This document shows, in pieces, positions 1-35,382 of a stretch of 35,382 nucleotides of DNA (positions are counted from its first letter, which is position 1; every line of letters starts with the position of its first letter). The stretch spans positions 1-35,382 of the forward strand of contig NZ_JAQCNO010000026.1 of assembly GCF_028274965.1 (NCBI RefSeq). The letters are read 5' to 3'. The notes beneath the pieces were generated by a model that made no database searches, was not told the origin of the DNA, and saw only the letters and a list, made by a program, of their open reading frames with translations. The stretch is from Natronomonas sp. GTDB lineage: Archaea > Halobacteriota > Halobacteria > Halobacteriales > Haloarculaceae. Made by a program: the position numbers and the translations under genes.

Positions 1-230
1 AGCGTGTCGTAGGCCGTCGCCGTCGGCTTGTACCCGCCTTTCGGGCCCGGTACCCCCTCGACGAGCTGTAGGGCCTTGAGGCTCTGCATCTGGTTGCGGA
101 TCGTCCCGGGGTTCCTGTCGACCTTCGACGCGATGTCCTCGCCCTTGACCGCGCTTTCGGACTCCCGGTAGAGGTTGATGAGCTCCTGGAGGATCGTCTT
201 CTGGCTGGGTGTGAGTTCGATCGATGACAT
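1..230 (-). CDS. Winged-helix transcriptional regulator, N-terminal part (runs off the window)
   Basis: Only the first 76 codons are in the window; the gene reads leftward out of it. The protein opens with [18 protein letters not shown]. Helix-turn-helix features follow: a segment resembling [20 protein letters not shown], then [18 protein letters not shown], the recognition helix and wing of a winged-helix domain. From memory, this resembles a conserved haloarchaeal regulator often labelled Rrf2- or TrmB-like, whose C-terminal part is not a classical ligand domain; I could not see that part. A TTTAA element at 255-259 on the minus strand lies 25-29 bases before the ATG, so the transcript is probably leaderless. 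It lies downstream of gyrA on the same strand, separated by 176 bases and its own promoter. The targets are unknown. Confidence 0.75.
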
Positions 231-250
231 AATTATCGTTTAGTAGTTTT

Positions 251-260
251 AGACTTAAAG
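251..260 (-). promoter_or_regulatory. TATA element for the winged-helix regulator
   Basis: The minus strand reads CTTTAAGTCT here, in an AT-rich island unlike the surrounding sequence. It sits 21-30 bases before the ATG at 230, the spacing expected for a leaderless archaeal transcript. Confidence 0.5.
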
Positions 261-406
261 CCGACGGTGGTTCCACCGGGTGCTCCGCGGCGTCGTTCCG
301 TCGGTCCGGACGGCCGCTCTGTCGGCCCGGGCTCGGATCGAACCGGACTCATCAACGGGCGGCCGTCGCACATCGAGCGAACACACTCGGCGAGCGATCC
401 GAAACG

Positions 407-4884
<4,478 letters not shown>

Positions 4885-4904
4885 TCAGTACGGTCCCGAC
4901 GGGG

Positions 4905-4910
4905 TTTTAC
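4905..4910 (+). promoter_or_regulatory. TATA box of the top6B-top6A operon
   Basis: TTTTAC lies 27-32 bases before the top6B ATG at 4937, the normal spacing for a leaderless transcript. It is only about 80 bases from the oppositely oriented gyrB TATA box, so both topoisomerase operons share one intergenic regulatory region. Confidence 0.5.
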
Positions 4911-4936
4911 GTTCCGGGAGGTCTATTACCCGGTAG

Positions 4937-7330
4937 ATGACCTCGTATCAGTCGCAACTCGGGGACGACGGCGGCGGCGCCGTCGCCGAGGAGCTCGCGG
5001 AGAACCAACGTTCCATCTCTATCGCCGAGTTCTTCGAGAAGAACAAGCAGATGCTCGGCTTCGATAGCGACGCGAAAGCGCTCGTCACCGCCGTCAAGGA
5101 GGCCGTCGACAACGCCTTGGACGCGACGGAGGAGGCGAACATTCTCCCGGACATCTACGTCGAAATCGAGGAGGTCGGCGGGTACTACCGCCTCGTCGTC
5201 GAGGACAACGGCCCCGGCATCACGAAAGAGCAGGTCCCGAAGGTGTTCGGCAAACTGCTGTACGGGTCGCGGTTCCACGCCCGGGCACAGACGCGGGGCC
5301 AACAGGGGATCGGCATCTCCGCGGCCGTCCTGTACGCACAGCTCACCTCCGGGAAACCGGCGAAGGTGACCTCGAAGACCGAACGCGGCGACGGCGCGCG
5401 GTACTTCGAACTCACGATCGACACGGACACGAACGAACCGGAGATCGACGTCGAGCGCGACACGAGGTGGGAGCGCCCCCACGGGACCCGCATCGAGATC
5501 GAGATGGAGGGGAACATGCGGGCCCGGAGACAGCTCCACGACTACATCAAACACACCGCCGTCGTCAACCCCCACGCGAGAATCGAGTTCGAGGAGCCCG
5601 ACGCGTCGTTCAAGTTCGAACGGGTCACCGACGAGCTCCCGCCGGAGACAGAGGAGATCAGACCCCACCCCCACGGCGTCGAGCTCGGCACGCTCTTGAA
5701 GATGCTCGAGGCGACCGACTCGTACTCCCTCTCGGGGTTCCTCCAGGGCGAGTTCACCCGCGTCGGCGCGAAGACCGCCGAGAGCATCCTCGACAACTTC
5801 CGGGACAGACACTTCGGCAGAGAGCCCGCCTGGCGGTCACCGCGGGCGCGCGGAGAAACGGACGTCGAGGCCGCCGTCGCGGACGCCGTCGCCAACAAGA
5901 GCGCCGAGGCGACCGCCGCGATCGCAGAGCGCTTGGACGGAGCGATCCGGGATCGAGACCGGATCGCACACGCCGAACTCGCGTCGCTGGTCGGGGAGTT
6001 GGCCGACGAGATCGAAACCGAGTTCGACCAGACGTTCGGCTCGACGGTCCGGGAGAACGCCGTCGACGCCGCCTGGGGGGAGATCATCCGCGACCGGGCG
6101 AGCGACTGTTATGCCCTCGTCGACGGGGCGACGACGACCCGGAAGGACGACGCCGCGATCGAGGGCTTGGCGGACCGCCTGGCCGACAAGTTCGACGACC
6201 AGGAGGACGCCAGAAACCGGATCACCCGCGAGGGCCTCCGGGAGTTCGTCGGGCGGGCGGCCGACGCGACCGAGGAGTACGACGACGCGACCTTCGGCGA
6301 GACCGCCCGCGAGAACGTCGTCGAGGCGGTCTGGGACGCGTCGGTCACGGTCCCCGACGACCCGCCGAACGTCGCCGACGTCGCCGGGGACAGAGACGCC
6401 GCCGCCCGGCTGCTCGAGGCGATGCGGGAGACCGACATCCTCTCGCCGCCGACGGACTGTCTCGCGCCGATCTCCGAGGATCTCGTCGTGGCCGGGCTGA
6501 AAAAGGAGTACGACGCCGACTTCTACACGTCGGTGACCAGGGACGCGTCCGTCCACGGCGGCGACCCCTTCGTCGTCGAGGTCGGCATCGCCTACGGCGG
6601 CGAGATCGAGGCCGACGGCGGCGTGGACGTGCTCCGCTTCGCCAACCGGGTGCCGCTCGTGTACCAACGCGGCGCCTGCGCGACCGTCGACGTGCTCAAA
6701 GGCGTCAACTGGCGGAACTACGGCCTCGATCAGCCGGGCGGTAGCGGGATCCCGAACGGCCCCGGCGTCATCATGGTCCACGTCGCCTCGACGAGCGTCC
6801 CGTTCACGAGCGAGTCGAAGGACGCGGTGGCGAACATCCCCGAGATCGAGGACGAACTCCGGCTCGCGCTCCAGGAGGCCGGCCGGGGGATGCAGTCACA
6901 CCTCAAAAAGCAGCGCTCGCTCCGGAAGCGACGCCGGAAACAGAACGTGATCGCCGACATCCTCCCCGACATGGCCGAGAAGCTCTCGGAGGTCACGGGA
7001 CGAGAGCCTCTCGACGTCGAGGACTCGCTGGCGCGGATCATGAACAACGTCCTCGTCGAGCGGGCGACCGACGGCGCGACGGTCCGGCTGTCGGTCCACA
7101 ACTACGGCGACACGAACGTCTCCCCGGAGATCACGGAGATCGTCACGACCGACCCCGGCGAGCCCGGGGGGGCGACGGTCGTCGAGATGGACGGCGAGTG
7201 GTTCATCAAGTGGTCGCCGACCGTCGAGAGCGGCACGACGGCGACCCTCGAGTACGACGCGGACGACGACGCCGAGTTCGACATCTCCGTCGACGGCGTC
7301 GAGGCCGAGAAACTCACTGTCAACACATAA
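4937..7330 (+). CDS. top6B: DNA topoisomerase VI subunit B
   Basis: This is the ATPase subunit of the type IIB topoisomerase, which relaxes and decatenates DNA with Top6A. The GHKL fold is clear: EAVDNALDA at 55-63 (N-box), then DNGPGI and GQQGIG. The transducer has [15 protein letters not shown] and a conserved lysine in [10 protein letters not shown]. At 797 residues it is much longer than Sulfolobus (about 530) or Methanosarcina (about 620) Top6B. The extra length is an acidic helical insertion at about residues 315-480, after the segment [13 protein letters not shown]. This insertion contains two diverged copies of a roughly 70-residue unit, with matching tryptophans at W380 and W466. A C-terminal Ig-like region (about 700-797) follows, as in Methanosarcina. 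top6A starts one base after the stop, so the two are surely co-transcribed. Confidence 0.97.
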
Positions 7331-7331
7331 C

Positions 7332-8438
7332 ATGAGCACCGAATCAGACACCGACGTGAAGGACGAAATCGCGCGCGAGCAGCTGATCGAACTCGCGAGC
7401 GACTTCTACGACCAGTTCGCCGAGGGGAACGTCCCGACGATGGAGATCCCCACCCGGACGAAGAGCAACATCGTCTTCGACGAGGACAAGGACGTCTGGG
7501 TGTACGGCGACCGGACGTCGACCCGCTCGGCCAACAGCGTCCAGGGGGCCCAGAAGCTCCTGAAGGCGATCTACACCATCGAGTTCCTCGCCGAGCAGCT
7601 CGAAGAGGAGCGGTCCTCGACGCTGCGGGAGCTGTACTACCTCTCGGAGTCGTGGGACGAGGAGCGCGCGCAGTTCTCCGGGCAGGACGAGTCGAACCAG
7701 CTCGTCGAGGACTTAGAGATCGTCAGCGAGGTGACCCGCGAGGACTTCCACATGCGACCCGAGGAGTCCGGCGCGACGATCATGGGGCCGCTGTACCTCC
7801 GCGAGCAGACCCGCCGCGGCGAGCGGGAGATCCACTGCCAGGAGGACGTCGGCGAGGGCGGGTATCAGATCCCCAACAACCCCGATACGATCGAGTTCCT
7901 GGAGCACGACGCCGACTTCGTCCTCTGTGTCGAGACGGGCGGGATGCGGGACCGACTCGTCGAGAACGGCTTCGACGAGGAGTACAATGTCATCATCGTC
8001 CACCTCAAGGGCCAACCGGCGCGGGCGACCCGCCGGATCACAAAGCGGCTCCGCGACGAGCTCGACCTCCCCGTGGTCGTCTTCTGTGACGGCGATCCGT
8101 GGTCGTACCGGATCTACGCCTCGGTCTCGTACGGCTCGATCAAATCGGCTCACCTCTCGGAGTACCTCGCAACGCCGGCCGCCGAGTACGTCGGCATCCA
8201 GCCCGTCGACATCGTCAACTACGAGCTCCCGACCGACCCGCTCAGCGACTCCGACCGGAACGCCTTACAGAGCGAACTCGACGACCCCCGGTTTCAGGAC
8301 GACTACTGGCGCGAGCAGATCGAACTCCAACTCGAGATCGACAAGAAGGCCGAACAGCAGGCGCTCGCCTCCCGCGGGCTCGATTTCGTGACCGACACCT
8401 ACCTCCCCGAGCGGCTCGGGGAGATGGACGTCCTGTGA
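7332..8438 (+). CDS. top6A: DNA topoisomerase VI subunit A (Spo11 family)
   Basis: This is the DNA-cleaving subunit of topoisomerase VI. The winged-helix/5Y-CAP domain carries [12 protein letters not shown]; by comparison with Spo11 the catalytic tyrosine is Y103, the second of the pair. The TOPRIM domain provides E201 in [11 protein letters not shown] and the DGDPWS motif with D253 and D255, which bind the metal ions. Length (368 aa) is normal for the archaeal family. It starts one base after the top6B stop codon and has no separate promoter, which fits stoichiometric production of an A2B2 enzyme. The downstream gene is convergent, with only 3 bases between stop codons. Confidence 0.98.
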
Positions 8439-8441
8439 GCG

Positions 8442-9134
8442 TCAACCGTCCACGCGGACGTCGATGCCGCGCTCTGTGAGTTCGCTCGCGAACGCGTCGG
8501 CGTCGGCTTCGATCGCCCCGAAGGTGTCGTAGTGGATCGGCACGACCACCTCCGGATCGAGAGCCGCGGCCAGTTCCGCCGCCTCGTGGCGGTCCATGGT
8601 CACCGCGCCGCCGATCGGCGGGCAGAACACGTCCGCGCTCACGCGTTCGTGGCCCGCCAAGACGTCGGTGTCCCCGGGGACGTAGACGACCGTCCCCCCG
8701 AGGGCGATGCGGAACCCACAGCCGCGGCCCTTCGGGTGGTACGGCTCGCCGTTCTCCCGGACCCGGGGGCCCTCGGGGTCGTTGTACGCCGCCGTCGTCC
8801 AGAGGATCGCCCCGCCGACCGCGATGTCGGCCTCCGCGTCCACCGTCCGAACCGGGTACGGGAGCTCCGAAAACCGCTCGACGCGGCGGTCAATCAGGTG
8901 GGCGTTTACCCCCTCGAAGGCCACGACCGTGGCTTCGGACCCGGCGACCGTCCTGATCCCCGCCGGGTCGTAGTGGTGGCCGTGGGTCACGCACACGACG
9001 TCCCCGTCGCCGCCGTCGTGGCCATCTAGTACGCCGTGGCGGCCGGGATCGACGTAGACGACCGTGTCCTCGCCCTCGAGTCTGAGCGTCGCGTGACCCA
9101 GCCACGAGACCGACACGCCGCCGTGTTCGATCAT
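8442..9134 (-). CDS. UlaG-like metallo-beta-lactamase-fold hydrolase
   Basis: The 230-residue protein has the layout of the UlaG/UPF0173 branch of the metallo-beta-lactamase superfamily. It begins with VSWLGHATLRLEGEDTVVYVDP, a superfamily-typical opening. It also has VVYVPGDTDVL (GDTD), a GGAVTMD loop and VVPIHYDTFG with the late histidine. The first metal motif is unusual, THGHHYDP in place of THxHxDH, so the third histidine of the classical motif is missing or displaced. The substrate cannot be inferred. The gene follows lig on the same strand after 54 bases and may be co-transcribed with it and psmB. It converges with top6A. Confidence 0.8.
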   Translation of the reverse strand: MIEHGGVSVSWLGHATLRLEGEDTVVYVDPGRHGVLDGHDGGDGDVVCVTHGHHYDPAGIRTVAGSEATVVAFEGVNAHLIDRRVERFSELPYPVRTVDAEADIAVGGAILWTTAAYNDPEGPRVRENGEPYHPKGRGCGFRIALGGTVVYVPGDTDVLAGHERVSADVFCPPIGGAVTMDRHEAAELAAALDPEVVVPIHYDTFGAIEADADAFASELTERGIDVRVDG

Positions 9135-9188
9135 GCCGACCCGTTCGGACGCGACCGGTACAAACCCGCCGATCCCGGGGCGTCAGCG

Positions 9189-10895
9189 TTAGGCCGGGTC
9201 CCCGCCGCCGCCTTTGCCCCCGTTCGCCGTCTCCGCGCCCGCGGCCGATCCGTACAGCCGCTTGACCCGCCCGAGCGTGTCGGCGTCGGCGGGCGATCTG
9301 TCTTCCCTGACGCCGACGAACCGCGGGAACCGCAGCGCGTACCCCGAGGCGTACGTCGGGGACCGTTGGATCTCCTCGTACCCCACCTCGAACACCACCG
9401 CGGGCTCGATGGCGACGGCGGTGCCGGTCTCCGAGCGGACGTGCGGTTCGAGCCGTTCGTGCAGCGACCGGAGTTTCGCGTCGGTGATGCCGGTTGCGAC
9501 CTTCCCGATCGGCTCGTACTCCTCCTCGGTCCGGACCGAGAGGAGAAACGTCCCGAAGCGGTTCGCGCGCCGCCCCTCGCCCCACTCCGCGCCCGTCACG
9601 ACGAGATCGAGCGTCTCGACGTCCGGTTTCCGCTTGAGCCAGTTCCGGCCGCGGTCCCCCGGCGTGTACGGCCCCGCCGGGTTCTTGAGCACGATCCCCT
9701 CGTGGCCGGCCTCGAGGGCCTCCGCCTCGATCGCGGCTATCGCGTCGGGTTCCTCGGACAGCGCGCGCTCGACGGCGAGGTCGCCGGCGATCCCCTCGAG
9801 GCGTTCGCCGCGGCGTTCAAGCGGCGCATCGAGGAGGTCCTCGCCGTCCGCGTGCAGACAGTCGAAGGCGTGGAACTCGACCGCGACGTCCTCGCGGGCG
9901 GCCTCGACGCCGTGTTTCCGTCGGAACCGCCGGAGGACCTCCTGGAACGGCCGCGGGGTACCGTCGTCCTCGACGGCGACGGCCTCACCGTCGAGGATCG
10001 CCGGCACGTCGAGCGCCCCGGCGACGGCGTCGGCGACCTCCGGTAGCGATCCCGTCACCTCCTCTACGTTCCGCGAGAACAGCCACACGGTCTCGCCGTC
10101 GTAGTGCGCCTGGATCCTCACGCCGTCGAACTTCGTCTCGACGACGGCCTCGCCCCACGATTCGAGCGCCTCAAGCGCCGTCCCGGTCTGTGCCAACATC
10201 GCCTGAACGGGCCGACCGACGCGGAGCCGTATCCCCTCTATCCCGTCGAGGCCCGCCTCGCGGGCCGTCCGGGCCACGAGACCGCAGTCGTTCGAGACCT
10301 GCAGGGCGCGCTCGACGGCCGACGACGGGACGTCGAACGCCTCGGCGATGGCGTCTCTGACCGTCCCCTCGCCGACCCCGATCCGCATCTCTCCGAGGAC
10401 GAGGCGGGCGAGAAACCGCGCCTCGGTCGGCTCGGACCCGCTGAACAGCCCGAAGAGGGTGTCGAGTTTGACGTCCCTGCTCCCGCTTCCGGAGGCGGTT
10501 GCGACCCCCCGGAGGGTCGCTTCGACGTCGCCGACCGACCGCGATCCGGCGTTCTTTTCGCCCTCGCCGAACGCCGAGAGCCCGCGCTGGCCGCCCAGGC
10601 GCAACCCCTCGGCGACGGCGCCGATCTCGCCCGTGTCGGCGAGTTCGGCCTCGATGTCGGAGGCGCTCACGTTCGGACCGTCGGCCTTCGCCAGCGCCGC
10701 ATAACAGAGCGCCGGGCCGACGTCGAGGGTGGTGTCATCGTGGGCCGGGACGATCCGGCCCTGAACGAACCGCGACGCCGCCCCGAGGTCGTCGCCGGCG
10801 TTTTCGAGGAGATCGGCGACGAGATCGACGGTGTCGAGGTCGGCCTCCTCGGCCTCGATACCGGCCGCGCGATCGGCGAAGTCGGAGAAATCCAT
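9189..10895 (-). CDS. lig: ATP-dependent DNA ligase
   Basis: This is the archaeal replicative ligase, which seals nicks using ATP. Motif I is ETKFDGVRIQ with the adenylated lysine at K255. An N-terminal DNA-binding domain of about 200 residues precedes it, with the typical LVLGEMRIGVGEGTVRDA helix. Later motifs include LFSRNVEEVTGSLPEV (motif III region), AILDGEAVAV (motif IIIa), EGIVLKNP (motif IV) and WLKRKPD (motif V). The OB domain ends in RFPRFVGVREDRSP, with a Gly-rich, poorly conserved tail. At 568 residues it has the usual length. The start MDFSDFADRAAGI is the natural N-terminus. It lies 89 bases downstream of psmB on the same strand, and I see no clear TATA box of its own. Confidence 0.96.
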   Translation of the reverse strand: MDFSDFADRAAGIEAEEADLDTVDLVADLLENAGDDLGAASRFVQGRIVPAHDDTTLDVGPALCYAALAKADGPNVSASDIEAELADTGEIGAVAEGLRLGGQRGLSAFGEGEKNAGSRSVGDVEATLRGVATASGSGSRDVKLDTLFGLFSGSEPTEARFLARLVLGEMRIGVGEGTVRDAIAEAFDVPSSAVERALQVSNDCGLVARTAREAGLDGIEGIRLRVGRPVQAMLAQTGTALEALESWGEAVVETKFDGVRIQAHYDGETVWLFSRNVEEVTGSLPEVADAVAGALDVPAILDGEAVAVEDDGTPRPFQEVLRRFRRKHGVEAAREDVAVEFHAFDCLHADGEDLLDAPLERRGERLEGIAGDLAVERALSEEPDAIAAIEAEALEAGHEGIVLKNPAGPYTPGDRGRNWLKRKPDVETLDLVVTGAEWGEGRRANRFGTFLLSVRTEEEYEPIGKVATGITDAKLRSLHERLEPHVRSETGTAVAIEPAVVFEVGYEEIQRSPTYASGYALRFPRFVGVREDRSPADADTLGRVKRLYGSAAGAETANGGKGGGGDPA

Positions 10896-10984
10896 CGGTG
10901 TGTGGCGATCGAAACGTCCCGACGACGGGTCGTCGTGACCCTCGCGATCCGGACCTTCCCGAACCTCAGTCCGGCTTGGACGCC

Positions 10985-11704
10985 TTACAGGACCTCGTCG
11001 AAGTCCTTGTGGCCCTTGATGTCGACGTTTCCGTCGGTGATCGTCGCGAGGAACACGCCGTTGCCGGACCCGGTGTCGCGCTCGACGGCCGCCTTGATGC
11101 CCGAGGCGGCGACCTCCTTTGCTTCCTCGTTGGTCATGTCGTCGCGGTACTCCCGTTCGAGCGTCCCGTAGGCGACCGTCAGCCCCGACCCGGTGACGGT
11201 GTAGTCGTCGGCCATGACGCCGCCGGCGGGGTCGATCGAGTAGACGTGGTGCCCCTCGTCGTCGACGCCGCCGAGGATCGGATTGATCGCAAAGAAGGGG
11301 CCGCCGCGGGCGAAGTTACCGGCGAGCGTCGCGAGCGCGCTGATGGAGATGTCCTCGCCGCGTCGGGCCTCGTAGAGGTCCACCTCTGCCCGGAGCGACC
11401 GGATGAACGACTGCGCGCCGCCGACGCTCCCGACGAGCGTCAGCGCGGCCGAGGGGTGGATCTGCTCGACCTTCTGGACGTCCTTGTTCGAAACGAACCG
11501 CCCGCCCAGCGAGGCGCGCATGTCGGTCGCGATGACGACGCCCTCGGCGGTCGACACGCCGATCGTCGTCGTTCCGGTCTTGTTGACGTTATCGAGGTCG
11601 TCGACGGAGAGATCGTTCGACGGGACGTCACCCAGTTCCGGTTCGTACGGCGAGAGGGTGTGGTCCTGTCCGGTCCGCGGCAGGGGAGAATCGGGTTGAC
11701 GCAT
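10985..11704 (-). CDS. psmB: Proteasome beta subunit
   Basis: This is the proteolytic subunit of the archaeal 20S proteasome. The open frame extends much further upstream, but that part overlaps the divergent DUF555 gene and is not proteasomal. The ATG at 11704 (MRQPDSPLPRTG) gives 239 aa and sits behind a strong TATA box. Residues 1-44 are the propeptide. Self-cleavage at NKTG|TTTIGV exposes T45 as the catalytic N-terminal threonine. Conserved residues follow, including the TDMRAS and SNKDVQKV segments (conserved Asp and Lys), and GSGLTVAYG near the C-terminal third. The ligase gene follows on the same strand. Confidence 0.96.
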   Translation of the reverse strand: MRQPDSPLPRTGQDHTLSPYEPELGDVPSNDLSVDDLDNVNKTGTTTIGVSTAEGVVIATDMRASLGGRFVSNKDVQKVEQIHPSAALTLVGSVGGAQSFIRSLRAEVDLYEARRGEDISISALATLAGNFARGGPFFAINPILGGVDDEGHHVYSIDPAGGVMADDYTVTGSGLTVAYGTLEREYRDDMTNEEAKEVAASGIKAAVERDTGSGNGVFLATITDGNVDIKGHKDFDEVL

Positions 11705-11730
11705 TACTGATCGGTATACGCTGGCCGCCG

Positions 11731-11736
11731 ATAAAA
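11731..11736 (-). promoter_or_regulatory. TATA box of psmB
   Basis: TTTTAT on the minus strand lies 27-32 bases before the psmB ATG at 11704. This supports the ATG at 11704 over the longer open frame and indicates a leaderless transcript. Confidence 0.6.
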
Positions 11737-11812
11737 GCTTCCGGTTAGTGGTCAAACGGGCCCGCGGGGACGAAACAATAGGGCTATCCGTTCCCCACCG
11801 CTTCGGGCGGAC

Positions 11813-12178
11813 ATGAGCAACTACCTCGTCGCGATGGAGGCCGCCTGGCTGGTCCGCGACGTCGAGGAGATCGACGACGCGATCGGCGTCGCCGTCAGCG
11901 AGGCCGGCCGCCGTCTCAACGAAAACGACATGGACTACGTCGAGGTCGAGGTGGGCTCGACGCCGTGTCCGGCCTGCGGGGAGCCGTTCGACTCGGCGTT
12001 CATCGCCGCCGACACGGCGCTCGTCGGCCTCGGCCTCGAAATGAAGGTGTTCAACGCGGACAGCACCCAACACGCCTCCCGGATCGCGAAAAGCGAGATC
12101 GGCGGGGCGCTGCGCGACGTGCCGCTGAAGGTGATCGACACGTTCGAAACCGACGACGGGGACGAGGACGGGGACTGA
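11813..12178 (+). CDS. UPF0212/DUF555 family protein
   Basis: A 121-residue acidic protein beginning [17 protein letters not shown]. It matches, from memory, the archaeal DUF555 (UPF0212) family. It contains one [12 protein letters not shown] segment, a single CxxC pair that could bind zinc or form a redox centre if the protein dimerises. The tail is very acidic (TDDGDEDGD), a halophilic feature. It is transcribed divergently from psmB, with 108 bases between start codons; an AT-rich CGAAACAATAG at 11771-11781 may serve as its promoter. No function is established for the family that I can state with confidence. Confidence 0.85.
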
Positions 12179-12223
12179 GACGACGGCGGCGAGCGAAAAG
12201 CGGAGCCGCGACCCGGGGTCGGG

Positions 12224-12772
12224 TCAGGAGATGTGCGCCGCGACGTCGGCTTCCGTGATGATCCCGCGCAACTGACCGTCCTCGACGACCATCACCGCGT
12301 CCTGGTGGTTGAGGTGGGCGTTGATGCCGTCGAGCGTCGCGTCGGGCTCGACCGTCGTGATCGCCTCCCGCATCGCGTCGGCGACGGGGAGATCGGCGGC
12401 GCTTTCGGATTCGAGCTGCCTGATGTCCGAGTTCGAGATGATGCCCTGGGGTCGCCCGTCACGAACGACCGGCAGCTGGGAGTACCCCTCCGTGACCATC
12501 GCGTCGATCGCCTCCCGGACGCTGTCGTCCGGCGCGACGGTTATGACCCCCTCGTGCATGATGTCCGCGGCGTGCATCACCGTGCTTTCGGCCTCGTCTA
12601 AGGCCGTCACGATGCGCCGAAGCGTCGAGAGACGCGGGTCGACGTCGCCGCCCTCGATCCGCGCGATGAGCGGCTGGGAGACGTCGGCCCTGTCGGCGAG
12701 TTCGCTCTGCGTTAGCTCGAGCCCCGTCCGACGCTCCTTTAGATCCGTCGGCGTCGGTAGATCGGTACCCAT
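12224..12772 (-). CDS. HTH (Xre-type) regulator with two CBS domains
   Basis: The protein (182 aa) joins an N-terminal Cro/C1-type helix-turn-helix (about 8-62) to a CBS pair. The HTH region includes LTQSELADRADVSQPLIARI and ends in LSTLRRIVTALDE. CBS1 (about 66-118) reads MHEGVITVAPDDSV and later LPVVRDGRPQGIISNSDI. CBS2 (about 124-182) reads MREAITTVEPDATLDGI and later VMVVEDGQLRGIITEADV. CBS pairs commonly sense adenine nucleotides, so this is probably a ligand-responsive transcription factor. The target is unknown; the next gene upstream is purM, and an energy or purine link is only a guess. A TATA element (TTTTGTATAA) lies 21-30 bases before the start. Confidence 0.9.
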   Translation of the reverse strand: MGTDLPTPTDLKERRTGLELTQSELADRADVSQPLIARIEGGDVDPRLSTLRRIVTALDEAESTVMHAADIMHEGVITVAPDDSVREAIDAMVTEGYSQLPVVRDGRPQGIISNSDIRQLESESAADLPVADAMREAITTVEPDATLDGINAHLNHQDAVMVVEDGQLRGIITEADVAAHIS

Positions 12773-12790
12773 GTCGCTTAATTACCAACA

Positions 12791-12804
12791 GTTATACAAA
12801 AGCC
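12791..12804 (-). promoter_or_regulatory. TATA box of the HTH-CBS regulator
   Basis: The minus strand reads CTTTTGTATAACTG in an AT-rich island, 19-32 bases before the ATG at 12772. It directly abuts the GC-rich inverted repeat that begins at 12807. Confidence 0.6.
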
Positions 12805-12806
12805 TT

Positions 12807-12921
12807 CCCCCGCCCGACGGTTCATATACCGGGGCGGGGGCAGACGACGCGTGCGCTGAGAGACGCCGGTCGGCTCCCGAGGCGGGAGCGCGGGGCGAGA
12901 GCCGACCGCGGAGAGCCCCGC
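12807..12921. other. Structured intergenic segment: competing inverted repeats, possible small RNA or 3' UTR element
   Basis: Four dyads lie between the purM stop and the HTH-CBS promoter. CCCCCGCCC (12807-12815) pairs with GGGCGGGGG (12832-12840). GCTCCCG (12873-12879) pairs with CGGGAGC (12883-12889) around a 3-base loop. GCGGGGC (12890-12896) pairs with GCCCCGC (12915-12921). CGGTCGGCTC (12867-12876) pairs with GAGCCGACCG (12899-12908), which excludes the second and third. A TATA-like TTCATATACC at 12821-12830 points rightward and could start a plus-strand RNA near 12850. Alternatively the segment is the folded 3' end of purM mRNA. No tRNA, 5S or C/D-box pattern is recognisable. GC-rich DNA makes chance hairpins common, hence the low confidence. 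Confidence 0.3.
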
Positions 12922-12928
12922 CTGCTCG

Positions 12929-13954
12929 CTACAACTCGAGGCCGCGGATCGAAACGCCGTCGCCGGACTCGACCCGACCGACGACGCGGGCGTCCCCGAC
13001 GGCGTCGGTCACGCGCTCGGCGTCCGCCTCCGGCATCGCGGCCACGAACCCCGTGCCCATGTTGAACGTGCGGTGCATCTCCTCGTCCGAGACGTTCCCC
13101 TCGGCTTGGACGAACCCGAACACCGGCTGCGGCTCGAAGGGCTCCGACACGACATAGCGGTGCTCGCCCATCCGTCTGAGGTTCGTCCAGCCGCCGCCCG
13201 TGATGTGGGCCGCGGCGTGCGTCTCGACGGCGTGTAACGGCTCGAGCAACTCGCGGTAGATCCGCGTCGGCTCCAACAGCACCTCGCCGATCGTGCGGCC
13301 GCCGGTCCCGCTCTCCTCTCTGTCTCCGTCTCCGTCTCCGCGTTCCTCGCCCGGAAACGGATCGGCGTAGCTGTGCTCCCGCGTGACGGCCTCGCGTGCG
13401 AGCGTCAGCCCGTTCGAGTGGATCCCGGACGAGGGAACGCCGACGAGGCGGTCGCCGGCCTCCGCCCGCCCGTCGAACAGTTCCGCCTCGGTCGCCAGCC
13501 CGACGCACGCCCCGGCGAGGTCGAGACCGCGGATCACCTCCGGCATGACAGCGGTTTCGCCGCCGACGAGCGAGATCCCCGCCCGATCGGCCCCCTCGGC
13601 GAGCCCGCGTCCGACGCGCTCGGCCGTCTCGTCGTCGGGCGTCTCGACGGCGAGGTAATCGACGAACGCCACCGGCGTCACGCCCGTCGCGATGAGGTCG
13701 TTCGCGTTCATCGCGATGCAGTCGATCCCGATCGTCGAGTAGTCGCCGAGCGCCTCGGCGACGAGCAGTTTCGTCCCGACGCCGTCCGTCGCCAGCGCCA
13801 GATACCGGTCGCCGATGTCGATCAGCCCGGCGTAGTCCCCTTCGAACTCCCCAACCGCCCCCAGAAGCGCCGCGGTCGCCGCCTCGCTCTCGTCGATGTC
13901 GACGCCGGCGCGCGCGTACGTCAGCTCCTCGTCGGCGGGTCCCTCGTCGGTCAT
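12929..13954 (-). CDS. purM: Phosphoribosylformylglycinamidine cyclo-ligase (AIR synthetase)
   Basis: This enzyme catalyses the fifth step of purine synthesis, closing the imidazole ring of FGAM to AIR with ATP. Family features are the N-terminal LTYARAGVDIDES, LALATDGVGTKLLVA and GIDCIAMNANDLIATGV, then LVGGETAVMP, GIHSNGLTLAR and ITGGGWTNL, a dehydratase-like AIRS fold. Length is 341 aa, close to normal. A hydrophilic insertion rich in Gly, Asp and Glu (about residues 195-218) interrupts the region before TIGEVLLEPTRIYREL. At DNA level it carries three copies of a 6-base unit at 13323-13340, so it probably arose by repeat slippage. It stands as a single gene with 49 bases to the next gene upstream. 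Confidence 0.95.
   Translation of the reverse strand: MTDEGPADEELTYARAGVDIDESEAATAALLGAVGEFEGDYAGLIDIGDRYLALATDGVGTKLLVAEALGDYSTIGIDCIAMNANDLIATGVTPVAFVDYLAVETPDDETAERVGRGLAEGADRAGISLVGGETAVMPEVIRGLDLAGACVGLATEAELFDGRAEAGDRLVGVPSSGIHSNGLTLAREAVTREHSYADPFPGEERGDGDGDREESGTGGRTIGEVLLEPTRIYRELLEPLHAVETHAAAHITGGGWTNLRRMGEHRYVVSEPFEPQPVFGFVQAEGNVSDEEMHRTFNMGTGFVAAMPEADAERVTDAVGDARVVGRVESGDGVSIRGLEL
13323..13340 (-). repeat. Three tandem TCTCCG hexamers inside purM
   Basis: Three exact copies of TCTCCG (plus-strand reading) keep the frame and encode alternating Gly-Asp in the PurM insertion. This looks like a local slippage product in a surface loop. Confidence 0.7.
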
Positions 13955-14003
13955 GCCCTAAGACGGGGCCGAACGGCGCAAAAACGCGTCGGTTGTCCGG
14001 CGG

Positions 14004-14654
14004 TCAGAACGCGGGGAACCCGACGACGAGAAAGGCGCCGACGGCGAGCAGCGCCGATCCGGCGAACACGACGCCGAAGACGACCCGGTTCCACGAGAGG
14101 ACCGTCCTGCCGTCGAGCGGGCCGAACGGGATCATATTGAACGCCGCGAGAAACGCGTTCACGAGGGTTCCGAGCCTGCCGATCTGTCCGACGATACCCG
14201 GGGCAACGGACAGCGGGACGAACACCCCGAGCAGGGCGACGTTCATCAGCGGCCCCGCAACGGCTATGCGCCCGCTCTGTCCCGGGGTGACCCGACCGCG
14301 GTGGTGGACCGCGCCCGGGGCCGCAAACAGGAATCCGGCGAAGGCGGCCCCGATGCAGAGCGCGAGCATCCCGTAATCGGCCTTGAACGACGCCCGCTGT
14401 CCGAACCGGACCGCGACGACCTTGTGTGCGAGTTCGTGACACAGGAACCCGACGCCGACCGTCAGGACGCTCGCGACGAGGACGCGGCCGAAAAGCGGCG
14501 ACGCGACCGCACCGAGAAGGTTCGGCAGCACGCTCCGTCCCGTCGCAACGAAAACGAAGACGCTGAACGCGACGCCCAACGCCCCCCACGCGACGAGGAG
14601 GTCGCGGATCTCCGCGGGGTAGAACTCGATCCCGCGGACCCGGAGGGCGCTCAC
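14004..14654 (-). CDS. Site-2-protease-family intramembrane metalloprotease (peptidase M50)
   Basis: I place the start at a GTG at 14654 that overlaps the stop of the upstream TraB gene as GTGA, giving 216 aa; the open frame further upstream is only a shadow of TraB. The zinc motif is HELAH at 73-77 within GFLCHELAHKVVAVRFG. The second catalytic motif, NMIPFGPLDG, has its aspartate at 181. Five to six hydrophobic segments surround these motifs, as in the minimal archaeal S2P core. Family members cut transmembrane helices of regulators or signal peptides inside the membrane. No PDZ or CBS domain is present. The overlap with TraB indicates translational coupling and a shared role. Confidence 0.9.
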   Translation of the reverse strand: MSALRVRGIEFYPAEIRDLLVAWGALGVAFSVFVFVATGRSVLPNLLGAVASPLFGRVLVASVLTVGVGFLCHELAHKVVAVRFGQRASFKADYGMLALCIGAAFAGFLFAAPGAVHHRGRVTPGQSGRIAVAGPLMNVALLGVFVPLSVAPGIVGQIGRLGTLVNAFLAAFNMIPFGPLDGRTVLSWNRVVFGVVFAGSALLAVGAFLVVGFPAF

Positions 14655-16153
14655 CGCAGCGCCTCCAGGAGGATGTTCAGGCTGTTGCGCGCGGCCTCGA
14701 ACATCAGCCTCCCGACGCCGCTTGCGCCCTCGATCCCGGACCCGGCAAACAGGTACGGAAGCAGGACCGTCGCGAAGAGGACGCTCCCGATGAAGCTCCC
14801 GACGTTCGTCAGCGCGACGATCATGATGAGCCGAAACAGCGGCACGGTCCTGAGCTTCCCCCAGAGCTGTCGCATCGGCGCCTCCTCGTCGGACATGATG
14901 TCGTTGAGCGTCGAGATGTCGCCGACGTTGACGTTGAGATACCGCAACTCGACGTACCCGGCGAACCACCCGGGCGCCAGGAGGGGGTTGACGCTCGTCA
15001 GCCACGCGACCGCGCCGCCGACCCCCGCCGAGCGCCAGTGTGCGCCCGCGAGCTTGGCGAGACCGAACGCGAGGACGCCGTTGATGAGGAACCACGCCGT
15101 GAACAGCCGTACTAAGAGCCCGCTCGATGCCCCCTCGACGCCGGTGTACGTCGCGATCGCCAGCAGGACGAAGAACAACAGGAACCCGAGCGTGAACAGG
15201 TAGCCGAACAGCTTGTACAGCGAGACGCGCCCGCCGGACGTCCGGCCCGTCAGCGACTCCATCGACGGCAACAGCGACGGCGTTTCGAGGTACCGCTCGA
15301 TCCCCTCTCTGTGGCCGGCACCGACGACGGCGACGATGTCGTACCCCTGATCGCGCAGCGCGACGAGTTTGTGTGCGATGAACGCGTCGCGCTCGTCGAT
15401 GAGCGCCTCGGCCCCGCCCGGCGAGAACCGGCGGAACTCCTCCATCATCGCGCCGACGACGTCCGTGTCCGTCATCCGATCAACGTCGATCTCCCCGACG
15501 TCCTCTTCGGGGGCGAGCCGTCCGAGCGCGACGACGAGCCCCGTCCCCAACGCGAGTCCGAGACCGAGCGCGACGACGAGCGTGTCCGCGAGTCCGACGA
15601 GAAGCCCGGGACCGAGCGCCTCCGGAACGACGAACGGACCGGCGACGGCGCCGGCGAGCACCGACACGACGAGCGCGATGCCGACACCGATCCCCATCCC
15701 GACCTCCCTCGGGTCGCCGAGGCCGACGGCGAGGCTGCCGGCCAGTTTGACCTTCTCGAACACCGACAGCCGGGCCCAAAAGCGCTGTATCGTCACCTGG
15801 ATGTCCCGATCGACGAGCGCGACCTCCAGGCCCAGCGCCTCCGCGGTGTCGATCGCCGCCGCCATGTCCGCCCCCGGCTCGATGTCGAACCGATCGCCGA
15901 GCCTGGCCTGGACGTACGACAGCATCCAGTAGGCGAGGAACTGATACACGGTGTTGCCCTTCAGGAGGTCCCCGGCGTCGAGGTCCTCGGGCGTCTCACC
16001 GCGGAGTTGGCGGTACCGCCCCTCGTCGAGTTCGACGGCGACGACGTCGGGGCGCTCGGCGTCGATGACCTCCTCGACCTCCTCGACGCTGGCCGCGGAA
16101 ACGTGTGCGGTTCCGACGACTCGAACGGAGCCCTCCCGGGCCTCGCCACTCAT
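14651..16153 (-). CDS. TraB/PrgY-family multi-pass membrane protein
   Basis: The 500-residue protein (ATG at 16153; a GTG nine bases upstream is an alternative) starts with the TraB domain. It has RVVGTAHVSAASVEEV with GTAH at 14-17, then VAVELDEGRY with E41, then LVDRDIQVTIQRFW. A later GAGH at 278-281 lies in VVGAGHREGIERYL. These paired GxxH motifs and the glutamate are the conserved candidates for metal binding in the TraB/TIKI/GumN group. Unusually, a Gly/Val/Leu-rich hydrophobic stretch of about 70 residues splits the domain between the DRDIQ and second GxxH regions. The C-terminal 200 residues contain several further membrane helices. The archetype, PrgY/TraB of Enterococcus, blocks endogenous peptide pheromone. 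The M50 protease gene overlaps its stop codon by 4 bases. Confidence 0.92.
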   Translation of the reverse strand: MSGEAREGSVRVVGTAHVSAASVEEVEEVIDAERPDVVAVELDEGRYRQLRGETPEDLDAGDLLKGNTVYQFLAYWMLSYVQARLGDRFDIEPGADMAAAIDTAEALGLEVALVDRDIQVTIQRFWARLSVFEKVKLAGSLAVGLGDPREVGMGIGVGIALVVSVLAGAVAGPFVVPEALGPGLLVGLADTLVVALGLGLALGTGLVVALGRLAPEEDVGEIDVDRMTDTDVVGAMMEEFRRFSPGGAEALIDERDAFIAHKLVALRDQGYDIVAVVGAGHREGIERYLETPSLLPSMESLTGRTSGGRVSLYKLFGYLFTLGFLLFFVLLAIATYTGVEGASSGLLVRLFTAWFLINGVLAFGLAKLAGAHWRSAGVGGAVAWLTSVNPLLAPGWFAGYVELRYLNVNVGDISTLNDIMSDEEAPMRQLWGKLRTVPLFRLIMIVALTNVGSFIGSVLFATVLLPYLFAGSGIEGASGVGRLMFEAARNSLNILLEALR

Positions 16154-16232
16154 TGTCGGCACCTGTCGGGCGAGGGGTTTACGTGTGTCGGGATCCGCCT
16201 CGAGGGACCCCGAACCGGCCTCGCCGGCCGGA

Positions 16233-16691
16233 TCACTCGAAGTCGGGCAGGTCGTCCGGGGCCTCGTAGTCGGCCTCCCAGTCGATGTACTCCGCCTTCA
16301 GCGTCCGGCTGACCGTGTCGCCGAGTTCGGCCAGCGCCGCGTTGATCTCGGAGACGGTCTCCCACGACTCGAGATCCGGGTGCAGTTCGCGCTCCTTCCA
16401 GTCCTCCGGGATCCCCGGCGCGTGGTAGCCGACCCGATCGGCGAACGAGTCCCAAAAGAAGTCGAACCGCCCGATCATCCCCAGGTCGGTCACGATCCCG
16501 AACTCCCGCTCGTCGACGTCGGTCCGCCCCGCCCAGTCCTCGAACGCCTCCGCCCACGCCCCCGTCCGGAGGAGCTCCTCTATCTCCTCGCGCTTGTAGT
16601 CCGTCTCGCCGACGATCTCGGCGTCCTCGTACTCGTTGGGGTCCGTCTCTTCGAGCTCCGGCGGCGCGGGCGGAGCCACGTCCAGGGTCAT
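16233..16691 (-). CDS. Conserved haloarchaeal protein of unknown function
   Basis: The protein of 152 aa starts at the ATG at 16691 (MTLDVAPPAPPELEETD). The open frame runs further upstream, but that part is out-of-frame shadow of the PEBP gene and lacks halophilic composition. It is highly acidic and soluble, with no signal peptide, membrane helix or cysteine. Recognisable repeated wording is EEIEELLRTGAWAEAFEDWA and later FDFFWDSFADRVGYHAPG. From memory this is a widespread small haloarchaeal family with a DUF number, but I do not assign a function. It lies 79 bases upstream of traB and 53 bases downstream of the PEBP gene, all on the minus strand. Confidence 0.8.
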   Translation of the reverse strand: MTLDVAPPAPPELEETDPNEYEDAEIVGETDYKREEIEELLRTGAWAEAFEDWAGRTDVDEREFGIVTDLGMIGRFDFFWDSFADRVGYHAPGIPEDWKERELHPDLESWETVSEINAALAELGDTVSRTLKAEYIDWEADYEAPDDLPDFE

Positions 16692-16744
16692 GCCGTGGGT
16701 TCGTCGAGCCGGAAAATAACCGTGTCGTCTCCGGCACCGACGCC

Positions 16745-17299
16745 TCAGAACCGCTCGTACCGGAACCGGACGGTCGTGCTCGGGGCCTCGTCGAGCCTCG
16801 GCTCGATCGCCGCGTCGAAGGCGTCCCGGTCGGCCCCCGGCTCTAGATCCAACCCCTCGGTCAACGCGTAGGCGACGAGGCGGTACTCCTGGTCGTCGGG
16901 CGTTTCGTGACACGGCGAGCGGTAGCCGATCTCCCGCTCGTCGTTCTGCCCTTGGGTCGCCGCGATCGGCCCTGTCACCCGCCGATCGCCGGGGATCCCG
17001 GCGGGCAGATCGACAGACCCCTCCGCCGGGAGCCCCCAGAGCAGCCAGATCGTCCGCGGCGTGTAACTGCGGAGCCACTCGCCGACGAGCGCGACCGACG
17101 ACGCGGGCGCCGGGATCCCCTCTATGGACACCGGCGGCGACTCCCCGACCCCGTCGCAGGTGTACCGCTGGGGCAGGTCTCCGCCGTCGAGCGCCGGGAT
17201 CGACAGCCGGAACGAGTCGCCCGAGGGAGGCTCCCCGCCGATGGTACACCCCGAAAGCGCCGAGAGGGAAAGCGCGGCGAGCAGGTGGCGTCGTCGCAT
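16745..17299 (-). CDS. PEBP-family (YbhB/YbcL-like) lipoprotein
   Basis: Residues 1-18 are a lipoprotein signal with an arginine cluster and lipobox, MRRRHLLAALSLSALSGC, lipidated at C18 and probably exported by Tat as is usual in haloarchaea. The mature part has the phosphatidylethanolamine-binding protein layout: FRLSIPALDGGDLPQRYTCDG, then SPPVSIEGIP, then WLLWGLP, then IGYRSPCHETPDDQEYRLVAYAL, matching the GYxGPCPPxxxHRY ligand site. Length is 184 aa, normal for the prokaryotic family. Ligand and role are unknown. It is divergent from the small HEWD gene, with 104 bases between them. Confidence 0.85.
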   Translation of the reverse strand: MRRRHLLAALSLSALSGCTIGGEPPSGDSFRLSIPALDGGDLPQRYTCDGVGESPPVSIEGIPAPASSVALVGEWLRSYTPRTIWLLWGLPAEGSVDLPAGIPGDRRVTGPIAATQGQNDEREIGYRSPCHETPDDQEYRLVAYALTEGLDLEPGADRDAFDAAIEPRLDEAPSTTVRFRYERF

Positions 17300-17403
17300 A
17301 CGGTCGGGGTACTCGAGGGAGAATCAAGACCGTGTCGGCTTCCGCTCGCTTCGTCCGGACCGCCGGCGGATGCTTGATTACCGTGGAGCCCCAAACGCGA
17401 GGC

Positions 17404-17604
17404 ATGGCTGCCGAAATCGTCCCCCCCACGCGGCGGCGCTGTGAGCGCTGCGGTCGGACCGACGTCTGGGAGGAGACGCTCGAGAACTGGGTCATCGCGG
17501 AAAAAAACGGCGAACGGCAGGTCGGCAACAAACACTGCATCCACGAGTGGGACATCAACGGACAGTACAACCCCATCGCCGACGACCCGAGCCCCGAGGA
17601 GTGA
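17404..17604 (+). CDS. HEWD-family small zinc-binding-type protein
   Basis: A 66-residue protein starting at the ATG at 17404. It carries RRCERCGRTDVWEE (CxxC) and, 40 residues later, NKHCIHEWDINGQYNP, which includes the HEWD signature and a nearby cysteine and histidine. The four residues CxxC plus C and H could form one zinc site. I recall an annotated haloarchaeal HEWD family; no biochemical function is known to me. The gene stands alone between the divergent PEBP gene and the convergent CxxC-repeat gene, with 24 bases to the latter's stop. Confidence 0.85.
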   Translation: MAAEIVPPTRRRCERCGRTDVWEETLENWVIAEKNGERQVGNKHCIHEWDINGQYNPIADDPSPEE

Positions 17605-17628
17605 CGGCCGCCCGCGTCGCCGCTCCGA

Positions 17629-18657
17629 TCACTCCGGGACGGGCGGCGACCAGCCGTGGTTGTCGGCGACGAAATCGATGAAATCCGGGAACTCGTGGCC
17701 GCGGCCGAGCACCTCCCGCGCGAACGCGGGCTCGGGGTGATCGGAGAACCCGCCCGACCCCACCATCCGCCGGAGCACCTCCTGGGTGTCGGCGGAGCTG
17801 TCGCCGAAGGCGTCGGTGAACGCCTCCGGCGTGTCCCCGAACCGCTCGGCGAACGTCTCGCGTGCGCTGTCGTAGGCGTCCGTCAGCCACCGCTCGCGGT
17901 GGCTCCGGTAGGCGTCCTCGTAGGCGCCGTGGAGCTCCGAGAACTCGCCCGCGCTCAGCGGGTCGGTCGCCGAGAGAAACGTGACGAGTTTGACGACCGC
18001 GCTCCTCGTCACCGGATCATCGGGGTCCGACCCCGGAAGCCGCAACTCGTCGATGGGCTCGCTGCCGGCGTTCGGCGACGACGAGAGGGCCGCGGTGTAC
18101 GCGTCGCCGTCGTCGCGGACGTACAGCGTGTACTGAAACCGGTCGTGTCGGAACTGCCTGACGACGCCGTCGCCGTGACCGCCCCCGAACCGACCGTACC
18201 AGTTCGAGATCCCGAGATCGGGCAGCTGGGGCGTAAACGCCGTCGGCGAGAAGACGAGCGAACCCAACTCGGCGTGGCTCAGCCGCGCGATACAGGGGAT
18301 CTCACCGAGTTCTCTGAGGACCTCCTCGCGGTCGTCGCCCAGGCGGGCCGTCCGACCGCACGACTCACAGACGACGCTGCGCCCTTTCGTCGGGTGCTCG
18401 GGCGTGACTGTCGGAACGTGATCGCCGACCGGGACGTCCGGAAGCTCGTAGCGACCGCAGCGGACCGAGGCCAACTCCTCGAGCGCCCGGCGGATCGGTC
18501 CCTCGGCGGTGACAGAGTACGGCACCGTCACGCCGCAGGTCGTACACCGGACGAAGCGCTCGCGCGGGTACAGCGAGGGCGTGTGCTCGCGGGCCGCGAC
18601 GCTCGGATCGACATTGAGATCGCGGAGCGTGGTCGACCGGGCGTCCTGCGCTGCCAT
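17629..18657 (-). CDS. Haloarchaeal protein with duplicated N-terminal zinc-finger-like motif
   Basis: I do not recognise this 342-residue protein. The ATG at 18657 (MAAQDARSTTLRDLNV) is preferred because a TTTTGT element lies about 27 bases upstream and the region further upstream is not protein-like. Two similar modules occur near the N-terminus: VRCTTCGVTVPY followed about 30 residues on by SVRCGRY, and VVCESCGRTARL followed by GEIPCIARL. Each is CxxCG, a short amphipathic helix with the pattern LEELA or LRELG, then Cys. The C-terminal 230 residues are soluble and acidic, with a helix-rich part containing ARETFAERFGDTPEAFTDAF. No membrane helix or signal is seen. Function unknown. Confidence 0.75.
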   Translation of the reverse strand: MAAQDARSTTLRDLNVDPSVAAREHTPSLYPRERFVRCTTCGVTVPYSVTAEGPIRRALEELASVRCGRYELPDVPVGDHVPTVTPEHPTKGRSVVCESCGRTARLGDDREEVLRELGEIPCIARLSHAELGSLVFSPTAFTPQLPDLGISNWYGRFGGGHGDGVVRQFRHDRFQYTLYVRDDGDAYTAALSSSPNAGSEPIDELRLPGSDPDDPVTRSAVVKLVTFLSATDPLSAGEFSELHGAYEDAYRSHRERWLTDAYDSARETFAERFGDTPEAFTDAFGDSSADTQEVLRRMVGSGGFSDHPEPAFAREVLGRGHEFPDFIDFVADNHGWSPPVPE

Positions 18658-18760
18658 GTCGGTCGGTTCGACGTCCGACCACAAAACCGTGGGCTCGGTA
18701 TCGACAGCTGAGTGCGAGCCGAACCCCCGGCCGGACACAGTCGGTGAAACCGGGTCGAAG

Positions 18761-18766
18761 TTTAAA
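18761..18766 (+). promoter_or_regulatory. TATA box of the FlaD/E-domain gene
   Basis: TTTAAA lies 30-35 bases before the ATG at 18796, in an otherwise GC-rich intergenic region of 138 bases. It supports the ATG at 18796 and a leaderless or nearly leaderless transcript. Confidence 0.55.
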
Positions 18767-18795
18767 CCGCAGCTCGGCGAAAGAACGGTACAACC

Positions 18796-19533
18796 ATGCC
18801 GGGCGGACTCAATCCCCGCGAATACGACCTCGGCGAGCTCCGCGATGCGGTCCGCGAGACCGGACGCGACAGCGACCGCCCTCGCCGGGAGCCCGGACGC
18901 GCCCAATCCGGATCAGGGTCCGGCTCCGGGGCCGCCGAGCCCCCGGCCCGCCGGCCGGTCGATGCCGGGGCCGACGCCCGCTCGGACGCCCGGCCTGAGC
19001 CGTCGGCGTTCGACGACCCCGAGGCGTACCTCCGCTCGCGGCGACGCGGCGACGCGGCTCGAGCGGAGCGTCCCCGGCAAAATCGCCCAAACCGTCAGGA
19101 CCGCCAGGACCGTCAGGACCGCCAGGACCGTCGAGACCGCCAGGACCGTCGAGACCGCCAAGAGCGCCGAACCGAGCGCCGCCCGCCCGACCGACGCGAG
19201 CCGACCGCCCGCGCCGGGCGCGGAGACGTCGGGTTCCTCCCACGGGACGCTGACACCTCGAAGCCGTACCTCAAGGACCTCCCGGGCGGCTACGGCGCAC
19301 AATCGGAGATCTTCGAGTGGCTCGACCTGCTGGTCTCGAGGGGCGGCCACGAGGGCGCGGTGTCGGCGCTGGAGTACTACGAGTCGATCGAGTGGCTCTC
19401 CGCGGAGAGCCGGACGCAACTCGAGGCCTTCGTCGGCGGGCTCGCCGAGCCGGGGTCCGGCGGGGGCTCGCTCGGCGTCTCCGATCACCGCGAGAGCCTC
19501 AGGTACGTCGCCCGCCTCGCCGGGCGGGACTGA
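18796..19533 (+). CDS. FlaD/FlaE (ArlD/E) domain protein with Arg-Asp-Gln repeat
   Basis: The C-terminal part, from K156 on, reads SKPYLKDLPGGYGAQSEI, then FEWLDLLVSRGG, then ALEYYESIEWLS, then TQLEAFVGGL. This is the pattern of the archaellum accessory domain FlaD/E, which links the motor to chemotaxis proteins in haloarchaea. The N-terminal 150 residues are disordered and low in complexity. They contain MPGGLNPREYDLGELRD, a Ser-Gly run, and a (DRQ/DRR) repeat at 100-125. Arginine is so abundant there that the segment is close to charge-balanced, odd for a halophile. The gene is not in an archaellum operon; an actin-like gene with its own promoter follows 68 bases later. A role in coupling cell polarity or cytoskeleton to surface structures is an inference from the context. 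Confidence 0.8.
   Translation: MPGGLNPREYDLGELRDAVRETGRDSDRPRREPGRAQSGSGSGSGAAEPPARRPVDAGADARSDARPEPSAFDDPEAYLRSRRRGDAARAERPRQNRPNRQDRQDRQDRQDRRDRQDRRDRQERRTERRPPDRREPTARAGRGDVGFLPRDADTSKPYLKDLPGGYGAQSEIFEWLDLLVSRGGHEGAVSALEYYESIEWLSAESRTQLEAFVGGLAEPGSGGGSLGVSDHRESLRYVARLAGRD
19093..19170 (+). repeat. Tandem 9-base repeat encoding DRQ/DRR units
   Basis: Twenty-six codons built from GACCGCCAG-like 9-base units encode RQ-DRQ-DRQ-DRQ-DRR-DRQ-DRR-DRQ-ERR. Third-position differences alternate (CGC/CGT) and CAG-to-CGA exchanges distinguish DRQ from DRR, so the array has partly diverged. Copy number is likely to vary between strains. Confidence 0.8.
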
Positions 19534-19566
19534 CCGATCCGCACTCGGCCGGCGTGCTCGGGGAAG

Positions 19567-19573
19567 CTTATTT
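19567..19573 (+). promoter_or_regulatory. TATA box of the actin-like gene
   Basis: CTTATTT lies 29-35 bases before the ATG at 19602 and is the only AT-rich element in the 68-base gap. It gives the actin-like gene its own, probably leaderless, transcript. Confidence 0.5.
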
Positions 19574-19601
19574 GAGACCGTCGGGAGACAGGCCGAACGA
19601 A

Positions 19602-20798
19602 ATGAGCGAAACGGAGACCGATCCCGACGAGACGGCCGACGGCGACGGCGAGGCCCCGGCCGAAACCGGTCCTGACGAGCCCGAGGCGGCCACCGCCGAG
19701 ACGGCCGACGAGTCCGACCCCAACGACACCGCCGAGACGGCCGACGCGCCGGCATCGTCCGACGGCCCCGACGGTGTCGTCCCCGTTGGCGTCAAACTCG
19801 GCAGCACGCGCACCGTCGTCGTCTACCCCTCGCCCGACGGCGACGGCGTCGAGACCATCCGCACGCTGACCTGTCTTGCGACCTACGAGGACGTCCTCAC
19901 CGGCGAGGAGCGGATCCTCTACGGGGAGGAGGCCGCCCGGGAGTACCCCGACCGGGTCCGGTTCATGCTCCGCTCCGGGCTCCCGGAGGACACCGACAGC
20001 GTCGAATCGGCAGAGACGTTCTTCAGCGAACTCCTCGAGTCGAACGACGTGCCGACGAACAGCGCCGTCGTGTACGCGATCCCGACGATCGACAACGAGG
20101 CCGGCCTCGCCAACCTCGAGTCGGTCATCGAGGGGAGCCGGATCGGCGAGGCGCTCGTCCGGAGCTACCCGGAGTCGCTCTGTGGGTCGCTCCCGGCGTT
20201 CGACGACGGGCTGGACGCGATCGATGACATCTTCGTGACGGTCAACATGGGCTCGACCAACCTCGAGGTCTGCGCCTACCGCCGCGGCGAACAGCTCACG
20301 CCGCTGTCGACGGGCTCGATCACGGGCAACGAGGTCGATCGCCGCATCGCGAACTACGTCGAGGAGGAGACCCAGGGCCGCGTCAACATCGACCCGACGA
20401 CCGCCAGGGAGTACAAGGAGGAACACGCCGACTTCGACGCCTTCGAGCCCTTCACCGACGTGATCCAGCAGCCGGGCGGCGGCTCCCACGAGTTCACCAT
20501 CGAACACAGCGTCATGGACGCCTGCGACGAGTACGTCGACGAGGTCGTCGACGAGATCGCGAACGGCTTCCTGCCGGAGTTGGCGAACGACAACATGAAG
20601 GTGTACCAACTCGCACTCGAAAAGCCGATCGTCCTGACCGGCGGGATGGCCTGCGTGCCGGGCATCGCCGACGTCGTCGAGGCGCGTCTCAGCGACGAAC
20701 TCCAGCGCGACGTCGACGTCGTCCGCGCCGACAGACCCGACCTCGCCGCCGCCGAGGGCGCCCACGAGATCGCCGACCACCTCGCCGAGAGCCTGTAG
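19602..20798 (+). CDS. Actin-like ATPase of the haloarchaeal salactin/volactin type
   Basis: The 398-residue protein begins with about 58 very acidic, Thr/Ala-rich residues and then adopts the actin/Hsp70/MreB fold. Phosphate-1 is GVKLGSTRT at 63-71, phosphate-2 is VNMGSTNLEV at 214-223, and the adenosine loop is VLTGGMACVPG from 344. Inside, a FIB-like helical part carries GNEVDRRIANYVEEE, the connect-type segment seen in MreB-like proteins. Haloarchaea possess actin homologues named salactin (Halobacterium) and volactin (Haloferax), which form dynamic filaments and affect partitioning or shape; I judge this to belong there by fold and taxon, without an alignment. The FlaD/E-domain gene lies just upstream on the same strand. 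Confidence 0.8.
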   Translation: MSETETDPDETADGDGEAPAETGPDEPEAATAETADESDPNDTAETADAPASSDGPDGVVPVGVKLGSTRTVVVYPSPDGDGVETIRTLTCLATYEDVLTGEERILYGEEAAREYPDRVRFMLRSGLPEDTDSVESAETFFSELLESNDVPTNSAVVYAIPTIDNEAGLANLESVIEGSRIGEALVRSYPESLCGSLPAFDDGLDAIDDIFVTVNMGSTNLEVCAYRRGEQLTPLSTGSITGNEVDRRIANYVEEETQGRVNIDPTTAREYKEEHADFDAFEPFTDVIQQPGGGSHEFTIEHSVMDACDEYVDEVVDEIANGFLPELANDNMKVYQLALEKPIVLTGGMACVPGIADVVEARLSDELQRDVDVVRADRPDLAAAEGAHEIADHLAESL

Positions 20799-20862
20799 CG
20801 ACACGCCGCTCGAAACCGTCCGAACGTACTTGACCGAGACGCGGAAACCCGATGACGGACGG

Positions 20863-21507
20863 ATGGACACAGACGTCGTTCCGGACCCCGGGACCCTCGA
20901 TCGGATCGACACCGGCGCCGACCGCCGGGACCCCGATCCGACCGACTGTTTGCCCCCCGGCGAGGAGCCGACGGCCGTCGTTTCGCTCTCGCCGGGTTGG
21001 GTCGCCCTCACCGACCGGGAACTGCTGGTGTTTCACCCCGACAGAGCGCCCGCGCTCGCCCGAGTCCCTCGGGTGAACGTGACCGCTGTCGCCGTCCGCC
21101 GCGCCGGCGGCCGGACGTTTCTGTCCTACGCGCCGAACGCCGTCGTCTTCGCTCTGATCGCGGGGCTCGTCGGCGCGGCGTTGCTTTCGGTCTCGCCGGG
21201 CGGTCTGGTCGCGATTCCCGAGGCGCCCGGGGCGGGACAGCTTGAGACCATCGTCGGCGCGCTCGCCCGCGCGACGCGTCTCCTCGGTGTCGTCCTCGTG
21301 TTCGGGGCCGTCCTCGCGGCGGTTTCGGTCGCGACCGTCGTGGGCTACTGGCTGGTCTCGAGAGATGTCGCCTTGGTCGTCGAGCGCGGCGACGCCGACC
21401 CGATCGAGTGCCCCACGACCAAGACGAGCGGAACGCGGGCGCTCCGGGCGCTCGAGCCGGAACTCGCCGGACGGTCGCCGGGCGATCGGCGCTCGAAACG
21501 GGCGTGA
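20863..21507 (+). CDS. Two-helix membrane protein with N-terminal PH-like region
   Basis: A 214-residue protein of no recognised family, starting at the ATG at 20863; an in-frame TTG 33 bases earlier coincides with the likely promoter element GTACTTGAC. Residues 40-85 (VVSLSPGWVALTDRELLVF and later VPRVNVTAVAV) resemble a bacterial PH-like domain that sits on the membrane face. Two hydrophobic helices follow, APNAVVFALIAGLVGAALL and later LGVVLVFGAVLAAVSVATVV. The C-terminal segment from about 178 (SRDVALVVERGDADPIECP) echoes the PH-like pattern, and the tail is basic. The gene lies 64 bases after the actin-like gene and 35 bases before the pilin-like peptide gene, all in one direction. Confidence 0.7.
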   Translation: MDTDVVPDPGTLDRIDTGADRRDPDPTDCLPPGEEPTAVVSLSPGWVALTDRELLVFHPDRAPALARVPRVNVTAVAVRRAGGRTFLSYAPNAVVFALIAGLVGAALLSVSPGGLVAIPEAPGAGQLETIVGALARATRLLGVVLVFGAVLAAVSVATVVGYWLVSRDVALVVERGDADPIECPTTKTSGTRALRALEPELAGRSPGDRRSKRA

Positions 21508-21542
21508 CTCTCATGAGCCCCCCGCGGGTAGCCCCGGTCAGG

Positions 21543-21674
21543 ATGGCTGACACCACGCTTCGCTCGGACGACCGCGCGGTGAGCGAAACGATCGCACTCG
21601 GTGTGATCCTCGGGAGCGCGATCGCCCTAGCGCTGGCCCTCGGCGCGATCATGCTTCTCGCCGGAGCGGTCTGA
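21543..21674 (+). CDS. 43-residue type IV pilin-like peptide
   Basis: The peptide reads MADTTLRSDDRAVSETIA and continues into a 25-residue hydrophobic helix ending LLAGAV. SDDRAVSETIALGVILG is the haloarchaeal class III (prepilin) signal pattern, in which cleavage follows RA and the hydrophobic helix remains in the mature pilin. Here nothing follows the helix, so the mature product would be about 32 residues. An in-frame ATG at 21513 would add ten residues (MSPPRVAPVR) and cannot be excluded. It may be a minor pilin, a membrane peptide, or a pilin remnant that lost its head domain. It closes the run of surface-related genes that starts at 18796. Confidence 0.65.
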   Translation: MADTTLRSDDRAVSETIALGVILGSAIALALALGAIMLLAGAV

Positions 21675-21768
21675 TTCGGCGCCGCGCGCCCGGCCGCCTC
21701 GCGCGCCCGTCCCGCGGCGCGGACACGACAGCACAAGCTACATATCCGACGCTCGGCTACGATCCGGT

Positions 21769-22806
21769 ATGACATCCGAGGCCGAACACCGCCCGCTCGT
21801 CGTCGTCGGCTCCGGTATCGCCGGGCTGTCGGCGGCGATCTACGCCGCGCGCTCGAACAACGATCCGCTCGTGCTCGAGGGCCCCGAACCCGGCGGGCAG
21901 TTGACGCTGACGACCGACGTCGCGAACTACCCCGGCTTTCCGGAGGGGATCGGCGGCCCCGAACTCATAAACGAGATGCGATCGCAGGCCGAGTCCTTCG
22001 GCACGGAGATCGATCACGGCGTCGTCGTCGACGTCGACCCCGGGACCCCACACCGGATCGAACTCCGCGACGGCACCGTTTATACCGCCGACGCGCTCGT
22101 TGCGGCCTCGGGGGCCTCGGCCCGGACGCTCGGCGTCCCCGGGGAGGACGAGCTCATGGGGTACGGCGTTTCGACGTGTGCGACCTGTGACGGGGCCTTC
22201 TTCCGGGGCGAGGACATGCTCGTCGTCGGCGGCGGGGACGCCGCCTGCGAGGAAGCCGCCTTCCTGACGAAGTTCGCCGACACGGTCTACGTCGTCCACC
22301 GCCGGGAGAACTTCCGCGCGGAGGACTACTGGACCGACCGGATCCGCGAACTCGAGGAGAGCGGCGATGTCGAGGTGCTGATAAACACCGAACTGCTCGA
22401 GATCCACGGCAGCGCCGACGACGGCGTCGAGCGCGTGACGCTGACGCGACACCCCGAGGGGTACCCGACGGAGAAACCCGACGACCCCGAGACGGAGACC
22501 TTCGGGATGGACGTCGGCGCGGTGTTCATGGCGATCGGCCACACGCCGAACACCGGGTACCTCGAGGGGACCGGCGTCGACCTGGACGAGACGGGGTATA
22601 TAAATACGGTCGGCGGCGACGGCGGCGGACAGACCCGGACCGACGTGCCCGGGATCTTCGGGGCCGGCGACGTCGTCGATCACCACTACCAGCAGGCGAT
22701 CACCGCCGGCGGCATGGGCGCGAAGGCGGCCATCGACGCCGACGAGTACATAGAGTCCCTCGAGCGGACCTCCGGAGCGACGCTCGACGCCGCCGCCGAC
22801 GACTGA
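21769..22806 (+). CDS. trxB: Thioredoxin-disulfide reductase family flavoprotein
   Basis: An FAD/NAD(P)H-dependent disulfide reductase of 345 aa. The FAD loop is VVGSGIAGLSAAIYAARS (GSGIAG in place of the usual GAGPAG). PEPGGQLTLTTDVANYPG and FPEGIGGPEL follow, typical of low-molecular-weight TrxB. The redox pair is CATC at 137-140. The NADPH site is VVGGGDAACEEA with VVHRRENFRA. The C-terminal FAD motif is GAGDVVDHHYQQAITAG. Such enzymes reduce thioredoxin, although some haloarchaeal paralogues may serve other partners. A TACATAT element at 21739-21745 lies 24-30 bases before the ATG, so the transcript is probably leaderless. No thioredoxin gene is adjacent. Confidence 0.92.
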   Translation: MTSEAEHRPLVVVGSGIAGLSAAIYAARSNNDPLVLEGPEPGGQLTLTTDVANYPGFPEGIGGPELINEMRSQAESFGTEIDHGVVVDVDPGTPHRIELRDGTVYTADALVAASGASARTLGVPGEDELMGYGVSTCATCDGAFFRGEDMLVVGGGDAACEEAAFLTKFADTVYVVHRRENFRAEDYWTDRIRELEESGDVEVLINTELLEIHGSADDGVERVTLTRHPEGYPTEKPDDPETETFGMDVGAVFMAIGHTPNTGYLEGTGVDLDETGYINTVGGDGGGQTRTDVPGIFGAGDVVDHHYQQAITAGGMGAKAAIDADEYIESLERTSGATLDAAADD

Positions 22807-22876
22807 CCCGACGCGGGTCGGCGCGGGTGACACACTACACCGGAAGCGCCTTCCGTCGCCGTCCGAAACGGGGCGT

Positions 22877-23161
22877 ATGTCAAACGATACGGTTACGCTC
22901 CGGATCGAGGGCGACGACGCGGAGAACGACGTGACGCTGCCGGCCGCGATGCTCGATCTGATGCGTGAGGACGGCGAGACCGACCCCGAGATCGTCGGCG
23001 ACCTCGCGCTGTTTTCCTGCGCCCAGCGGATCCACGCGACAGTACACCACGCCGAGGGCGGCGACACCGAGCGCTACAAGACGATCGAGGAGCGGACGAT
23101 GGAACTGTTCGAGGAGCGCTTCGGCGCGACGTACGCCGAACTGACCGGCCACGACCACTAA
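22877..23161 (+). CDS. Small conserved haloarchaeal protein of unknown function
   Basis: A 94-residue acidic, soluble protein starting MSNDTVTLRIEGDDAENDV. It has VTLPAAMLDLMREDGETDP, a single cysteine in LALFSCAQRIHATVHHAEGG, and a C-terminal His-rich end (TGHDH). No signal, membrane helix or known motif is seen. Composition and codon use fit a real haloarchaeal gene, and it fills the gap between trxB (70 bases upstream) and the convergent arfC. I know no function for it. Confidence 0.8.
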   Translation: MSNDTVTLRIEGDDAENDVTLPAAMLDLMREDGETDPEIVGDLALFSCAQRIHATVHHAEGGDTERYKTIEERTMELFEERFGATYAELTGHDH

Positions 23162-23196
23162 ACGGCTCTCTGTCGCACGCCGTAGGGCGTCGTCGG

Positions 23197-23868
23197 CTAC
23201 CGGTTGTCCTCCGGGACCGTCCACTCGAGGACGACCCCCGCATCCACGCGGTCTACGCCCTCCAGTTCCAGCGCCGGGAACGCCGAGACGAACCCTTCCC
23301 CGTCGGCAAGCGTCGGCGCGTCCCGGCCGCCGAAGATCACGTTCCCGACGAAGACGGTGAGCTCGTCGACGAGCCCGGCCTCGAAAAGCGAGAACACGAG
23401 CTCGCCGCCGCCCTCGACTAGGACCGACCCGACCCCGTCGGATTCGAGCGCCCCGAACGCGGCCGCAAGATCGACCCGCTCGTCGCCGGCGGTGACGAGC
23501 GTCGCCCCCGCCGCCTCGAGTGCGTCCCGCCGCTGCCCCGAGGCGGCCTCACTCGTCAGGACGTACGTCGCCGCGTCGCCGGCCAACACGTCGGCCTCGG
23601 TCGGGGTCCGACACGTCGAGTCGGCGACGATCCGGGCCGGCGGGGGCGCCTCGGCCCCCTTCGTCCGGCGGCGGTGTGACTCGTCGTGTCTGCGCAGCGA
23701 GGGATCGTCGGCCAGCACCGTGCCGACGCCGACCACGACCCCGTCGGCCGCGGCCCGGAGCCGGTCGACGCGGGCGAAGTCCTCCTCGCCGCTGATGGCG
23801 ATCTGCTCGCGGCGCCGCGAGGAGAGCTTCCCGTCGGCGCTGACGGCGACGTTCACAGAGACGTGCAT
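23197..23868 (-). CDS. arfC: 2,5-diamino-6-ribosylamino-pyrimidinone 5'-phosphate reductase
   Basis: This RibD-C/dihydrofolate-reductase-like enzyme reduces the ribosyl side chain to ribityl in archaeal riboflavin and F420 (FO) synthesis, using NAD(P)H. Family features are the N-terminal VNVAVSADGKLSSRRREQIA, then ARVDRLRAAADGVVVGVGT and VLADDPSLR, and the C-terminal GSVLVEGGGELVFSLFEAGL that binds the dinucleotide, followed by LVDELTVFVGNVIFGG. At 223 residues it has the standalone reductase length, without a deaminase domain. It stands alone on the minus strand, convergent with the small gene before it. GTP cyclohydrolase III, the first step of the same pathway, is encoded about 4 kb away. 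Confidence 0.93.
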   Translation of the reverse strand: MHVSVNVAVSADGKLSSRRREQIAISGEEDFARVDRLRAAADGVVVGVGTVLADDPSLRRHDESHRRRTKGAEAPPPARIVADSTCRTPTEADVLAGDAATYVLTSEAASGQRRDALEAAGATLVTAGDERVDLAAAFGALESDGVGSVLVEGGGELVFSLFEAGLVDELTVFVGNVIFGGRDAPTLADGEGFVSAFPALELEGVDRVDAGVVLEWTVPEDNR

Positions 23869-23983
23869 ACCCGAATCCCGCGTGCCGTCGGTAAAACCGT
23901 TATCGCTTGGGGTTCTCCAGCCCCCACCTCCGGCCTTCGTCCTCCGCTCTCCGTTCGCGCGCCGCGTCCGTTCGCGCCCGCCG

Positions 23984-26539
23984 TCACCGCCGCAGCGCCG
24001 CGATCGGCCGCCACGGCAGCGGCACGTAGTCGCGGTCCGGGGTGTACCGGCCGAACGCGAGGCTGTTCGACATCACGGAGACGCTGGAGGCGGCCATCGC
24101 CGCGCCCGCGAAGGCGGGGTTCAACAGCCCCAGCGAGGCGATCGGAACGAGCGTCGCGTTGTACGCGAACGCCCAAAAGAGGTTCTGGCGGACCTTCGCT
24201 ATCGTCGCCTCCGAGATGCGGATCGCCTTCAGCACGTCGGTCGGGTTCGAGCGCATGAGCGTCACGTCCGCCGCCTCCATCGCGACGTCGGTCCCCGACC
24301 CGATCGCGATGCCGATGTGTGCGGTCGTCAGCGCCGGCGCGTCGTTGACGCCGTCGCCGACCATCATCGCCCGCGTGCCGTCCGCCTGGATCCCCTCGAT
24401 CGCGTCGGCCTTCTCGCCGGGCAACACGCCCGATCGGACGTTCTCCTCGTCGATCCCGACCGCCGCCGCGACGGCCCGGGCGGTCCGGTCGTTGTCGCCG
24501 GTCAGCATGAACACCTCGTACCCCCGGTCGGCCAGCGCCGAGACCGCCTCCTTTGCGCGCTCCCGGACGGTATCGGCCGTTGCGATGACGCCGACGACGT
24601 CGCCGTCCAGGGCGACGAGCATGGCGGTTTTGCCCTCCCGCTCGAAGCGCTCCATCGTCGCCTCGGCCGCTTCGGTGTCGACGCCGTTCGCCTCGAGCAG
24701 CGCGCGGTTCCCGACGAGCACGCCGCCGCGTTCGCTCCGCGCCTCGACGCCCTTCCCGGGGACGTTCTCGAAGCCCTCGACGGCGATCGGGTCGACGTCC
24801 CGCTCTTCGGCCCCTCGGACGATGGCCCGCCCGAGCGGGTGTTCGGACCCGGTCTCGGCGCCCGCGGCCACCGCGAGAACGAACGACTCGTCGAGCGCCC
24901 CCTCGAGAGCGCCGCCGTCGGCGCGACGGCCGCCCCGGACCGGCTCGACGTCGGTCAGCCGCATCTCGCCTTCGGTCAGCGTCCCGGTCTTATCGAAGAC
25001 GACCGCGTCGGTCCCGCGGACGCGCTCGAGGACGTCGCCGCCCTTGAACAGGACGCCGTTGCGCGCGGCGATCGTCGACCCGACCATCGTCGCCGCCGGC
25101 GTTGCGAGCCCGAGCGCGCAGGGGCAGGCGATGAGCACCGACGACGCGAACACCACCATCGAGAACTCGGCGAGCGGAACGCCGCCGACGACCGGGCCGC
25201 CGCCGACCTGCGCCAGCGGAAGCCCCCCGACGAGCGCGCTCAACTGCGGCGCGAAGAGGTACCAAAGCACCGCCCACGCGACGGCGTTGACGATGACGAG
25301 CGGAACGAAGTACCCGCTGGCCCGATCGACGAGCCGCTGGATGTCCGGCTGGCGGGACTGTGCCTCCTTGACCCGCCGGACGATGCCCTGTATCGCCGTG
25401 TCCTCGCCGACGCTCGTCGCCTCGAGTAGGAGGACGCCGTTCTCGTTTATCGTTCCCCCGATCACCTCGTCGCCCGGCACCTTCTCGACGGGCACGGACT
25501 CCCCGGTGAGCATCGACTCGTCGATCGCCGACTCGCCGTCCTCGACGACGCCGTCGGTCGGCACCCGCTCGCCCGGCCGGACCTTCAGCAGATCGCCGAC
25601 CTCGACCTCCGAGAGGGGCACCACCGTTTCCTCGCCGTCGCGGACGACGGTCGCCTCCTCGGCCTCCAGGCGGAGCAACTCCCGGAGCGCGCCGGAGGCC
25701 TGTGCCTTCGAGCGCGCTTCGAGCCAGTTGCCGACGGTGATGAACCAGAGGATGAACCCGACCGCCTCGAAGTAGAGGTCGCCGGCGATCGCCCCGAGGA
25801 CGACCGCCGTGCTGAAGACGTACCCGGCGCTCGCCCCGACGGCGACGAGGGTGTCCATGTTCGCGGTCCGGTTTCTGGCCGCCTTGTACGCGCCGACGAG
25901 GAACTCCCGGCCGAGCGTCGCCATGAGCGCGGTTGCGAGCCCGAACTCGATCCACCCGAGCGGAACCCCGCCGAGCCCGCCCGGCTCCGGCAGCGGGGTG
26001 AACATCGCCGCCATCAGGTAGACGAACGGCAGCGTCAACGCCCCGCCGCCGACCGCGAGGCGCCGCTGCCTGCGGAGCTCTCGCTCGGCCACGCTCTCCT
26101 CAGTGGAGCCGTCCGCGTCGGTCTCGGCCTGCGGGTCGTACCCCGCGTCGGCGATGGCGTCGCGGGCCGCCTCAATCGAGAAGCTCTCGGGGTTGTACTC
26201 GACGGTCGCCTCGTCGGTCGCGTAGTTGACATCGGCGCGGATGACGCCCGAAACGCCCCCGAGGGCCCCCGCGATCGTCTCCGCGCACGTCGAGCAGTGC
26301 ATCCCCGACACCCCGATCGTCCGCGTTTCCCGCTGTGGCTCGTATCCGGCCTCCTCGATCGCCGCGTAGACCGACCCGAGCGACGTCTCCTCTGGGTCGT
26401 ACTCGACTGTCGCCTCGTCGGTCGCGTAGTTCACCGAGCCCTCGGCGACCCCCCCGAGCGATTCGACGGCCTCGGTCACCGTCTCCGCGCACGTCGAGCA
26501 GTGCATCCCGGAGATCCCGATCCGCTCACGAACGGTCAT
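23984..26539 (-). CDS. copA: Copper-exporting P1B-type ATPase
   Basis: The start is set at the ATG at 26539 (MTVRERIGISGMHC), giving 851 aa; the longer frame adds a segment with no homology. Two heavy-metal-binding domains come first, GMHCSTCAET with CxxC at 14-17 and again at 82-85. Eight hydrophobic segments follow in CopA order. The metal-transport motif is CPC at 472-474 (IACPCALGLATPAA). The actuator has MLTGESVPVEK. Phosphorylation occurs at D516 in DKTGTLTEGE. The nucleotide domain has SEHPLGRAIV, and the hinge is GDGVNDAPAL. The pump exports Cu(I) from the cytoplasm. No copper chaperone or regulator gene is adjacent. Direct repeats lie 43-81 bases upstream of the start. Confidence 0.95.
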   Translation of the reverse strand: MTVRERIGISGMHCSTCAETVTEAVESLGGVAEGSVNYATDEATVEYDPEETSLGSVYAAIEEAGYEPQRETRTIGVSGMHCSTCAETIAGALGGVSGVIRADVNYATDEATVEYNPESFSIEAARDAIADAGYDPQAETDADGSTEESVAERELRRQRRLAVGGGALTLPFVYLMAAMFTPLPEPGGLGGVPLGWIEFGLATALMATLGREFLVGAYKAARNRTANMDTLVAVGASAGYVFSTAVVLGAIAGDLYFEAVGFILWFITVGNWLEARSKAQASGALRELLRLEAEEATVVRDGEETVVPLSEVEVGDLLKVRPGERVPTDGVVEDGESAIDESMLTGESVPVEKVPGDEVIGGTINENGVLLLEATSVGEDTAIQGIVRRVKEAQSRQPDIQRLVDRASGYFVPLVIVNAVAWAVLWYLFAPQLSALVGGLPLAQVGGGPVVGGVPLAEFSMVVFASSVLIACPCALGLATPAATMVGSTIAARNGVLFKGGDVLERVRGTDAVVFDKTGTLTEGEMRLTDVEPVRGGRRADGGALEGALDESFVLAVAAGAETGSEHPLGRAIVRGAEERDVDPIAVEGFENVPGKGVEARSERGGVLVGNRALLEANGVDTEAAEATMERFEREGKTAMLVALDGDVVGVIATADTVRERAKEAVSALADRGYEVFMLTGDNDRTARAVAAAVGIDEENVRSGVLPGEKADAIEGIQADGTRAMMVGDGVNDAPALTTAHIGIAIGSGTDVAMEAADVTLMRSNPTDVLKAIRISEATIAKVRQNLFWAFAYNATLVPIASLGLLNPAFAGAAMAASSVSVMSNSLAFGRYTPDRDYVPLPWRPIAALRR

Positions 26540-26578
26540 ACCCGTTAGTACGGCCTTCGGACTGATGCGGTTTGCCCT

Positions 26579-26620
26579 TTCGAATACGTTCTTCGAGGGC
26601 GAGAATACTTCGGATTCGAA
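26579..26620 (-). promoter_or_regulatory. Candidate operator upstream of copA
   Basis: TTCGAA occurs at both ends (26579-26584 and 26615-26620). GAATAC occurs twice, at 26582-26587 and 26603-26608, exactly 21 bases or two helical turns apart. The element lies upstream of where a weak TATA box would fall (about 26564-26572), a position that suits an activator. No regulator is assigned. Confidence 0.35.
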
Positions 26621-26687
26621 GGTCACCGACCGTCGTCCGCCGGCGCGACCCCGGACGCCCGACTGCCGCGCGGCCGATCGGCCCTCG

Positions 26688-27161
26688 TCAGGACGCGTCG
26701 GGCGTTGTGAGCTCCGCCCCGTCGCCGAACTCGCCGTTTATCATTCGGGGGTCGATCCAGACGATGAACTCCGAGTCCCGCTTGATGAGCCCGCGGATGT
26801 GGCCGTGGTCCACCGGCGGGTCGTCGACCTCCTGTTCGGAGACATCGGAGACCTCCTCGACGCTGTCGACGGCCCACCCGATCGATCGGTCGTCCTCGAA
26901 GATGGCCGAATCGAAGATCACGATCCGGTCGCCGAGGTCGCCCCCGACGTCGAGTCCGACCTTCGGATCGATGATCGAGGTCGTGTTCCCGCGGAGGTCG
27001 ATGACCCCCTCGACGTGCGGCGGCGAGTTCGGGATCGGCGTCAACTCGCCCATGTCGACGATCTCGGTCACGTACTCGATGCTGACGCAGTATGTCTCCT
27101 CGCCGAGGCGGAACTCAAGCACCTGTTCGGTCTCGAGTTGCTGGGTCGCTTCCTGGGACAT
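26688..27161 (-). CDS. cheW: Chemotaxis coupling protein CheW
   Basis: CheW links transducers to the CheA kinase. The ATG at 27161 (MSQEATQQLETEQ) gives 157 aa; the longer frame upstream is shadow of other genes. Family features are VLEFRLGEETYCVSIEYVTE at the start, then PNSPPHVEGVIDLRGNTTSI, then IIDPKVGL, then RSIGWAVDSVEEVSDV. The C-terminal part is RGLIKRDSEFIVWIDPRMI. The AGTATTAAGTA element at 27194-27204 is its likely promoter. No other chemotaxis gene is nearby, so it resembles the dispersed second CheW of some haloarchaea. It is followed by copA on the same strand. Confidence 0.93.
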   Translation of the reverse strand: MSQEATQQLETEQVLEFRLGEETYCVSIEYVTEIVDMGELTPIPNSPPHVEGVIDLRGNTTSIIDPKVGLDVGGDLGDRIVIFDSAIFEDDRSIGWAVDSVEEVSDVSEQEVDDPPVDHGHIRGLIKRDSEFIVWIDPRMINGEFGDGAELTTPDAS

Positions 27162-27193
27162 GGTTCGGGTATCGTACCTTTCCAGCCGTTCGG

Positions 27194-27204
27194 TACTTAA
27201 TACT
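27194..27204 (-). promoter_or_regulatory. TATA box of cheW
   Basis: AGTATTAAGTA on the minus strand lies 33-43 bases before the cheW ATG and predicts a short leader of roughly 8-15 bases. It supports the start at 27161 rather than the longer frame. Confidence 0.5.
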
Positions 27205-27338
27205 CCGAGCGTTTCATCGCCTGATACGCGGGGCGTGGGCGGCGGCGTCGGGGCCGGCGCACCCGGGACGGACCGACGGCCGAGGCGCTCGTCCCCGATA
27301 ACGGAACCCATTTGCGTCCCGACGCCGGATTCACGCGC

Positions 27339-27641
27339 ATGGACTGGCCTCACGACCCCGACGGCGAGGATGGCTCCGAAGGGAAACGCAAGTACGGGCA
27401 GGCGGTGCTGGCAAAGAAGATCGACGAGGAGGAGGAGTTCCCGCTGACGACATCGGAGTTCGTCGAGGAGCACGGCTCCGATCCGATCCGCCTCAACCAC
27501 GAGCGCGTCGTCAGCGTCGCCGACATCTTCGAACACGTCGAGGAGACCGAGTTCGAGGACTTCGTCGAGTTCCACGGGGCGGTCGGGCAGGCGATGCGAG
27601 ACAACGATATGTGGGAACTCGAGGACGAACACGTCGCCTGA
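27339..27641 (+). CDS. DUF5785-type small haloarchaeal protein
   Basis: A 100-residue acidic protein. The ATG at 27339 (MDWPHDPDGEDGSEGKRKYG) is the start that matches the family as I remember it; an ATG 27 bases earlier would add non-conserved residues. Other landmarks are VLAKKIDEEEEFPLTTSEF, HGSDPIRLNHERVVSVADIF and EFHGAVGQAMRDNDMWE. It has no cysteine, signal or membrane helix. I recall the family name DUF5785 but no function. It is divergent from cheW (177 bases) and 86 bases upstream of GTP cyclohydrolase III. Confidence 0.82.
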   Translation: MDWPHDPDGEDGSEGKRKYGQAVLAKKIDEEEEFPLTTSEFVEEHGSDPIRLNHERVVSVADIFEHVEETEFEDFVEFHGAVGQAMRDNDMWELEDEHVA

Positions 27642-27727
27642 CGGCGGGCCCCGAGTAAGGGGGTGAAACACCGGCCGTACCGTCGACAATGGTAAGGCAA
27701 ATACCGGCCGGCCGCTAACCACGGACC

Positions 27728-28486
27728 GTGACGAACACCCAGGTTACGCTCATACAGATCGACAACTACGGCCCTTGGACGGTCACGCCCGAACCCCGCC
27801 GGGAAGTCGACCTCCAGACGCTCCAATCGCGGCTGTACGCCGACCTCTCACAGCTGTTCGGGAACCGCGAGGGGTACGTCTTCTTCACGCGGTTCGACAA
27901 CATGGTCGCGGTGACGAACGGCCTCGACAGCGACGCCCACGCCCTGATACAGGAGTCCGTCGACAACCGGTATCCGGTGAGCGTGAGCCTGAGCGTCGCC
28001 GTGGACGCCTCTCCGGCGCGCGCGCTCGGGGTCGCGACCGACCAGCTTCAGGACGCCGGGAGCGCACAGGACCGCGGTCGGACGGAGATCCTCCGCGGCG
28101 ATCCGCTCGCCGACCCCGAGCGATCGGGCGACGACGTGCGCATCGCCCACTTCGACGTCAACGACGCGACCGGAAAGTACACCGATGAGCTGAACGAGTT
28201 CGACTCCTTTATCAACATCGAACAGGGCTACGCCGAGCTGATGCGACACATGCGCACCGACCACGAGTCGCTGTCGTTTTTCGTCGGCGGCGACAACATC
28301 ATCGCCGTCTGTGACGCCCTCGAGGCCGCGGCGTACCGCGAGGCGATCGAACACGTCAGAGACGCCGTCGGGGTCGATCTGAAGGTCGGGGTCGGCACCG
28401 ACCGGACGGCCCAGAAGGCGGGCATGGCGGCCAAACACGCCCTGGAGACCTGCCGCGAAGAGGGGACGGACGTCGAGTTCGCCTGA
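27728..28486 (+). CDS. gch3: GTP cyclohydrolase III (archaeal)
   Basis: The enzyme hydrolyses GTP to 2-amino-5-formylamino-6-ribosylamino-pyrimidinone phosphate, the first archaeal step towards riboflavin and the F420 chromophore. The start is a GTG at 27728 (translated MTNTQVTLIQIDNYGPWTV); the AT-rich GGCAAATACC about 30 bases upstream supports it. Family features are TPEPRREVDLQTLQSRLYAD, QLFGNREGYVFFTRFDNM and, in the second half, FVGGDNIIAVCDA with KVGVGTDRTAQKAGMAAKHA. The two related halves reflect the known duplicated ferredoxin/cyclase-like fold. Length is 252 aa, close to the Methanocaldococcus enzyme. Confidence 0.95.
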   Translation: MTNTQVTLIQIDNYGPWTVTPEPRREVDLQTLQSRLYADLSQLFGNREGYVFFTRFDNMVAVTNGLDSDAHALIQESVDNRYPVSVSLSVAVDASPARALGVATDQLQDAGSAQDRGRTEILRGDPLADPERSGDDVRIAHFDVNDATGKYTDELNEFDSFINIEQGYAELMRHMRTDHESLSFFVGGDNIIAVCDALEAAAYREAIEHVRDAVGVDLKVGVGTDRTAQKAGMAAKHALETCREEGTDVEFA

Positions 28487-28563
28487 TCGCACCCTCCGAA
28501 TGCGAGCACACCCCGGCGATGCTTCCGGACGCGTCCGTGACGCCGGCACACTGACGGGGAGGG

Positions 28564-28570
28564 TTTTTAT
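28564..28570 (+). promoter_or_regulatory. TATA box of the DUF3179 lipoprotein gene
   Basis: TTTTTAT lies 23-29 bases before the ATG at 28593, so the transcript should be leaderless. This decides the start against the ATG at 28500 in the same frame. Confidence 0.6.
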
Positions 28571-28592
28571 CGATCCGATCGAACACGCGTTC

Positions 28593-29387
28593 ATGCGTCG
28601 TCGACCGCTGTTGGCCGCGCTCGGAGCGACCGTCGCTACGGCCGGGTGTGTGACCGGGTACGCGGCCGACGACACGGGAGACGACCCGACCGGCGAGCCC
28701 CCGGCGACGGACGGCAACGACGGGCAAAGAGACGGGGAAGGCGAGGGGATCGACGCGCCGACGCTCGCCGAACAGGGCCGACCGCCGACGCTCTGTGAGG
28801 AGGACCTCCGACCCGAGGGCATCCGAGCGATCGACGACCCGTCCTTTTGCGCCCCCAAGGCGTGGCCCGACGACCCCGACGGGTACCGGCCGCTCGAGGA
28901 GGGCTCGACCGTCATCGGGGTCGAACGCGACGGCGTGGCGCGCGCGTACCCGCTGACGGTGCTGAACGTCCACGAGATCGTCAACGACACCCTCGGCGAA
29001 CCGATGATCGTCACCTACTGTCCGATCTGTCGGAGCGGGATGGTCGCCGACCGGCGCGTCGACGGCGACACGGCGACGTTCGACGTCTCGGGGCTGCTTT
29101 GGGTCCCGCCGCGGATCTACACGGCCGCCGCCGAGGAGGAGGGCCGCGTCTTCTCCGACCGCGAGGACGGCGTCGGCAACAACGGAAACCTGGTGATGTA
29201 CGACGACGCGACGCGCTCGTACTGGTCGCAGATGCTCGGACAGGCGATCTGCGGGCCGCGGGCGGAAACCCGACTCCGGACCCTGCCCTCGACGGTGTCG
29301 ACGCTCGGCGCGTGGCGCGAGGACAACCCCGACGGCGGGGTGCTGTTGCCCCCGCCCGCCTCGGGGATCGTCGATCCGCCGATCTGA
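28593..29387 (+). CDS. DUF3179-family lipoprotein
   Basis: The 264-residue protein starts with a Tat-type lipoprotein signal, MRRRPLLAALGATVATAGC, lipidated at C19. An acidic, Gly/Asp-rich linker to about residue 50 follows. The mature part matches DUF3179: GVERDGVARAYPLTVLNVHE, VNDTLGEPMIVTYCPICRSG with CPIC at 143-146, then RRVDGDTATFDVSGLLW, then DDATRSYWSQMLGQAICG. Conserved His and Cys suggest a metal, heme or redox site, but no activity is established that I know of. It should face the outside of the membrane. A strong TATA box precedes it, and the next gene, another lipoprotein, has its own promoter. Confidence 0.88.
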   Translation: MRRRPLLAALGATVATAGCVTGYAADDTGDDPTGEPPATDGNDGQRDGEGEGIDAPTLAEQGRPPTLCEEDLRPEGIRAIDDPSFCAPKAWPDDPDGYRPLEEGSTVIGVERDGVARAYPLTVLNVHEIVNDTLGEPMIVTYCPICRSGMVADRRVDGDTATFDVSGLLWVPPRIYTAAAEEEGRVFSDREDGVGNNGNLVMYDDATRSYWSQMLGQAICGPRAETRLRTLPSTVSTLGAWREDNPDGGVLLPPPASGIVDPPI

Positions 29388-29450
29388 GCGGCGCAACGAC
29401 GCCTCGTTCGCGTTTTGGCCGGGCGTCGGTGCCGCCGTTTTGCGGGAGGT

Positions 29451-29458
29451 TTTATATG
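29451..29458 (+). promoter_or_regulatory. Strong TATA box of the substrate-binding protein gene
   Basis: TTTATATG is the best TATA match in the window. It lies 23-30 bases before the ATG at 29481, which favours that start over the in-frame ATG at 29472. Confidence 0.65.
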
Positions 29459-29480
29459 TAAATAAGCCGTTATGTACCTT

Positions 29481-30881
29481 ATGCCGCGCAAAGTTCGCAG
29501 ACGCGACGTGGTAAAGGGCGTAGGGATCGCCGGCGTGTCGTTCGGCCTCGCCGGCTGTACCGGCAACGGAAACGGCGGTAACGGCAACGGTAACGGCGGT
29601 GGCAACGGCAACGGCAACGGTGACGGCGGCGACGGCGGTGACGGCGGTGACGGCGGCGACGGCGGCGACGGCGGCGACACCGGCGGCGGTGTCGACGTAC
29701 TCAACGTCATCGGCTACCCCGAGGACGGGAACACGCTGTTCCGCGACTACTACAGCCTGACCGACGGCACCGGGGACGTCATCGTCCCCGACGGGCTCCA
29801 GGACGGCGAGATGCAACAGCAGGTCGGAAACCCGATGGACAACGTCATCGGGACGGCGCCCGACGCTGGCGGGCCCGCCGAGGAGGCGTTCATCGGGCTC
29901 TACGAGGACGAGTACGACTCGTCTCCCGGGATATTCACGTCGCAGTCGTACGACTCCGTCGCCGTCGGCATCCTCGCCAACGTCGCTGCCGGCGAGAACA
30001 GCGGTATGGGCGTCCGCGATCAGATGCGCAACGTCGCGAACCCCGAGGGCATGGAGGTCACGCCGGAGAACTTCGTCGAGGGCGTCGAGGCCGTCGCCAA
30101 CGGCGAAAACGTCAATTACCAGGGGGCGTCCTCGGACGTCAACTTCAACGAGGCCGGCGACCCGGCGAACGCCACCTACGCGATTTGGGAGTTCGACGGC
30201 GAAGGCGGGACGACGGACATCGAGACGCTGAGCTTCGAGGGCGCTAATCCACAGGGCGCGGGCCCCTCCGCGGACTCGATCCCCGGCGGCTTCGGGCGCA
30301 CCGTCGAGGTCGGCATCCTCCTGCCGGAGACCGGCAACCTCGCCTCGGTCGGCGAGGAGATGATAAACGCCGCGGAGATCCCGGCCATGCAGGTCAACAA
30401 CGCCGACGTCGACATCGAGGTCAACACCACCTTCGAGGACACCAACACCAATGCCAACACCGGGATCCAGGCCGCGAACTCCCTCGTCAACGCCGGCGTT
30501 CCGTTCGTCTGTGGGTCGGCGTCCTCCGACGTGAACGTCCCCGTCTCCCAGGAGGCGTTCATCCCGAACCAGGTGGTCGGCTGCTCGCCGTCGTCGACGG
30601 CGCTGTCGGTCACCAACTTCGAGGACGACGACTACATCTTCCGGACCGCGCCGTCCGATATACTGCAGGGCCGCGTGATGGCACAGGTCGCCTCCGAGCG
30701 ACTCGGCGCCGAGACCGCCGCCACGCTGTACATAAACAACGACTACGGCCAGCAGCTCTCCGAGCAGTTCAGCTCGGTCTTCGAGGACGACTTCGACGGC
30801 ACCGTGACCGGACAGGTCGCGTACAACCCGAACGAGGGCTCCTACACCTCGGTCATCCAGGAAGCCCTCGGCAGCAACTGA
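29481..30881 (+). CDS. ABC transporter substrate-binding lipoprotein (LivK-like), circularly permuted
   Basis: The 466-residue protein begins with a Tat lipoprotein signal, MPRKVRRRDVVKGVGIAG, with lipobox cysteine C26, then a Gly/Asn/Asp linker (27-70). Residues 71 to about 238 correspond to the second half of a type I (Peripla_BP_6/LivK) binding protein: DVLNVIGYPEDGNTLFRDYY, VIGTAPDAGGPAEEAF, GIFTSQSYDSVAVGILAN and VNYQGASSDVNFNEAGDP. After a bridging segment (239-273), residues 274-466 are the first half: TVEVGILLPETGNLASVGEE, then FIPNQVVGCSPSSTALSV, then YIFRTAPSDILQGRVMAQ, then LYINNDYGQQLSEQF and YNPNEGSYTSVIQEALGSN. The half that normally opens the fold thus comes last. The frame is intact, with a strong TATA box and a terminator-like end. 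It faces the liv operon convergently and probably supplies its ligand, likely an amino acid, urea or amide (inference). Confidence 0.85.
   Translation: MPRKVRRRDVVKGVGIAGVSFGLAGCTGNGNGGNGNGNGGGNGNGNGDGGDGGDGGDGGDGGDGGDTGGGVDVLNVIGYPEDGNTLFRDYYSLTDGTGDVIVPDGLQDGEMQQQVGNPMDNVIGTAPDAGGPAEEAFIGLYEDEYDSSPGIFTSQSYDSVAVGILANVAAGENSGMGVRDQMRNVANPEGMEVTPENFVEGVEAVANGENVNYQGASSDVNFNEAGDPANATYAIWEFDGEGGTTDIETLSFEGANPQGAGPSADSIPGGFGRTVEVGILLPETGNLASVGEEMINAAEIPAMQVNNADVDIEVNTTFEDTNTNANTGIQAANSLVNAGVPFVCGSASSDVNVPVSQEAFIPNQVVGCSPSSTALSVTNFEDDDYIFRTAPSDILQGRVMAQVASERLGAETAATLYINNDYGQQLSEQFSSVFEDDFDGTVTGQVAYNPNEGSYTSVIQEALGSN
29559..29690 (+). repeat. Gly-Asn/Gly-Asp coding repeat (lipoprotein linker)
   Basis: Forty-four codons after the lipidated cysteine are mostly GGC/GGT with AAC, then GAC, in 6- and 9-base periodicities such as GGCGACGGC. 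They encode a flexible GNGNGG to GDGGDGGDGG linker. Such linkers are common in haloarchaeal lipoproteins and tend to vary in length. Confidence 0.8.
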
Positions 30882-30885
30882 GACG

Positions 30886-30916
30886 GAACCGCGGTTCGGT
30901 TCACCGACCGTTTTTT
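30886..30916 (+). terminator. Palindrome plus T-run between the binding-protein gene and livF
   Basis: GAACCGCGGTTC (30886-30897) is a perfect 12-base palindrome, and a run of six T follows at 30911-30916. In archaea T-runs alone end transcription, so this probably terminates the binding-protein transcript before it enters the convergent liv operon. Confidence 0.55.
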
Positions 30917-30979
30917 ACCGGTACGCACGCTGAGGGTCGCCCGTCGAGCGCCTCCGCCGTCGGGCTCTGTGACCGCCGT

Positions 30980-31774
30980 CTACCCGCCCAGGAAGTCCTG
31001 TCTGACCTGATCGTCCTCGAGGAGCGCGCGCCCGGTGTCCTCGTAGCGGTTCTTCCCGTCGACGAGCACGTAACCCCGATCGCACCGCCGGAGGGCCTCC
31101 TTCGCGTTCTGCTCGACCATCAGGACCGCCGTGCCGTCATCGTTGATGCCGTCGATGCGATCGAACATGTCGTCGACGAGGTCGGGCGCGAGGCCCGCGG
31201 ACGGCTCGTCGAGCAACAGCAGATCCGGGTCCAACATCAGCGCGCGCCCCATGGCGAGCATCTGCCGCTGTCCGCCGGACATCGTCCCCGCCTCCTGGTC
31301 TCGTCGCTCTCTGAGGATCGGAAAGCGGTCGTAGACGGCCTCGATCGACTCCTCGGGCACCTCGTCGAGGATGTACGCCCCCATCTCGAGGTTCTCCTGT
31401 ACCGACAGCGACCCGAAGATGTTGTGATTCTGGGGGACGTACCCCAGGCCCTCGTAGATTATCTCCTCCGGTTGGGTGTCCGTGATGTCCGCGCCGCCGT
31501 ACTCGATGGTCCCGCCCATCCGGTTTGTGAGCCCGAACACGGACTTCATAACGGTCGATTTCCCCGCCCCGTTGGGGCCGACGATCGTGACGTACTCGCC
31601 GTTTCTGACGTCGAGGTCGACGCCGGTGAGTATCTGGAGGTCGCCGTAGCCGGCGTCGAGGTCCCGGACGGCGAGCAGGCTGTCCTCCCACGTGTTCGTC
31701 CCGCGGTTCGCGCCGTCCGAGGCCTCGCTGTCTCCGGTTCTGTCCCCGTCCGTTTCCGTTTCGGTCGCGCTCAT
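30980..31774 (-). CDS. livF: Branched-chain-amino-acid-type ABC transporter ATP-binding protein LivF
   Basis: One of the two cytoplasmic ATPases of a HAAT-family importer (264 aa). Walker A is GPNGAGKST, followed by the Q-loop region LGYVPQNHNIFGSLSVQEN. The ABC signature is MSGGQRQMLAMGRAL and Walker B is LLLLDEPSAGLAP, with the H-loop replaced by the LivF-typical VLMVEQNAKEAL. The C-terminal GRALLEDDQVRQDFLGG is the LivF ending. The N-terminal 28 residues are a variable acidic extension. Its ATG overlaps the livG stop by 4 bases. The substrate could be branched-chain amino acids, urea or another amide; the ATPase does not tell. Confidence 0.95.
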   Translation of the reverse strand: MSATETETDGDRTGDSEASDGANRGTNTWEDSLLAVRDLDAGYGDLQILTGVDLDVRNGEYVTIVGPNGAGKSTVMKSVFGLTNRMGGTIEYGGADITDTQPEEIIYEGLGYVPQNHNIFGSLSVQENLEMGAYILDEVPEESIEAVYDRFPILRERRDQEAGTMSGGQRQMLAMGRALMLDPDLLLLDEPSAGLAPDLVDDMFDRIDGINDDGTAVLMVEQNAKEALRRCDRGYVLVDGKNRYEDTGRALLEDDQVRQDFLGG

Positions 31775-32670
31775 TCGACCTCACCCCCGAGGTACGCCTC
31801 GATGACGTCCTCGTTGCGTTTTATCTCGGCCGGCGGGCCCTCGGTGAGCACCCGCCCTTGGTGCATCACGATGACGCGCTCGCAGTTCTGCATGATCAGG
31901 TCCATGTCGTGTTCGACGATGAGGAAGGTGTACCCGTCGTCACGGAGGTCGTGGATGTGCCCTAGGAGCCGCTCCTCCAAGGAGGGGTTGACGCCGGCGA
32001 AGGGCTCGTCCAACAACAGCACCGTCGGCTCGGTCAAAAGCGCCCGCGCCAACTCAAGCAGCTTCCGTTGTCCACCCGAGAGGTTCCCCGCGTACTCGTC
32101 TGCGAGGTGGTCGATCTCGAAGAACTCGAGCATCTCCCAGCACCGCTCGAGTATCTCCTCTTCTTGCTCGCTCACCGACCGCCGAACGAACGGCAGGACG
32201 GACCGCCAAAGCGACTCCCCGCGTTGGCCCTTCGGCGCGAGCATCATGTTCTCCATGACCGTCATCTCCTCGAGCTCCCGGGCGATCTGGAAGGTCCTGA
32301 CCAGCCCGCGGTTCGCGATCCGGTCCGGCGATAGCCCGGTGATGTCCTCGCCGTTGAACTGGACCTGTCCCGCGGTCGGCTCGTGGACCCCGGTGATGCA
32401 GTTGAACGTCGTCGACTTGCCCGCCCCGTTCGGACCGATGAGCCCCGTCAGCGTCCCCTCCGTGATCTCGAAGGACGCCTCGTCGACGGCGACGATCCCG
32501 CCGAACTCCTTGCGGAGCCCCTCGACCCGCAGCGGGATCGCACTCGGCGTGTGCTTCGCCGCCCGCTCGACGTCGGAGTCTTGGGCCTCCGGCTCCTCGA
32601 TCTCGACGTCCTCCGCCGGCGCGTTCGTGTCGACGACGTCGTCGACCTCGGTGTCACTCACCGTCGACAC
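31771..32670 (-). CDS. livG: Branched-chain-amino-acid-type ABC transporter ATP-binding protein LivG
   Basis: The second ATPase of the importer (299 aa). It has GPNGAGKSTTFNCITGVHEP (Walker A), LSGGQRKLLELARALLTEP (signature) and VLLLDEPFAGVNP (Walker B), with FLIVEHDMDLIMQNCERVIV at the H-loop, as in LivG. About 45 acidic residues precede the ATPase domain and are variable. The start is a GTG at 32670; a second GTG at 32661 (MSDTEVDD) is equally plausible and reduces the overlap with livM from 17 to 8 bases. Translation is coupled to livM and livF. Confidence 0.94.
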   Translation of the reverse strand: MSTVSDTEVDDVVDTNAPAEDVEIEEPEAQDSDVERAAKHTPSAIPLRVEGLRKEFGGIVAVDEASFEITEGTLTGLIGPNGAGKSTTFNCITGVHEPTAGQVQFNGEDITGLSPDRIANRGLVRTFQIARELEEMTVMENMMLAPKGQRGESLWRSVLPFVRRSVSEQEEEILERCWEMLEFFEIDHLADEYAGNLSGGQRKLLELARALLTEPTVLLLDEPFAGVNPSLEERLLGHIHDLRDDGYTFLIVEHDMDLIMQNCERVIVMHQGRVLTEGPPAEIKRNEDVIEAYLGGEVE

Positions 32671-34018
32671 CCCTGTTTTCCTCGCCGCCGTCGGTCGCCG
32701 GCGGCGATCCGCCGGTCTTCGCCCGACGGCGGCCCAGCGGGATGGTGCTCGCCGTCTCCTTTCGGTGCCCGAGTATCCCCTCGGGGCGGTTGTGCATCAG
32801 GTAGATCAACACGAGCCCCATGATGACAAACCGCAGCTGACCGATGTTGTCGACGGTGTAGGCCAAAAGCGGGACCGGATCGGCCGCGGCGAGCGGTCCG
32901 ACCGCCTGCGCGAACGTGTTGACCGCGTCGATCTCGAAGCTCCCCTCAATGACGTTGCTGAAGAAGATCGGCCCCTGATAGAGGACCGCGGCGAAGATCG
33001 CGCCGCCCATGACGCTTCCGGTGTTCGAGCCGGCGCCGCCGATTATCAGCGCAATCCACACGAAAAACGTGATCCGCGGCCGGAACGCGTTCGGCGTGAT
33101 CGCCCCCTGGCTGGCGTACAACAGGATCCCGCCGAGGCCCATGAGCGCACACCCGATGACGAACGCCTTGATCTTGAACCGGTCCGTGTCCTTCCCGAGG
33201 GCCTTCGTCGCGTCCTCGTCCTCGCGGATCGCCTTCAGGACCCGGCCGTACGGGGAGCTTCCGACCCGGGTGAGAAGCACGTAGAACCCGACGAGAAACA
33301 CCAAAAGCACGAGCCCATAGAGGATCCCGTCGAACACCGGCTTCGGGTTCGACCCGATCCCGATGGCCTCGCCGGTGCGTTCGGAAAACCGCGTGTAGGA
33401 CTCCAACAGCCCGAACGCCCCGAGGAGCCGATCGACCGGGTCGAAATCGAGAAGCAGCCCCGAACCGCCCCCGAGACCGACCCAGTAGCCGAGGACCTGC
33501 CCCTGCTGGAGGCTCTGCTCGAGCAGCGTAAACCGGACCACCTCGCTGAGACCGACGGTCACGATGGCGAAGTAGTCCGCCCGGAGCCGCAGCGCCGGCA
33601 GCGCAACGAGCCCTCCGAACAGCCCCGCAGCGACGACGCCGCCGATGATCCCGATCCAAAGCGGCAGCCCGAAGCCGCCGGTCGTCCCGGCGGCGGGTTC
33701 GGTCAGCGTGGCCCCCTTCGAGAGGATCGCCGTCGTGTAGATGCCGATCCCCATGAAGCCGATCACGCCGATGTTGAACAGCCCGGTGTAGCCCCAATGG
33801 AGGTTCAAGGCGAGCGCGAGCATCGCGAACACGGCGATGAAAAACGACAGCTGTGCGAGCTCGTTGAGCTGTTGGCGGAGCCCGTAGCTCAACAACAGCC
33901 CGCCGACGACGTACGCGGCGAAGAGGCCGCTGACGAGCGCGGTCAGCTTGACGGCGTCTTGCTCCCAGACGGCCGCGAGCGTCCCTCTGTCGTCGGCGCT
34001 TTGCTCGGCGCCGCTCAT
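32654..34018 (-). CDS. livM: Branched-chain-amino-acid-type ABC transporter permease LivM
   Basis: A permease subunit of 454 aa with eight to ten hydrophobic segments. LivM landmarks are ALALNLHWGYTGLFNIGVIG near the start, ALRLRADYFAIVTVGLSEVV, and GRVLKAIREDEDATKALGKD, the cytoplasmic EAA-like loop that touches the ATPase. FVIGCALMGLGGILLYASQG follows. The C-terminal 45 residues are hydrophilic and variable. It is longer than the bacterial average because of an insertion (about 180-240) between the ALRLR and GRVLK regions. Its start overlaps the livH stop by 4 bases (ATGA). Confidence 0.95.
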   Translation of the reverse strand: MSGAEQSADDRGTLAAVWEQDAVKLTALVSGLFAAYVVGGLLLSYGLRQQLNELAQLSFFIAVFAMLALALNLHWGYTGLFNIGVIGFMGIGIYTTAILSKGATLTEPAAGTTGGFGLPLWIGIIGGVVAAGLFGGLVALPALRLRADYFAIVTVGLSEVVRFTLLEQSLQQGQVLGYWVGLGGGSGLLLDFDPVDRLLGAFGLLESYTRFSERTGEAIGIGSNPKPVFDGILYGLVLLVFLVGFYVLLTRVGSSPYGRVLKAIREDEDATKALGKDTDRFKIKAFVIGCALMGLGGILLYASQGAITPNAFRPRITFFVWIALIIGGAGSNTGSVMGGAIFAAVLYQGPIFFSNVIEGSFEIDAVNTFAQAVGPLAAADPVPLLAYTVDNIGQLRFVIMGLVLIYLMHNRPEGILGHRKETASTIPLGRRRAKTGGSPPATDGGEENRGVDGE

Positions 34019-35133
34019 GCTGTGGACCTCCCGGCGAAGATCCCCTCGGGACGGACGAGCAACACCGCGATCATGATGAGGAAGGCGGCCGCCCGCGAGA
34101 GCCCGCCCGGGATCCAGACGACCGACAGCGACATCACGAACCCGATGACGAGACCGCCGGCGATCGCGCCGTACACGGAGCCGATCCCGCCGAGGATGAC
34201 GGCCGCAAAGACCGGCAACAGGAGGCTCCAGAACTGAAACCAGTGTAGCGTTTCGTTCCAGAGGACGAACATGTACCCGGCGACGCCGGCGAGCCCGGCG
34301 CCGATGATCCAGGTGAACCGGACGACCCGCTCGGTCGGGATCCCGGTGATGCGCGCTAAGTCCTCGTTGTCGGCCATCGCCCGCATCGCCTTACCGAGTC
34401 TCGTCCGCTGCAACAGGAAATGAAGCCCGAGCATCAACACGACGGCGACGACGAGAAGCGAGACCTCGTGGAGATCGACGTTGACGGTCCCGTCGATCAC
34501 CGGAACGGCGACGCTCGGGATACCACTGGGGTCGGTGACGCCGCGTCGGCCCGGGCCGAAGACGAACACGATGAGATACCGCAGCGCGAACGCGACGCCG
34601 ATGCTCGTGATGAGAAGCGTGATCCCCGAGCGATCGCGTATCGGCTTGTACACGAAGCGATCGATGATGAGCGCCAGCGCGATCGACGCGACCGCGGCGA
34701 CGACCACGCCGGCTAACACCGCAAGCGGCGACGTCGCAACGCCGATGCCGAGGGCGGCGCCGAAGACCGACCCGCCGGCGCCGACGAGTAGCAGCGACCC
34801 GAGGGCTGCCTCCGTGCCGAACCCGCCGGCGATGACGTACGTGGCCGCCACCCCGCCGAAGGCGCCCCCCGTGATGAGATCGCCGTGTGCGAAGTTCGCG
34901 AAGTTCAGGATGCTGTACGTCATCGAGAGCCCGATCCCCGCGAGCCCGAAGAACAGCCCCCGCATCAGGCCGTCTTTCAGGAGCACCCCGAACTCGGAGA
35001 ACTGCGTCTGTCCGACGGCGAGTTGGCGTACCAGATCGAGAGCGAGCACAACGAACACGATCACGAGGGCGGCCCGGATCGGGTCCTCGATCAGGAACTC
35101 GCGCCCGCGCTCGTATGAGTCACTGACTCCCAT
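34015..35133 (-). CDS. livH: Branched-chain-amino-acid-type ABC transporter permease LivH
   Basis: The other permease subunit and the first gene of the operon (372 aa). The ATG at 35133 (MGVSDSYERGREFLIEDP) is preferred; the open frame extends into the shared intergenic region, but that part is not conserved. LivH landmarks are GLAGIGLSMTYSILNFANFA, then HGDLITGGAFGG, ITLLITSIGVAFALRYLIVF, GKAMRAMADNEDLARITGIP (ATPase-contact loop) and YGAIAGGLVIGFVMSLS. A TACTTTACG element at 35165-35173 lies 32-40 bases upstream and is the likely operon promoter. pgk is divergent. Confidence 0.94.
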   Translation of the reverse strand: MGVSDSYERGREFLIEDPIRAALVIVFVVLALDLVRQLAVGQTQFSEFGVLLKDGLMRGLFFGLAGIGLSMTYSILNFANFAHGDLITGGAFGGVAATYVIAGGFGTEAALGSLLLVGAGGSVFGAALGIGVATSPLAVLAGVVVAAVASIALALIIDRFVYKPIRDRSGITLLITSIGVAFALRYLIVFVFGPGRRGVTDPSGIPSVAVPVIDGTVNVDLHEVSLLVVAVVLMLGLHFLLQRTRLGKAMRAMADNEDLARITGIPTERVVRFTWIIGAGLAGVAGYMFVLWNETLHWFQFWSLLLPVFAAVILGGIGSVYGAIAGGLVIGFVMSLSVVWIPGGLSRAAAFLIMIAVLLVRPEGIFAGRSTA

Positions 35134-35164
35134 GTTGTTTCGTACCCGATTAGCCGGCACACAA

Positions 35165-35173
35165 CGTAAAGTA
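35165..35173 (-). promoter_or_regulatory. TATA element of the livHMGF operon
   Basis: TACTTTACG on the minus strand lies 32-40 bases before the livH ATG, predicting a leader of a few to about 12 bases. It is the only AT-rich element on that side of the 159-base region shared with pgk. Confidence 0.45.
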
Positions 35174-35263
35174 CTCTTCGGCTCACGCGGTGGTCTCGGC
35201 GGCGCGTTCGGCCGTTCGGCGCCCAAACCGGTGCTCGGCGGCGGTCGCGGCGTTGCGCAAGGC

Positions 35264-35272
35264 TTTCATAAC
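35264..35272 (+). promoter_or_regulatory. TATA box of pgk
   Basis: TTTCATAAC lies 21-29 bases before the ATG at 35293, the spacing of a leaderless archaeal transcript. It confirms the pgk start. Confidence 0.5.
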
Positions 35273-35292
35273 AACCAATCGATCACCGGAGC

Positions 35293-35382
35293 ATGATACG
35301 GATGCTCGACGACCTCGATGCCGAGGGGGCCGCGGTCGGGGTTCGGGTCGACATAAACAGCCCGTTGGACGACGACGGGATC
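35293..35382 (+). CDS. pgk: Phosphoglycerate kinase, N-terminal fragment (runs off the window)
   Basis: Thirty codons are visible, reading MIRMLDDLDAEGAAVGVRVD followed by INSPLDDDGI. The VGVRVDINSPL segment is the haloarchaeal form of the first phosphoglycerate-kinase motif (VRVDxNxP), whose aspartate and asparagine bind 3-phosphoglycerate. The enzyme catalyses ATP formation from 1,3-bisphosphoglycerate in glycolysis and the reverse step in gluconeogenesis. Identification rests on this short motif and on memory of haloarchaeal Pgk N-termini. It is divergent from livH. Confidence 0.8.
   Translation, partial: MIRMLDDLDAEGAAVGVRVDINSPLDDDGI

Follow-up and report, generated by a model that had tools for sequence, protein, structure and literature searches.

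A natural circular permutation is as a rule described as a single, ancient change. The classic cases are DNA methyltransferases and swaposins, for which the consulted portion of a review gives a permutation-by-duplication model together with documented intermediates (PMC3320104). Among binding proteins, the closest published case found is Treponema pallidum Tp0684 (MglB-2), which the accessible part of its description presents as a permuted type I binding protein of the sugar-binding MglB branch, cut in the N lobe and proposed as Type Ic/Cluster Bc. Its first three N-lobe strands are moved to the C-terminus while the order of the C lobe is intact, and the authors suggest a link between permutation and tethering (PMC4990184). 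As far as that text goes, a permuted binding protein is as a kind already known to the superfamily. No permuted LivK/PF13458 or haloarchaeal binding protein was found among the matches listed in a search of titles and the starts of abstracts in the open-licence literature. The original prediction knew of no described natural case in this family; at the level of the superfamily, MglB-2 is known (PMC4990184, as available in part).

Here we describe P0001, a binding protein encoded in a window of 35,382 nucleotides, the whole stretch of Natronomonas DNA that was analysed. The halves of P0001 are homologous to those of LivK/LivJ, the branched-chain amino-acid binding proteins of the HAAT family (PF13458; PDB 3ipc, 4n0q, 3td9 and 4gnr), with which it has livFGMH partners and, by prediction, the fold in common; it differs from them in that the halves are swapped, the cut lies in lobe 2 and an extra linker joins the old termini. 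This order, C half before N half, is called CP-1 below. By the available account of MglB-2, both proteins are naturally permuted members of type I/cluster B, MglB-2 being lipid-tethered and P0001 probably so, but P0001 belongs to the LIV rather than the sugar branch, its cut in lobe 2 places it outside Type Ic/Cluster Bc, and in its family the order appears to have been switched more than once; a second permuted order, CP-2, differs from MglB-2 in being cut after the first strand and helix. The same duplication model is applied to DNA methyltransferases and swaposins, which have unrelated folds and, according to the consulted part of the review, documented intermediates, whereas none was found for the LivK permutants. 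Linear profiles conceal such proteins, which are reported as two pieces of an ordinary family. With ordinary, permuted and doubly permuted forms at one locus within one taxonomic order, close relatives can be used to study how permutation proceeds, whether it can be reversed and what constrains it, a natural experiment in which proteins were re-cut in chain order yet apparently still work.

Chain order of P0001 and its locus

The open reading frame, the Arg-rich signal with its lipobox, the spacer and the sequence landmarks were all found where the original prediction had placed them (Table 1). Residues 1-26 comprise what we take to be a signal peptide and lipobox (LAGC), with the lipobox Cys at Cys26; the NCBIfam model TAT_signal_seq (TIGR01409) scored 13.8 bits, below its cut-off of 16.7. 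An alternative in-frame ATG lies at 29472, three codons 5' of the start. The low-complexity Gly/Asn/Asp spacer that follows the lipobox is strongly variable in length among relatives: in 26 canonical genes that were scored, the shortest had 6 residues and the longest 84. After the spacer the chain starts with DVLNVIGYPEDG at residue 72, and the usual first strand, TVEVGILLPETG, appears at residue 274; the landmarks DVLNVIGYPEDGNTLFRDYY and TVEVGILLPETGNLASVGEE begin at these same two residues, and the chain ends with SYTSVIQEALGSN.

Table 1. Features of the P0001 gene and its neighbours in the window
Feature	Position	Strand	Basis
P0001 gene, encoding a permuted (CP-1) LivK/Peripla_BP_6 substrate-binding protein of lipoprotein type, 466 aa	29481..30881	+	
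Presumed signal peptide, Arg-rich start (RRRDVV) and presumed lipobox LAGC, residues 1-26	29481..29558	+	sequence
Gly/Asn/Asp-rich spacer, residues 27-70	29559..29690	+	sequence; residues 1-86 have pLDDT <50 in the full-length model
Family C-terminal half, residues 71-258, now first	29691..30254	+	PF01094 positions 233-352/353; blastp of halves
Linker from old C-terminus to old N-terminus, residues 259-271	30255..30293	+	
Family N-terminal half, residues 272-466, now last	30294..30878	+	PF13458 positions 1-189/343
livF-type ATPase gene, convergent	30980..31774	-	PF00005; NCBIfam best LivF, below cut-off
livG-type ATPase gene	31771..32670	-	PF00005, PF12399; NCBIfam best LivG, below cut-off
livM-type permease gene	32654..34018	-	PF02653; NCBIfam best LivM, below cut-off
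livH-type permease gene	34015..35226	-	PF02653; NCBIfam best UrtB, then LivH, both below cut-off
GTP cyclohydrolase III (IIa) gene, upstream neighbour	27728..28486	+	PF05165, NF002587; common to some CP-1/canonical loci

Searched against Pfam-A in its native order, P0001 matched PF13458 in two stretches with 91.1 bits (cut-off of 31.7) and a protein E value of 1.4E-25, the best stretch aligning residues 274-465 with profile positions 1-189 of 343. The whole-family match exceeds the curated cut-off and places the protein in the LivK-type family, and the narrower NCBIfam model PRK15404 gave 49.7 bits, far below its cut-off of 477. The canonical order, with the GILLPxTG strand first, is not that of P0001, where the profile start falls on residues 274-465. 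Aligned separately, residues 272-466 matched the start of PF13458 (positions 1-189, E value of 1.9E-21), and residues 71-258 weakly matched PF01094, a related family, at its end (positions 233-352 of 353, E value of 3.9E-5, 23.3 bits, slightly below the family cut-off of 25.4). When the halves were rejoined in the ordinary order, a single collinear PF13458 stretch was obtained (positions 1-312, 108.3 bits), comparable to the 107.8 bits of the genuine canonical homologue P0005, and the re-ordered protein aligned collinearly with solved LIV-type binding proteins. Every part is thus present once and collinear after one rotation. A collinear profile alignment of the native chain, which would have spoken against the original prediction, did not occur, and a collinear reading was ruled out, as the native match is split.

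These alignments bear out the prediction: the LivK-type protein is circularly permuted, complete and without duplication, its new termini lie within lobe 2 and the export signal is still in front. Judged from its sequence, P0001 is a circularly permuted member of the LivK family, and its cut is assigned to the loop that, in the ordinary order, follows the lobe 2 helix SYTSVIQEAL and precedes the strand DVLNVIGYP. The chain runs from that lobe 2 strand through the C-terminal half and the linker to the usual first strand, ending with the lobe 2 helix, which in ordinary relatives is followed directly by the strand that here comes first.

The AlphaFold2 model of residues 70-466, built on a 14-row alignment, had a pLDDT of 84.8 and a pTM of 0.88; the full-length model, built on a shallow alignment, was poor (pLDDT 55.8) and gave weak LIV-type matches in Foldseek. 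With the good model, the first six PDB matches were all leucine/LIV-type binding proteins, aligned over 191-202 columns at 2.7-3.6 A, about half the chain, which is as much of a permutant as a sequential aligner would be expected to cover. The segments SPSST, GYPEDG and PDG of P0001, positions that we presume to contact the ligand, align with TPTAT/SPSAT, GYHAEG/GYYNEA and GEG/GDG of the solved LIV proteins.

The neighbouring importer genes were assigned as LivFGMH-type by Pfam family and synteny, the NCBIfam liv models being best or near-best, below their cut-offs; for the livH-type gene, UrtB scored 124 bits and LivH 107 bits, both below cut-off. Among loci of at least 9 kb, livFGMH-type genes were convergent to the binding-protein gene in 21 of 21 CP-1 loci (livF being unmatched in L129 and livH lying past the truncated end of L126), as they were in 4 of 4 CP-2 loci and in all 6 canonical loci from haloarchaea. 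Upstream, a GTP cyclohydrolase III gene was found in six of these CP-1 loci (L039, L128, L130, L134, L142 and L145), in five of the six canonical loci (L139, L140, L144, L147 and L149) and, within the flanks covered, in none of the four CP-2 loci. This one locus of binding protein and livFGMH holds either order, by lineage. Some other haloarchaeal liv operons differ, as seen in L045, where the binding-protein gene lies inside the operon.

Directly upstream of the P0001 gene is a DUF3179 gene (PF11376; window 28500-29387); DUF3179 matches also adjoin the CP-2 loci L135-L138, being fragmented in L136 and L137, and the CP-1 locus L148. A CheW-domain ORF occupies 26688-27722 of the window, with PF01584 on residues 200-327 of 344; it has a long upstream open stretch, and its true start is probably later.

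Distribution of the three orders

Comparison of the two halves by blastp sorted the 125 distinct ORFs from 142 chosen loci into 90 CP-1 (C-N), 30 canonical (N-C, three of them cyanobacterial outgroups) and 5 CP-2 (N-C-N); the loci were picked from good matches, so this ratio is not a natural frequency, and the open frame of the classed ORFs follows by construction from the ORF search. Of 392 genomes sampled across the order, 159 matched at an E value of ≤1E-90, spanning 36 of 95 genera and nine family codes, and among the matches listed all ran across the permuted junction. At ≤1E-40, 62 of 392 genomes of a phylum sample that included the order gave a match, all 62 of them from that same order. 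Within the family of the window's Natronomonas, 138 of 146 genomes had some match at ≤1E-3, a count that takes in signal-only and canonical matches. The permuted form is a widespread haloarchaeal form and not one odd gene. One homologue that can be given by name is the CP-1 protein of Haloarchaeobius iranensis (L039). The bacterial loci sampled (L041-L043) were all canonical, a search of viral contigs found no relatives, and 131 plasmid records had matches, all below 60% identity and counted regardless of gene order.

All three orders occur within the window's genus, for which 20 genomes including the window's own (G000) were considered and orders were read from loci or from match order. Lineage A of CP-1 (lineages are defined below) is found in G000 and in the single-contig genomes G121 and G123, lineage B in G122, G124 and G133, CP-2 in G125, G128 and G134, and the canonical order in G116-G120 and G132; there was no order call for G127 (one half listed), G126, G129 and G130 (weak matches) or G131 (no match). 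In the window's own genome, which is 94% complete, the gene itself is the sole full match, and six others cover residues 2-67 only, which is signal and spacer. In canonical L111 (G037) the C half matched in two pieces (positions 3-138 and 130-180) and the ORF ends in unrelated sequence, which may reflect a frame-shift.

In the five CP-2 ORFs (L046-L050) the first strand and its helix are C-terminal. The mature chain begins with strand 2 of lobe 1 (LEVN...EDT and similar), continues through the rest of the N half and reaches the C half across a seam that has been sealed (EALADGPDVVNVIGYP in L046), followed by a linker resembling that of CP-1 lineage A and then by GILLP..GNLASVGG and its helix. 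The linker common to CP-2 and lineage A suggests that CP-2 descended from CP-1. The two CP-2 groups also differ in their permeases: L136 of one group matched CP-1 L148 at 70% in LivM and 79% in LivH (over 160 residues), and L135 of the other CP-2 group at 53 and 50%.

Number and direction of switches

For the trees, 124 rotated rows were reduced to 98 at 93% identity, with L126 left out as interrupted. In the careful tree of these 98 re-ordered proteins, CP-1 appeared in five places, named A to E: A has 50 rows, of which 4 are CP-2, B has 5, C has 2, D has 1 and E has 11. The CP-1 label required seven changes, seven to seven over the bootstrap trees, with at least five forced by starred branches; the canonical label required five, at least three of them forced, and the CP-2 label two, both forced. 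Lineage B grouped with canonical L120 (100/96) and lineage D with canonical L061 (99/96), and C and E were weakly placed. Quick trees of each half, with several weak branches, kept the five CP-1 lineages apart, and D grouped with L061 in both (86 and 94). In AU tests, for which the groups were named only after the tree had been inspected, single clades were rejected for all permuted rows (109 log units, p-AU 0.0015), for A+B (65 log units, p-AU 0.0028) and for CP-2 (86 log units, p-AU 0.0026), but not for C+D (p-AU 0.273), C+D+E (0.265), A+C+D (0.153) or A+C+D+E (0.124). At least two CP-1 and at least two CP-2 switches are thus supported by the phylogeny. Five CP-1 lineages are the reading of the best tree, and two CP-1 origins alone are taken as firm because merging C, D and E with A was not rejected.

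The separation of B from A was also seen beyond the tree. The N half of B (L125) matched canonical L147 at 67% and CP-1 lineage A (L142) at 53%, and its C half did so at 62 versus 54%; its permeases followed the same pattern, with 60 versus 47% for LivM and 68 versus 53% for LivH, while LivF (81 versus 79%) and LivG (73 versus 74%) did not discriminate. On these figures the LivM and LivH of B side with the operon of canonical L120 against A, and most B rows have SFEA.VGVLMPETGDLG and SSQW in common with L120. Linker comparisons agree in part. The pairs that beat 95% of shuffles numbered 2 of 60 for A-B, 26 of 60 for A-C, 11 of 60 for A-D, 16 of 60 for A-E and 6 of 11 for D-E, so the linkers back the A/B split only, since those of C, D and E somewhat resemble A's; that likeness could reflect a shared origin or merely shared composition and flanks. 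Unlike linkers as proof of five origins were dropped, as the shuffle test confirmed the difference for B versus A only. The 39 CP-1 rows inspected have their new termini in common, all falling in the same helix-strand loop.

A haloarchaeal locus that is a hotspot, where the orthologous binding-protein gene switches its order in place, with five CP-1 events at the same loop, two CP-2 events on top and ordinary, CP-1 (two lineages) and CP-2 forms coexisting in one genus, is a reading that we put forward tentatively, as less likely than not; if true, it would imply a recurrent mutational route and selection on the tether's entry point into the flytrap. It is somewhat unlikely that CP-1 had exactly two origins, one in B and one in an ancestor of A, C, D and E, with the intervening canonical genes misplaced or returned to the ordinary order. 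The clade of A, C, D and E was not rejected, and the linkers of C, D and E lean toward A's, but D lies with canonical L061 in the careful tree and in both half trees, and its halves (L145) matched its canonical sister at the same locus (L140) at 67 and 77% versus 52 and 51% for A. The LivF and LivG of D are likewise nearer the canonical sister (80 and 84%, versus 76 and 73% for A), and its LivM and LivH are undecisive (53 and 49% with the canonical sister, 47 and 52% with A).

A single CP-1 origin early in the order, followed by the return of several lineages to the canonical form by duplication and trimming, appears distinctly improbable. CP-2 illustrates that the N-C seam can be re-sealed inside a CP-1 clade, and the tree leaves the direction of the switches unfixed; against this stand the rejection of one clade for all permuted rows and the unlike linkers of A and B. 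In the careful tree a single gain for A and B would also cost three returns (L120; L107/L064/L109; L059/L103) versus two gains, the branches near the A/B ancestor being weak (72/74 and 78/57).

Proposed function and origin of the permuted forms

We consider it likely overall that P0001 is a permuted binding protein of livFGMH whose family has been switched in order within the locus, CP-1 and CP-2 each having arisen at least twice. P0001 would serve the convergent livFGMH ABC importer as its extracellular binding protein, probably held by a lipid anchor, folding into an ordinary two-lobed flytrap that would bind a branched-chain or similar amino acid and hand it to LivHM. Urea or amide-type substrates may also come into question, because the livH-type gene scores somewhat higher with UrtB than with LivH. 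The permutation is expected to spare the binding site and to shift the membrane tether from the terminus of lobe 1 to lobe 2, and CP-2 would return the tether to lobe 1, at strand 2.

The dN/dS of the window gene against its CP-1 relatives L008, L010, L011 and L012 was 0.18-0.28, and two CP-2 pairs gave 0.12 and 0.31. The order is more than chance, given its presence in 90 of the 125 distinct ORFs and the dN/dS of 0.18-0.28, and the low dN/dS together with the stable livFGMH partnership argues for a probably working importer. That the permuted protein is instead a relic, or has another role such as sensing and does not feed livFGMH, is quite improbable for a gene whose pairing with livFGMH is stable across several families and whose dN/dS is low, even though the CP-1 gene of G288 is split by an ISH3-type element, second copies in G279 and G310 each carry one TAG inside the match (among the matches listed), and the gene is convergent with the permease operon rather than within it.

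The switches within the locus may have occurred by tandem gene duplication, fusion and trimming, and the common cut may mark a loop distant from the cleft, where new ends are tolerated. The tandem-duplication origin that had been proposed at the outset has indirect support: in G174 two CP-1 copies sit side by side, flanked by the GTP cyclohydrolase III gene and livF (L128:6383-8994), and at least eight further g46 genomes have two neighbouring matches. On the other side, no fused N-C-N-C intermediates, and no leftover half genes beside permuted genes, were found in the loci covered. The sole oddities in that search were the tandem CP-1 copies of L128 and the IS-split gene of L126 (G288), counted among the 90 CP-1 ORFs, in which an ISH3-family transposase ORF interrupts a lineage B-type CP-1 gene (L126:7198-8364).

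The origins would merely look multiple if one permuted scaffold had spread and gene conversion had then overwritten its halves with those of canonical copies nearby, both forms being present in some genomes, such as G276. We regard this as very improbable: each half on its own supports the split, LivM and LivH agree with the halves for B, and both halves, for B also the linker, would need to have been replaced. An artefact of assembly or annotation that wrongly joined neighbouring genes or half genes has a negligible chance, and the misassembly of two adjacent genes that the original prediction had itself raised is ruled out: the window's genome is a draft of 73 contigs, but the same order and frame recur in many independent genomes, including assemblies of one to three contigs such as G121 and G123, and the window's genome has no second copy of the gene.

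Microhomology between the spacer and the cut loop was rejected as the cause of the recurrent cut, as no enrichment was found in 26 canonical genes (L110, which has no Cys, was skipped); on average, 46% of windows did as well as the cut loop at its best. Canonical L117 (G259) stands apart: 14 nt of its spacer match the DNA of its cut loop (ADDPD) exactly, and no other of the 26 genes has a match of that length at the loop.
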